This document shows positions 1 to 55,352 of a stretch of 55,352 nucleotides of DNA, piece after piece. Source of the stretch: Ignavibacteria bacterium (GTDB lineage: Bacteria; Bacteroidota; Ignavibacteria; Tepidaquicellales; Tepidaquicellaceae); the NCBI GenBank assembly GCA_019187405.1, contig JABAQZ010000028.1:1-55352 (forward strand), in the 5' to 3' direction. The notes beneath the pieces are model-generated. The model ran no database searches, was not told the DNA's origin, and saw only the letters and a list, made by a program, of their open reading frames with translations. The position numbers and the translations under genes were made by a program. Numbering within the stretch: position 1 is the stretch's first letter; the number at the start of each line of letters is the position of its first letter.

Positions 1-208
1 TTACTACTCTGCACAACTGTCCGGTATAACTTACTCCGGAAAAAATATATCCTCCGTCAAAAGTGGTATCTACGGAATAACCTACGTCATGATTTGAATC
101 CCCGTATAATCTCTGCCACGTAATCGGCTTTTGTGCATTTGCATTTAAGTAAAAAGGAATTGTAAAACAGAAAAATAAAACTATCTTGGCAAGCGTCTTC
201 ATCTGCAT
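1..208 (-). CDS. Secreted protein, N-terminal part (cut by window edge)
   Basis: Reading leftward, an open frame starts at ATG 208 (or the in-frame ATG at 202) and runs off the left edge, so only about 69 residues are visible. The start MQMKTLAKIVLFFCF is a basic residue followed by a hydrophobic stretch ending in NANAQ, a plausible signal peptide for export. The mature part begins with KPITWQRLYGDSNHDVGYSV and continues with TFDGGYIFSG. This phrasing is known from large repetitive secreted proteins of Ignavibacteria and Bacteroidota, many of which end in a T9SS sorting domain. The C-terminus is outside the window, so that ending and any function are inference. No clear Shine-Dalgarno site precedes either start. 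Confidence 0.7.
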   Translation of the reverse strand, partial: MQMKTLAKIVLFFCFTIPFYLNANAQKPITWQRLYGDSNHDVGYSVDTTFDGGYIFSGVSYTGQLCRVV

Positions 209-686
209 GAATTTTTTAATTCAACAAACTTTATTCAAAAGTAATTTAATAAGCAGGTTGATTAAAGTCTAAAAGCATTACAACCCGGAAATTTGATTAA
301 TAAAATCAAAAATCAGAAACATACATTTTATCTGAAACGATTTTGTTTCAAGATTTAACGTCCATCTTCTATATTTACATCGCAATTTCCGTGCCGGATA
401 TTATAATTAAAAAAACGCTTAAAATATTGAAAATTAAAGGTTCCTTACTTCAGAAAGTTAAGGTATTTTCCAAAATGGGGATTTTTCCCCCACTTTTTGA
501 AAAGCTCTTTTAACTTCTGTTAGACATTTTTAAACACGGGAAAATAAGCTGTAGTCTTCAACGCCGGTAATCTATCCAGTGATGTTTATTTTACATGTTG
601 TCTTCTAAAGAATTCATAGCAGTTAAGCGAATGGCTTTGATTAAATTATGAGTTTTAAGAATTAATGAAGTTTGTTACTTTAAAAA
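209..686. other. Gene-free divergent intergenic region
   Basis: 478 bp between two divergently transcribed genes. It contains one terminator-like hairpin at 472-498, in which TGGGG (476-480) pairs with CCCCA (488-492), flanked by an A-run and a T-run. As there is no gene ending on either side, its role is unclear. I see no tRNA, no coding remnant and no clear promoter word. Both flanking genes must have their promoters here. Confidence 0.6.
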
Positions 687-1499
687 ATGTTGAAGTTGTA
701 TTTTCTATTATTGCAATTAACGCTGATTATTTCGGGAGATGTGTTTATTAATTCAGTAAACTTACGAGCACAGAATCAGGACAGTATTTTTACAAAAGAA
801 ATTGAAGCAGATTCTCACAGGTTTTTTTTAACGGCAAACGATAATAATTTTTTTACGGGAAGTCTTGAGGTGGTTGATAAGTATAATAATTCTGTTTTTT
901 ATGCCGACAGCTTTTACACGAGATATAACTTTGACACACTTATTGATCTTAATAATGACGGAAGAAAAGAGCTTATACTTAATCTTGGAACAGGTGCATT
1001 GATGTATGATTACAATATGTTTTTGATATTCGATTTTTCAGAAAACAAGATTGAGCCGTTTGAGATACATAATGCTCAGTTAGCTGCCGATGCCGAAAAT
1101 AAGCCGAAGATTGTATCAGATGTAAGGATGAGTCCCGGTTATTTGGGAACGGGTTATTCATTTTTGCTTAAGTATGATAATGGAAAAATAATACCGGAAA
1201 CAAATGCAAATCAAAGCAGAGTGCTGGCAAATTTAATTCCCGATGAGAAAGACATGTTAGGTCAAATGAGAGATTACAGTAAAGAAATAGATGAATGCGG
1301 TGAAGAAAGCAATTATCAGATATTTTTTGAAGCATACATTACTCAAATGAAAATCGCAGGCGAAGAAAAAAGAGGATGGAAATTTTTTGAAAAATATTAT
1401 AATTGCAGTAATAAAAAAGCTGTAAAGAATTCTTTAAAAAAATCAGTAAGTGAAAATTATAAAGCAATAGTTCAGGAAAATTATAAATTTAAAAAATAA
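687..1499 (+). CDS. Exported protein of unknown function (270 aa)
   Basis: I do not recognise a family. Residues 1-29 (MLKLYFLLLQLTLIISG and onward, ending near LRAQ) look like a signal peptide, so the product is probably periplasmic or surface exposed. The body is acidic, rich in D, N, Y and F. Residues around 90-130 (LIDLNNDGRKELILNLGTG) resemble the calcium-loop style of FG-GAP or VCBS repeats, in which DxNxDGxxE loops bind metal. Only one such loop is seen, so a propeller is not supported. The C-terminal 80 residues are charged and probably helical, with two cysteines. Seven bases separate it from a 67-residue gene, and the two are probably co-transcribed. Start choice: ATG at 687 is the only start that leaves an intact signal peptide. 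Confidence 0.7.
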   Translation: MLKLYFLLLQLTLIISGDVFINSVNLRAQNQDSIFTKEIEADSHRFFLTANDNNFFTGSLEVVDKYNNSVFYADSFYTRYNFDTLIDLNNDGRKELILNLGTGALMYDYNMFLIFDFSENKIEPFEIHNAQLAADAENKPKIVSDVRMSPGYLGTGYSFLLKYDNGKIIPETNANQSRVLANLIPDEKDMLGQMRDYSKEIDECGEESNYQIFFEAYITQMKIAGEEKRGWKFFEKYYNCSNKKAVKNSLKKSVSENYKAIVQENYKFKK

Positions 1500-1506
1500 A
1501 AACATT

Positions 1507-1710
1507 ATGCCGGAAATACAAGAGTTCAAAGGAAACAAAGTGCTGTGTCTGAATCCCGAAAGCAAGTTTGCATTTTCATTCGGACTGGCAAAAGCTAAAC
1601 TGATACTGGAAAATCTGGATGTGATAAAGAAGTTCGTCGAAACAGAAGGTAAGGATATCGGCGAGTTTGCACAGAAAAAGTCCAGCGACGGCACGGCTGA
1701 TCCGTTTTAG
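1507..1710 (+). CDS. Small conserved-looking protein of unknown function (67 aa)
   Basis: A short cytoplasmic protein with no signal peptide. It begins MPEIQEFKGNKVLCLNP and has a central helix-like segment (FGLAKAKLILENLDVIKKF, about residues 25-43), with a disordered polar tail ending in DGTADPF. I recall similar small proteins of about 60-70 residues in Bacteroidota/Ignavibacteria but cannot name a family. The coding case rests on position just 7 bp after the upstream gene, an ATG start, sensible codon use, and a strong hairpin directly after the stop. The opposite-strand frame across it is judged a shadow. Function is unknown. Confidence 0.65.
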   Translation: MPEIQEFKGNKVLCLNPESKFAFSFGLAKAKLILENLDVIKKFVETEGKDIGEFAQKKSSDGTADPF

Positions 1711-1717
1711 AGGAAGC

Positions 1718-1781
1718 AACCCTGACAGCGTTATCACCGGCGCTAAAAAATTTCAGGTCTCGCCGAAACGCTGTCAGGGTT
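1718..1781. repeat. Perfect 15-bp inverted repeat with nested stem after the 67-aa gene
   Basis: AACCCTGACAGCGTT (1718-1732) and its exact complement (1767-1781) flank a 34-base loop in which CGGCG (1738-1742) can pair with CGCCG (1761-1765). The hairpin starts 8 bases after the stop codon and is followed by a T-run at about 1800-1808. It may serve as a terminator, although the T-run is about 18 bases away, so a mobile repeat of the REP/MITE type is an alternative. Confidence 0.6.
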
Positions 1782-1820
1782 TCCGCGTTCTACACAAAAT
1801 TTTTTTTTAATTTTTGCTTT

Positions 1821-1864
1821 ATCAATGTTTTATTGATTTTCTCAATTAAATTGATTTTCTCAAT
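1821..1864. promoter_or_regulatory. Candidate operator: repeated TTGA/TCAA dyads upstream of aldehyde dehydrogenase
   Basis: The 14-mer TTGATTTTCTCAAT occurs twice, at 1833-1846 and 1851-1864, an 18-bp period. Each copy is a TTGA...TCAA dyad. An overlapping dyad, ATCAAT-gtttt-ATTGAT, lies at 1821-1837. The cluster sits 40-90 bp upstream of the aldehyde dehydrogenase start, where a regulator could bind. No regulator gene is adjacent, so function is inference. Confidence 0.35.
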
Positions 1865-1906
1865 AAGTTTCTGCTTATTTGTAGCAGAATTTTCAAAATT
1901 ATCTTT

Positions 1907-3436
1907 ATGAAAACCCGTACTTTACCTTTTAAAAAACCCACTGTAAACGGATCCATCCTTTTTCCTCCGGGAAATGTAACGGAATACATCGAAAAAACCG
2001 AGAAAAAAAATTCTGCCTGGGTTTATTCAAAATCAATCGAAGACCCTAAACATATCTCCCTTAAACAAAAATACGATCTTTTCATTAACGGGAAATGGAT
2101 TAAAACAAATAAATATTTCGACACCATTAATCCATCAAATGAAAAAGTTATTGCTCAGGTTGGATATGCATCAGTCAAAGATGTGGATTTGGCTGTCAAA
2201 GCTGCGCAAAAAGCCTATGATAAAGTCTGGAACAGAATTTCTCCTAAAGAAAGGGGAAAATATATTTATAGAATTGCGAGAATTATTCAGGAAAAGGCAA
2301 GAGAGTTTGCAGTTATAGAATCAATGGACGGAGGCAAGCCGGTAAAGGAATCAAAAGGCATAGATGTTCCTCTCGCGCTTGCTCACTTTTTTTATTATGC
2401 AGGTTGGGCTGATAAACTTGATTATGCTTTCCCGGGAAAAAATGTAAGCTCAATCGGTGTTGCAGGACAAATTATTCCCTGGAATTTTCCGCTGCTCATG
2501 GCTGCATGGAAAATTGCCCCTGCTCTTGCTTGCGGAAATACCGTCGTGATAAAATCAGCGGAGACGACGCCTCTCACATTATTTAAACTTGCAGAAGTCA
2601 TGCAGGAAGCTGAACTTCCCGATGGAGTTGTAAATATCATATCGGGTGACGGTCAAACCGGTTCATTTATTGTCAATCATCCGCTTACAAAGAAAATTGC
2701 GTTTACGGGTTCGACAGAAGTAGGCAAGATTATTATGCGACAGACTGCAGGTACGGATAAAAAACTAACTCTTGAGCTTGGAGGTAAAGCGGCAAATATC
2801 ATTTTTGAAGACGCGCCAATTGATGCGGCAATTGAAGGAATTATCAGCGGAATTTATTTTAACCAGGGACATGTGTGCTGTGCAGGTTCGAGGCTTTTGG
2901 TACAGGAAAGCATTAAGAATATCGTCTTTAAAAAACTGACACACAGATTGAAATCGCTTAGAGTGGGAGATCCTCTCGATAAGAATACTGATGTCGGCGC
3001 GATAAACTCAAAGATGCAGCTTGAAAAAATTAAGTTACTTGTAAAGTCAGGCATCAGCGAAGGCGCGGTAATTCATCAAAGCGAATGCGAACTTCCTGAC
3101 AAAGGTTACTGGTTCAGACCAACTTTCTTTACCGAAGTTGCACAGTCTCACAGAATAGCCAATGAAGAAATATTCGGTCCCGTGCTGTCAATACTTACTT
3201 TCAGAACACCTGCCGAAGCAGTTGAAAAAGCCAACAATACTTTTTACGGACTCTCAGCCGGAGTATGGACTGACAAAGGTTCAAAGATTTTCAAAACACT
3301 TAGCAAAATCAGAGCAGGGGTTGTCTGGTCAAACACTTACAATAAATTCAATCCGGCATCACCTTTCGGAGGATACAAGGAAAGCGGCTTCGGGCGCGAA
3401 GGCGGCAGGCAGGGATTGGAAGCTTACGTGAAATGA
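1907..3436 (+). CDS. NAD(P)-dependent aldehyde dehydrogenase
   Basis: Oxidises an aldehyde to the carboxylic acid with NAD(P)+ in the cytoplasm; the substrate cannot be told from sequence. All family landmarks are present: PWNF (191-194) with the oxyanion Asn193, the cofactor-binding Lys216 in VIKSAE, the Rossmann segment FTGSTEVG (267-274), the general base Glu290 in LELGGK, and the nucleophile Cys324 in NQGHVCCAG. There is an N-terminal extension of about 50 residues before the usual start (KYDLFINGKW), and the C-terminus stops at LEAYVK, slightly short of many homologues. It ends 59 bp before the ABC transporter genes. Upstream dyads at 1821-1864 could regulate it. The family call is very secure, the substrate unknown. 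Confidence 0.93.
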   Translation: MKTRTLPFKKPTVNGSILFPPGNVTEYIEKTEKKNSAWVYSKSIEDPKHISLKQKYDLFINGKWIKTNKYFDTINPSNEKVIAQVGYASVKDVDLAVKAAQKAYDKVWNRISPKERGKYIYRIARIIQEKAREFAVIESMDGGKPVKESKGIDVPLALAHFFYYAGWADKLDYAFPGKNVSSIGVAGQIIPWNFPLLMAAWKIAPALACGNTVVIKSAETTPLTLFKLAEVMQEAELPDGVVNIISGDGQTGSFIVNHPLTKKIAFTGSTEVGKIIMRQTAGTDKKLTLELGGKAANIIFEDAPIDAAIEGIISGIYFNQGHVCCAGSRLLVQESIKNIVFKKLTHRLKSLRVGDPLDKNTDVGAINSKMQLEKIKLLVKSGISEGAVIHQSECELPDKGYWFRPTFFTEVAQSHRIANEEIFGPVLSILTFRTPAEAVEKANNTFYGLSAGVWTDKGSKIFKTLSKIRAGVVWSNTYNKFNPASPFGGYKESGFGREGGRQGLEAYVK

Positions 3437-3495
3437 TGGAGGTAATTTTAGAATTAATAACCTTCAGGTTTTCCGATTAATATAAATCATTTGCT

Positions 3496-4260
3496 TTGAA
3501 AGACGAGATAATACTCTCTGTTATTAACCTCACAAAAAAATACAACGATTTAACTGCTGTTGACGGCATCAGTTTTGATGTATATAAAGGAGAAATATTC
3601 GGACTTCTCGGTCCTAACGGAGCAGGAAAAACTACAACTCTCGAAATTATGGAAACTCTCCGCGAAAAAACAAGCGGTGAAGTTTTAGTTGACGGTCTCT
3701 CTGTTGACAAAGATCAGAATCAAATAAAAAAAATTATTGGTGTTCAACTGCAGTCTGCAGGTTATTATCCTAATCTTCATTTGAATGAACTTATAGAATT
3801 GTTTTCGGGATTATACAATGTTAAAACAGATCCGAAGGAAATTCTCGGGATTGTCGATCTGCAGGAAAAAGCCGAATCAAAATATAAAGATTTATCGGGA
3901 GGGCAAAAACAAAGATTCTCTATCTGCACCACTTTGATTAATACTCCAAAGATAATATTTCTTGACGAACCCACAACCGGTCTGGATCCACAGGCAAGAA
4001 GAAATCTCTGGGAGTTAATTAAACAGATTCGAGAAAATGGAACTACAGTAATGCTTACTACTCACTATATGGATGAAGCTGAAATACTTTGCGACAGAGT
4101 CGGTATAATTGACAAAGGCAAAATCATCATAATAGATACGCCTGACAACCTGATTGACGATCTTATAAACAAAGGTTTCGAAAGAAAAAAACAAATTAAG
4201 ACTGCAAACCTCGAAGATGTATTTCTGAATTTAACCGGACATGAACTTAGAGATGAATGA
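3496..4260 (+). CDS. ABC transporter ATP-binding protein (ABC-2/DrrA type)
   Basis: Hydrolyses ATP to power an exporter at the inner membrane. Walker A is GPNGAGKTT (39-47), the signature is LSGGQKQR (133-140), Walker B is IIFLDEP (153-159), the D-loop TGLDP follows, and the switch His is H190 in LTTH. The order and the 254-residue length fit the CcmA/DrrA/NodI class, which partners with ABC-2 permeases. The start is TTG at 3496 (reads MKDEIILS); no in-frame ATG lies near and there is no clear Shine-Dalgarno site. The permease gene overlaps its end by up to 20 bp, so the two are translationally coupled. The substrate is unknown: drugs, lipids or polysaccharides are exported by relatives. Confidence 0.93.
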   Translation: MKDEIILSVINLTKKYNDLTAVDGISFDVYKGEIFGLLGPNGAGKTTTLEIMETLREKTSGEVLVDGLSVDKDQNQIKKIIGVQLQSAGYYPNLHLNELIELFSGLYNVKTDPKEILGIVDLQEKAESKYKDLSGGQKQRFSICTTLINTPKIIFLDEPTTGLDPQARRNLWELIKQIRENGTTVMLTTHYMDEAEILCDRVGIIDKGKIIIIDTPDNLIDDLINKGFERKKQIKTANLEDVFLNLTGHELRDE

Positions 4261-5344
4261 CAATTACAGTCAAATCCGCGCTATGCTCTCGCTTTCCAAA
4301 GCAAGTCTGAAAGCATTAAGAAGAAATCCTTCCGCAATTATTTTCAACATTCTATTTCCACTGATTTTTATTATTGTATTCGGCTTTATAAGTGAAGGCA
4401 GATTCAGTATCGAGATTGCTTTTATGCCCGGAACAGATATGAACAATGTTATCATTAAAAATCTTAAATCCGTAAATTCTGTAAAGTTTATTGAAAATCT
4501 TTCGGGAGAAGATATGCTTATTGAGCTTGAAAGAGGAAGAATAGACGCCGTAATAAGCATTAATAAAAATGCTGACGGAAATTCAATTGTTCTTTTGAAA
4601 ACTTCAAAAGCTTCTCCGGAAAGAGGAAATGTATTCAAACTTTTGCTTAGTGATATTGTCGATAAACAGAACCTAGCTGATTCAAAAACAGAATTTCCTA
4701 AAAATGTACTTAAAGAAGAAATCGTTGAAGGTAGAAAATTCAGAACTATAGATTTCATACTTCCCGGACAACTGGGATTTTCACTGTTAAGTTCGGGAGT
4801 ATTCGGAACGGCATTTATTTTTTTAAGTCTCAGACAGACTCTTGTCATAAAAAGATTTTTTGCTACACCTGTAAAAAAAATGTACATCATTCTCGGTGAA
4901 TCCCTGAGCAGACTTGTTTTTACAATCAGCAGTTCAGTCATTATCATTCTTATTGGTTATTTTGTATTTGGATTTACCTTAATTAACGGAATTGTAACCT
5001 TTGGTAACATGTTGCTGCTATCCGTTATCGCAATGATTGTATTCTTTGGATTTGGTTTCATAGTTTCCGGAATTGCTAAAAACGAAGCTGCTGTTCCGGC
5101 AATTGCCAATCTTATTACTCTTCCGCAGTTTTTGCTGGCAGGAACGTTCTTTCCGATTTCAAATTTTCCCGAATGGCTTCAGCCGGTCAGCAGAGTCCTT
5201 CCGCTTACTTATCTGAACGGCGCTCTTAGAAAAATTTCATTTGAGGGTGCAGGTTTATTTGACGTTAAAGGAGATATTTTCATAATGCTGATATGGGGTG
5301 TTGTGTTGTATGCAGTTGCCGTGAGAGTATTTAAATGGGAATGA
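4241..5344 (+). CDS. ABC-2 type transporter permease
   Basis: Membrane half of the exporter with the preceding ATPase. One transmembrane segment lies near the N-terminus (IIFNILFPLIFIIVFGFI), followed by an extracytoplasmic domain of about 130 residues with little hydrophobicity, then a cluster of five or so hydrophobic segments in the C-terminal half. This is the ABC2_membrane_3 layout. The conserved late region NLITLPQFLLAGTFFPISNFP, with a following P..YL.GALR, matches the family signature. The start is ATG 4241 (20-bp overlap) or the in-frame ATG 4253 within ATGAATGA, which would give an 8-bp overlap with the ATPase stop. It converges on carB, ending 13 bp from that gene's end. Confidence 0.9.
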   Translation: MNLEMNDNYSQIRAMLSLSKASLKALRRNPSAIIFNILFPLIFIIVFGFISEGRFSIEIAFMPGTDMNNVIIKNLKSVNSVKFIENLSGEDMLIELERGRIDAVISINKNADGNSIVLLKTSKASPERGNVFKLLLSDIVDKQNLADSKTEFPKNVLKEEIVEGRKFRTIDFILPGQLGFSLLSSGVFGTAFIFLSLRQTLVIKRFFATPVKKMYIILGESLSRLVFTISSSVIIILIGYFVFGFTLINGIVTFGNMLLLSVIAMIVFFGFGFIVSGIAKNEAAVPAIANLITLPQFLLAGTFFPISNFPEWLQPVSRVLPLTYLNGALRKISFEGAGLFDVKGDIFIMLIWGVVLYAVAVRVFKWE

Positions 5345-5357
5345 ATTTATTCCTGAT

Positions 5358-7139
5358 TCATTTGTAATATTCCTGAAGACTTTTTACTTCTATTTTACCT
5401 TCTTTGATCTGTTTAATTCCTTCGGCAAATGAACTGGCAGCCGACAGCGTGGTAATGAACGGAATTTTATTCTGAACAGCTTCCCAGCCGATCGAATATT
5501 CATCATACCTCGATTCAGAACCAAGCGGAGTATTAATTACAATCTGAATATCCCCGTTTTTAATTCTGTCAACTACATTAGGTCTTCCTTCATTGACTTT
5601 ATAAACAGGTTCGGATTTAATACCGTTATCATTTAAAAATTTTGAAGTTCCTCCTGTGGCAATCATTCCAAATCCAAGTTCAACATATTTTTTTATAATC
5701 TCTATGGTTTTGTTCTTTTTATCATTATCATTTACGCTTACAAAAATATTTCCGATAACGGGCATACCAGCTCCGGTGGATTCTTGAGCTTTTGCCATGG
5801 CTTCGCCAAACGATCCGGCAATTCCCATGACTTCGCCCGTTGATCTCATTTCAGGACCAAGAAACATTTTCACGCGAGGAAATTTCTGAAATGGAAAAAT
5901 CGGTTCCTTTATACCGATGTAATTAATTTTATCAAAGTCCTTTAGATTAAAATCTTTTAATTTTTTACCCGTGATAATTTTAGCTGCAATTGTTACAACC
6001 GGTATTCCGGTAGTCTTGCTTACAAACGGCACTGTTCGGGATGCTCTGGGATTGGCTTCAAGAACATAAACGATGTTATCTTTTACGGCAAATTGTATGT
6101 TAATAAGCCCTTTTACTTTAAGAGCAAGCGCAATTTTTTTTGTATAATTCTTAATCTGCTTAAGACTTTTTGGATTAATGGAAACGGGCGGAAGAATTGA
6201 TGTGCTGTCTCCGGAATGTATTCCCGCTTCTTCTATGTGCTGCATTATCCCAGCTATGTAAACATCCTTTCCGTCGCAGACAGCATCAACGTCAATTTCT
6301 CTTGCCTCTTCGAGAAACTTGTCAATGAGTACCGGATGATCTTTTGACACTTCGATTTCCTCTTTAAAAAAATTTTCTACCTGAGAGTCATTATAAACTA
6401 TCTGCATTGCTCTTCCGCCCAGCACATAAGAAGGTCTTAGTAAAACCGGATAACCAATTTTATTTGCTGCTTTTATGGATGATACCGGATCATTGCCAGT
6501 ACCGTATTCAGGTTTAGGAATCTGAAGTTTGTCCAGCAGCTTTCCGAATTTTTTTCTGTCTTCAGCAATGTCTATGTCTTCAGATGAAGTGCCGAGAATT
6601 TTTAATCCTCTCTTTTCCAGTTCTTTGGATAACTTCAGAGGTGTCTGCCCCCCAAAACTGACTATGATACCCTTAACTTTTTTCTCATACAAGCAGATGT
6701 TGAGAACGTCTTCTACCGTCAGCGGTTCGAAATAAAGTTTATCCGGAATATCGTAATCGGTTGATACGGTTTCCGGATTGCAGTTTATCATAATCGTTTC
6801 GTATCCTTCTTCTCGCAATGCGGTAACACATCTGACACAGCAGTAATCAAATTCAATCCCCTGTCCGATTCTATTAGGACCGCCTCCCAGTATTATGATT
6901 TTTTCTTTTTCCGAAGATACTGTCTCGTTATACTTTTCATAAGCGGAATAATGATACGGCGTGCTTGCTTCAAACTCCGCAGCGCATGTGTCAACGGTTT
7001 TATAAACCGGAACAATTCCATTTTCAAATCTGAATTCTCTTATTTTGCTTTCTTCAGTATTTAAAATTTCTGCAAGCTGCTTGTCTGAAAATCCGTTAAG
7101 TTTTGCTTTCCGAATTATTTCAGGATTAATTTTTTTCAA
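5358..7139 (-). CDS. carB: Carbamoyl-phosphate synthase large subunit, C-terminal half (split CarB)
   Basis: The protein corresponds to roughly residues 475 to the end of the usual 1070-residue CarB. It starts within the oligomerisation domain (PVYKTVDTCAAEF), continues with the second ATP-grasp synthetase domain (GGGPNRIGQGIEFDY, SYVLGGRAMQIVY, LEANPRASRTVPFVSK) and ends with the MGS allosteric domain from about residue 475 (MIATGGTSKFL). In intact CarB this half makes carbamoyl phosphate from carbamate and ATP for arginine and pyrimidines. It starts at ATG 7139 with an in-frame stop about seven codons upstream, so this is a clean gene rather than a break. The N-terminal half and carA are not in the window. 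Split carB genes are known in some archaea and deep-branching bacteria. Confidence 0.93.
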   Translation of the reverse strand: MKKINPEIIRKAKLNGFSDKQLAEILNTEESKIREFRFENGIVPVYKTVDTCAAEFEASTPYHYSAYEKYNETVSSEKEKIIILGGGPNRIGQGIEFDYCCVRCVTALREEGYETIMINCNPETVSTDYDIPDKLYFEPLTVEDVLNICLYEKKVKGIIVSFGGQTPLKLSKELEKRGLKILGTSSEDIDIAEDRKKFGKLLDKLQIPKPEYGTGNDPVSSIKAANKIGYPVLLRPSYVLGGRAMQIVYNDSQVENFFKEEIEVSKDHPVLIDKFLEEAREIDVDAVCDGKDVYIAGIMQHIEEAGIHSGDSTSILPPVSINPKSLKQIKNYTKKIALALKVKGLINIQFAVKDNIVYVLEANPRASRTVPFVSKTTGIPVVTIAAKIITGKKLKDFNLKDFDKINYIGIKEPIFPFQKFPRVKMFLGPEMRSTGEVMGIAGSFGEAMAKAQESTGAGMPVIGNIFVSVNDNDKKNKTIEIIKKYVELGFGMIATGGTSKFLNDNGIKSEPVYKVNEGRPNVVDRIKNGDIQIVINTPLGSESRYDEYSIGWEAVQNKIPFITTLSAASSFAEGIKQIKEGKIEVKSLQEYYK

Positions 7140-7308
7140 ATGATTTTCTGCCGATTGATTTTTATTAACAGATGTTACTTAAATATAAACTTTCCTTTTT
7201 AAAACCGTTCCCGGTGGGAGGTCAAAAAACGCTGTGTCTTGAGTTACTGAAGATTTCTTTTAAAGTACAAACAAAATTATTATAGTAAGGAGTAACTTCT
7301 GTTTCAAA

Positions 7309-9393
7309 CTAAAAAAAATCAGGACAGTATTTGAATTCAATACTGTTTGATCCTTTACCAATTTTTACGGACTTAAATGTGCCGAACAATTTTTCGATTT
7401 CTGTTTCTTGTCCGTTTACAAACGCTTTCCAGTTTGGGTCCCAGTTGTCTATAAAAGAAAAATATCCATCCGATTTTACGGTGACATTACAGATCAGCTC
7501 ATCACCATTATATTTTTCCACTTTCAAATCCGTCAGGTTAAGCGAATCAAATTTATGAGAATCATCAATGAACTCAATTACTGAACCAGTATTTATTTTT
7601 TCAGTTAAAAAAAATCTCTTTCCGTCATTTACACCTGTAAGTTCGTTAAGTGACATTAGACTCTTTTCCATATTCTCTTCCGTGATGCTGTTATCAAAAT
7701 TATCCAAAAAAAACTTAAGGCTCTCAAATGACCATTCATCCGCATATCCCGTATTAAAAACCGGAGTTAACGAAATCATCGAAAGTTTATCATTTCTTGG
7801 AGTATTCAATGACTGCATATTAATTTCATCAATATTCAATATTTTTCTTTCAGTATTGGTCTTTATTTTCGCTGCCCATTGCAATGAACCGGCATTGTAT
7901 AGGTCAATCGAATTTAATATAAACACAGGTATGATAAAAAATGAAACGGTATTTTTTATGTTTATTTTCCAGGATATGAAGAGAGAAATCAGCGTCAAAG
8001 CAAACGTTATTACTCCGATTACAATAAATGAAGATTCGTTTAATCCCATGTTGAGATTTTTGGTATAATTTATCGTTTGTTGTTGAACTTCTGTAGTTTT
8101 AAGTAAATAAATCTGAGCAGAAATAATTATCAAATAAACCGAAACAAAAACAACAATTGTTTTTAGGAAAATGCTTCTGCCTGTTTTTAAATCAGAAAAT
8201 TTATTCTCGATAAGTTTGGAAATGAATTTTATGGAATACGCAAGCATGAAACAATATACGGGTACTAATATCACGTTCATTCTTCCCCAAACCCTCAATC
8301 TCGAAAATCCCGGGAAATAATCCCAAAGTATTTTAAATAAAAATGAATTCTCGCCGTATGTTATATATGAGATTATACAATACCATACAAATATTATTGA
8401 GAAAATAATTAATTCATTCCTGTATTCTGTCTTATTCAAAATAAAATAAATGAAAACAGCAGAAACAATTAACAACGATGCAATACCGAAATAATACCAG
8501 CCCTCAATAGGCGCAGCAGGCGGGTAAACAAGCGATCCGATGGTATCCTCAAAAGAAAATTTATAAAATGTAGAAAACTCAAAATCTTTACCTTTTCTGA
8601 AAGCAACATTATTCATTTGCCCTAAAATTCCTTTTATATACGGATAGCAAATTATAACTGCGCTTGAAAAAGAAATCAACAATTTAATGAAATATCCGGT
8701 AATGCTGAAATTCGGAATTTTAAAACATATATTTTTTCGAATGAGAAAAACCAATAATAATACATATGGAATAATCAAAAAAATGGAATGATATGCATTG
8801 TATGAATATCCCGCAGATATCATTAAGATGGTGGAAAGGAAAATTATTACCGCCGGAAATATTTTATTTTTTTTTGAAGCCGCAACCGTGCAACCGTAAA
8901 GTATGAAAGGTATCCATGCAACAGTATGCACCGCATTCGGAAATCTCAGAATCTCAGTCATTTTGGAACTAACGCTCACAAGACAGACTGCTATGACGGC
9001 GTAAATTATATTCACATTAAGCGAGCGCAGCCAGGCAAGTAGTCCGACTGAAAAAATCGATAAACCGAGTACGGTGAATTTCTGATGATCCGCATAAGAA
9101 TAACCGCCTGCGATTTTATAAAATATCGTAAGTAATAAATTCAGAGGATAAAAAGCTTGTGCATGAGGATTTGAATAAAACGGATATCCGCAAGATTCGG
9201 AAGGCGACCATAAAGGAAATATGAAATTGCTTAATTTATCGAGCTGATAAACTTTTAAGTCATAAAGGTAATAGAAATCATTTGATATGGTCAGCGAGAA
9301 ACTTTCACCGGAAATTACAAATCTGAAACAATAAATAAACGGCCAGATAAATACCGCCGCATATAAAAGAATTGTTTTCAAATTTTTATTCAC
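7309..9393 (-). CDS. YfhO-like polytopic membrane protein
   Basis: A 694-residue integral membrane protein with many hydrophobic segments and a soluble C-terminal domain of about 180 residues. The first loop after the initial membrane helix contains DLKVYQLDKLSN followed by LWSPSESCGYPFYSNPHAQA, the layout of bacterial YfhO and related GT-C-like proteins. The C-terminal beta-rich domain (DGYFSFIDNWDPNWKAFVNG) also matches YfhO, where W.A.VNG is typical. Relatives are linked to glycosylation of lipoteichoic acid or surface glycolipids; the sugar and acceptor here are unknown. A terminator upstream separates it from nuoG, so it likely has its own promoter. The + strand frames inside it are shadows. 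Confidence 0.82.
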   Translation of the reverse strand: MNKNLKTILLYAAVFIWPFIYCFRFVISGESFSLTISNDFYYLYDLKVYQLDKLSNFIFPLWSPSESCGYPFYSNPHAQAFYPLNLLLTIFYKIAGGYSYADHQKFTVLGLSIFSVGLLAWLRSLNVNIIYAVIAVCLVSVSSKMTEILRFPNAVHTVAWIPFILYGCTVAASKKNKIFPAVIIFLSTILMISAGYSYNAYHSIFLIIPYVLLLVFLIRKNICFKIPNFSITGYFIKLLISFSSAVIICYPYIKGILGQMNNVAFRKGKDFEFSTFYKFSFEDTIGSLVYPPAAPIEGWYYFGIASLLIVSAVFIYFILNKTEYRNELIIFSIIFVWYCIISYITYGENSFLFKILWDYFPGFSRLRVWGRMNVILVPVYCFMLAYSIKFISKLIENKFSDLKTGRSIFLKTIVVFVSVYLIIISAQIYLLKTTEVQQQTINYTKNLNMGLNESSFIVIGVITFALTLISLFISWKINIKNTVSFFIIPVFILNSIDLYNAGSLQWAAKIKTNTERKILNIDEINMQSLNTPRNDKLSMISLTPVFNTGYADEWSFESLKFFLDNFDNSITEENMEKSLMSLNELTGVNDGKRFFLTEKINTGSVIEFIDDSHKFDSLNLTDLKVEKYNGDELICNVTVKSDGYFSFIDNWDPNWKAFVNGQETEIEKLFGTFKSVKIGKGSNSIEFKYCPDFF

Positions 9394-9444
9394 AACAAAT
9401 AAATAATTTACATGATGAATAACTTTCCGAAATTAATCAGATAT

Positions 9445-9478
9445 AAAAAAACTCATTCCAAAACGAAATGAGTTTTTT
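9445..9478 (-). terminator. Rho-independent terminator after the nuoG-like gene
   Basis: A perfect 12-bp stem, AAAAAACTCATT (9446-9457) with AATGAGTTTTTT (9467-9478), around a 9-base loop. Read on the minus strand it ends in a U-run about 25 bases after the stop of the NuoG-like gene. Confidence 0.8.
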
Positions 9479-9500
9479 AAAGCACACTTTTATACTGATA

Positions 9501-11180
9501 TCAGGCATTAATAACCGATTTTGTATTTACTGTTATGCCGCTGCTGCCTATAGCGTCATAATCTAAACCGTTAAGTTCGTCAATTGAATTGCACAGCTCA
9601 ATGAAAACTTGTTCTGAATTTTCAAAACGGAAATCCTTTCCCAATGCTTTGGAAATCTGTCCGATTATTTTCCATCCCGGTCTTGCATTAAATTTTGTTC
9701 CGTGTGTCCATCGGTCATTGTGCGCTCCCATCTTATCCCATCTTGAAAGCTGAAATTCGCCGATTAGCCTTTCTTGCTCTAGTGTAACGACTGCAGGCCT
9801 TAATCTCTGTATTCTGTTTTGAAAATTTACAAATGTTCCGTTGATTTCAGCGTAGGCGGATAATGGGAAAATTATTGATGCTGAATCAGAATATTTGTTT
9901 TTATAAGAAAGAAGATGTATGCTTGAATTAATTTTTGAAAGAAATACATCCGAACCCGGAAGCCTGAACGGATCATCATTGAGAATAAACAGGCATCGGA
10001 TTTTTCTCAAACTAAGATCGTCAATGTTTTTCTGTGAAAACGGATTTATACCAAGCAGTTTTAGTCCTGCAGAATTTGGTGTTTTATCTGATTTTCTCAA
10101 AATATCATCACCGAAAGTCTCATCGATTTCCGGTATGTAAAAAACATTTTCGCAATTAAAAATATCTGACGCAAATTTCTTTAAAGCGTAATTATCTTCA
10201 AGGGTTGAAAAAGATGAAGCAAGAAACGCAATTTCATTTTCCGATAGATTTTTTAAAATGGAAACGGTTTTTGAAATGGCTTCATCCCAGTTGACATCGA
10301 TGAGATCTTCATTCCCTGGAGTTTCATCATCGAGTCTTATCCTTGGTGAATTTATCCTGAGATTCTCATCGTTTACATTTTTTATCGTATTAAGTCTTCC
10401 CCAGTCACACAGCCAGTATTCGTTTACATCCATATTCTGACGCGGTTCGATTCTTAGAATTTTATTGTTTCTTACGCCCATGATTGTATTGCAGCCTCTT
10501 GAACATCCCGGACATATCGTATCGGTAAATGACATCTCCCATACTCTGGATTTAAAACGGAAATCTTTTGATGTTAATGCTCCTACAGGACAAATCTCTA
10601 TCACATTCATTGAATAAGGATTGTCAAGTTCCTGACCGGGAAATGTTTCTATAGTAACGTGATCTCCTCTTTGCACAAATGTTAATTCAGGATCTTTTGC
10701 AATCTCTTCGCAAAATCTGATACATCTCGAACAGCTGATGCATCGTTCCTGATCAAACATGACATTTGGTCCGAGTGAAATTCTTTTATCCTTATGAACT
10801 TTGATCTCGTCAAATCTTGAATATCCAACACTGTGTCTGTAAGCATAATCCTGAAGTTTGCATTCTCCGGCTTCATCACAAATCGGACAATCAAGAGGAT
10901 GATTAATTAACAGAAATTCCATCACTGCATTCTGTGCTTGTATTACTCTTTCTGATTTTGTAAATACAACCATTCCTTCTGCAGCTGGAGTTGAACAAGC
11001 AATAACAAGTTTAGGCATTTTTTCCACTTCTACAAGACAAATTCTGCAGTTGCCTGCAACTGATAATGAAGGATGATAACAGAAATGCGGAATTTCAAAT
11101 CCGGATCTTAATGCTGCCTGTATAATTGTTTCTCCCGGATTAAATTCTATTTCTTTATGATCAATTGTAATTTTAGGCAT
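9501..11180 (-). CDS. nuoG: NADH-quinone oxidoreductase subunit G-like iron-sulfur protein
   Basis: Iron-sulfur electron carrier of the NuoG/NAD-dependent dehydrogenase gamma family. The N-terminal [2Fe-2S] ferredoxin domain has C34, C45, C48 and C62. Next come the His-Cys3 site H94, C98, C101 and C107, and a further [4Fe-4S] site with C147, C150, C153 and C157 plus C197 in EICPVGA. The molybdopterin-oxidoreductase-like domain begins with CPGCSRGC (C223, C226, C230) and C258. At 559 residues it is much shorter than E. coli NuoG (about 900), with a reduced C-terminal domain. No other nuo gene is adjacent, which is unusual for complex I. It could alternatively serve a soluble NAD-linked hydrogenase or formate dehydrogenase. 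Confidence 0.87.
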   Translation of the reverse strand: MPKITIDHKEIEFNPGETIIQAALRSGFEIPHFCYHPSLSVAGNCRICLVEVEKMPKLVIACSTPAAEGMVVFTKSERVIQAQNAVMEFLLINHPLDCPICDEAGECKLQDYAYRHSVGYSRFDEIKVHKDKRISLGPNVMFDQERCISCSRCIRFCEEIAKDPELTFVQRGDHVTIETFPGQELDNPYSMNVIEICPVGALTSKDFRFKSRVWEMSFTDTICPGCSRGCNTIMGVRNNKILRIEPRQNMDVNEYWLCDWGRLNTIKNVNDENLRINSPRIRLDDETPGNEDLIDVNWDEAISKTVSILKNLSENEIAFLASSFSTLEDNYALKKFASDIFNCENVFYIPEIDETFGDDILRKSDKTPNSAGLKLLGINPFSQKNIDDLSLRKIRCLFILNDDPFRLPGSDVFLSKINSSIHLLSYKNKYSDSASIIFPLSAYAEINGTFVNFQNRIQRLRPAVVTLEQERLIGEFQLSRWDKMGAHNDRWTHGTKFNARPGWKIIGQISKALGKDFRFENSEQVFIELCNSIDELNGLDYDAIGSSGITVNTKSVINA

Positions 11181-11333
11181 TTATCGGACAAAAAATTTTC
11201 ATTAAAATACTTTTAATTTTATGCTTTATCAATTCATAAGGCTGTAATATCGATGCGCACTCTATTTCTCCTCCGCAAAAGCTGTATGCAGTTTTAATTT
11301 TTTAAAATAATAGTTATGTTGCATTTCTAAAAA

Positions 11334-11702
11334 ATGAATACAAAAAAAATCCTCCTGATTACTTCCGATTCGGAGCTCAACGGAATTATTAAAATTTCTG
11401 CTCTCACGCTGACTAAATTAAACTGTCAAGTCAGCATTATAGAAGCTGTTGATATTGAATCTGCTATGACTGAATCTGCTTCAAGCGATCTTAGCTTTAT
11501 AATTCTGGATCTTGATATCAGTAATTTCGATGCGGCTGATTTTATAAAAAAGATCAGAGCTAATACCGGTACTGCCGGCAAAAAAATCATTTCAGTCTAT
11601 TCGGGTTTGGTAGATTTAAAAAAATTTCATTCAGCCGGATGTGACAGCATAATGAGTAAAGAAGAATTCCGAAAAGTTGTCGTGAATATCTTGAAATACT
11701 GA
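11334..11702 (+). CDS. Stand-alone response-regulator receiver-like protein
   Basis: A 122-residue alpha/beta protein with the plan of a CheY-like receiver and no output domain. The likely phospho-acceptor is D59 in FIILDLDISNFD. The acidic pair near the end of strand 1 is reduced to S11-D12 (LLITSDSE), the strand-4 Ser/Thr site reads SVYSG, and the conserved Lys is K109 in MSKEEF. The missing first acid means phosphorylation may be weak or absent. It starts at ATG 11334 and lies alone, divergent from nuoG. No histidine kinase is nearby, so its partner is unknown. Confidence 0.75.
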   Translation: MNTKKILLITSDSELNGIIKISALTLTKLNCQVSIIEAVDIESAMTESASSDLSFIILDLDISNFDAADFIKKIRANTGTAGKKIISVYSGLVDLKKFHSAGCDSIMSKEEFRKVVVNILKY

Positions 11703-11846
11703 GATCCTTTCAGATAATTCTTGAATTTTTTATCCTTAACATTGACGTTTCACAAACTGAAGAATTTACCATTTGCCATGCTGGTGTATTCAGATTATGT
11801 TTACTCAGTATTTAAAGATACTTCAGTTCTTAAATTTTTGTAGTTT

Positions 11847-11933
11847 ATAACGCAGACTTTAACCTACGCAGAAAAACTGCAATCAAAAAACACCGAAAAT
11901 ACATTTTCTTTAACTTTCAAAAGTCTGCGTTAT
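11847..11933. repeat. 14-bp inverted repeat straddling the 3' end of nhaA
   Basis: ATAACGCAGACTTT (11847-11860) and its exact complement (11920-11933) are separated by 59 bases. The right arm lies inside the last codons of nhaA, the left arm beyond its stop. The left side also holds a second CGCAGA word (11867-11872). It may help terminate the receiver gene and nhaA, which converge here, but the loop is long for a terminator. Confidence 0.45.
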
Positions 11934-13091
11934 TTTTTGATTACTTTTGTCCGACCTTAAAATCAGGATTCCCGAAACTGCCGATAATAACGAACCCGTT
12001 AAAACAGCAAGCTTTCCTTTGTTTACAATTTCATTTTCTTCAAAAGATAAATTTGTAATGAAAATTGACATTGTAAATCCTATCCCCGCTATAAAACCCA
12101 GTCCCAGTATATGTCTGAACTTTAGCTCCTTTGAAATCGAAACAATGTTAAGCTTTGATGAAAGATAAGTAAATAATGTAATGCCGGCAGGTTTTCCAAT
12201 TAACAATCCTAAAACAACCGCCGGACCCAGCGGGGTAAAAATAAAATCCAGACTTTCCTTATTCATTGGTATTGCAGTACTAACCAAAGCAAACAAAGGA
12301 AGTATAAAATAATTGACCGGCTTTATCAAGTTGTGCTCAAGTTTTTCAATTGAATGAAAAGGAATTGTAAATGCCAGTATTACACCTGCAATCGTAGCAT
12401 GTACGCCTGATTTTAAAATAAAAAACCAAAGCAGTATTCCGGCAATAAAATAGAACACAAGCATATCGACTTTTAATCTGTTTAATGCAATCAAAACAGC
12501 AGTTGTAATCAACGCAAATATTAAATAAATAAAATTCAATGAAGCAGTGTAAAATACCGCAATAATTATTATTGCAGCCAGATCATCTATTATTGCCAAC
12601 GCAGTAAGTATAATTTTAAGAGATGCCGGAACTCTGTCTCCAAGTATTGTTAAAATTCCCAAAGAGAAAGCAATGTCGGTTGCCGATGGAATTGCCCATC
12701 CGTCCATATATGCAGTACCGCTCGTAAAAAATATGTAAATCAAAGACGGCATCATCACTCCTCCTAAAGCGGCTATTACAGGAAGAATAGAACTTTTTAT
12801 ATTGGATAACTCTCCGGAAATTAATTCTCGTTTTATTTCAAGCCCCACAAGTAGAAAAAATACAGCCATCAATCCGTCGTTTATCCAATGCTCAATAGTT
12901 TTGCTGAAAAGCTCAATACCTATTTTATTTTGCCAGAAATAAACATATCTTTCTCCAAGCAGGAAGTTTGATAAAATTAACGAAATCACCGTACATATTA
13001 GAAGCAATATTCCTGATAGTTTTCCGCTTTCTGCTAACTCTGTCACCGGCTGAATTATTTTTTTAGAAATTAATTTCTTCATAAAAAACAC
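11910..13091 (-). CDS. nhaA: Na+/H+ antiporter NhaA
   Basis: Inner-membrane antiporter that exports sodium in exchange for protons and so sets pH and salt balance. The 393-residue length and about 11-12 hydrophobic segments fit the family. Signature segments are FFLLVGLEIKREL (78-90), SATDIAFSLGIL (137-148) with D139, and the paired aspartates D169-D170 in AIIDDLAAI, which bind sodium in characterised NhaA. The start is ATG 13091 with an alternative ATG three codons on. It converges on the receiver-like gene, and its last codons contain one arm of an inverted repeat. Confidence 0.95.
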   Translation of the reverse strand: MFFMKKLISKKIIQPVTELAESGKLSGILLLICTVISLILSNFLLGERYVYFWQNKIGIELFSKTIEHWINDGLMAVFFLLVGLEIKRELISGELSNIKSSILPVIAALGGVMMPSLIYIFFTSGTAYMDGWAIPSATDIAFSLGILTILGDRVPASLKIILTALAIIDDLAAIIIIAVFYTASLNFIYLIFALITTAVLIALNRLKVDMLVFYFIAGILLWFFILKSGVHATIAGVILAFTIPFHSIEKLEHNLIKPVNYFILPLFALVSTAIPMNKESLDFIFTPLGPAVVLGLLIGKPAGITLFTYLSSKLNIVSISKELKFRHILGLGFIAGIGFTMSIFITNLSFEENEIVNKGKLAVLTGSLLSAVSGILILRSDKSNQKITQTFES

Positions 13092-13292
13092 TCCAGCAAG
13101 GATTTAGTTAATGGATACTTTGATTTTATCATACAATATAAATAAAAGATTTTTTGGTATCATTGAAAGATGTTTCAAGTTTTTGAAAAATATTAAATTC
13201 TCTCAATGAAAAAACTGCAGACTATAATAAATTTTGAATTGCTTTCACATTAAATATACTTTATTTTTATCGTCTTTTAACCACAAAATTAA

Positions 13293-14579
<1,287 letters not shown>

Positions 14580-14580
14580 G

Positions 14581-14785
14581 TGAGACAACATTTATGTTGT
14601 GAGAGTGAGACAACATTTATGTTGTGAGAGTGAAACAACATTTATGTTGTGAGAGTGAAACAACATTTATGTTGTGAGAGTGAAACAACATTTATGTTGT
14701 GAGAGTGAAACAACATTTATGTTGTGAGAGTGAAACAACATTTATGTTGTGTGAGTGAAACAACATTTATGTTGTGTGAGTGAAA
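14581..14785. repeat. Eight tandem copies of a 25-bp palindrome-bearing repeat
   Basis: Eight uninterrupted 25-bp units (14581-14780) plus 5 bases of a ninth. Each unit carries the perfect dyad ACAACAT-TT-ATGTTGT, so the RNA could form eight identical small hairpins. Copies 1-2 begin TGAGAC and copies 3-8 TGAAAC; copies 7-8 end GTGTGAG instead of GTGAGAG. The array fills nearly the whole gap between eno and queA. It has no spacers of CRISPR type. Confidence 0.95.
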
Positions 14786-14815
14786 AAATTTTTTTTTGTA
14801 AAAATATTTTATTAA

Positions 14816-15850
14816 ATGAAACTATCACAATTTAAGTACCCGATACCTAAAAATTTAATAGCTAAGGTTCCCAAAAACCCAAGAGATATGTGTAAACTTA
14901 TGGTTGTAAATAAGGAAACGGGTGAACTGGAAACAAATAAATTCAAGGATGTCATTAACTACATGAATGCAGGTGACGTTTTAGTCCTAAACGATTCAAA
15001 AGTTTTTAATGCAAGGTTGTACGGAACTAAGGAAAAAACTAAAGCTAAGATCGAAGTTTTCTTGTTAAGACAGTTATCCTCCGAAGAAAATATTTGGGAT
15101 GTTGTGGTGGATCCGGCAAGAAAAGTCAGAATCGGAAACAGAATTTTCTTTACTAAAAATCTTTTCTGTGAAGTTATTGATAATACCACTTCACGTGGCA
15201 GAATAGTCAGATTTAATTATTCCGGTGATTTTTCAAAGTATATTGAGAAACTCGGAAAAACTCCTTTGCCACCTTACATTAAAAGAGATTCTACCGAAAA
15301 AGATAAGGAAGATTATCAAACAGTCTATGCCAAAAGTGTCGGCTCGGTTGCAGCGCCTACCGCCGGACTTCATTTTACAAAAGACCTATTGAAAAAAATT
15401 GAAAACAAAGGAGTCAAAATAGTTTATATTACTCTCCATATCGGCCTTGGCACTTTCAGACTTGTTGAAGTTGAAGATTTATCAAAACACAGGATGGATT
15501 CAGAATATTATGAAATGACTCAGGAAACAGCAGATATTATTAACAATTCAATTTCTAAGAAAAAGAAAGTTATTGCTGTCGGAACTTCGGTTGCAAGGGT
15601 CCTGGAAACAAATGTTATCACAAGCCGACATGTAAGATGGGGTAAAGGCTGGACTGACAGATTCATTCATCCGCCTCAGACTTTAAGGATTGTGGATAAA
15701 CTTATTACAAACTTCCACCTCCCTCAAAGCACTCTGCTTATGCTTGCTTGCGCTCTTGCCGACCGTGATGTAATTATGAAGGCATATAAAAAAGCTGTAA
15801 AAGAAAAATACAGATTCTACAGCTATGGAGATGCCATGATGATTGTGTAA
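14816..15850 (+). CDS. queA: tRNA queuosine synthesis: SAM:tRNA ribosyltransferase-isomerase
   Basis: QueA moves the ribosyl part of S-adenosylmethionine to preQ1 at tRNA position 34, giving epoxyqueuosine. The 344 residues match the family length. Conserved segments include the start YPIPKNLIAKVP with R.KL/CKLMV, VLNDSKVFNARLYG, GKTPLPPYI near the middle, VAAPTAGLHFT, ITLHIGLGTFR and the C-terminal TNFHLPQSTLLML. The ATG start lies 30 bp after the 25-bp palindrome array and is preceded by an A/T-rich stretch with no clear Shine-Dalgarno site. A terminator follows the gene. The call is secure. Confidence 0.96.
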   Translation: MKLSQFKYPIPKNLIAKVPKNPRDMCKLMVVNKETGELETNKFKDVINYMNAGDVLVLNDSKVFNARLYGTKEKTKAKIEVFLLRQLSSEENIWDVVVDPARKVRIGNRIFFTKNLFCEVIDNTTSRGRIVRFNYSGDFSKYIEKLGKTPLPPYIKRDSTEKDKEDYQTVYAKSVGSVAAPTAGLHFTKDLLKKIENKGVKIVYITLHIGLGTFRLVEVEDLSKHRMDSEYYEMTQETADIINNSISKKKKVIAVGTSVARVLETNVITSRHVRWGKGWTDRFIHPPQTLRIVDKLITNFHLPQSTLLMLACALADRDVIMKAYKKAVKEKYRFYSYGDAMMIV

Positions 15851-15877
15851 TTTATATGATATTCAGAAATTTTTTAG

Positions 15878-15912
15878 TCCGGATTGCTGCTTAAATCCGG
15901 ATTTCTTTTTTT
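15878..15912 (+). terminator. Rho-independent terminator after queA
   Basis: TCCGGATT (15878-15885) pairs with AATCCGGA (15894-15901) around an 8-base loop and is followed by a T-rich run (TTTCTTTTTTT). It starts 27 bases after the queA stop. Confidence 0.75.
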
Positions 15913-15996
15913 ATAGATTTCTTATTAATCTGAAAAGCATCAATAAATTTTATATTTTATTTATGTTAAAGCTTTTTAACTATATATTCTTTGCAT

Positions 15997-16665
15997 TTGA
16001 GAAATAAAGTAAAAGTAATAATTCCGGCTTCGGGTATTGGAAGCAGATTCGGCAGTAAATTGCCAAAACAATTCAGTAAAATAAACCGGACCGAAATCAT
16101 TGCCATTACTTTAAGCAAGTTTCATGCCGTTAATTCCGTGGATGAGATAATTGTATCAGTGCATAAAGACTATTTATCGAGAACAATGAAAATTATTTCT
16201 AAATACGGTTTCGGTAAAGTTAAAAAAATAGTTGAAGGAGGAGTACAAAGACAACATTCCGTATTTAACGCTTTGCAAAATTTACATTGCATAAGTAATG
16301 ACATAATTATTGTCCATGATGCTGTGAGACCTTTTATATCGGTAAAAAAAATTAAGGAGTTAATTTCAGCTGCCAAAAAACACCGGTGTGTAATTTTGGG
16401 TCTTCCTGTTTCGGATACCCTGAAATTGGTAAACGGAAATGAATTAATTCAAAAAACAATTGACAGAAAAAATATAAGATTTGCCCAGACTCCGCAGGCA
16501 TTTAGATATGATATCCTGATGAAGGCATTCAGCTATGCAGTTAATAATCGATTTTTGGGAACTGATGAAGCATCCATTGTGGAATATTGCGGATTTAAGG
16601 TCAAAGTAATACCCGGTGAAATTAAAAACATAAAAATAACCGTTAAAGATGATCTGTATAATTAA
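15997..16665 (+). CDS. ispD: 2-C-methyl-D-erythritol 4-phosphate cytidylyltransferase
   Basis: Third step of the MEP isoprenoid pathway: couples CTP with methylerythritol phosphate. The nucleotide-binding start VIIPASGIGSRFGSKLPKQF carries the conserved Gly-rich loop, Arg and Lys. Further signatures are VHDAVRPF (metal-binding Asp), GLPVSDTLK, and the late TDEAS..E motif ahead of the C-terminal K.T...D. I chose the TTG at 15997 (reads MRNKVKVIIPA); a second in-frame TTG at 15991 would add two residues. No ispF is adjacent, although the two genes are often linked. Confidence 0.93.
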   Translation: MRNKVKVIIPASGIGSRFGSKLPKQFSKINRTEIIAITLSKFHAVNSVDEIIVSVHKDYLSRTMKIISKYGFGKVKKIVEGGVQRQHSVFNALQNLHCISNDIIIVHDAVRPFISVKKIKELISAAKKHRCVILGLPVSDTLKLVNGNELIQKTIDRKNIRFAQTPQAFRYDILMKAFSYAVNNRFLGTDEASIVEYCGFKVKVIPGEIKNIKITVKDDLYN

Positions 16666-16701
16666 CTTTCCGAATAATTCTAAAAAATAAATATAACTTA
16701 A

Positions 16702-17724
16702 TTGAATAAAAAAGGATCAGTTATACTTGAAACATTTGACAGCAAAATTCTGAAAAATAATCCTCTCGGTGATCCGGCTTCCAGGGATTTTCCCGTGTAT
16801 TTGCCTCACTCATATTTCAGTTCAGGAAAACGATTTCCCGTAGTCTATCTTCTCTCGGGATTTACCGGTAAAGGACAGATGAATATGAACATCAACTTTC
16901 TTTCAGAAAATATTCAGCAAAGACTTGACCGATTAATTACTACCAGAAAAATTAAAGAAATGATTGTCGTAATGCCCGATTGCATTACTAAATATGGAGG
17001 CAGTCAGTTTATTAATTCCTCCGGGACAGGACGGTACGAAGATTATATCATAAAAGAACTTATACCATACATTGACGGCAAATACAAAACCATTCAACAT
17101 AAAAACAGCAGAGCTATTTGCGGTAAATCCAGCGGAGGTTATGGCTCTGTTGTCCTCGCAATGAAAAATCCCGAAGTGTTCGGTCACTTGTGCTCTACCG
17201 CAGGTGATATGTATTTTGAATATTGCTACAAACCTGATTTTCCCCAATTTATTACGGATATAGAGCATTACGGAAAAGGTCATAATGCAGTGGCGCATTT
17301 TGTAAAAAATGAAATTAATTATAAGCAGCCAAAACCAAAGTATTTTTTTAACATACTGAACATAATCGGTATGTCAAGTTGTTATTCTCCCAATCCTGCA
17401 GGTATAAAAACTAAAGGATATAATTTTAATCTCCCTTTTGATATCTGTACGGGTGAAATGGATAACAAGGTTTTTAATTTATGGCTAAAGCATGATCCGG
17501 TAAGAATGATTGATAAGTATAAAAATAATTTGCGACAACTAAATTTGATTTATTTGGATGCAGGGATATATGATGAATATAACCTGCATTGCGGAGCAAG
17601 AATTTTCTGCAATAAACTTAAAAAAAATAATATAAGTTACATTCACGAAGAATTTAACGACGGTCACATGAATATTCAGTATAGATTTGACAAAACTTTT
17701 GAAATTATTTCAGAACATCTTTAA
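16702..17724 (+). CDS. Putative alpha/beta-hydrolase esterase (esterase D / enterochelin-esterase type)
   Basis: A 340-residue cytoplasmic-looking hydrolase with no signal peptide. The N-terminal part has VYLPHSYFSSGKRFPVVYLL followed by SGFTG, a typical first strand and oxyanion region. The nucleophile elbow is CGKSSGGYG, giving Ser143 in GxSxG. The late FNDGHMNIQYRF supplies the His. Relatives hydrolyse short esters, S-formylglutathione, siderophores or mycolyl esters; the substrate here is unknown. It uses a TTG start at 16702 with no Shine-Dalgarno site. The next gene starts 15 bp after its stop, so the two are probably co-transcribed. Confidence 0.85.
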   Translation: MNKKGSVILETFDSKILKNNPLGDPASRDFPVYLPHSYFSSGKRFPVVYLLSGFTGKGQMNMNINFLSENIQQRLDRLITTRKIKEMIVVMPDCITKYGGSQFINSSGTGRYEDYIIKELIPYIDGKYKTIQHKNSRAICGKSSGGYGSVVLAMKNPEVFGHLCSTAGDMYFEYCYKPDFPQFITDIEHYGKGHNAVAHFVKNEINYKQPKPKYFFNILNIIGMSSCYSPNPAGIKTKGYNFNLPFDICTGEMDNKVFNLWLKHDPVRMIDKYKNNLRQLNLIYLDAGIYDEYNLHCGARIFCNKLKKNNISYIHEEFNDGHMNIQYRFDKTFEIISEHL

Positions 17725-17739
17725 TATCAATTGTATAAA

Positions 17740-18696
17740 ATGAAACCAGTAGTAATATCAACATGGAAACACGGACTCGAAGCAAATGAAGCCGCTTTCA
17801 AGATTTTAAAAAACGGAGGAAACTCTCTCGATGCTGTGGAGATGGGAGTAAAAGTAGCCGAAGATGATCCGAAAGTTCTTTCAGTAGGTTACGGAGGACT
17901 TCCCGACGAAAGAGGAGTGGTATCTCTCGATGCAGCAATAATGGACTGGAGAGCAAGAATCGGCTCGGTAATTTTTGTCGAAAATATCCATAACCCTATA
18001 TGCCTTGCAAGAAAAGTCCTTGAAGATACCGAACATACAATCCTTGCCGCAGACGGAGCTTATGACTTTGCATTAAAAAAGGGATTCAAACCTGAAAATC
18101 TTCTGACTGAAGAATCAATCAGAAGATTTAGAGAATGGAAAGCTTCAGGTTCACGAAAAGCAATGGAGATTCATACTGATGATTTTCTGAAAAAAGAAAA
18201 ACTATCCGAAATCAATAAAGACGGTAATCACGATACGATAGGAATGGTGGCAATAGATTCCGATGGTCATGTTTCAGCCGCATGCACTACAAGCGGTATG
18301 GCATGGAAACTTCATGGTAGAGTCGGCGACAGTCCGATTATCGGTTCGGGACTTTATGTTGACGGTGAAGTAGGAGGCGCAGCTTCCACAGGAAGAGGAG
18401 AGGAATGTATCAGAGCTTGCGGCAGCTTTCTTATAGTAGAATTAATGAGAAATGGGAAATCCCCGTTGGAAGCCTGTAAACTGGCTTGCGAAAGAGTATA
18501 TAAACTGAATCTTCTGTCGGATATTAATCGGGATCATATTTATCAGGTTGGTTTCATTGCATTAAATGTTAAAGGAGAAACGGGAGCTTATAGCGTAAGA
18601 GAAGGGTTTCAGTATGCATTGTTTAAAGATGATGTAAATAAACTTTATGACAGTGAGTTTTATTTAAATGAAAAATTCATAATAGAAGATTTATAA
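17740..18696 (+). CDS. N4-(beta-N-acetylglucosaminyl)-L-asparaginase / isoaspartyl peptidase family (Ntn hydrolase)
   Basis: Member of the asparaginase 2 family, which self-cleaves to free an N-terminal Thr nucleophile. The cleavage site is GNHDTIGMVA, giving Thr166 counted from ATG 17740. The downstream TSGMAWKLHGRVGDSPIIGSG is the glycosylasparaginase signature, with Arg and Asp of the substrate pocket, and GGAASTGRGEE completes it. This set fits aspartylglucosaminidase better than plain isoaspartyl peptidase. In bacteria such enzymes trim glycopeptides or damaged Asn/Asp peptides. There is no signal peptide. I prefer ATG 17740 to the in-frame TTG 17731. It lies 11 bp before the next gene. 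Confidence 0.9.
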   Translation: MKPVVISTWKHGLEANEAAFKILKNGGNSLDAVEMGVKVAEDDPKVLSVGYGGLPDERGVVSLDAAIMDWRARIGSVIFVENIHNPICLARKVLEDTEHTILAADGAYDFALKKGFKPENLLTEESIRRFREWKASGSRKAMEIHTDDFLKKEKLSEINKDGNHDTIGMVAIDSDGHVSAACTTSGMAWKLHGRVGDSPIIGSGLYVDGEVGGAASTGRGEECIRACGSFLIVELMRNGKSPLEACKLACERVYKLNLLSDINRDHIYQVGFIALNVKGETGAYSVREGFQYALFKDDVNKLYDSEFYLNEKFIIEDL

Positions 18697-18707
18697 TTTT
18701 TTTTTCA

Positions 18708-20534
18708 ATGGATAAGCTTATCGTTATTAAAAATGGACTGGTTGTAACTCTTGACAGAAATAAAAGCGCCGGATTTTTTAATATTGTTATACGAAACGGA
18801 AAGATTTCACTCGTTGACAAAGATAAAAAATTCAGCGAGAAGGAATTTTTAATTAAATATCCGGATGCCGAAATTATTGATGCACAGGATAAATTGGTGT
18901 TTCCGGGTTTCTTTAACTCTAGACTTGTCTCCTCATATTCATTCAATAAAGTTTTTTTTAAAAAATGCAGTTATGAGAATATTAACTCATGGGTATCTTT
19001 AAAATCTATCGACAGATTTTTATCTTCAAATGAAAATTCGGATTTTGTTTATGATCTGCTTAATATAAGTTATGCCGTTTCTTTACTCAACGGCGAATTA
19101 TTCATTTCTGAAAACAGCAAATCTTTTCCTGAAGAATTTATAAACAAAAACTTTGCTGATCGTAACTGGATAAAGCAGTACTTTAATCTTGTTTTTTTTG
19201 ATTATACTTTAATTCCGGAAAATATCCCCGATGAGAAGTTTATTTCAGTTGGTTTTAAAACAGATGATGAAATAAACAATTATTCTCTTTCTTCAATGAA
19301 AAAAGCGGCCGGAGATAAAAGCATGAAGCTGTTCATTGAAGCTTCGCTTTCAAGTAAAACATTTGAAGCCGTAAAAAAGGATTTCGGGAAAAGATTTATT
19401 AACGTACTTGCAGACATGGAAATGATTTCATCAAATTCCGTAATTGTAAATCCTGTTATATTAAATTCTTCGGAAATAGAATTCCTCAAAAAGAAAAATG
19501 CTTATGTACTGATTTGTCCTTCGGATTATCTGAATCTCTCTGATAAAAAACCTGACCTTGATGAATTATTAATGTCCGGTATTAAAATTATGATAGGAAC
19601 CGGCTTAACAGGGAATAATATTTTAGCCGAACTTAAAACTCTTTCCCTCATGCTTGGCAAAGGAATTATGAAATTTGAAAGTCTTATAAAGACAGCTATT
19701 CTTTACCCATCATTTTTTTTCGGCGTTTCAAATTTAACCGGAAGCATTGAACGAAATAAATCAGCGGACTTTGTTTTATTCAATCTCGATGACCTGAGAA
19801 ACCGCCTTACTATGCCGGAACTTAATCAAGAACTTCTCTGCGAGTTTATGATTAATAATCTTTCCGTAAATGATATTTCAGACGTGTTCATTAAAGGTGA
19901 AAAAGCAGTATGTGAAAATAAAATAGTCAATGTATCTGATACAGTTAATCCAAACAGATTGACGGAAATCGCAAACAGGATTTACAAAGAAGGAAAATAT
20001 TTTGAATTTAAAGAAAAGTATTTGATGAGAAGCAGGGTTGACAGCATTAATTTAGAAAATAAAGAACTAGAAGATGTAAAACCCGAAATATTTGTTGATT
20101 ATACGGACACTACCGAGATTTATCTTGGCGAAGGCGAGTTTACCATAAAAGGTAAAAAGGAAGAAGATTTTGAAAAAGAAAGAAAAGAGGTTAAAACAGG
20201 CGATGTAATGCCAAAAGAAATTTCATCACTGGAAGATGATTTAAACCTGCTTGAAGATCTTGAAGAGGAACAGGATGCTCTTACCGAATTCCAGACTTCA
20301 AAGGAATCCGATCCTGCCGGTAAGATCAGCAAAGAGTTAAAAGAAAAATCTCTCAAAATAAAAATTGATTCCGGAAAAACTGAGGAAATCTCCGAACATA
20401 CTGATTCGGTTCTTACTGAAAAAACCCATGGAGAAAAAACTCAGGAAGAATCCGAAAAAGAAAAAACAGTATTCAAAAAATCAAAACTTCAGTTTGGATT
20501 TGGCGATGAAGGAAAAAAGAAACCGGATTTATGA
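18708..20534 (+). CDS. Amidohydrolase-family homologue lacking the metal ligands, with acidic tail
   Basis: The start (VIKNGLVVTLDRN...IVIRNGKISLV), then IIDAQDKLVFPGFFN, and a late GSIERNKSADFVLFNLDD match the framing beta-sandwich of metal-dependent amidohydrolases such as chlorohydrolase/TrzA types. Where active enzymes read PGxxNxHxH this protein has PGFFNSRLVSS (66-76), so both first ligands are gone. The usual TDG strand reads IGTGLTGNN, so the late Asp ligand is missing as well. This points to a non-catalytic scaffold or binding role. From about residue 440 a charged, probably disordered tail rich in E, K, D and S follows. The Nudix gene begins within its stop codon (ATGA), showing tight co-expression. 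Confidence 0.75.
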   Translation: MDKLIVIKNGLVVTLDRNKSAGFFNIVIRNGKISLVDKDKKFSEKEFLIKYPDAEIIDAQDKLVFPGFFNSRLVSSYSFNKVFFKKCSYENINSWVSLKSIDRFLSSNENSDFVYDLLNISYAVSLLNGELFISENSKSFPEEFINKNFADRNWIKQYFNLVFFDYTLIPENIPDEKFISVGFKTDDEINNYSLSSMKKAAGDKSMKLFIEASLSSKTFEAVKKDFGKRFINVLADMEMISSNSVIVNPVILNSSEIEFLKKKNAYVLICPSDYLNLSDKKPDLDELLMSGIKIMIGTGLTGNNILAELKTLSLMLGKGIMKFESLIKTAILYPSFFFGVSNLTGSIERNKSADFVLFNLDDLRNRLTMPELNQELLCEFMINNLSVNDISDVFIKGEKAVCENKIVNVSDTVNPNRLTEIANRIYKEGKYFEFKEKYLMRSRVDSINLENKELEDVKPEIFVDYTDTTEIYLGEGEFTIKGKKEEDFEKERKEVKTGDVMPKEISSLEDDLNLLEDLEEEQDALTEFQTSKESDPAGKISKELKEKSLKIKIDSGKTEEISEHTDSVLTEKTHGEKTQEESEKEKTVFKKSKLQFGFGDEGKKKPDL

Positions 20535-21001
20535 AATTAGCTACACTGCTTTATATAAAAAATCAGAAAGGTGAATATCTTCTTCAAAAAAGATTAAAAA
20601 ATCCGAACAAGGATCTATATTCGCCTCCGGGCGGAAAGCTCGATTTACCTTCTGCCGAATCTCCGGATGCTTGTGCTGTAAGAGAAGCATTTGAGGAATG
20701 CAGGCTTGTAACAAAAAATGAGGACTGGAAGCTGATTGGAATTTTAACTGAAAAGAATTTTCCGGGAACAGGCAGTATTATGATCTTTTTAATGAAATAT
20801 GCGAAACTCCATAACGAACTTCCTTTGCCATGTGCGGAAGGAACTCATTATTTCATTCATCCTGATAATTTTCACAATTATGAGTTGCCGCATACCGACA
20901 GAAAATTTATCTGGGATAAAGTACTAAGTTATGATAATGAAGTATTTTTTTTAAATCTTGATTGCACTTATTATCCCGATGTTAAAGAAATAAAAAAATG
21001 A
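20531..21001 (+). CDS. Nudix hydrolase
   Basis: Hydrolyses a nucleoside diphosphate linked to another group; the substrate is unknown. The Nudix box spans residues 34-60: GGKLDLPSAE, then seven residues and REAFEECRL. The core REUxEE is intact, but there are seven rather than five residues between the Gly and the first Glu. At 156 residues it is a single domain. It resembles MutT/MTH1-like enzymes that remove oxidised nucleotides, but this is not certain. Its ATG overlaps the stop of the preceding amidohydrolase homologue by four bases (ATGA), so translation is coupled. Confidence 0.88.
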   Translation: MKLATLLYIKNQKGEYLLQKRLKNPNKDLYSPPGGKLDLPSAESPDACAVREAFEECRLVTKNEDWKLIGILTEKNFPGTGSIMIFLMKYAKLHNELPLPCAEGTHYFIHPDNFHNYELPHTDRKFIWDKVLSYDNEVFFLNLDCTYYPDVKEIKK

Positions 21002-21059
21002 AATCTTTTTTTGTATTCTGAAGTTAATATTGGCTCAGAGTAAAACTTAAATATTTAAT

Positions 21060-21905
21060 TTGAACAAATCCATTACCGGTAAAACTGCTCTGCCCGATAC
21101 TCAAAATCAGGCGGACATGCGCAACATACCAATTGATAAAGTCGGAGTAAAAGGCTTGAAGTATCCCATTGCCGTTAAAGACAAAGATAATGAAATACAA
21201 CACACTATTGCTTCTGTTTCAATGACGGTGGACCTTCCTCAGGAATTTAAAGGAACGCACATGAGTAGGTTTGTAGAAATACTTCAGTGCGAAAACAGAG
21301 AAATGCATGTGGATACCATAGACTCCATTCTAGATGAAATGCTCGATCGTCTTCATGCAAAAGTTTCCCATATAGAAATTGAATTTCCTTATTTCAAAGA
21401 TAAAAAAGCTCCCGTAAGTCAAAAGCATTCTTTGCTTGATTATAAGGCTAAATTTCACGCAATGAAAAATAAAAAGAAGAAGGATTTCATACTCACCGTG
21501 AAAGTTCCGGTTACAACCCTTTGCCCTTGTTCAAAAAATATTTCAAAATACGGAGCTCATAATCAGCGCGGTGAAGTTACCGTGTCAGTCAGATTCAGAG
21601 ATACTGTCTGGATTGAAGATATTATCGAAATCGTCGAATCGAGCGCAAGTTCAGAACTGTATGCACTTCTTAAGCGTGAAGACGAAAAGCAAGTAACCGA
21701 AAGAGCTTATGATAATCCTGTTTTTGTCGAAGACCTTGTCCGAAATGTTGTCGTAAAATTAAAGCTTAATAAAAACATAACATGGTACAGTGTAGAAGCT
21801 GAAAATTTTGAAAGCATTCATAATCACAATGCTTATGCTCATATAGAATCACCGGTTGTCGTTTCAAACGGTAATGATGATGAATTTATGATCAGCAGAT
21901 ACTAA
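21060..21905 (+). CDS. folE2: GTP cyclohydrolase FolE2 (type IB)
   Basis: Makes dihydroneopterin triphosphate from GTP, the entry to folate and to queuosine precursors. The type IB signature is clear: D.Q...DMRNIPIDKVG, VSMTVDLPQEFKGTHMSRF, VPVTTLCPCSKNIS with the metal-binding Cys, and AHNQRGEV. The 281-residue length fits. The start is TTG 21060 without a Shine-Dalgarno site. In several bacteria folE2 is zinc-repressed and replaces zinc-dependent FolE; I see no convincing Zur site here. QueA is encoded about 5 kb upstream, and the two pathways share the GTP-derived precursor. Confidence 0.94.
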   Translation: MNKSITGKTALPDTQNQADMRNIPIDKVGVKGLKYPIAVKDKDNEIQHTIASVSMTVDLPQEFKGTHMSRFVEILQCENREMHVDTIDSILDEMLDRLHAKVSHIEIEFPYFKDKKAPVSQKHSLLDYKAKFHAMKNKKKKDFILTVKVPVTTLCPCSKNISKYGAHNQRGEVTVSVRFRDTVWIEDIIEIVESSASSELYALLKREDEKQVTERAYDNPVFVEDLVRNVVVKLKLNKNITWYSVEAENFESIHNHNAYAHIESPVVVSNGNDDEFMISRY

Positions 21906-21995
21906 AATTACCGGATAAAAAAACTGTCAACTTTAATACTATTTCTGGCTGGTTTTTAGTTGAGTTTACAAGACCTTTTTGATTAGGTTTTGTCT

Positions 21996-22025
21996 TTGTA
22001 TAAAAAACCAATTTAATTATATTTT
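21996..22025 (+). promoter_or_regulatory. Bacteroidota-type promoter for the DsbD-alpha-like gene
   Basis: TTG (21996-21998), 19 bases, then TATATTTT (22018-22025), one base off the Bacteroidota consensus TAnnTTTG. A real Shine-Dalgarno site, AAAGGAG (22041-22047), follows ahead of the TTG start at 22054. This is one of the few strong ribosome-binding sites in the window. Confidence 0.45.
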
Positions 22026-22053
22026 CAAAACACATTATTTAAAGGAGTAAAAA

Positions 22054-22506
22054 TTGTTAAAAAATCGCTTTTCCGTAAAATTTTCAATAATTTTACTTTT
22101 AGTTTTATTTCTCTGCAGCATATCCGGTTTAGGTGAAATATATGCTAAAGATGCACCTGGAGTGTCTGCTTCTGTAAATAAAAAATCATTTAGTCCCGGT
22201 GAATCGGGTGTTATAACCATAAGTTTTAAAACCGGTTCAAAGGTTAAAATTCCTAAAGATCCCGGAGTAACTATTGAAATCACTTCCGGAAATATTCAGG
22301 GAAATGGTGTGCAGGATTACAGCGGCGGAGACGGTGATTATATTGATGGTTCAAAAGTAAGATATAATTTTACCGTTCCTTCAGATGCAGCGCCTGGAAG
22401 CTCTCTTACTGTTTCAGGAACTGTTGGATATGGTTATTGCACAGTTTCCGATGGCGTTTGCAAGCTTGCAAATAAACAATTTTCGGTAAAGATAAGGATT
22501 AAGTAA
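22054..22506 (+). CDS. Exported DsbD N-terminal (alpha) domain-like protein
   Basis: A 150-residue secreted protein. Residues 1-31 form a signal peptide (SIILLLVLFLCSISG, cut near IYAKDA). The rest is a single Ig-like domain beginning PGVSASVNKKSFSPGESGVI. Near the C-terminus GYCTVSDGVCKLANKQFSV has the two-cysteine layout of the DsbD alpha domain (C-x6-C), which passes electrons from the membrane domain to periplasmic partners. The membrane and thioredoxin parts of DsbD are absent. It could be a periplasmic thiol carrier or simply an Ig-like domain with a structural disulfide. It has the best Shine-Dalgarno site here (AAAGGAG, 7 bases before TTG). Confidence 0.7.
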   Translation: MLKNRFSVKFSIILLLVLFLCSISGLGEIYAKDAPGVSASVNKKSFSPGESGVITISFKTGSKVKIPKDPGVTIEITSGNIQGNGVQDYSGGDGDYIDGSKVRYNFTVPSDAAPGSSLTVSGTVGYGYCTVSDGVCKLANKQFSVKIRIK

Positions 22507-22524
22507 ATATCTTATTCCTGCTTA

Positions 22525-23253
22525 ATGAATGATTCCTTTTATTTTATTTCAGATATACATCTGGGACTTGAATCTGCTGAAAAGGAAAAATTCAAAGAAA
22601 AAGCTGTTGTAAATTTTTTTGATAGTGTTAAGGAAAAAGCAGAAGAGATCTTTATTGTCGGAGATCTTTTTGATTGCTGGATTGAATACAGATATGTAGT
22701 TCCGAAAGGATTTTACAGACTGTTTGCAAAAATTTCCGAACTTGTCGAATCCGGAATTAAAATTAATTACCTTGCCGGCAATCATGATTTCTGGAGAGGT
22801 AATTTTTTTAAAGATGAATTCGGAATAGAAATATGTCATAACGAAATTATCAGGGAAATTAACGGTAAAAAGTTTTTCATACATCACGGTGATGGTTTTG
22901 CATACAATGATTCTGGATACAGATTTATAAAAAAAATTTTAAGAAATAAAACCTGTCAGAAATTGTATTCTTTACTTCATCCTGATATAGGAATACGACT
23001 CGCAAAAAGTACATCCGAAACATCAAGAAGTCATACAAACGAAAAAGATTATTCCGAAAAAGACGGCATGAAGGATTTTGCGGAAAAGAAAATTCGTGAA
23101 GGTTTTGATTATGTCATTATGGGACACAGGCATATTCCTCATGTTCAGAATATAAATAACGGATATTATGTGAATCTTGGGGATTGGATTGATTATTATA
23201 CTTATGGCGTTTTCAGGGAGCAGACTTTTGAGCTGAAGAAATTTTCAGCTTAA
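22525..23253 (+). CDS. lpxH: UDP-2,3-diacylglucosamine diphosphatase-like metallophosphoesterase
   Basis: Calcineurin-like phosphoesterase of the LpxH group, which cleaves UDP-2,3-diacylglucosamine to lipid X in lipid A synthesis. All metal motifs are present: SDIHLG (D10, H12), GDLFD (47-51), GNHD (86-89), IHHGDG and MGHRHIPH. The insert ending in HPDIGIRLAKSTS is typical of LpxH/YbbF proteins in Bacteroidota. Length 242 fits. It starts at ATG 22525, 18 bp after the secreted Ig-like gene. LpxH implies a Gram-negative outer membrane, in line with the T9SS proteins. Confidence 0.88.
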   Translation: MNDSFYFISDIHLGLESAEKEKFKEKAVVNFFDSVKEKAEEIFIVGDLFDCWIEYRYVVPKGFYRLFAKISELVESGIKINYLAGNHDFWRGNFFKDEFGIEICHNEIIREINGKKFFIHHGDGFAYNDSGYRFIKKILRNKTCQKLYSLLHPDIGIRLAKSTSETSRSHTNEKDYSEKDGMKDFAEKKIREGFDYVIMGHRHIPHVQNINNGYYVNLGDWIDYYTYGVFREQTFELKKFSA

Positions 23254-23293
23254 TTATTCTGTTAAAATTATGGTGTTACATATAAAAAATTAA

Positions 23294-25591
23294 TTGAGTA
23301 AAAAAAACAAATACAGCGAAGACGAATTAAGCAAATATTTTTCGGACAAGAAATTCAGGCAAAAGAAGCTTAACAAAAAGAAAAATGAGAGCAAGGTGTT
23401 TAGAACTCTCGTCATCATAACTATTGCCGTAATTGCAACCCTTGCCGGATATCTGATTTATCTTTCGCAAACCCTCCCGTCATTGGCGGAACTTGAAAAT
23501 CCCAAGCTGGAAGAAGCTACTAAAGTTTATTCCTCCGACGGTGAATTAATAGATAAGTTTTTTCTGAAAAACAGAACAAAGGTAACTCTTGACAATATAC
23601 CGCCAGTAATGATTCAAGCGCTTATTGCAACCGAGGATAGAAAATTTTATGATCATTGGGGAGTGGATATTGACAGAATCGCAAAAGCATTTTTTAAAAA
23701 TCTACTGAAGGGAAGCCTTACCAAAGAAGGCGCTTCGACAATTACACAACAGCTTGCGAGAAATTTGTATAAAGACATTGGAAACGAGATTTCTCTCAAC
23801 AGAAAACTCCGTGAAGCCATGACAGCCGTTCAGATAGAAAGGACTTATACAAAAGAAGAAATCCTTGCTTATTATCTCAATACCGTTTATTTCGGCAAAG
23901 GCGCATACGGAGTCGAAGCAGCCGCTCAGACTTATTTTAATAAAAGCTCAAAGGATCTTGACCTCGATGAAAGCGCAATTCTTGTCGGTGTTTTGAAATC
24001 GCCTTCAAATTATGATCCTGTGGATAATCCGGATGCTGCGCTTAAAAGAAGAAACCTTGTACTCGAAGGAATGTATGAATCTGATTTTATCACAAAAGAA
24101 CAGCTTGATCTTACAATGAACGATCCTTTGAAAATCAGTCTAAATAAAAACTACGGAAACTTTAATTCTCCTGCACCACAATTTTCCGAATATGTCAGAC
24201 AAATAATGGAAAAGAAAGCAGAGAAATACGGATTTGATTTATACAGAGACGGATTAAAAGTATATACTACTCTCGATTCCAGATTTCAAAAGCATGCTGT
24301 CGATGCCGTAAAGTCATTGCTTGGTCCATTTCAGAAGTCATTTAATTCTTACTGGAACTGGAACTCAAACAAATCAATTCTTAATGATGCAATAAACAGA
24401 AATATCAGGATGTCCGATCAATATAAGAGCGCAGGTTCTGAAAGCGAAAGAGAAAAGATTTTTAACAAAATGAAAAGCAATAAAGATTTTATTGATTCGG
24501 TAAAAATGCTGACATCACTCGTGCAGGTTGGCATGGTAGTTATGAATCCGAAAACAGGGGAAATTAAGGCAATGATCGGAGCGAACCCTTTTGTGAATTT
24601 CAAATACGGATTAAATCATGCAACACAGATAAAGCGACAGCCTGGTTCTTCATTTAAACCGTTTGTATATGCAACGGCAATCAACAATGGCTACTCGCCG
24701 GGATTTTTAATTTCAAATGATCCAATATCAATAAACATAGGCGGTAATGTCTGGTCGCCAAAAGGCGGCGGAACCGGCGGAAGCGTTACCATGAGAGACG
24801 GAATTGCAAAATCAATTAATGTTGTCGCTGTCAGAACGGCAATGGAAATAGCTCCGATGAATCAGGTTATCGATCTTGCTCACAAAATGGGAATAAAATC
24901 CGATTTACCAAATGTACTTTCACTTGCGCTTGGAGTTGGTGAAGTTACACCTCTTGAAATGACAAATGCATACGGAACTTTTGCAAATGAAGGCATTTGG
25001 GTGGAACCTCTGCCGATAATTAAAATTGAAGACAGAAACGGAACGATCATTGAAGACCTAATTCCGGAAACTAAAGAAATACTCAGCGAAGAGTGCGCAT
25101 ATATTATGAGCGATATGATGGAAGATGTAATAGATTACGGAACTGCTCAGAGTATTCGACAGTATTTTCACAGACCTGCTGCCGGCAAAACAGGCACCAC
25201 GCAAAACTATACCGATGCCTGGTTTGTCGGCTATACTCCGCAATTTGTAGCAGGAGTATGGCTCGGCTTTGATGATGCACGGATTAAATTCGGTGGTTCA
25301 TACGGACAGGGAGGCCGCGCTGCCGCGCCTATCTGGGGAAAATTCATGGATCTTCTATACTCTGATAATGATTTTGATTTTCCTGTTGAGTATTTTCTCA
25401 TGCCGGAAGGCGTCGAAGAAACAAGTGTCTGCACTGTTACCGGATTGAAAAGCAACGGAACATGTCCCGCCACAACTGACATTATCATAAAAAAATTCAA
25501 TCAGAAAAAATGTAATATCTTTCATTATTCAGCTCCGACGGAAACTTCATCTGAAACACAAGAACCTCCTAAAGGAAGCGTGGGATACTGA
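23294..25591 (+). CDS. Class A penicillin-binding protein (PBP1A type)
   Basis: Bifunctional peptidoglycan synthase. A basic cytoplasmic start (1-35) and one membrane anchor (36-58) precede the GT51 glycosyltransferase domain with the catalytic Glu114 in ATEDRKFYDHWGVD and GASTITQQLARN. The transpeptidase domain has the SxxK serine S452 (GSSFKPF), KSINVV, and KTGT at 632-635. A C-terminal tail contains four cysteines and a Pro/Thr-rich end. The 765-residue length is typical of PBP1A. The start is TTG 23294; no ATG lies nearby and no Shine-Dalgarno site is seen. It lies 40 bp after lpxH and may share its transcript. Confidence 0.95.
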   Translation: MSKKNKYSEDELSKYFSDKKFRQKKLNKKKNESKVFRTLVIITIAVIATLAGYLIYLSQTLPSLAELENPKLEEATKVYSSDGELIDKFFLKNRTKVTLDNIPPVMIQALIATEDRKFYDHWGVDIDRIAKAFFKNLLKGSLTKEGASTITQQLARNLYKDIGNEISLNRKLREAMTAVQIERTYTKEEILAYYLNTVYFGKGAYGVEAAAQTYFNKSSKDLDLDESAILVGVLKSPSNYDPVDNPDAALKRRNLVLEGMYESDFITKEQLDLTMNDPLKISLNKNYGNFNSPAPQFSEYVRQIMEKKAEKYGFDLYRDGLKVYTTLDSRFQKHAVDAVKSLLGPFQKSFNSYWNWNSNKSILNDAINRNIRMSDQYKSAGSESEREKIFNKMKSNKDFIDSVKMLTSLVQVGMVVMNPKTGEIKAMIGANPFVNFKYGLNHATQIKRQPGSSFKPFVYATAINNGYSPGFLISNDPISINIGGNVWSPKGGGTGGSVTMRDGIAKSINVVAVRTAMEIAPMNQVIDLAHKMGIKSDLPNVLSLALGVGEVTPLEMTNAYGTFANEGIWVEPLPIIKIEDRNGTIIEDLIPETKEILSEECAYIMSDMMEDVIDYGTAQSIRQYFHRPAAGKTGTTQNYTDAWFVGYTPQFVAGVWLGFDDARIKFGGSYGQGGRAAAPIWGKFMDLLYSDNDFDFPVEYFLMPEGVEETSVCTVTGLKSNGTCPATTDIIIKKFNQKKCNIFHYSAPTETSSETQEPPKGSVGY

Positions 25592-25639
25592 AATATTAAT
25601 TTTAACATAATAATTTAATTTAATCAGAAAGGAAAATAA

Positions 25640-26056
25640 TTGAACCAGCGTACTCTATGCATAATTAAACCCGATGCAGTAAGAAAAAAAATACAGGGTA
25701 GTATCATACAAAAAATTTCAGATGCAGGATTCAGAATCCTTGGCATGAAAATGATTTTTTTATCAGATTCCGATGCGGGAAAATTTTATGAAATCCACAA
25801 GGAAAGACCATTTTACAAAGAATTATGTACATTTATGACTTCCGGACCGGTAGTTGTAATTGCGCTCGAAAAAGAAAATGCAGTTGCCGATTATAGAAAG
25901 CTCATCGGAGCTACTGATCCAGCTGAAGCAGAGGAAGGAACAATAAGAAAACTTTATGCGGATTCCAAATCCGAAAATGCCGTTCACGGCTCGGACTCAG
26001 AGGCAAACGGAATTAAGGAAGTAGCTTTTTTCTTTGCAGAATACGAATTAGTTTAG
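25640..26056 (+). CDS. ndk: Nucleoside diphosphate kinase
   Basis: Transfers the terminal phosphate of ATP to nucleoside diphosphates. At 138 residues it is the usual subunit size. The start [13 protein letters not shown] binds the nucleotide, ERPFY and GPVVV are conserved, and the phosphorylated His is H116 in NAVHGSDS. The start is TTG 25640, preceded by AAAGGA about 7 bases upstream, one of the few visible Shine-Dalgarno sites. It sits between the PBP gene and a T9SS subtilase on the same strand. Confidence 0.96.
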
Positions 26057-26098
26057 CAGCAATTTTAAAATTCCAATTATTAATTATCCATATCAAGT

Positions 26099-29029
26099 AT
26101 GAAAACAAAAATTAAAGCCGTAAAATATTTTCTGCTTTTGTTCTTTGCTTCTTCAGTTTTCTTTTCATTCATTAATCCTGAAATGAAAATGCAGTCTGAA
26201 GACGGTAATAGTTATTTCAAAATGCCGGGAGGACTGACCGAAACAGATTACATGAGCAATACCGTAATTGTAAAGCTTAAGGAAAAAAACAGAAATCTTG
26301 CAGGACTGGATCAGCTTTTCATTCCAGCTGTTAATAAAACACTCGGAGATTTGAATGCCGGCATTGTAAAAATTTTTCCTGATGCAGTTAAGCCGGCTCA
26401 GGAATTTTCTCAAAGCGGAGAAAGATATTCCGATCTGTCTTTGATATATGTCGTAAAATACAACTCTTCGGTTTCGGTAGAAGATGCCGTTAATGAATTG
26501 TATGCAACGGGCGAATTTGAATATGCTCAGCCGAAATATATACAGAAAACATGTTACACTCCTAATGATCCTTCTATCGGCAGCCAATATTTCATAAACA
26601 AAATTCAAGCTCCTGCAGGATGGGACATTCAGAGAGGTGATACCAATGTAGTAATTGGAATTGTCGATACTGGTACCGATTGGGATCATCCGGATCTTGC
26701 TGCAAATATTAAATATAATTATGCCGATCCGATAAACGGAGTTGATGACGACGCCGACGGTTATGTAGATAATTTCAGAGGATGGGATTTTGGCGGTGCG
26801 GATTATACAAATATTGTACCCGATAATAATCCGATGTGCAGCGGATCAAATACAAATCACGGCTCGCATGTCTCCGGAGATGCATCGGCTGTTACCGATA
26901 ACGGAACCGGAGTTGCAGGTCCGGGATTTAAATGCAAACTACTCGGCGTAAAAACTGCTGCTGACAATGATACTCGCGGTGCAGGCGGTACGGCTTTGAT
27001 AATTACCGGCTATGAAGGAGTTAAATATGCCGCAGATAAAGGATGTGCAGTGATTAATTGTTCATGGGGAGGAACCGGCGGTGGACAGTTTGAGCAGGAT
27101 GTAATTACTTATGCAACCATTAACAAAAATGCTCTTGTAGTTTGTGCGGCGGGAAACAATTCATCCAGCGGAAATTTTTTCCCTGCAGGTTATAAATATG
27201 TGCTTAATGTTGCATCCACAACTTCTTCAGATTTAAAATCAGGTTTTTCCAATTACGGAATCAATATCGATGTTTGCGCTCCGGGTTCCGGTATATACAG
27301 CACTCTTTATAATAATTCTTATGCTAATTTTGACGGAACATCAATGGCTTCACCAATAACTGCCGGTACATGCGCAATTGTTAAATCTCAATTCCCAACC
27401 TATACTGCAATGCAGGTAGGAGAAAAAATAAGAGTGACCTGCGATAACATTGACGGCATCAATCCTTCTTATGCAGGCAAGCTGGGTAAAGGCAGAATTA
27501 ACATGCACAGAGCGCTGACTGTAAACTCACCCGCTGTAAGAATTATTTCATATTCTATTACCGACGGCAACAATAATGTACCTCAGCCGAATGATACAAT
27601 AAATATAGCGGGAACATTCAGAAATTATTTGGACGCAACTTCAAACTGCAATGTACAGATTTCTACAACTTCAACTGCAGTTGCAATTTTAAATTCTTCT
27701 TCGACCCTCGGTGCAATTCCAACACTTGGAACAGCTAACAACAATTCAAGTCCGTTCAAAGTAAGAATAAACGGAACGGCTCCTACAAATACAATTGTTG
27801 AATTCAAACTGAATTACACTGACGGAAGCTATACCGACTTTGAGTATTTTACAGTTGTAATAAATCCGAGTTATTTCAACATGGGAATCAATAAAATTAC
27901 GACTACAATCAACAGCAAAGGTCATTTTGGATTTAATGATTTCCCAAACAATACACAGGGAGTAGGATTTAAATACAATAATGGCGAAAATCTAACTTAC
28001 GAAGGAGCGTTGATTTGCGCAGTATCGTCAACGAAAGTTTCTGATGTAGCGCGGGGAAGTTCAGGATCAACTCAGAATAATGACTTTACCTCAATTATTC
28101 CTTTTCAGATTACCGAGCCGGGAATAATTTCTAATCAGGATGGAAATTCTAAATTTAATGATGACGGAGCCGGTTCGACTAAGATCGGCATTGAAGTAAA
28201 CTACAGCTGTTATGAATTCATTAATCCCGTCGATGAAGATTACATCATGATGAAATACAGAATAAAAAATACGACTTCAAGCACAATTACTAATTTTTAT
28301 GCGGGATTATTTTCCGATTGGGATATTGGTGTTAATGGTGCACTTAACAGAGCCGACTGGGATGCCGTAAATCAACTTGGGTATATATGGAGAACAGACA
28401 ACAATCCTGCTACTTATGCAGGGATAACTCTTTTATCAGCGGCAAATGTTCACTACTGGGCAATTGACAACGAGCAAAACATTTCCGGAAATCCCTGGAA
28501 TATTTATGACGGATTTACTGATACGGAGAAGTTTCAGTCATTGTCTTCAGGCATTGGCAGACAGCAGGCAGGCGGTACAACGGGAAGAGACGTTTCTCAT
28601 GTTGTCGGCAGCGGTCCTTATTCCATTCCTGCAGGAGAAGAGATTTCAATTGTATTTGCCGTGTTAGCTGGAGATAATCTGAATGATCTGAAAGCAAATG
28701 CGATAGCTGCAAAGAATAAATACAACTCATTGCTTTCCGTTGTGAATTATAATTCGGTAATTCCAAACAGTTACAGTCTGTCACAAAATTTTCCGAATCC
28801 TTTTAATCCTAATACAAGCATTAAATTCGGAATTCCCGTAACGGGAAACGCAAGCCTGAAAGTATATGACATATCGGGTAAGTTAATAGAAGAAATTGTT
28901 AACGGCGTCATGAATGCCGGAAGTTATGATGTTAATTTTGACGGAAGCGGACTTTCGAGCGGAGTTTATTTTTACAAGCTTCAAGCAGAAGGTTTTGTTG
29001 AAACGAAACGGATGCTGCTGATAAAATAA
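26099..29029 (+). CDS. Secreted subtilisin-like (S8) serine protease with T9SS sorting domain
   Basis: A 976-residue exported protease. Residues 1-25 are a signal peptide, followed by an inhibitor-like propeptide region (about 50-150). The S8 catalytic triad is D190 (IGIVDTGTDWDHPDL), H254 (NHGSHVSG) and S415 (FDGTSMASP). A beta-rich middle region (about 480-870) has no family I can name. The end, starting at SLSQNFPNPFNPNTSIKF and closing SGVYFYKLQAEGFVETKRMLLIK-like, is a type A T9SS C-terminal domain, removed after passage through the outer membrane. The product is thus surface-bound or released and likely degrades extracellular protein. A terminator follows at once. Confidence 0.95.
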   Translation: MKTKIKAVKYFLLLFFASSVFFSFINPEMKMQSEDGNSYFKMPGGLTETDYMSNTVIVKLKEKNRNLAGLDQLFIPAVNKTLGDLNAGIVKIFPDAVKPAQEFSQSGERYSDLSLIYVVKYNSSVSVEDAVNELYATGEFEYAQPKYIQKTCYTPNDPSIGSQYFINKIQAPAGWDIQRGDTNVVIGIVDTGTDWDHPDLAANIKYNYADPINGVDDDADGYVDNFRGWDFGGADYTNIVPDNNPMCSGSNTNHGSHVSGDASAVTDNGTGVAGPGFKCKLLGVKTAADNDTRGAGGTALIITGYEGVKYAADKGCAVINCSWGGTGGGQFEQDVITYATINKNALVVCAAGNNSSSGNFFPAGYKYVLNVASTTSSDLKSGFSNYGINIDVCAPGSGIYSTLYNNSYANFDGTSMASPITAGTCAIVKSQFPTYTAMQVGEKIRVTCDNIDGINPSYAGKLGKGRINMHRALTVNSPAVRIISYSITDGNNNVPQPNDTINIAGTFRNYLDATSNCNVQISTTSTAVAILNSSSTLGAIPTLGTANNNSSPFKVRINGTAPTNTIVEFKLNYTDGSYTDFEYFTVVINPSYFNMGINKITTTINSKGHFGFNDFPNNTQGVGFKYNNGENLTYEGALICAVSSTKVSDVARGSSGSTQNNDFTSIIPFQITEPGIISNQDGNSKFNDDGAGSTKIGIEVNYSCYEFINPVDEDYIMMKYRIKNTTSSTITNFYAGLFSDWDIGVNGALNRADWDAVNQLGYIWRTDNNPATYAGITLLSAANVHYWAIDNEQNISGNPWNIYDGFTDTEKFQSLSSGIGRQQAGGTTGRDVSHVVGSGPYSIPAGEEISIVFAVLAGDNLNDLKANAIAAKNKYNSLLSVVNYNSVIPNSYSLSQNFPNPFNPNTSIKFGIPVTGNASLKVYDISGKLIEEIVNGVMNAGSYDVNFDGSGLSSGVYFYKLQAEGFVETKRMLLIK

Positions 29030-29045
29030 AATTTTTTTTATATCG

Positions 29046-29080
29046 AAATCCCGTCATGAGATTAATGACGGGATTTTTCA
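29046..29080. terminator. Bidirectional terminator between the subtilase and a lipoprotein gene
   Basis: AAATCCCGTCAT (29046-29057) pairs perfectly with ATGACGGGATTT (29065-29076) around a 7-base loop, followed by a T-run to the right and preceded by a weaker A-rich flank. The genes on both sides end towards it, so it can serve both. Confidence 0.85.
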
Positions 29081-29098
29081 ACAAATTTCGTAAAAATA

Positions 29099-29515
29099 TT
29101 ACTGATATTTAAACCAGTCTCCGATAATATACCATTTCCCGTTTATCAGCTTAAAGACAAGCGGATTTACAAGTGCGTCGCTTACGTAAGTCATCTCTTT
29201 TTTTGATTCATTGTAAAGCGGTGAAATGTTTCTTGCAACGGATAAGGCATTATACATCTGAGATTGCTGTCTGCTGCCGAATTGAAGCAGTACCTTGTCA
29301 ACTCCGCCTACTTTTGTAATGTAAGATGGATCAACATACTGTGAAACGAATTCATTATAATGAGCTCCGTTAAGTACGTTTCGCATTGTTTGCATCTGAT
29401 CCTTAAGAAGACTTTCATATTTTCCGTAATCAGGCGAGACGCTTCCCGAACAGGAATATAATGAGAATGCAATTGCAATAATTGAAAATGAAATACAGAA
29501 AAATTTTGACTTCAT
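29099..29515 (-). CDS. Putative lipoprotein of unknown function (138 aa)
   Basis: The N-terminus is a hydrophobic signal followed by SLYSCSG, a lipobox-like site with Cys22, so the mature protein is probably lipid-anchored in the inner or outer membrane. The rest holds a helical region (YESLLKDQMQTMRNVLNG) and a beta-rich end (VFKLINGKWYIIGDWFKY), reminiscent of small NTF2-like or DUF4878-type folds, though I cannot assign it. It is convergent with the subtilase gene and shares its terminator. Upstream, TATATTTT on the minus strand about 35 bases before the ATG could be its promoter. Confidence 0.7.
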   Translation of the reverse strand: MKSKFFCISFSIIAIAFSLYSCSGSVSPDYGKYESLLKDQMQTMRNVLNGAHYNEFVSQYVDPSYITKVGGVDKVLLQFGSRQQSQMYNALSVARNISPLYNESKKEMTYVSDALVNPLVFKLINGKWYIIGDWFKYQ

Positions 29516-29702
29516 ATAATTGTAATTAAAATTTTATTTTGTATAAAATATACTTATAATATTTTTAATTCAAGTAACAGATTTATTTAATTGCGTTTTT
29601 AATCCGATTAATTATATTGAGTTTGTGAATAGGGTGTAACTCATAAAGTTTATTCACTTATTCGCGCAAAAATTTGCAATAATATTATTTAATAAAATCA
29701 AA

Positions 29703-32204
29703 TTGCGTCCAACGATCAAAATCATATTAGGTCTGATACTTCTGATTCTCGTTGTCTTAATTACACTCGGTGTTTTGTTTAATAATCTTACTCATAAATC
29801 TTTTTATGATGAGTCCGGAATAATAAGTGTAAAAGGTATTGCAGACAAGATTAACATTTACAAAACAGAGCAGGGCGTTTCCATGATATTTGCCGAGAAT
29901 GAAGCAGACATGTACTTTGCTCTCGGATATATGCATGCACAGGACAGACTATGGCAGATGGATTTAATGAGGAGAGTTGCCGAAGGAAGATTGTCGGAGA
30001 TATTTGGAATTAGTGTTAAGGATTACGACATTCTTTTCAGGACAATAGGGATTAAAAGAAACTCGGAAGTGATATACAACCGGCTTTCGGTAAAATCAAA
30101 ATCAATTCTGACTGAATACTCAAATGGGGTTAATTATTTTATCACTCAGAATTTAAAACAGCTTCCGCTTGAATTCGACATACTGAATTACAAACCGGAT
30201 GATTGGAAACCCGAGCATTCGGTCATGCTTTTAAAACTCATGAGTTGGGAGCTAAATCTTTCTTGGTACACTGATTTTATGTTTGGTGAAATCGTCAATA
30301 AACTGGGATATGAACGCGCATTGGATTTGTTTCCGGATTATCCCGAAGATGCGCCTTACATTGTTAACAAAGATGCGTCGAAGACAAAGATTGATTCGCT
30401 TAAAAAGACCAGCAGCCTGTATGATGAAATCGACAGATTAAAAATAAATGAGCTTGGCAGGGGATATTTTGATTTGTCATGCGGATTCAGAAAAGATTTT
30501 GGTCTTGAAGGTACTCATGTTGGAAGCAACTCATGGGTTGTCGGCAGCAGCAGAACGGAAAATTCAAAGCCAATGCTTGCAAACGATCCACATCTCACTC
30601 TACAGGTTCCTTCAAAATGGTATGAAGTCAGTCTGTATGATAACCAGAAAAAATATAACGTTTGCGGATTTTCAATTCCCGGTATTCCCGGAATTGCAAT
30701 CGGTCACAATGGTGCGATATCATGGGGACTTACAAATCTGATGTGTGACGATTCTGATTTTTTTATTCTGAAAAAGGATTCATCGAATAATAAAAAATTT
30801 ATTTTCAGAAATGAATCTTTTGATCTTGACAGCACGGTTGAAACAATTAAGATTAAAGATGTTCAGGATGAATTAGTGATTACGGTATATCACACTTTTC
30901 TCGGACCGGTAATATCGGGTCTTGAAAAGACAGGATTTACAAATAAACAGAAATTTCATTCCGGAGTAAATGAGATTTTGACATTCAGGTGGACAGGCTC
31001 GGAGTTCAGCGATGAAATAGAAACATTTTATAAAATTAACAATGCTCAAAACCTGAATGACTTTAGAACAGCGTTAAAGACTTACGGCTCGCCTGCATTG
31101 AATTTTACTTATGCTGATACTGCCGGCAATATCGCTTACTTTGCTGCGGGGTATGTGCCTATCAGAGCCGGGCTGACTTCACCCGAAAGAGCTCTGTTTC
31201 CTTCCGGAGAAGGATTGGATTGGAAAGGTTTTATTCCGCCGGACGAATTACCGCAAGAAATAAATCCTGAATCAGATTACATTGTAACAGCAAACAATAA
31301 GCCGCAGAAAAATTTCAAACAATATATTTCAAATCTGTATGAACCTCATTACAGAGCTGAAAGAATTAAAACCATGATAGAGTCTTATCCGGTATTGTCA
31401 GTAAATGAATTCAAACTGATGCAAAACGATGTGTATTCAATACAGGCAAAGGAGTTCTGCGGTTATTTGTTACAAGCTTTTGGAGATTCATCTAATCTTA
31501 CCGAAGATATACGAAAATACATCAAGATGCTTAAGGAATGGGATTATGAATTTAAGATAAATTCACAGGCTGCAACATTGTTTGCAAGATATGAAGCTGA
31601 ACTTTATAAAAATTTGTACAAAGAAATTCTTGGGAATGACTTATTTGAGAATTATTTGTTTCTTAAAAACATACCGGTAAGGAACACTTCAAAACTTCTG
31701 AAAAAAAATTCATCAATTTTATTTGAAAATGAATTTCAAAAGCATCAACTTTTAAGAAAAAGTTTTTATGATGCAGTATCGGGACTGATCCAGTCTTATG
31801 GAAATGATTTGAATAACTGGAGCTGGGGAGAAGTGCATGAAGTAACATTGAGACATCCTCTCGGAAGCATTGCGGCTTTGAGCGCAAAGCTTAACATCGG
31901 ACCTTTTAAAACAAGCGGCTGCGGAACAACGGTGAATAATCTCGAGTACGGCTTTTCATCTGTTTTGAATAATTCCGATTTTGAAGTTGTACTGGGTCCG
32001 TCATTAAGAATGATAACTGATCTTTCGGAAATAAAATATTACCTGTCAGTAATTCCATCCGGACAATCGGGTCAGCCGCTTCATCAGAATTACAGCGATC
32101 AGTCGAGGATTTGGCTCAATGGTGATTACAAGAAAGTAACTGTGGATTTTGACGAGCTGAAAAGAGTAAATCTTAAACTTCTTACAATGGAACCTGCAAA
32201 TTAA
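29703..32204 (+). CDS. Penicillin acylase family (S45) Ntn hydrolase
   Basis: An 833-residue amidase. One hydrophobic helix near the N-terminus (about 5-27) is an export signal or membrane anchor. The alpha-chain region has AENEADMYFALGYMHAQDRLWQMD, the family hallmark, here at about 64-87. Autocleavage is expected before Ser275 in HVGSNSWVV, which becomes the nucleophile; the following DPHLTLQVPSKWYEV and GIAIGHN are conserved. Relatives hydrolyse penicillins, cephalosporins, acyl-homoserine lactones or other N-acyl amides, and the substrate here is unknown. It uses a TTG start (29703) and ends 6 bp before rsmA, probably one transcript. Confidence 0.92.
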   Translation: MRPTIKIILGLILLILVVLITLGVLFNNLTHKSFYDESGIISVKGIADKINIYKTEQGVSMIFAENEADMYFALGYMHAQDRLWQMDLMRRVAEGRLSEIFGISVKDYDILFRTIGIKRNSEVIYNRLSVKSKSILTEYSNGVNYFITQNLKQLPLEFDILNYKPDDWKPEHSVMLLKLMSWELNLSWYTDFMFGEIVNKLGYERALDLFPDYPEDAPYIVNKDASKTKIDSLKKTSSLYDEIDRLKINELGRGYFDLSCGFRKDFGLEGTHVGSNSWVVGSSRTENSKPMLANDPHLTLQVPSKWYEVSLYDNQKKYNVCGFSIPGIPGIAIGHNGAISWGLTNLMCDDSDFFILKKDSSNNKKFIFRNESFDLDSTVETIKIKDVQDELVITVYHTFLGPVISGLEKTGFTNKQKFHSGVNEILTFRWTGSEFSDEIETFYKINNAQNLNDFRTALKTYGSPALNFTYADTAGNIAYFAAGYVPIRAGLTSPERALFPSGEGLDWKGFIPPDELPQEINPESDYIVTANNKPQKNFKQYISNLYEPHYRAERIKTMIESYPVLSVNEFKLMQNDVYSIQAKEFCGYLLQAFGDSSNLTEDIRKYIKMLKEWDYEFKINSQAATLFARYEAELYKNLYKEILGNDLFENYLFLKNIPVRNTSKLLKKNSSILFENEFQKHQLLRKSFYDAVSGLIQSYGNDLNNWSWGEVHEVTLRHPLGSIAALSAKLNIGPFKTSGCGTTVNNLEYGFSSVLNNSDFEVVLGPSLRMITDLSEIKYYLSVIPSGQSGQPLHQNYSDQSRIWLNGDYKKVTVDFDELKRVNLKLLTMEPAN

Positions 32205-32210
32205 AATTAA

Positions 32211-33077
32211 TTGCCTTCAATTAAAGAGAAATATGAAAAGTACCGTCCGAAAAAATTTCTCGGGCAAAATTTTCTTGTAGATGAAAACATTGCGCTTAAA
32301 ATTGTAAAATCACTTAATGTCGGCAAAAACGACACAGTCATCGAGATAGGTCCTGGTCAAGGTATTCTTACAAAACATTTCCTCAGTCCTGATATTGATT
32401 TTACTGCTGTTGAATTGGATAAATCAATCTGTCTTAAACTTGAAGACAAATTTAAAGAAAAGCTAATTCTTGTTAACTGCGATTTTCTGAAATTTGATCT
32501 GATCAAGTTTACTAATATTCTTCCGAAAGGAAAAAAATTAAAAATAATAGGAAACATTCCATACAACATTACGACAGAAATCCTCTTTAAGCTGTTTGAT
32601 ACAGCCGATAAAATTGATACAGCCGTTTTGATGATGCAAAAGGAAGTAGCGCAAAGACTTAAAGCAAAACCCGGCAGTAAAGAATATGGAATACTTGCAG
32701 TTCAGACACAGGTAAATTCCAAGCCGGAAATTTTATTTAACGTATCACCGGGATCTTTTTTTCCTAAACCGAAGGTTGAATCATCAGTAATAAGACTTTC
32801 TTTTTCAAATATTAATTACGGCATAATCAACAAGGAGATTTTCAGGGATCTTGTAAGAAGCAGTTTCGGGCAAAGAAGGAAAACTCTTTCCAACTCCCTG
32901 AAAACTTTTTTTCAAAATCCGGAACTGTCCGGTTACAAGCCTGAGTTTGATTACGGCAGGAGGGCAGAATCGGTGAGTATAGAAGAGTTTGTAAATATAT
33001 CCAATAAAATTTCAGAACATCTTTTGATTAATTCAAAGAATAATTATTTATCTTCTCACGTCAAAAAAACTTTTTAA
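32211..33077 (+). CDS. rsmA: 16S rRNA dimethyladenosine transferase
   Basis: RsmA/KsgA dimethylates two adjacent adenines in the 3' hairpin of 16S rRNA using S-adenosylmethionine. Signatures are KKFLGQNFLVD (14-24), the SAM loop VIEIGPGQG (43-51) and the catalytic NIPYN (115-119). The C-terminal domain has SFGQRRKTLSNSL. The 288-residue length fits. It starts at TTG 32211, 6 bp after the penicillin acylase stop. Its last 30 bases overlap tail-to-tail with tadA. Confidence 0.95.
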   Translation: MPSIKEKYEKYRPKKFLGQNFLVDENIALKIVKSLNVGKNDTVIEIGPGQGILTKHFLSPDIDFTAVELDKSICLKLEDKFKEKLILVNCDFLKFDLIKFTNILPKGKKLKIIGNIPYNITTEILFKLFDTADKIDTAVLMMQKEVAQRLKAKPGSKEYGILAVQTQVNSKPEILFNVSPGSFFPKPKVESSVIRLSFSNINYGIINKEIFRDLVRSSFGQRRKTLSNSLKTFFQNPELSGYKPEFDYGRRAESVSIEEFVNISNKISEHLLINSKNNYLSSHVKKTF

Positions 33078-33497
33078 AATACTTCCGCATTTATCGTCAA
33101 GAATACCACCGAGCACATTGCACTTATGATTAAGAGCTTTGTTGTTTGTAATGTTAAACACGCTGCCGCAGGCTCCGCTTTTATTGTCAAAAGCTCCGAA
33201 GAAAACATTTTCTATTTTTGAATGCACAACTGCTCCTGCGCACATTACACAGGGTTCAAGTGTTACATACATCGAACATCCGATCAATTGTTTTGACTGC
33301 AGATATTCAGAAGCCGAAGTAATTGCAAGAATTTCAGCATGAGCTGTCGGGTCTTTGAGAGATTCCACCTGATTGTGAGCTTTTGCAATGATTGTATTAC
33401 TGAATACTATAATGCATCCTACGGGAATTTCATTTTTATCAAATGCTTTTTCTGCTTCCTTCAAAGCATAATTCATATACAGTTCGTTGTGATTCAT
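33048..33497 (-). CDS. tadA: tRNA-specific adenosine deaminase
   Basis: Deaminates A34 to inosine in tRNA-Arg(ACG). The zinc site is H53 and E55 in TAHAEILAI with C83 and C86 in PCVMCAGAV, spacing as in TadA. FGAFDNKSGACGS and N..LNHK are also typical. Length 149 fits. ATG 33497 is 5 bp after the stop of the upstream gene on the same strand, so it is the last gene of a three-gene unit. The tail overlaps rsmA on the other strand by 30 bp. Confidence 0.94.
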   Translation of the reverse strand: MNHNELYMNYALKEAEKAFDKNEIPVGCIIVFSNTIIAKAHNQVESLKDPTAHAEILAITSASEYLQSKQLIGCSMYVTLEPCVMCAGAVVHSKIENVFFGAFDNKSGACGSVFNITNNKALNHKCNVLGGILDDKCGSILKSFFDVRR

Positions 33498-33502
33498 AAA
33501 AA

Positions 33503-34627
33503 TTATTTTTTTTCTGAATTAAAGTCAGCGGAATCAGGCTTACTTGTAAATTCTCTGAAACTTAAAAATTTATAACCTGCTTTTTTTAATTTATATGCTT
33601 CAGTTTTATATTCGTTAAATTCGGCCGGATTTAGCTTTACTTTGTAAAGAAGCTTATTTGATTTGCTTACCGAATCACTGCGAATATCATTAATCAGAGC
33701 ATATACTTTGTTTTCTCCGTTAATTTGTTTTTTGTAAATCGATTCATTAAAGACTTTGAATTTATAGCTTTCAAATTCTTTTATAACATTGTTTACGAAT
33801 TCTTTGTCATTAATCTGATTTTTAAATACAATTCCGGATGCATTGTGAAAATTCAGCGCAATTGATTTTACTTTAGATTTCCAGGTGAGATCTTTCATAT
33901 CTGATTTGACATCGGCGGTTATGTTGTTTTCGTCTCCAATAGTCAATTCGATAATATAATCTTTTCCGGATTCCAAAATTACTGACTGATAATCTGCCTT
34001 GTCATTTCTAAGAGGAAGAATCAGAGAAACATTTTCGGTTGTATTAAGCAGATTTTCTGCTTCGTCAACCTGCATATAATCGATGCTGTCGAGGATAATG
34101 CATACCGAAGGTTTAATTCTCTTTAGAGTATCGGCATAAATAAAATTAAGAGCGGCAATTACAGTTTGAGCAGAATCAGTTTTTGAAATCAGCATTTTAA
34201 TGTTTTTGTTTTTTGGATCTTCGGTTACTTTTTCTTTCAGCGAATATTTTCTAATGTAACCTGAAATGTCATAATTTATTTCGATTGTCATCAGATCAGA
34301 AGGAATTAATATTTCTCTTGCTGTCCAAAGAGTTTTACCGTCAATTCCCGTTTCTTTTATTTTACTTTTAATATCTCTAATCCAGCTGTTTTCAATTCCA
34401 TAAACTGACAATATGGAATCAATGTCTGAATTAAATTTAGCCGTAGAAATTGAATTCAATACAGTATTGTCAGAATTGCCGTTGTCAGGATTTCTGAAAA
34501 AAAACAATGTCATCAGCAAAAGCATCAACAGGCACAAGGCTGAGGCAATAATTATTTTGGTTTTATTATTTATAGGACTCTTATTGTCAGGTTCCGGCGT
34601 TTTCAACTTCCTTCGATACATATTCAA
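33503..34627 (-). CDS. Membrane-anchored protein, distant divergent polysaccharide deacetylase (YibQ-like)
   Basis: A single N-terminal membrane helix (about residues 25-45, IIIASALCLLMLLLMTLFF) precedes a periplasmic domain of about 320 residues. The region CIILDSIDYMQVDEAENLL..VSLILPLRND..ESGKDYIIEL has the rhythm of YibQ/DUF610 divergent polysaccharide deacetylases, in which LDDLG and LAILP lead strands 1 and 2. The metal-binding residues of active deacetylases are not evident, so activity is doubtful. The family link is tentative. The gene overlaps the end of the aldo/keto reductase gene by 41 bp and ends 5 bp before tadA. Confidence 0.6.
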   Translation of the reverse strand: MNMYRRKLKTPEPDNKSPINNKTKIIIASALCLLMLLLMTLFFFRNPDNGNSDNTVLNSISTAKFNSDIDSILSVYGIENSWIRDIKSKIKETGIDGKTLWTAREILIPSDLMTIEINYDISGYIRKYSLKEKVTEDPKNKNIKMLISKTDSAQTVIAALNFIYADTLKRIKPSVCIILDSIDYMQVDEAENLLNTTENVSLILPLRNDKADYQSVILESGKDYIIELTIGDENNITADVKSDMKDLTWKSKVKSIALNFHNASGIVFKNQINDKEFVNNVIKEFESYKFKVFNESIYKKQINGENKVYALINDIRSDSVSKSNKLLYKVKLNPAEFNEYKTEAYKLKKAGYKFLSFREFTSKPDSADFNSEKK

Positions 34628-36014
34628 TTATTTTTTCAGCATTAGAAATTTTATTTTCACTCAATATTTTTAAAGCATCGTTTACATAATTTTCTTTCCG
34701 CATTCCCGTCAATACACAGTCAACACCTGTAACTGATTTCAGGATAAGGTAAGTTTTTTGGGACAAAGTAAGGTTATGATATTTCTTGTCGAGAGAGTTA
34801 TTTATCAATCCATGAATAAAAGCGCTTCTTTTTGCAGCACGGATTTTGTAATATCTTCCGGTTAAATTAAGCAGAAGATAACACTCTTTAAGATATTTTT
34901 CAGTCAATTCCTTTATGCTGTTATCAGTAATAATTTCATTCATTGACTTGATAATGCTGTCAATTTTTGGAGCAAAGATCTGGGATATAACGTCATTAAA
35001 ATGCTCAATGCTTCCGAAAAATTTCCAATTTTCCGAGATAACCTTGCCGGTATTTAAAAGATTACTAAACAGCTTTTTATCATCCCGGCTGATATTTTCA
35101 TGTTCTATTTTTTCGTTTAATAAATCTTCTTCCATCAGAGAAACGAGTTTCATTTTTTTAATGAAATCTTTTTCTTCAAATGCTTCAGATTCAAAGTCGG
35201 CAAATCTTACAAGTCCTTTTGAAGTAATGGCATTCAAAGGACGGTTGATAAACACTTTAAGATTTTTTGTCTTTGCCAGTTCAAGCAGGGTTCTGGTCTT
35301 TTGCAATTGGTTTTTTATCAATGCGCCTGATTCAAGCAGATTCAGAGGAAACTGAATTGCACGAAAATGATTTTCGGCAGAAATACTTTCTGCAATGTCA
35401 ATAACTTTTTCAAGTGACGTAAAGTCATATTTTTCAGAATATCCGACAAATGTATTAGAAGAAATTCCGTAGGATAAAATTTTACCTTCTTTGACTTTTG
35501 ATTCCAGGAATTCAAATGACATTTTTATTCTGTCATAATATTCTTCAGCGGCAGATTGTTTTTCGGTTTTATCCTCTTTTGCTTTTTGAAGAAAGTATTC
35601 CGGATTATGAAGGAGATAAATGTCGATATAATCCTGCTTTAGTCTTTCAAATTGCAGTGTGAGCTGGTATTCAAGAAAATCAGGATGAATGCAATGCCAA
35701 AGTCCAGGCTGGATTTTTACGGTTCCGGAAAACAGCTTACCGGATTTTTCAAGTTCAGTCGCATTTCTGTAATTAGTACCCTGAATATATCCGCCTTTTG
35801 TAACGAGCAGAATATTTTTTCTTTTAATTTTTCCATCATTGACAAGTTTATTAAGTACGTTTCCAACTAATAATTCACTGCCGCCGTTAAAATAATTTGC
35901 AGAAGTATCGATTACGTTTATACCGTTTTCAAGAGCATGCGACAATGCATTTTGATGTTCGTCAATACTGATATCAGTTCTGTAACATCCAAATCCTACG
36001 GATGAGATTTGCAT
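34587..36014 (-). CDS. Aldo/keto reductase family protein with long C-terminal region
   Basis: NAD(P)H-linked oxidoreductase fold. The catalytic tetrad is visible: D36 and Y41 in NVIDTSANYFNGGSE, K73 in LLVTKGGY, and H136 in IYLLHNPEY. At 475 residues it is about 150 longer than a standard aldo/keto reductase; the extra C-terminal half is helical and has no motif I know. The last part, TGVDCVLTGMRKENYVNDAL, is the usual C-terminal nucleotide-contact segment, so the extra length is inserted before it. The substrate is unknown. First gene of a minus-strand unit with the YibQ-like protein and tadA. Confidence 0.87.
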   Translation of the reverse strand: MQISSVGFGCYRTDISIDEHQNALSHALENGINVIDTSANYFNGGSELLVGNVLNKLVNDGKIKRKNILLVTKGGYIQGTNYRNATELEKSGKLFSGTVKIQPGLWHCIHPDFLEYQLTLQFERLKQDYIDIYLLHNPEYFLQKAKEDKTEKQSAAEEYYDRIKMSFEFLESKVKEGKILSYGISSNTFVGYSEKYDFTSLEKVIDIAESISAENHFRAIQFPLNLLESGALIKNQLQKTRTLLELAKTKNLKVFINRPLNAITSKGLVRFADFESEAFEEKDFIKKMKLVSLMEEDLLNEKIEHENISRDDKKLFSNLLNTGKVISENWKFFGSIEHFNDVISQIFAPKIDSIIKSMNEIITDNSIKELTEKYLKECYLLLNLTGRYYKIRAAKRSAFIHGLINNSLDKKYHNLTLSQKTYLILKSVTGVDCVLTGMRKENYVNDALKILSENKISNAEKIIEYVSKEVENAGT

Positions 36015-36157
36015 AATTCTGTTTTAGTGCAAATTAAAGATATAAAATGCATGTATAAAGTCTATTGTTCCGTCAGAAACAGCAGCAAATTATTCTAAGC
36101 TACTAATTCTAAATTATAGAATGATAATTTTATTAATAAATTTTTAAATTGACCGAA

Positions 36158-37078
36158 ATGAAATATAAACTAATTCTCTCCTGCACTGCATTGTTTCTGA
36201 TTATAGCGCATGATTTAATTTCACAGACAAAGATGTTTGTAAATTATCGTAAAGCCGACTGCACGGGCATAACAAAAGCAAAATGTCTTCAAATCAGATT
36301 TGACGAAGAAAGCAGCTGGCAGAATTTTTACGGAAGTATTGATGGATTTAATTACGAAGAAGGATATGTTTATGAAATACTGACGGATAAAATAAGCATA
36401 GATAATCCGCCGGCTGACGGGTCTTCCGTTAAATATATTTTGAAAGAAGTAATTTCAAAAAACCGCCCTGTTGTCAGATTAAGCATTGCGGAAAGATATA
36501 CAGAATGCGAGGATGTTAAGATATTCAAATGTTTGCTGGTAAGGGAGAGTAGCGAAACGGAGTGGAAGCCTCTTTATACTGAGATACGCGGATTTGATTA
36601 TAAGGAAGGATATGAATTTGAAATAGATGCCGAGAAAATTCTTATTTCAAATCCAGATGAACAGGGATATGTGTTTGAATACATGTTAAGAAAGGTCATT
36701 TCCGAAAAACCTAAACTGATAATTTCCGTAGCTGATAAGAAATTTTTGAGTGAGGGGAGTTTTAAAATAAAAAGAATGAGAATCAACGGAGAATTAAAAA
36801 AAATCAGCGATAAAAAATTCAATCTGCTTTTCAATGTTGAGAATTTAACTGTAAGCGGTAATGACGGATGCAACAGCATGTCAGGCAGGTTTGAAATTAA
36901 CGGCGATAAAATAAAATTAGGACCGTTTATAACTACAAGAATGTACTGCAATGATATTATCACTGATAAGCATTTTTATAAACTGATAAATGAAACAAAC
37001 AGGTTTAAAATTTCAGAAAAAGGACTTAAGTTTTACGGCGGGGATAAACTACTGATTGAACTTTATAAATCAAATTAA
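36158..37078 (+). CDS. Exported protein: two DUF4377 domains and a META (HslJ-like) domain
   Basis: From ATG 36158 the protein begins with a signal peptide (YKLILSCTALFLIIA, ending near ISQ). Two tandem domains follow, each with C..I/V...KCL and a later W...Y..I.GF.Y..GY.YE/FEI pattern, about residues 28-105 and 112-195; these match DUF4377. The C-terminal part (about 200-305) has SGNDGCNSMSGRFEI and TTRMYCND, the META/HslJ core with its paired cysteines. All are envelope domains of unclear function, often tied to stress resistance. An in-frame TTG at 36149 would add three residues; I prefer the ATG. Next gene 36 bp on. Confidence 0.8.
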   Translation: MKYKLILSCTALFLIIAHDLISQTKMFVNYRKADCTGITKAKCLQIRFDEESSWQNFYGSIDGFNYEEGYVYEILTDKISIDNPPADGSSVKYILKEVISKNRPVVRLSIAERYTECEDVKIFKCLLVRESSETEWKPLYTEIRGFDYKEGYEFEIDAEKILISNPDEQGYVFEYMLRKVISEKPKLIISVADKKFLSEGSFKIKRMRINGELKKISDKKFNLLFNVENLTVSGNDGCNSMSGRFEINGDKIKLGPFITTRMYCNDIITDKHFYKLINETNRFKISEKGLKFYGGDKLLIELYKSN

Positions 37079-37114
37079 ATAATTTAAATCATAAATCTTT
37101 TAAAAGAAAAATAA

Positions 37115-37984
37115 ATGAAATCAGAATTCGATAAATTATGGAATTATAATGATCCTGAAGGGACGGAGAAAAAATTCAGGGAGTTGATCCCGTCTTTAAA
37201 AACTTCAGGCGATAAAGATTTGTATCTTCAGTTGTTAACGCAGATTTCAAGAACGCTTGGGCTTCAGATGAAATTTGACGAAGCGCATAAATTGCTTGAT
37301 GAAGTACAGATTGGTATAGACGACAAAAGCAGACTTGCAGGATTGAGGTATTTACTTGAGAGGGGAAGAGTATATAATTCATCAAAGGAAAAGAGTAAGG
37401 CGAAAGAATTATTTTTGCAAGCCTTTGAAACCGGAAGAGATATGAAAGAGGATGATTATACGGTAGATGCTGCACACATGATGGCAATAGTCGAAGCCGG
37501 AGAAGAATCATTGAAATGGAATGAAGCAGCCATGAAAATAGCCGAGGATTCCGAAGATGAAGATTCGAAAAGATGGCTTGGCTCGTTATACAATAATACG
37601 GGCTGGACATACTTTGATATGAAAGATTACGGAAAAGCTTTTGAGATGTTTGAGAAATGCAAGGATTGGCATGAAAAAAGAAAAACAGGACAGGGATTAT
37701 TTATTGCAAAATGGAGTGTAGCTAAGACAATGAGATTGATGGGACAAACTGATGAAGCAATTGACATTCAGATTAAGCTGAAAAAAGAAATCGAAGAAGG
37801 CATATCAGATGAAGACGGATATGTATATGAAGAACTCGGAGAATGTTATCTTGAAAAAGGTGATCGGGAAAAAGCAGGGTTATATTTTGCAAAGGCATAT
37901 AAATTATTGTCAAAGGACATCTGGCTGTCGGCAAATGAGAAAGACAGGTTAAACAGAATAAAAGAATTATCTTCAGAAGAATAA
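37115..37984 (+). CDS. TPR-repeat protein
   Basis: A 289-residue cytoplasmic all-helical protein with tetratricopeptide-type repeats; clear ones are near residues 150-185 (LGSLYNNTGWTYFDMKDYGKAFEMFEK), 190-220 and 230-265 (YVYEELGECYLEKGDREKAGLYFAKAYKLL). Such proteins mediate protein contacts and carry no catalytic residues that I can see. It starts at ATG 37115 with AAAAGAAAA upstream. It follows the DUF4377 gene on the same strand, but partners cannot be inferred. Confidence 0.85.
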   Translation: MKSEFDKLWNYNDPEGTEKKFRELIPSLKTSGDKDLYLQLLTQISRTLGLQMKFDEAHKLLDEVQIGIDDKSRLAGLRYLLERGRVYNSSKEKSKAKELFLQAFETGRDMKEDDYTVDAAHMMAIVEAGEESLKWNEAAMKIAEDSEDEDSKRWLGSLYNNTGWTYFDMKDYGKAFEMFEKCKDWHEKRKTGQGLFIAKWSVAKTMRLMGQTDEAIDIQIKLKKEIEEGISDEDGYVYEELGECYLEKGDREKAGLYFAKAYKLLSKDIWLSANEKDRLNRIKELSSEE

Positions 37985-38356
37985 TCAAAGTGAAATAAAG
38001 ATATCCGGAAAAATCAGTTAAAGTTCCGATGAAAACGAAAAAATTTTACAAAATCATTCCGGGATTTGAAACCATTGAAAAACAGAATTAACAATATGTA
38101 TTTGGTGAAAAAAGGTAAGATTGAAAACTTTAAGTCAGGGGAAAAAATAAATTAAATATGAAAATTACAACGAGACAAAGTCAGAGCTGCTTTTTATTCA
38201 GATAAACTTAAAGAAACAATAAAGAAATTACGGCAAGGGAATTCAGTTAAGAGTAAACGACGACGATGATTGTATGACAATCACAGATTTCGATGGCGCA
38301 GATTTTAGTTGTTAATTCCAGACCAGCTTGAAAAATAAAATTAACATAAAATAATA
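37985..38356. other. Gene-free gap, perhaps with decayed coding sequence
   Basis: 372 bp with only tiny open frames. Around 38229-38312 a stretch reads in one frame as GKGIQLRVNDDDD followed by TITDFDGADFSC and a stop, which looks coding-like but has no start and no intact upstream frame. It may be the tail of a lost gene. No hairpin or RNA gene is seen. Confidence 0.4.
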
Positions 38357-38953
38357 ATGAGTAAAACAAAATTAAGCGAAGAAGAAAAAAAATCCATTGA
38401 AAATGAATTAATGGAAATTGAAAACCAGATTGAGACTTTCCGGAAAAGGAAAATTGAATTAAATTCAATACTTGCCGCAATGGATGTAAAAGATTATACA
38501 TTTAAGGACAGGGAGGGAAGAGATATCAGATTATCCGAACTATTTGGAGATAAAAATTATCTTATACTTATACACAACATGGGGAAAGCCTGTTCATATT
38601 GTACGATGTGGGCAGACGGATTTAAGGATACATACAAGCAGATTGAAAAGAAGGCATCATTTGTGTTAGTAAGTCCGGATGCTCCCGAAGTTCACAAAGA
38701 GTTTGCAGAGTCGAGAGACTGGGGATACAGGACTTATTCAGCATTTGGAACTGATTTTATATTTGACATGGGATATGATTTTATAAAGGATGGTAAGCAC
38801 AATTACTGGCCGGGAGTTTCGGTATTTGAAAAAAAAGAAGACGGAAAGATAGTAAGAGTTGCAAAGGATATTTTCGGACCGGGAGATTTTTACTGCAATA
38901 TATGGCATTTTATTGATCTGCTTCCGAATGAAAATATAACAATAAACTCATGA
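38357..38953 (+). CDS. DUF899-family thioredoxin-like protein
   Basis: Residues 5-38 are a charged helix likely to form a coiled coil (EEEKKSIENELMEIENQIE). Then DYTFKDREGRDIRLSELFGDK leads into a thioredoxin-like fold with C79 and C82 in GKACSYCTMWADGF, as in DUF899/AhpC-TSA-like proteins. The CxxC is at the expected place for a redox-active or metal site, though many relatives have no proven activity. At 198 residues it is typical. It starts at ATG 38357, and no signal peptide is present, so it is cytoplasmic. Confidence 0.83.
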   Translation: MSKTKLSEEEKKSIENELMEIENQIETFRKRKIELNSILAAMDVKDYTFKDREGRDIRLSELFGDKNYLILIHNMGKACSYCTMWADGFKDTYKQIEKKASFVLVSPDAPEVHKEFAESRDWGYRTYSAFGTDFIFDMGYDFIKDGKHNYWPGVSVFEKKEDGKIVRVAKDIFGPGDFYCNIWHFIDLLPNENITINS

Positions 38954-39251
38954 TAGCAAAATTGAAATAATAAACTCTACAACAGAACAGTAATATTTGT
39001 TTATTAGTAAATATAAGATTAAAGCATCTCGTATTTCAGAGAAAGAAAGCCGGATTAAGTTTTTATTCGATTGACGAGCCGGACATTATTGAAGGGATAT
39101 TTTAGAGTAATTTTTAAAGATAAAAAAAAGTAAATAAATATCAGCATTTACAACAGATATATTTATCTGCTAAAGCAGTTTTGGATGCTTTAATAACAGC
39201 AGGAGAATATCAAAGGATAAATTTTTCAAATTAACTTAATTATCTAAGAAC
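38954..39251. other. Gap with two short coding-like remnants
   Basis: 298 bp without an intact gene. Two frames read like protein but lack starts: one ends at 39105 with KAGLSFYSIDEPDIIEGIF, the other spans 39142-39234 with LSAKAVLDALITAGEYQRI. They lie in different frames and look like pieces of a decayed gene. This is a weak inference. Confidence 0.35.
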
Positions 39252-39914
39252 TTGTCAAAGAACACATTCATTTCACACTGGAAAAAATTTTTCAGTGATC
39301 GCACGTCAAGAATAGAATTTGTTATTACAATAATTTTACTTGTAATAACAGTTTATTCATTCAGTCGGTATCTTTTATTTAATGAGGCAAGACAGGGTGT
39401 ATTACTTGATGATCCGTTATTAAGACATTTTAGTGCAATTGACCTGAATGCACTCATATTTTTTGCAATTTATTCTTCGCTTTTGATTGGATTAATTGCT
39501 TTCAGCTTATATCCTGAGCAGCTAATGACAGCATTTCAGACTTACACATTGCTTGTGATTTTCAGGATGAGCGCGATGTATCTTGTTCCGCTTGAACCAC
39601 CGGCGGGGTGCATAGATCTTCAGGATCCGGTAGTATTCATACTTGGAACGGGGCAGAAAATAATAAAGGATTTATTTTATTCCGGACATACATCGACAGC
39701 GTTTATGTTGTTTCAGGTTGCACGAAGCAGAATTCTGAAATCATATTTTCTTGCAGCGACAGTGACGGTTGGAATATGCGTAGTACTTCAGAAGGCACAT
39801 TACACGATAGATGTATATGCAGGGTTGATATATTCGTTTGCATCATATCAGATAATTAAAATGATAAGAAGAAAATTCAGTAAATATTTCAAACATCATG
39901 AGCAAAAGGCGTAA
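39252..39914 (+). CDS. PAP2-like membrane phosphatase (sphingomyelin synthase-like)
   Basis: A 220-residue integral membrane protein with about five or six hydrophobic segments. The active-site motifs are LFYSGHTSTAF (H146) and KAHYTIDVYAG (H183, D187), matching the C2 and C3 motifs of the PAP2_C/sphingomyelin synthase-like family. Members transfer or remove phosphate groups on lipids such as phosphatidic acid, undecaprenyl pyrophosphate or ceramide derivatives; the substrate here is unknown. TTG start at 39252 without a Shine-Dalgarno site. The ridA gene overlaps its end by 17 bp. Confidence 0.83.
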   Translation: MSKNTFISHWKKFFSDRTSRIEFVITIILLVITVYSFSRYLLFNEARQGVLLDDPLLRHFSAIDLNALIFFAIYSSLLIGLIAFSLYPEQLMTAFQTYTLLVIFRMSAMYLVPLEPPAGCIDLQDPVVFILGTGQKIIKDLFYSGHTSTAFMLFQVARSRILKSYFLAATVTVGICVVLQKAHYTIDVYAGLIYSFASYQIIKMIRRKFSKYFKHHEQKA

Positions 39915-40281
39915 CATTTCAAGCGGAGTAAAATGGGAGGATATAGTCGGATACAGCAGGGCAGTTATAGTAGAAGGCAGGATATTGATTTCGGGAACGA
40001 CATCTATAATAGGCGGTGAAATAAGAGGTAAGGGAGATTTTTATATTCAGACAAAAACCATACTGCAGAAAATTGAGAAAATATTGATTGATGCAGGAAG
40101 CAGCATGGAGAAAGTAATTCGAACGAGGATTTATACTACGGATATTTCGAAATGGGAAGAAATAGGAAGGGCGCACTGTGAATTTTTTGATAAAGTAAGA
40201 CCTGCAACGGCAATGATAGAAATAAAGGGTCTTGTAGATCCGGAAATGCTTGTAGAGATAGAAGCTGAAGCAATAGAATAG
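39898..40281 (+). CDS. RidA family (YjgF/UK114) protein
   Basis: Relatives of RidA hydrolyse reactive enamine/imine intermediates from pyridoxal-phosphate enzymes. The 127 residues match the family. Seen features are YSRAVIVEGRILISGTTS near the N-terminus, T..IL..IE..L..AG with V.RTRIYTTDI, and the late VRPATAMIEIKGLVDPEMLVEIEAEAI with the substrate Arg. Sequence details (no N-term IxT.. signature) place it in a RidA subgroup rather than canonical RidA, so the exact substrate is unclear. It overlaps the PAP2-like gene by 17 bp. Confidence 0.88.
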   Translation: MSKRRNISSGVKWEDIVGYSRAVIVEGRILISGTTSIIGGEIRGKGDFYIQTKTILQKIEKILIDAGSSMEKVIRTRIYTTDISKWEEIGRAHCEFFDKVRPATAMIEIKGLVDPEMLVEIEAEAIE

Positions 40282-40387
40282 ATAAATTCAACATTTTTTT
40301 TTGAAACAAAACGATACATTAAAAAAATACAGAATTTCGGGTAAGGATAAGGCAAAATTAACAGAATAAAAAAATTTTATTTATAGC

Positions 40388-40418
40388 TTGATAATTTTCA
40401 TTAGAAACAATAGTTTTG
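40388..40418 (+). promoter_or_regulatory. Bacteroidota-type promoter for rho
   Basis: TTG (40388-40390), a 20-base spacer and TAGTTTTG (40411-40418), a full match to TAnnTTTG. Transcription would start near 40425, leaving an untranslated leader of about 130 bases before rho. A Shine-Dalgarno-like GAAAGGA lies at about 40542-40548. Confidence 0.45.
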
Positions 40419-40556
40419 AACGCATCAAATAACACACCTAGAAAAAACTTCTAAGGAAATTATTTAAATCAACGGAAATTAATAATACTTTATACATAAA
40501 AAAATTTTAAATAACTAAAACACCCTCAGTTTTATCACTCTCCGAAAGGATTAAAC

Positions 40557-41849
40557 ATGGATACAAAAACCAAAGAAAAAAGCGCCTCATTTAATGAGTC
40601 GAAGAATGTTGCCGACTTAAAATCAAAAAAAGTCGCAGAATTAATGCAAATTGCCAAAGATCTTGAAGTAGCAGGTTACAGTGATTTGAGAAAGCAGGAG
40701 CTGATTTTCAAAATAATTGAAGCTCAGACAAAGAAAGACGGATATGCGTTTGCCGTGGGAGTACTGGAAGTGCTGCCTGATGGATACGGATTTCTCCGTT
40801 CAGTAGATTACAATTATCTACCTTCGCCTGATGATATATACGTATCACCATCTCAGATAAAGAAATTTTTACTGAGAACAGGGGATACGGTAAGCGGTCA
40901 GGTAAGGCCTCCTAAGGAAGGAGAAAGATTTTTTGCATTGCTGAAAGTAGAGGCTGTAAATTATGAAAATCCCGATACGATAAGGGACAGAATATTGTTT
41001 GACAATCTGACACCGCTTTATCCGCATGAAAAATTCGGACTAGAAACAGTGCCTGGTGAATACAGCATGAGAATAATGGATTTATTCACACCGGTTGGAA
41101 AAGGTCAGAGAGGATTAATAGTATCACCGCCGAAAAGCGGTAAGACTATTTTGCTGCAGACAATGGCAAACAGCATTACAAGAAATCATCCGGAAGTACA
41201 TCTGATAGTATTACTGATAGATGAGAGACCGGAGGAAGTAACTGACATGGAAAGGAATGTAAATGCTGAGGTTATCAGTTCGACATTTGACGAACCGCCA
41301 GATAGGCACGTACAGGTATCGGAAATTGTACTGCAGAAAGCGAAGCGGCTTGTAGAAGCCAAGCGAGATGTAGTAATACTACTTGACAGCATAACAAGGC
41401 TTGCGAGAGCACACAATACGGTAATTCCTCACAGCGGAAAAATATTATCTGGAGGGGTTGATGCAAATGCGCTGCACAAGCCGAAGAGATTTTTCGGAGC
41501 TGCAAGAAACATTGATGAAGGCGGAAGTTTAACTATCATTGCTACGGCGTTGATAGAAACGGGAAGCAGAATGGATGAAGTTATATTTGAAGAATTCAAA
41601 GGAACCGGCAATGCTGAAATCGTGCTTGACAGGCGGTTATCGGACAGAAGAGTATTTCCTGCAATTGATTTAAACAAATCCGGAACAAGAAAAGAGGAGC
41701 TTCTGCTTTCCAATGATATATTATCAAGAATCTGGCTGTTGAGAAAACTTTTGTCCGACATGAATCCGATAGAGGCGATGGAATTTCTGCTCGGTAAAAT
41801 GAAGGGAACAAAATCCAACAAAGAATTTCTGGCATCAATGAATTCTTAG
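40557..41849 (+). CDS. rho: Transcription termination factor Rho
   Basis: Hexameric RNA-dependent ATPase that ends transcription. The N-terminal helical domain ([19 protein letters not shown]) is followed by the RNA-binding cold-shock fold with DGYGFLRS. Walker A is PPKSGKT (191-197), the Rho-specific [13 protein letters not shown] follows, and [15 protein letters not shown] is Walker [22 protein letters not shown] and the C-terminal region are canonical. 430 residues. Next gene (RNase E/G) starts 26 bp later, so the two RNA-handling genes likely share a transcript. A long leader and a promoter are visible upstream. Confidence 0.97.
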
Positions 41850-41875
41850 TATTCTTTTACTCCTAAAATTTACAG

Positions 41876-43438
41876 ATGAAGAAAGTAATACTAATTAATT
41901 CAATTTCGGATGAAATCCGCATTGCCATTACTGAAGACGGAAAGCTTGCAGAATTTTTTCTTGACACTCCCGATAAAGAGAGGAATGTAGGTGATATATA
42001 TCTCGGAAAAATCGGGAAAGTGATTCCGGGCATAAGGGCAGCGTTTATAGATCTCGGTTTTGAGCAGGATGCATTCCTTCATTTTTCAGATATAGGAAGT
42101 ACTTTATCGGAGTATTCTGCAATAATTGGAGATGATTCGGATATAGAGGAAGACGATGAAGATGAAGAGGAGGAGCAGACAAATCAGCATAATGAAAAGA
42201 GTAACAGCAGAAATCCGAATCTGGAAAGGGGGCAGGATATAATAGTTCAGATAACCAAAGAGCCTGTAGGAAAAAAAGGATTCAGGGTAACGTCAAAGGT
42301 TTCAATTCCCGGAAGATATCTCGTGCTGATACCATTCGAAAAAAAGATAGGACTTTCGAGAAAGATATATAATCCGAAGGAAAAAAAACGATTAAGAAAC
42401 ATAGTCAAGTCAAAACTACCCAAAGGATTTGGAATAATAATCAGAACAGTAGCTGCGGGGCAGGATGAATCATTAATAATTGACGATCTCAATGATTTAC
42501 TTCAAAAATGGAACAGCATTCAGACTAAGCTAAAAACATTGAAGTCACCTTCAATACTTCATGAAGATGTATCCACGACATCATCTGTAATAAGAGATTT
42601 GCTAAAAGAAGACATTTCGAAAGTAATCGTGGATTCAAAAAAAGTATATAAGGACATAAAAACATATCTCGAGCTTACATCACCGGAAACAACAAAAAAG
42701 TTAGAAATATACAACGGAGTTCAGCCATTATTTGATGTGTACGATATCGAGAGGCAAATAGAGGAATCGATGGAAAGGAAAGTATGGTTAAAAAACGGCG
42801 GTTACATCATAATCGAGCCGACAGAAGCCATGACGGTAGTGGATGTTAACAGCGGAAAATATGCAAGACACAGGGATCAAGAAATCAATTCTCTAAATAC
42901 GAATTTAGAATCAGCCAAGGAGATAGTGAGGCAGATAAGGCTCAGAGATATTGGAGGAATCATAGTAATAGATTTCATAGATCTTTACGATGAAAGAAAC
43001 AGGCGCAGACTTTACGAAGACATAAAGAGGGAATTCAGGAATGACAGGGCAAAGTCAACGATACTTCCGGTAAGTGAATTCGGTTTAGTGGAAATAACAA
43101 GACAGAGAATCAGGCAGAACATAATACAGACAATATCTGATGTATGTCCGATGTGTAAAGGTTCCGGACATGTAAATTCAAGATCAACTTTCCTAAATAA
43201 AATTGAACGATGGATTCAGAGATATAAAGGTGGAAGTCATGGTATAAGACTTACATTAAAAGTAAATCCATATGTAAAATCATTTCTTACGTCGGGATTT
43301 TACAGTAAAATTAACGAATTAAGGTTCAGATATTTTTTATTTATCATACTTGAAGAAGATGAAGAATTAGCATTAAATGATTTCAAATTTTTTTCGGGAA
43401 GGTCTGAAGTTGACATAACAGCTGAGTTTGAAACATAA
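41876..43438 (+). CDS. rng: Ribonuclease E/G
   Basis: Endoribonuclease for rRNA and mRNA processing. The S1-like domain starts at GDIYLGKIGKVIPGIRAAFIDLG and is split by an acidic insert at about 76-118 (run of E and D near 88-100). The catalytic metal-binding Asp residues are in TVVDVNSGKY and IVIDFIDL, and zinc-link-like Cys C424 and C427 occur in CPMCKGSG. At 520 residues it is RNase G-like without the long RNase E scaffold tail. It follows rho by 26 bp, fitting co-transcription. The C-terminus converges on the GxxExxY gene. Confidence 0.93.
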   Translation: MKKVILINSISDEIRIAITEDGKLAEFFLDTPDKERNVGDIYLGKIGKVIPGIRAAFIDLGFEQDAFLHFSDIGSTLSEYSAIIGDDSDIEEDDEDEEEEQTNQHNEKSNSRNPNLERGQDIIVQITKEPVGKKGFRVTSKVSIPGRYLVLIPFEKKIGLSRKIYNPKEKKRLRNIVKSKLPKGFGIIIRTVAAGQDESLIIDDLNDLLQKWNSIQTKLKTLKSPSILHEDVSTTSSVIRDLLKEDISKVIVDSKKVYKDIKTYLELTSPETTKKLEIYNGVQPLFDVYDIERQIEESMERKVWLKNGGYIIIEPTEAMTVVDVNSGKYARHRDQEINSLNTNLESAKEIVRQIRLRDIGGIIVIDFIDLYDERNRRRLYEDIKREFRNDRAKSTILPVSEFGLVEITRQRIRQNIIQTISDVCPMCKGSGHVNSRSTFLNKIERWIQRYKGGSHGIRLTLKVNPYVKSFLTSGFYSKINELRFRYFLFIILEEDEELALNDFKFFSGRSEVDITAEFET

Positions 43439-43455
43439 ACTTATAATAGACAGGA

Positions 43456-43845
43456 TCACAAATTATTAGCAATTCTGATAATTGATTTTTTATTTAGCAG
43501 AGAAGAGGAATTAAAATTTATCAGCAAGCCCAGTTTAACATTAATCAATTTAATATAAGAGAGTAATTGTTTAAAGTGGACATTATTTAATTTCTCAACT
43601 GATTTTACTTCAACCACAACCAAATCATCCACAAGCAAGTCGAGTTTAAATCCGGTTTCAAAATTTTTATTTCCGTAAATTAATGGAACTGGAAATTGAT
43701 TTTTTACAACATGACCGATTTGTTTAAGTTCGTAAGAAAGAGCAGATTCATATACGGATTCAAACAGGCCAGGACCGAGTTTATTATGAATTTTGAAAGC
43801 GCATTTTCTAATATCAAAAGAAATATCATTTTCAATTTTATTCAT
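43456..43845 (-). CDS. GxxExxY protein (PD-(D/E)XK-like nuclease fold)
   Basis: A 129-residue protein with the eponymous motif GLFESVY (G26, E29, Y32) after FKIHNKLGPG. The later part has F..G.KLDLLVDDLVVVEVKSV, with D69, E79 and K81 in the right order for a PD-(D/E)XK nuclease core. Nuclease activity is not proven for this family. The gene begins only 105 bp from a 1.14-kb array of about 52 tandem 21/23-bp units that lies on its upstream side. It faces rng tail-to-tail with a 17-bp gap. No toxin or restriction partner is adjacent. Confidence 0.88.
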   Translation of the reverse strand: MNKIENDISFDIRKCAFKIHNKLGPGLFESVYESALSYELKQIGHVVKNQFPVPLIYGNKNFETGFKLDLLVDDLVVVEVKSVEKLNNVHFKQLLSYIKLINVKLGLLINFNSSSLLNKKSIIRIANNL

Positions 43846-43950
43846 GGAAGCAAATTAAAAATCAAGAAAATAAAAACTAAGAGAAATTACTATCTAAGAA
43901 AGAAAATTGCTTTGATAAATGGTTAGAATTTTATAAGGGAACAGGGAAAA

Positions 43951-45092
43951 GCTCTCACGCAGATTCCGCAGAAGCTTTCACGCAGATTTCGCAGATGTTC
44001 TCGCAGATTCCGCAGACGCTTTCACGCAGATTCTGCAGACGCTCTCACGCAGATTTCGCAGACACTCACGCAGATTTCGCAGAAGCTTTCACGCGGATAT
44101 CGCAGACACTTTCACGCAGATTCCGCAGAAGCTTTCACGCGGATATCGCAGACACTTTCACGCAGATTTCGCAGACACTCACGCAGATTTCGCAGAAGCT
44201 TTCACGCAGATTCCGCAGAAGCTTTCAGGCAGATTTCGCAGACACTCACGCAGATTTCGCAGAAGCTTTCACGCAGATTTCGCAGACACTCACGCAGATT
44301 TCGCTGACACTCACGCAGATTCCGCAGACGCTCTCACGCAGATTTCGCAGACACTCACGCAGATTCCGCAGACGCTCTCACGCAGATTCCGCAGACGCTC
44401 ACTCAGATTCCGCAGACACTCTCACGCAGATTCCGCAGACGCTCACTCAGATTCCGCAGAAGCTTTCACGCAGATTTCGCAGACACTCACGCAGATTTCG
44501 CAGACACTTTCACGCGGATATCGCTGACACTCACGCAGATTCCGCAGACGCTCTCACGCAGATTTCGCAGATGTTCTATCGTGGATATCGCACGCTCTCA
44601 CGCAGATTCCGCAGACGCTCACGCAGATTCCGCAGACACTCACGCAGATTCCGCAGACGCTCACGCAGATTCCGCAGACACTCACGCAGATTCCGCAGAC
44701 ACTCTCACGCAGATTCCGCAGATGCTCACGCGGATTCCGCAGAAGCTTTCACGCGGATTCCGCAGACGCTCACGCGGATATCGCAGACACTCACGCAGAT
44801 TTCGCAGACACTTTCACGCAGATTTCGCAGACACTCACGCAGATTCCGCAGACGCTCACTCAGATTCCGCAGACGCTCACTCAGATTCCGCAGATGCTCA
44901 CGCGGATTCCGCAGAAGCTTTCACGCGGATTCCGCAGACGCTCACGCGGATATCGCAGACACTCACGCGGATTTCGCAGACGCTCACGCAGATTCCGCAG
45001 ACGCTCACGCAGATTCCGCAGACACTCACGCAGATTCCGCAGACACTCACGCAGATTTCGCAGACACTCTCACGCAGATTCCGCAGACGCTT
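43951..45092. repeat. 1.14-kb tandem array of about 52 units (21 or 23 bp)
   Basis: Consensus unit ACGCTCACGCAGATTYCGCAG, 21 bp; about 40% of units carry two extra bases (TT or TC) after ACGCT, making 23 bp. By hand I count about 52 units with point variation, including CACGCGGATATCGCAG and CACTCAGATTCCGCAG types. Each unit holds two CGCAGA words 9 bp apart. The array is clearly richer in G+C than its flanks. An 87-bp block at 44710-44796 recurs exactly at 44882-44968, showing block duplication. It is not a CRISPR, as no unique spacers exist. It lies upstream of the GxxExxY gene and downstream of DUF971. Confidence 0.97.
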
Positions 45093-45148
45093 ATTACAAA
45101 ATAATTGAATTAACTAATTACAAGTTTATGAAAAAAGATCTACAGCTG

Positions 45149-45463
45149 TTACTTTTCTTGATTGTAACCGAGTTCTTGCAAATAATCCCATGAATAAATT
45201 CCCGTGTCATGATTATCGCCCCAAATAATCTGCACGGCATAGTTGCCGACGGGTTTAATTTCTTTTATCTCATAAAATCCTGCCGGCTTAAAGGGAGCTT
45301 TTATAGGAATATATGATTTCAGAATTACGCTTTCACCCTGACAATGAACACATGGGCATTCATCCCTTAATTTCTGCAATTTAATGTCAGATGTTCCGCC
45401 GTTTTTCCATGTGATTTCTAGTGACTGACTTTCGGTTTTTTTTATTTTTACAGGTTTATCCAT
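45149..45463 (-). CDS. DUF971 family protein
   Basis: A 104-residue cytoplasmic protein. KIKKTESQSLEITWKNG, then L..LRDECPCVHC and a late VGNYAVQIIWGDNHDTGIYSWDYL, match DUF971, the domain also found at the N-terminus of gamma-butyrobetaine hydroxylase. C36 and the pair CPCVHC may bind metal, as in Fe-S-cluster related relatives, where DUF971 proteins are often linked to Mrp/ApbC; that link is not seen here. It begins 20 bp downstream of the MFS gene stop, probably the same transcript. Its 3' side runs into the tandem array after 56 bp. Confidence 0.88.
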   Translation of the reverse strand: MDKPVKIKKTESQSLEITWKNGGTSDIKLQKLRDECPCVHCQGESVILKSYIPIKAPFKPAGFYEIKEIKPVGNYAVQIIWGDNHDTGIYSWDYLQELGYNQEK

Positions 45464-45483
45464 ATTGAATCGTTAATAGAATT

Positions 45484-46725
45484 TTATTTGCTGTCAATTA
45501 AAATGCTGTCTTTAATCAAAACTTCCTCCGCATCTGATTTCTTTTTTGATGTTTCCTTTAGATTAAAAAATATAAGCGCTGCATTTATCAAAAGCATTAT
45601 ACCTGCAATGAAAAAAATATCTTTTACGGGAAAAATAAAAAGCAGTAGTGTACACAGAAGCGGTCCAACAAGATTTCCAAATAGCGTAAAGCTCGAAGCA
45701 ATACCCATAACTCCGCTTTTACGGTTATCAGAAATGTTTTTATTGATGTATGCATACAGCACGGGAATTATACCGCCGATGCATAAACCGAGAAAAGCCC
45801 TGACAGGAAAAAGAAGATACGGATTCATTATAAAGGTATGAATAATATAGGCAATGCCCGCGCCGATAATTGCAAAGAGCAGATTTTTTCTAAAACCTTT
45901 TTTATCTATTCTTTTACCCCAGACAGGAGAAGATATAACGCTGAAAATTCCAAGTGTACCGAATATTGCTCCGGTAAGAGTTGATACAAATTCAGTATTT
46001 TTAATCATAGATTCAACGAACAATGCGAATACTGGAACAGCTATGGAAATAGAAATCTGAATCAGAGTTACAGAAACCATGGCGGTAAGTATTCCTTCCT
46101 TTTTGAAAACATATTTGAAGTTATCGAAAACAGTGAATAATTTTTTCACCTGACTTGAAGGGGGTTCCTTTACATTGAAAATAACGAGCGCTCCGCTGAT
46201 TAAACACATGGCAGATGTAATATAGAATACAGATCTGTAAGACATAAAATCTGCAATGAAACCGCCGATAAAAGGACCGATCACTGTACCCGAAGAAATT
46301 GAAGTCTGCAAAACGCCGATTGCATAACCGGATTTTTCTCCGGGTGTGCCGGAGGAAACAAGAGCCAGCGCTGCTGCAATGAATCCGCTGATAGCTCCCT
46401 GAACCATTCTGAAAATAAAAAGCTGCTCGACATTTGCCGACAACGCAATTAGAAATTGTGAAACAGCAAGACCGAAAATTGCTCTAAGCACCATGGTTTT
46501 TTTACCGAATTTATCACCGAGAACTCCCCAAACCGGAGTAAGCAGAAAGGATAGAATAAACGGTCCACTGAAGATAATTCCGCTCCAGTGTTCAAGTGAT
46601 TCCGTATCGGTAACACCGAGTTCGCGAATATAAAAAGGTAAAAACGGAATTACCATGTTCATACCCACCATTGCAACAAACTGCGCCACCCAGATGCTGT
46701 AAAGATTTTTTTTCCAGACTTCCAA
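45484..46725 (-). CDS. Major facilitator superfamily transporter (TetA/multidrug type)
   Basis: A 413-residue membrane protein with about 12 hydrophobic helices. MFS motif A after helix 2 reads VWGVLGDKFGKKTMVLRA, and motif C-like GPFIGGFIADFMSYR follows helix 5, typical of drug:H+ antiporters. The second half repeats motif A as WGKRIDKKGFRKN. The substrate is unknown; MdtG- or TetA-like efflux is a reasonable guess. The start is ATG 46725. A hairpin in its leader (46757-46815) could affect expression. DUF971 lies just downstream. Confidence 0.9.
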   Translation of the reverse strand: MEVWKKNLYSIWVAQFVAMVGMNMVIPFLPFYIRELGVTDTESLEHWSGIIFSGPFILSFLLTPVWGVLGDKFGKKTMVLRAIFGLAVSQFLIALSANVEQLFIFRMVQGAISGFIAAALALVSSGTPGEKSGYAIGVLQTSISSGTVIGPFIGGFIADFMSYRSVFYITSAMCLISGALVIFNVKEPPSSQVKKLFTVFDNFKYVFKKEGILTAMVSVTLIQISISIAVPVFALFVESMIKNTEFVSTLTGAIFGTLGIFSVISSPVWGKRIDKKGFRKNLLFAIIGAGIAYIIHTFIMNPYLLFPVRAFLGLCIGGIIPVLYAYINKNISDNRKSGVMGIASSFTLFGNLVGPLLCTLLLFIFPVKDIFFIAGIMLLINAALIFFNLKETSKKKSDAEEVLIKDSILIDSK

Positions 46726-46756
46726 TCAGAAATGAATTTTATATAAGTTAAAAATG

Positions 46757-46815
46757 AAAAAGAGTTTAATAAATGATAAAGTAAGTGGAGATTATTGGGA
46801 GGTTAAACTCTTTTT
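46757..46815 (-). promoter_or_regulatory. Leader hairpin (attenuator-like) before the MFS gene
   Basis: AAAAAGAGTTTAA (46757-46769) is the exact complement of TTAAACTCTTTTT (46803-46815), 13 bp around a 33-base loop. On the minus strand the second arm ends in a U-run about 32 bases before the MFS start codon, so the structure resembles an intrinsic terminator placed in the leader. Confidence 0.4.
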
Positions 46816-47605
46816 GCATTCATTCCGGTAAAGGGCATGATCATTAAGAAATAGAAATAATTAGAGCGGATATCTTTAAAGCTGATTTGAAGTTACTCAA
46901 AAATATAATTTGTTTACTTATAGATTCCATTTTAAATTTTTTAGAATAGTACAATCAATGAGAATCAATCTTATTTTAAATTAAGATTACGGGATGCCCG
47001 ATAATTATCATTTTGTTTTGTACCTTTAACTAAAAATTATTTCTGATACAAATGACCGGTTTAAATTCCAGATCTATAACTTAAGATACTTTTTATTTAA
47101 ACATCATTTGTAAAAAGGTTAGATCTTATTCTTGCGATTCAAAGCCATCTGAATTTACAAAACAATTTAAGTAATTTTGACTACGGGAAGGAAGAATCTT
47201 TTATGACAAAGTAAGTAATTCTTGATCTTTGCTAAACGTCTTGTCAAGTATTGTATCTATAATGATTAACAACGAATATTTACCTATTGATTTATTATAA
47301 TTTAAATCAAAATAATTATACAACTTGTAACAATATTTTTGTTTTAAACATAAATTCCAGTTCTATTCCAACTGCAATATAAGTTGCAGTTTGTCCTGTG
47401 AGATACAGGAGCATTTGAAATCATCAACTACATTGTTGTTTTATATCTTTTAAACTTTAGCACATGTTGGACAAAAATTTCTAAAACAAATAGAATTTAT
47501 ATATGCAAATAAGGTGGTTTTGAAAAATAGTATCTTCATAAAAACTATTTAACTGTTTTATTTTGCTTATAGTATTTTGCGTTGCGTAACTTCAGTAATT
47601 AAATA

Positions 47606-47637
47606 AAAAAGCTGAATCATAACAGATTCAGCTTTTT
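47606..47637 (-). terminator. Terminator after the 1389-residue secreted protein gene
   Basis: AAAAAGCTGAATC (47606-47618) pairs perfectly with GATTCAGCTTTTT (47625-47637) around a 6-base loop, about 90 bases beyond the gene's stop; U-run on the minus strand. Confidence 0.8.
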
Positions 47638-47723
47638 GAAAAAATTTATATTCTAAAGGTTATTTAGAAAGATTAAATCTACTTGGTTAAATTAAATATT
47701 AAGATTCCTAATTTAAAATTAAA

Positions 47724-50700
47724 TCACGGTCTTGCCATGCTTACAAAATTAGCCGCATTGTTATCCACAATAAGTGCATCCGATCCATCAACAAATCTGT
47801 CACCGTTAAGATCAGCAATAACATAGCCTGTTTCGAAATCTGCAGATGAGTTATCGACAACAATTCCGTCACTTCCGTCTATGAATCCATCCTGAAGCAT
47901 ATCACCGCTGTATATGCAAAATTTTGTACTCTTTTGGATCATATTGTTTCCGAATGCTTTTGTAATGCTGTCGGTAAAATCATAATTAAAAGGGCTTCCC
48001 AATGTAAATGACTGACCTCCGGATTTACTCCATGTTTCAAGTGCATTCCTGTGTATTAACTGTATGTAATAAGTACCCGATGGCGCATTTGCAAACAAAT
48101 AACTTCCCGTATAATTGACCGAATCAATTACAGACTTTGCAGAATCCACAACTGCAAAAGGCGATGTGTTATTTCTTAAATATGCTCTGACGGTATCTCT
48201 TATATTAAGGTGAGTTGTTGAAACATTATAAAATCCTTCGATGATTATTTTTAACTGAGATGCAACTGCGGTAGGGGAAGATGCAGACCATCTTGAATAT
48301 GCATCAATTGAACCGAGTGTTATTGTATTTGCAGCTGTATTCACGGTTCCTCCTCTAGGCGTCCATGTGCTTCCTGAATTTGTTGATCTGTATAATGACA
48401 ATGCTGATTCGATTTTTCCGTTAAGTTCTGATTCATCAAATTTGAAAACAAGAGTTGCGTTAAGTCCGGTGTTTGTTGTAGGAGCAATGTCAAAATATCT
48501 TGAAATGCTTGTAGCGCCTGATAAGCCGCTTTGAATTGTATGACCTCTTCTTATTTCCGTGCTTCCCAAATTTACGGAAGTTGTCAATATTGCACCGAGA
48601 CCTGCAACATTAAGCGAAGAAGGTGCATTAAGATTTCTTGTTGTAGTAATATATCCTGAAGCGCCGTAAACAGTATTGCCGGCAGTTTCATTAAGATAAC
48701 CGTTTGTCGGGGAGAGTGTTATGATCTGACCGTTGAGATTAAGATCGCCAAGTAAAACCGAAAGAGTATCGTTTATGGTAACTGCTCCGGATAAGAATGT
48801 ACCTGCTGAATTATTTATTCTTAATTTATTATATGTAATGTTTGATGTGGAAATATTTTGAGAAGCTGTTCCATTGTATTCTACAGCACCGGATGATGTA
48901 TTGAATGTTCCGCTGTTGCCAATCGGATTTGATGCTTTTAATAATAAATTAAAAGTGGAAATATTGAATGTCCCACCTGCATTAACGGTAACGCTTGACA
49001 TCTGATGATTGCTGCTTAAAGTTACAATTGCACCGTTTAAAACATTTGCATTTGTTGACCATGAGCCAGTTCCGGAAAGAGTATGAGATCCTGATTCAAA
49101 ATAGAATTCATTAAAACTTACAGTTCCGTTATTTACAAAATTTGCTCCATACATTCTGAAAGCCGGAGCAGAAGAAGCAGATATTGTTCCGTTATTTGTA
49201 ACGTTGTTGTTTGCACGCAAAGTGTATGATCCGTTAGGGCTGCTTAAAGTAGCTCCTGCATCAACAGTAATAGTACCGTTAACTGCACCGACATAAGGTG
49301 AATTATTATCATAAATATAAGTTGTACCGGTATTGACAATCAACGGCGCGTTAAAGCTGCATCCTGCTTTGCTAACCAAGTTTGTTGAACCCTGTGTTCT
49401 GAAAGTACCAGAATTAGAAACGGTTGATCCGCTGTAAAAATAATTTGTTGCAGTTGTTGTAAATACAAAAGAATTCGGATTTAAAGTCCCGCCTGAATTT
49501 ACGGAGAAACTTGATGTAGGAGCAATTGTTAAATTACTTCCTAATGATACATTCCCTAAACTGCCGATGGAAATATTTTGATTCGTGAAAGTTCCGGCAC
49601 CTGAAACAGTTGTTGTCGAATCGAAATCAAGTGATATGTTTGAGATAGAGCTGTTATTGACAAAAGAATTTCCTTTCATTCTGAATGAGCTGAATCCGCT
49701 TACTGTTCCGTTTAAAGTTACTGTGTTGTTTGCCTGTAAAGTGTAACCGCCGTTTGCTAAAGTAACCGAAGATCCTGCATCTACAGAAAAAGGTCCATTG
49801 AATACACAATAGTAAGGTGACTGATTATTATAAATTAATGCTGTGCCGGTATTAACTTTAAAAGGCGCATTGAAACTTGAATTGTTGTTATTAATTATAG
49901 TAACAGATGACTGAGTCTGAAACAGTCCTGAATTAGACACAGTTCCGCCTGTAGCTGTATTAAATGTCCCGGAATTAAAAGTTAAAGTTCTTGTATTTGG
50001 ATTCAATATTCCCCCTGAGTTGACTGTAAATCCAGAAGAAGGTGAAAACGTAATGTTGTTTGCCAAGGAAACATTACCGGGAGAATTTATTACTATACTC
50101 TGACAGGTATAAGCTCCCGTTCCTGACAGCGATGTAGTAGAATCAAAAGTTAAAGTCTGACATGATACAGAGCTGTTATTCACAAAGGAAGCTCCTCTCA
50201 TGCGAAAATTGGCTCCGCCCAAAGGTGAAGTAATTGTACCGTTGTTTATTACAGTATTCATTGCCTGAGTTGTATATCCTCCGTTTGCTTGAGTCAACAC
50301 AGCGCCGGCATCAACAGTGATTGTTCCGCTAAATACAGCATAATAAGGTGACTGATCGTTATAAGCAGTCAATGTTCCCGTATTTACTTTAATTGCACTG
50401 TTAAATGTAGAGCCATTCCTGAACATGAATACTACATTATTCTGTGACTGCATTGTTCCAGCATTTACTCCGACTCCTGAAACCACCGCTCCTGTATTTA
50501 AAATAAAAGCACCTGAACTGAATGTAAATGTTTTTGATCCCGGATTGAAGATCCCGCCGTTGTTAATTGTAAAATTTGATCCCGGAGAGAAAGTAACGTT
50601 TGTGATCAATGTTACATTTCCCGTTGCACCGATTGTAATTGTGCTGCTTGTGTAAGAACCAGTGCTTGTTACAGAAGTAACCGAGTCAAACTGAAAATTA

Positions 50701-51893
50701 GTTGAAGTAATTGCACCGTTGTTTGTCAGAGAAGCACCTCTCATGATAAAATTATTTCCGGTAATAGTACCGTTATTTATTGTGTTTCCATAAGAACGGT
50801 TTGAATATCCCCCGGATTGTGTGGTTAGCACTGCTCCTGCATCTACAGTAATAGTACCATAAAAATTTGCTATATAAGGAGGAGAGTCATCGTTTGAAGT
50901 AGTTGTTCCCGTATTTACTTTTAACGGAGCATTAAAGTTTGAACCCTGTCTTATTCTCAAACTAACTGTACTCTGGGTCTGAAAAATACCGGAATTTAAA
51001 ATTGTTCCGCCGTTTAAGAGATAGAATGTTCCACTGTTAATAGTCAGAGTTCTTGTATTTGGATTTAATACGCCGCCGTTATTAATTGTAAAAGTTGACG
51101 TTGGAGAAAATGTAAGATTATTCGACAGTGAGACTCTTCCGGTATTTGTAATAGAAATATCGGAAGGATTATATGCGCCTGTACCAGATAAAGCAGTAGT
51201 ATCGTCAAAATTCAGATTTCCTGCTCGAATGGAATCATTATTTACCAAAGATGAGCCGCTCATTATAAAAGTGCCGGAAGAATTTCCCGAAGTAATGTCT
51301 CCGTTATTAGTCAAGCTTCCAAGAGATTGAACTGAATATCCGCCTGCTCTCACATTCAATACTGCACCTGCGTCAATTGTAATTGCGCCACTGTATACAG
51401 CTTTATAAGGAGACCCTTCATCGTAAGATGTTGTTTTACCTGTATTGACTTTTAAAGCAACGGAAAAAATTCCTGTGCTTCTAATATTTATACTTACATC
51501 AGCACCCTGCGTTTGAAAAGTGCCTGTTCCTGATACTGTGCCACCCGGATTAAGCTGTAAATCTTCACCTGCTCCGTCTTTTAGAGTAAAAGTGATACCG
51601 CTATTTACGGATAGTATTCCTCCTGCATTAACAGTCAGCTGGTCAGCAGAAACGTTTACAGTGACAGTAACCGTATTTGTATTTTGGATTGTAATTGCTC
51701 CGCTGGTTTCAGTTGGTGTACTTGTTGCAGCAATCCATGTACCGCCGGAGTTTGTAGACATTTGCCAGGTGGATAAAGCATTCCAGTTTCCGGAAGCTAT
51801 GCTTCTGAAATATTCATTTGCAGCATCTGCAAAATTGTTTGAAAGAAATAATATTGAAAATAATATTCCCGCTTTGAGTATTAAATTTCTCAT
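47724..51893 (-). CDS. Large secreted repetitive beta-rich protein with dockerin-like C-terminus (1389 aa)
   Basis: Residues 1-24 are a signal peptide (AGILFSILFLSNNFADA). Next comes a region with YFRSIASGNWNALSTWQ, a common opening of Bacteroidota surface proteins. Five modules of roughly 170 residues follow, each opening NTGT..Y...SPY.A..G.ITVDAGAVL and containing NNGTI, F.MRGASFVNN and FSP.S.FTINNGG.LNPN; they suggest a beta-helix stalk. The end has two calcium-loop motifs (DMLQDGFIDGSD, DLNGDRFVDGSD), a dockerin type I-like pair, and closes NFVSMARP. No type A sorting domain is present. A strong Shine-Dalgarno site (AAAGGAG) precedes ATG 51893. Role: likely adhesin or surface layer component. 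Confidence 0.85.
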   Translation of the reverse strand: MRNLILKAGILFSILFLSNNFADAANEYFRSIASGNWNALSTWQMSTNSGGTWIAATSTPTETSGAITIQNTNTVTVTVNVSADQLTVNAGGILSVNSGITFTLKDGAGEDLQLNPGGTVSGTGTFQTQGADVSINIRSTGIFSVALKVNTGKTTSYDEGSPYKAVYSGAITIDAGAVLNVRAGGYSVQSLGSLTNNGDITSGNSSGTFIMSGSSLVNNDSIRAGNLNFDDTTALSGTGAYNPSDISITNTGRVSLSNNLTFSPTSTFTINNGGVLNPNTRTLTINSGTFYLLNGGTILNSGIFQTQSTVSLRIRQGSNFNAPLKVNTGTTTSNDDSPPYIANFYGTITVDAGAVLTTQSGGYSNRSYGNTINNGTITGNNFIMRGASLTNNGAITSTNFQFDSVTSVTSTGSYTSSTITIGATGNVTLITNVTFSPGSNFTINNGGIFNPGSKTFTFSSGAFILNTGAVVSGVGVNAGTMQSQNNVVFMFRNGSTFNSAIKVNTGTLTAYNDQSPYYAVFSGTITVDAGAVLTQANGGYTTQAMNTVINNGTITSPLGGANFRMRGASFVNNSSVSCQTLTFDSTTSLSGTGAYTCQSIVINSPGNVSLANNITFSPSSGFTVNSGGILNPNTRTLTFNSGTFNTATGGTVSNSGLFQTQSSVTIINNNNSSFNAPFKVNTGTALIYNNQSPYYCVFNGPFSVDAGSSVTLANGGYTLQANNTVTLNGTVSGFSSFRMKGNSFVNNSSISNISLDFDSTTTVSGAGTFTNQNISIGSLGNVSLGSNLTIAPTSSFSVNSGGTLNPNSFVFTTTATNYFYSGSTVSNSGTFRTQGSTNLVSKAGCSFNAPLIVNTGTTYIYDNNSPYVGAVNGTITVDAGATLSSPNGSYTLRANNNVTNNGTISASSAPAFRMYGANFVNNGTVSFNEFYFESGSHTLSGTGSWSTNANVLNGAIVTLSSNHQMSSVTVNAGGTFNISTFNLLLKASNPIGNSGTFNTSSGAVEYNGTASQNISTSNITYNKLRINNSAGTFLSGAVTINDTLSVLLGDLNLNGQIITLSPTNGYLNETAGNTVYGASGYITTTRNLNAPSSLNVAGLGAILTTSVNLGSTEIRRGHTIQSGLSGATSISRYFDIAPTTNTGLNATLVFKFDESELNGKIESALSLYRSTNSGSTWTPRGGTVNTAANTITLGSIDAYSRWSASSPTAVASQLKIIIEGFYNVSTTHLNIRDTVRAYLRNNTSPFAVVDSAKSVIDSVNYTGSYLFANAPSGTYYIQLIHRNALETWSKSGGQSFTLGSPFNYDFTDSITKAFGNNMIQKSTKFCIYSGDMLQDGFIDGSDGIVVDNSSADFETGYVIADLNGDRFVDGSDALIVDNNAANFVSMARP

Positions 51894-52278
51894 TTTGATT
51901 TCTCCTTTCTGAGGTTATTTATAAAAGTTAAATAAAACAATTTTCAGGTAGTAAGCATTTAATTTTATGGGTAGTGGCGCTGACAGAAATTTAACTCCGG
52001 TCTTCAAACCAAACAACCCTGCATCTCCTCGTTATTTAAAAAAACCACAATTCACCTTTGGTAGAATTTGTTACATAATCCGGAATTCTCGTTCTGTGTA
52101 TTTTCATTCTTAAATATATTGTTAATCTTATGTTCGATTCTATAGTCAAGCAATACCGTTGAAAAAATCTAATTAACTTTTTATCTATTTTTATTATTGT
52201 CATCATAACTTAATAAAATTGAAACGGTAATAAAATATGAATTATTGTTATCAATTAGTGAAAATGTATTAATTATAA

Positions 52279-52357
52279 ATCATTCCCGCATTATTGAGAC
52301 ATTTTATCGACAAACGTATGGCGTACGATGAAAGATAATGTATGATACGGGAATGAT
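52279..52357. repeat. Long imperfect palindrome with a partial inverted copy nearby
   Basis: ATCATTCCCG (52279-52288) is matched by its complement at 52348-52357, and the flanking interior pairs imperfectly as far as CGAT on each side. ATGGCGTACGATGAAA (52318-52333) reappears inverted at 52381-52398 as TTTCATCG-TT-TACGCCAT. Role unknown: a folded RNA, a protein-binding site or a short transposon remnant. Confidence 0.5.
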
Positions 52358-53006
52358 ATTATATAAAAACAAGGTTTTTGTTTCATCGTTTACGCCATTT
52401 GATACAAAATTATGCAGTGATGAAATATAAGTCAAAGAATAATTATCCTGCTTTTAGAAAAACATTGCAACTGTTAATGGGAAAAATGATGTAAAATATT
52501 TAAATCTTATTCATTATTGTGGATTTTCCAAAAAATTGTTTAGAATTTTTTTTAAAAGGTAACTAAATTTTTATGTAACACATTGATTCAAAATTAAAAT
52601 AAAACGGACTAATGCAAAGATAGTTCGCTGACTTATAATTAATGTAAATATAGAATTTGATTAAACAGTTAATTATTATTTACAAAAAATCGAAGCAAGA
52701 ATATCATTTAGGTATAAAAGAAAGATATGAAAGGGAAATAAGAAAGAAAGGAAACTGATACCGGATGAATATTGCACTGTATGTAAGTACAATGGAATAT
52801 GTATTAAGAATTTTGAATTATCAATAAAAGCAAGTTCAGAAAAGAAATATTACAAAAGAAAAATAGCTGCTTCTATGGTTACACTTTAATTTTTTGTAAT
52901 AAAATGTATTTACTGTATTCATGCTTTTCAAATTTGTTGAAACAAAAAACTATATAATGAAAATGATATAAAATAATTTATTTTCATTTTAGTTATTCCA
53001 AACAAT

Positions 53007-53046
53007 ACCAATAAAAGGCAGACAGTGTACCCCGAATTTTATTGGT
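53007..53046. repeat. 10-bp inverted repeat downstream of T9SS gene copy A
   Basis: ACCAATAAAA (53007-53016) and its exact complement (53037-53046) with a 20-base loop. It lies about 50 bases beyond the stop of the gene at 53093-54103 and could act as its terminator, but no strong U-run is present. Confidence 0.35.
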
Positions 53047-53091
53047 TCAAAATTATGTTGAAACATATATAAGTGTTTCTGACATGATAAT

Positions 53092-53622
53092 TTTACTTCA
53101 TCACCATCATTCTTTTCGTCGCCGTAAAATTATTCCCGTTTCCTTCAAGAATGAGTCTGTAAAAGTATACACCGCTTGAAAGATTACTTGCGTTAACAAC
53201 TGCTTCATAGTATCCGGAAGATTTGTTTTCTTTTATGAGGTTCATTACTTCTTTTCCTGTAATATCAAATATTGTTAAACTTACTTTCCCGTCAAAAGGT
53301 AAATCGTAAGAGATCTTTGTAGCCGGATTAAACGGATTCGGATAATTCTGTGAAAGAGAAAATTTATCCGGAGCTCCGATATTAACTTCATTTGCTAAAT
53401 TGAAATACTCAAAGTTGCCGTTGAAGTCGATTTGTTTAAGGCGGTAATTATATTTTCCTGTAGAGAGATTTCTGTCTGTGAATTCATAATTGCTTGGTGA
53501 AGAAGTCGTACCTTTTCCATTTACAAAATACACTTTTGACCATTCACCATTGATCATTGATCTTTCTAAATCAAATCCCGAGTTATTTATCTCAGAAGAG
53601 GTTGACCAGTTTAAAGTTACAT
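53092..53622. repeat. Direct repeat copy A (531 bp, near-identical to 54186-54716)
   Basis: Matches 54186-54716 base for base apart from one difference (T at 53114, C at 54208), which is synonymous (Lys AAA/AAG on the minus strand). It covers the C-terminal 177 codons of the gene, including the sorting domain. Similarity falls off sharply just past 53622. Confidence 0.95.
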
Positions 53623-54103
53623 TATTACCGTAAACTAATGATGCAAATGATGAAAGTTCAACCGGCATTGCCCAGTCAAAAAACAGTACACAGGAAGGGT
53701 TTTGACCTAAATAATCGATAGCTGTAAAGAGTAAAGATCCTGCATATGGTGTAGGTGTTATCCAACTGAAGTGAATAAAACTTTCCTGACCTTCTAATAA
53801 ATGCAAAGGAAGAGAAGGAGTGAAAGAATACAATCCCGGGGGAGCCGCAGGAGTGAATGAATAACCGACATAAGTAGAAGAAAAAGCATATACATAAAAA
53901 TCAAATTCTATCAGTGAATTTACAGGAAGATTTGCTGTTTGATTGCAGGCAAAAGAAAAGGGTATTCCGTTTATAGTTGGATTCAACATTTTAAGATGAG
54001 GAGGAGGCTCAGCTCCCTCTGCAAAAGAAACAGATGAGTATGATAAAATACTCATTACAAATAAGCACAATAGAACAATAAAGTATTTTTTTGAAGTTTT
54101 CAT
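53093..54103 (-). CDS. Secreted protein with T9SS type A sorting domain (copy A)
   Basis: A 336-residue exported protein. Residues 1-28 are a signal peptide (YFIVLLCLFVMSILS, cut near VSFAEG). The first half is beta-rich and has no known family. From about VELSSF (residue 150) the common Bacteroidota linker begins: TLNWSTSSEINNSGFDLERS, then a fibronectin-like part (FNGNFEYFNLANEV). The end SLSQNYPNPFNPATKISYDL and onward to KRMMVMK is the T9SS sorting domain. The second half is nearly identical in DNA to the neighbouring gene while the first halves diverge. It is probably surface-attached; no enzyme function is apparent. Confidence 0.9.
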   Translation of the reverse strand: MKTSKKYFIVLLCLFVMSILSYSSVSFAEGAEPPPHLKMLNPTINGIPFSFACNQTANLPVNSLIEFDFYVYAFSSTYVGYSFTPAAPPGLYSFTPSLPLHLLEGQESFIHFSWITPTPYAGSLLFTAIDYLGQNPSCVLFFDWAMPVELSSFASLVYGNNVTLNWSTSSEINNSGFDLERSMINGEWSKVYFVNGKGTTSSPSNYEFTDRNLSTGKYNYRLKQIDFNGNFEYFNLANEVNIGAPDKFSLSQNYPNPFNPATKISYDLPFDGKVSLTIFDITGKEVMNLIKENKSSGYYEAVVNASNLSSGVYFYRLILEGNGNNFTATKRMMVMK

Positions 54104-54185
54104 TTTGTTTTATGTTTAATTTTGAAAAAATTTTTGTTTTAAAAATTACGGTTTAAATATAACTAACTCTGACCTGTTTGTGAAC

Positions 54186-54716
54186 TTTACTTCATCACCA
54201 TCATTCTCTTCGTCGCCGTAAAATTATTCCCGTTTCCTTCAAGAATGAGTCTGTAAAAGTATACACCGCTTGAAAGATTACTTGCGTTAACAACTGCTTC
54301 ATAGTATCCGGAAGATTTGTTTTCTTTTATGAGGTTCATTACTTCTTTTCCTGTAATATCAAATATTGTTAAACTTACTTTCCCGTCAAAAGGTAAATCG
54401 TAAGAGATCTTTGTAGCCGGATTAAACGGATTCGGATAATTCTGTGAAAGAGAAAATTTATCCGGAGCTCCGATATTAACTTCATTTGCTAAATTGAAAT
54501 ACTCAAAGTTGCCGTTGAAGTCGATTTGTTTAAGGCGGTAATTATATTTTCCTGTAGAGAGATTTCTGTCTGTGAATTCATAATTGCTTGGTGAAGAAGT
54601 CGTACCTTTTCCATTTACAAAATACACTTTTGACCATTCACCATTGATCATTGATCTTTCTAAATCAAATCCCGAGTTATTTATCTCAGAAGAGGTTGAC
54701 CAGTTTAAAGTTACAT
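54186..54716. repeat. Direct repeat copy B (531 bp)
   Basis: Second copy of the 531-bp block at 53092-53622, offset 1094 bp in the same orientation, with a single mismatch. See copy A. Confidence 0.95.
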
Positions 54717-55197
54717 CATTATGATGAACCTCTGAAACAAAAGATGATAATTCTACCGGAAGTGATATATCAAAGTTTAATATGCATGTAACCGGAGGAT
54801 TAATCCCGTCATTTACATAAAAGTTAAGAAACCCATTGTATTGTGCAGGAGAAATCCAGCTGAAATGATAGACATGTAAACCCTGTATCACATTTGTTGG
54901 AAACGGCGGTGTGAAAGTTGGCGAACCGGGAGGAGATGAAGGGTTGAATGAATTACTAACGGATGCGTGTTCATTATAAACGTCAATTAAAACATCAAAT
55001 TCCAAAAGTGAATTCGCGGGAAAATTGGCAAATAGTCCGCAATCAAAAGTAATAGGAGTTCCGTTTAAAACGGCATTGCGAATTTGAATTGTGGGAGGAA
55101 ACGGCGCACCGTCTGCAAAAGAAACAGATGAGTTTATGAATATGTTTAAAACAAACAAGCTGACTAAGACAATAAAGTAAATTTTTGGATTTTTCAT
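54187..55197 (-). CDS. Secreted protein with T9SS type A sorting domain (copy B)
   Basis: Tandem paralogue of the next gene downstream, the same 336-residue length and architecture. Signal peptide residues 1-28 (IYFIVLVSLFVLNIF, cut near VSFADG), a diverged N-terminal half with the same cysteine placement (FDCGLFAN versus FACNQTAN; CILNFD versus CVLFFD), then the same linker and T9SS domain as copy A. The N-terminal halves share only scattered positions (LEFD, HFSWI, PVELSSF), while the C-terminal 177 codons differ at one silent base. Start ATG 55197 follows an A/T-rich leader. It sits next to an IS1182-like element on the right. Confidence 0.9.
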   Translation of the reverse strand: MKNPKIYFIVLVSLFVLNIFINSSVSFADGAPFPPTIQIRNAVLNGTPITFDCGLFANFPANSLLEFDVLIDVYNEHASVSNSFNPSSPPGSPTFTPPFPTNVIQGLHVYHFSWISPAQYNGFLNFYVNDGINPPVTCILNFDISLPVELSSFVSEVHHNDVTLNWSTSSEINNSGFDLERSMINGEWSKVYFVNGKGTTSSPSNYEFTDRNLSTGKYNYRLKQIDFNGNFEYFNLANEVNIGAPDKFSLSQNYPNPFNPATKISYDLPFDGKVSLTIFDITGKEVMNLIKENKSSGYYEAVVNASNLSSGVYFYRLILEGNGNNFTATKRMMVMK

Positions 55198-55275
55198 ATT
55201 ATTTAGTAATTAAATTTTAAAAAAATTCAGGGGCTGTCCAAAAAGTCTTTTAAACTTTTATCTGAAAATGGAAAA

Positions 55276-55302
55276 TTGTTAATAAAATTATGTTTATATT
55301 TG
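55276..55302 (+). promoter_or_regulatory. Bacteroidota-type promoter of the transposase gene
   Basis: TTG (55276-55278) and TATATTTG (55295-55302), a full match to TAnnTTTG, with 16 bases between them. The transposase start codon lies 18 bases further on. Confidence 0.5.
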
Positions 55303-55320
55303 CAGAAAAAAAATAAATAA

Positions 55321-55352
55321 TGGAAGCAGTATTTAAAGAGTATCAACAAGAT
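55321..55352 (+). CDS. IS1182-family transposase, first 11 residues
   Basis: ATG 55321 opens a frame reading MEAVFKEYQQD to the window edge. IS1182-family transposases commonly begin with FK.Y.QNQ..LLPP, so the fit to this start is good, and the position just inside a terminal inverted repeat supports it. The rest of the enzyme, including the DDE residues, is outside the window. Moderate confidence only. Confidence 0.65.

Follow-up and report, generated by a model that had tools for sequence, protein, structure and literature searches.

What is the tandem repeat that fills the gap between the enolase gene (eno) and the queuosine biosynthesis gene queA in this Ignavibacteria bacterium, and does it belong to either gene? 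The window analyzed here is a stretch of 55,352 nucleotides, contig C24 of a 3.78-Mb genome in 38 contigs (G000). The gap contains eight 25-bp units arranged head-to-tail (14580–14785), with 25-bp spacing in seven of seven intervals. Each unit is composed of a GTGA tag, one base, the palindrome ACAACAT-TT-ATGTTGT and a short spacer. The enolase stop codon is at 14577–14579 and queA begins at 14816. The 16-mer ACAACATTTATGTTGT has exactly 8 occurrences in the window. When up to two mismatches were tolerated and both strands read, it gave 17 matches (shuffle mean 0.13), made up of the eight sites, their counterparts on the opposite strand and one at 39696. Coordinates are collected in Table 1.

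Table 1. Position of the repeat units and of the neighboring genes, in window coordinates.
Feature	Position	Strand	Detail
eno, enolase, upstream neighbor	13296–14579	+	Pfam Enolase_N and Enolase_C
Degenerate half unit over last enolase codons and stop	14566–14583	+	Tandem Repeats Finder array start; local alignment score 24
REP unit 1	14580–14604	+	tag GTGA 14580–14583, palindrome 14585–14600
REP unit 2	14605–14629	+	tag 14605–14608, palindrome 14610–14625
REP unit 3	14630–14654	+	tag 14630–14633, palindrome 14635–14650
REP unit 4	14655–14679	+	palindrome 14660–14675
REP unit 5	14680–14704	+	palindrome 14685–14700
REP unit 6	14705–14729	+	palindrome 14710–14725
REP unit 7	14730–14754	+	palindrome 14735–14750
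REP unit 8 and trailing partial spacer	14755–14785	+	palindrome 14760–14775
queA, queuosine biosynthesis, downstream neighbor	14816–15850	+	Pfam Queuosine_synth

A first-pass annotation had described eight tandem perfect palindromes that start at the enolase stop. The number, the 25-bp spacing and the perfect arms stand, but the central TT is not self-complementary. Each unit is therefore directional, and the orientation of all eight is the same, namely that of transcription. The start has to be moved upstream, as Tandem Repeats Finder reports 8.8 copies from 14566, within eno. The annotation had also seen that the first two and last two units differ from the middle, and this holds. Units 1–2 begin with GTGAGA and units 3–8 with GTGAAA, while the spacer is TGAGAG after units 1–6 and TGTGAG after units 7–8, giving the variant blocks 1–2, 3–6 and 7–8, with units 3–6 alike. 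A CRISPR array was rejected, since the spacers are near identical. The eight units, all in one direction, likewise do not form a REPIN or BIME, in which two REPs have opposite orientation. Elsewhere in the window (43954–45091), a 369-codon open reading frame is filled by a 21-bp unit, CTCACGCAGATTCCGCAGACG, in ~52 copies and with a double unit of 44 bp; neither inverted repeats nor a Pfam match above the cut-off were found in it.

The annotation had suggested a genome search for other copies. The array as query gave 27 matches, namely itself and 26 at four other places. Its core, CAACATTTATGTTG, occurs exactly 139 times in the genome, and the reversed control 0 times. These cores lie in five tandem arrays: 8 at eno, 41 at C1:284–286k, 49 in two arrays on C6 (85–87k and 99k) and 41 at C15:38–41k. 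As these numbers add up to 139, no exact core lies outside the five arrays, of which the eno array is the smallest. A 12-base core with one mismatch allowed gave 260 matches compared to 171 for the control, so degenerate solitary copies may exist. When cores with up to two mismatches are counted, spacing is 28 bp in 40 of 44 intervals at C1 and 29 bp at the remaining three arrays (18 of 20 at C6:99k, 42 of 46 at C6:85k and 44 of 52 at C15).

The sister units share the tag and the stem with the eno units, each with its own variation. A GTRR tag, a feature characteristic of REPs (repetitive extragenic palindromes), is positioned two bases upstream of the core in 130 of the 139 exact copies. At eno the tag is GTGA in 8 of 8 units and never GTAG, which counts against assignment to the GTAG-type REPs. 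With up to two core mismatches, the tags are GTGA 22, GTAA 18 and ATAA 5 of 45 at C1; GTGA 13, GTAG 4, GTAA 3 and GTGG 1 of 21 at C6:99k; GTGA 28, GTAA 12 and other 7 of 47 at C6:85k; and GTAG 27, GTAA 25 and GTTG 1 of 53 at C15. An isolated unit is predicted to fold, as DNA and as RNA, into a 6-bp stem (ACAACA/TGTTGT) with the loop TTTA. The outermost stem pair is A–T in 8 of 8 eno units and G–C in 152 of 166 sister units. The second pair outward is complementary in 0 of 8 and 53 of 166, respectively. The stem is therefore one pair shorter in most units of this genome, and this too counts against the REP assignment.

Judged from open reading frames, three arrays (eno, C6:99k and C15) have co-directional neighbors and two (C1 and C6:85k) convergent ones; divergent neighbors occur at none of the five, a small number. 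In the three co-directional arrays the tag strand is the coding strand. This placement by gene orientation is the one described for REPs, within a sample of five arrays. The large sister arrays also contain higher-order repeats; the periods reported include 328 bp at C1, 353 bp at C6:85k and 327 bp at C15. Here (L039:2445–4226, L040:2068–3700 and L041:2980–6162) blocks of REP units alternate with other repeated segments, like eukaryotic satellite DNA.

Taken together, these data indicate that the eno–queA repeat is very probably an orphan tandem array of GTAG-type REPs, seeded in the gap and expanded in place.

The palindrome has a narrow distribution in related genomes. The bare core was present in 5 of 59 genomes (this one and 58 relatives), with 139 copies in G000, 60 in G004, 3 in G020 and 1 each in G016 and G029; single matches to the reversed control occurred in G004, G019, G037 and G057. 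The tagged core was found in 3 of 391 genomes of the class, an even draw from a larger group: G000, G004 (40) and G020 (3). One exact match to the tagged core among viral contigs may be chance. In G004, which represents a related genus, the 60 cores are spread over 38 contigs, some as single copies and others as opposed pairs or small groups. The opposed pairs (for example L060:1500–1665) resemble REPINs, and no relative of the C6 transposase discussed below was detected in this genome. Fourteen distinct G004 sites with fetched loci, out of the 60 cores, were used to compare stems. Their outermost pair is A–T in 5, G–C in 5 and T–A in 4, and so complementary in 14 of 14. The search core leaves those positions free, and these compensatory pairs are therefore fair evidence for the stem. 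The next pair is complementary in 11 of 14, and the tag is GTAA in 9 of 14.

Comparison of eno 3′ regions in relatives had also been proposed, and it returned the array in none of the loci that could be read. An enolase match was present in 56 of the 58 other genomes, and loci were made for 29. In the 23 relatives analyzed by script the eno–queA gap measures 4–101 bp, and in the 19 gaps long enough for the core nothing came closer than five mismatches. Four more loci, read by eye (L012, L014, L020 and L036), lack the array. It is thus absent from 27 of 27 readable loci among the 29 fetched (L013 and L018 unread), and the relatives searched include no other genome of the window's genus. A contig search with enolase, which covered named relatives, placed the closest of these by enolase in Ignavibacteria assemblies, at 82–83 percent identity. 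Among the first 20 of its 80 loci (L110–L129), examined at the eno end, L110 and L111 have the same eno–queA gaps as L010 and L016; no credible queA start was found in the others, and the best likeness to the core after eno is at three mismatches (L117 and L123).

The first-pass annotation had suggested that the hairpins could stabilize the eno mRNA, bind a protein cooperatively or separate the expression of the two genes. Could the array be a host RNA element that, through its hairpins or rod, shields the eno message against decay from the 3′ end or makes queA independent of eno, with the copy number under selection? It is positioned on the coding strand between co-directional genes, and the available text of one paper (PMC3733652) describes REPs elsewhere as transcribed and at gene 3′ ends. 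The predicted RNA fold of the whole array is strong (−78.2 kcal/mol, z −6.25 relative to shuffles). However, it takes the form of one long rod, built by pairing between arms that belong to separate units, rather than the eight identical hairpins of the first-pass annotation, and single units fold weakly (−4.6 kcal/mol as RNA and −4.0 as single-stranded DNA). This kind of fold is expected of any array whose units are self-complementary, and the rod is therefore not evidence of function. Moreover, the 27 readable relatives lack the array at this locus, the sister arrays have unrelated genes as neighbors, and a search of 14400–15000 gave nothing that resembled a terminator or a promoter. Searches for an intrinsic terminator, a G+C-rich stem followed by a T run, in the same interval and for known structured RNAs in the window (Rfam, gathering threshold) gave 0 matches. 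We consider a selected RNA element unlikely. The array probably has no dedicated function for eno or queA, and any effect on their RNA would be lineage-specific.

A cooperative site for a DNA-binding protein, nucleoid or regulatory, with a dimer on each palindrome, is very improbable. Near-symmetric sites at a regular 25 bp and the same core in five arrays would suit such a protein. Spacing, however, varies among the arrays (25, 28 and 29 bp), so the sites keep no single helical phase, and the asymmetric center with its one-sided tag suits a hairpin in a single strand more than a duplex site with symmetry. This explanation is also without a candidate protein.

The end of the enolase gene bears on where the first unit came from. 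Enolase terminates in FYCL-stop here and mostly in FYNIK-stop or similar in family-level relatives. The stretch at 14566–14583 aligns to the REP unit with a score of 24, which 9 of 5000 mononucleotide shuffles reached, while the eno ends of four hand-picked relatives score 10–14. The earlier impression that the enolase end resembles a degraded unit is therefore supported, in the form of a half unit. On the simplest reading of the sequence, a partial REP unit would account for the final two codons of enolase and for its stop; the available text of PMC3733652 describes REPs whose ends provide stop codons. That the array instead grew from the end of the enolase gene itself, as had been proposed, with slippage as the mechanism and its likeness to other repeats secondary, is hardly credible. 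The half unit lies within eno, and native relatives have GCATTTTA-like letters at this position, but the four relatives tested reach scores of only 10–14 and the tagged palindrome recurs in four other arrays and two other genera. This recurrence implies that the unit more likely arrived as a REP, replacing the last enolase codons. An assembly artefact in the copy number is just as improbable, for although short tandem units can be collapsed or expanded, the unit variants are ordered, the array is internal to its contig and the genome has four more arrays of this sort; even a wrong count would leave the identity of the unit unaffected.

A putative transposase adjoins one of the five arrays. At C6:99k, ~50 bp separate the last exact core from the start of a RAYT gene (G000:C6:98295–98957, 221 codons), and this interval contains a degenerate unit. 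The gene product matches the NCBIfam model for REP-associated tyrosine transposase with E = 7.9e-15, at 55 bits relative to a cut-off of 80. For Pfam Y1_Tnp it scores 22.9 against a cut-off of 23 as a single protein, and it was counted above the cut-off with its neighbors in the genome-wide Y1_Tnp search. In an alignment of eight sequences, the C6 protein and seven homologues, His118, His120, Trp171 and Tyr192 are invariant; the two histidines and the tyrosine provide the predicted HUH motif and catalytic tyrosine of a RAYT, or TnpA-REP. A search of solved structures gave a marginal match to TnpA-REP 4er8 (E 0.092), to which we gave no weight as lyases score alike. TnpA-REP proteins are described, in the available part of PMC8266576, as cutting and rejoining single-stranded DNA near a tagged hairpin, with REPs as substrates.

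The association of this RAYT with the eno-array REPs is limited in several ways. REPs of the family are found on its 5′ side only, with none within ~1.5 kb on the 3′ side, whereas classical RAYTs sit between inverted REPs; this counts against the REP reading. The window's contig has no Y1 match. The REP is present in G004 and G020, but these genomes gave no match to the C6 RAYT at E ≤ 0.001, and none of their seven Y1 loci has an exact core next to it. The link between REP and RAYT therefore comes down to one adjacency. On contig C41 of G004, a Y1 gene and a REP lie ~4.5 kb apart. In favor of the REP reading, among 13 RAYT loci of relatives (L081–L093), GTAG or GTAA is at, or within a few bases of, a palindrome foot in 10, a count without a chance control; L086, L088 and L089 lack a palindrome with either tag.

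The same genome contains a second RAYT (C7:151056–151607), 45 percent identical to the first over the match. It is flanked on both sides by 44-bp tandem arrays of a second REP family, CACAGACTATnAGTCTGTG (G000:C7:150474–152184, L077). These hold 24 exact copies, 23 of them with the tag GTAA, and both arrays have the same direction. With the tag GTAG, the family forms a 40-bp array of 13 exact copies at C11:144314–144892 (L215), and two further exact copies, inverted, lie within ~1 kb of it. Also on C11, ~1.4 kb from this array, a Y1-like gene interrupted by a stop lies beside a third array (L215:12–253; G000:C11:142011–142252), in which a 50-bp unit that contains GTAG and the palindrome GGGCAACC...GGTTGCCC is repeated 4.9 times. 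Tandem palindrome arrays of different sequence also border the Y1 loci L073 (G000:C1:70036) and L076 (G000:C22:6667), the latter with its Y1 match within a very long open frame of 1552 amino acids.

These observations can be assembled into a model for the seeded and expanded REP array. A tagged hairpin (GTGA, one base, 6-bp stem, TTTA loop) would have entered the short eno–queA gap, perhaps as single-stranded DNA moved by a RAYT such as the one on C6, whose kind we infer to have been involved in seeding the eno copy. It would have overwritten the last enolase codons, giving a new stop. The unit may then have multiplied in place, head-to-tail and with a constant period of 25 bp; replication slippage at the hairpin or unequal recombination would be the simplest route. 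Array-specific periods and identical central units point to local growth rather than repeated insertion. The periods are 25, 28 and 29 bp in the eno-array family and 40 and 44 bp in the CACAGACTATnAGTCTGTG family. More speculatively, the REPs of this genome could be regarded as a bacterial satellite DNA, in which a seeded REP grows into an array with its own period and, in the large arrays, with higher-order repeats of ~330–350 bp, driven by a RAYT or by the hairpin; we offer this as a tentative idea that is more likely wrong than right. If true, such growth in two REP families of unlike sequence would suggest that both are amplified by a common route, one that differs from the usual scattering of REPs and REPINs.

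A family of mobile repeats, present at other places in the genome, explains this odd repeat between two housekeeping genes, and such arrays should not be read as gene-specific regulators. The family also offers a contrast for how REPs multiply, as the same palindrome is scattered in the G004 genus and confined to tandem arrays in G000.

How closely do the units resemble known REPs? They have the short palindromic hairpin of GTAG-type REPs (stem ~6–9 bp, short loop) and a near variant of the tag, which at eno is GTGA only. Copy number is high and placement mainly intergenic, with the 139 exact cores in five arrays between genes. A spread as singles or pairs is not seen among the exact cores of this genome, which counts against the REP reading; most REP families have solitary copies, whereas 0 exact copies are solitary here. 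Searches of an open-licence library gave no description of this family, and no paper there combined Ignavibacteria with palindromes and tandem repeats. The available text of PMC5317091 reports an 18-nt REP-like motif in Caldithrix abyssi, of a different phylum.

The following comparisons draw on the available parts of the papers cited. The GTAG-tagged REP families of Di Nocera et al. (2013, PMC3733652) share with the present units a tag beside a hairpin, a 6–9-bp stem with a short loop, compensatory stem variants, a position at gene 3′ ends and, for some, RAYT genes nearby. The GTAG-23 elements of T. roseum are also clustered in blocks at few loci. The eno family differs in its GTGA tag at eno and in having no exact copies outside arrays in its own genome. 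Pseudomonas fluorescens SBW25 (Bertels and Rainey 2011, PMC3116915) likewise has directional, evenly spaced REP arrays and clusters beside RAYT genes. There, however, REPs are mostly inverted doublets (REPINs), and mixed GI–GIII spacings are 72 and 112 bp rather than 25–29 bp. The REPtron Mb of Marinomonas sp. MWYL1 (PMC8266576) has the same small perfect stem, TTTA loop and short gap between tag and stem, and its REPs are also concentrated near the transposase gene. Three of the four bases of its TTTA loop matter for cleavage. Its stem is 5 bp and its tag GTAG, compared to a stem of at least 6 bp and GTGA, GTAA or GTAG here, where the elements are known from sequence alone. In its motifs the C6 protein resembles RAYT subclass 2.4 (group 4) of a 2018 phylogenomic survey (PMC6006769), a subclass that includes Bacteroidetes. 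Its NHVH and YIMNNP agree with the subclass motifs NH[IFV]H and YIxNNP, although it has W then H, not Q. Published precedents (PMC3733652, PMC3116915) exist for REPs in tandem, for blocks of REPs at few loci, for REPs next to RAYTs and for stop codons supplied by REPs. What is less usual here is that all exact copies of two REP families lie in, or within ~1 kb of, head-to-tail arrays.
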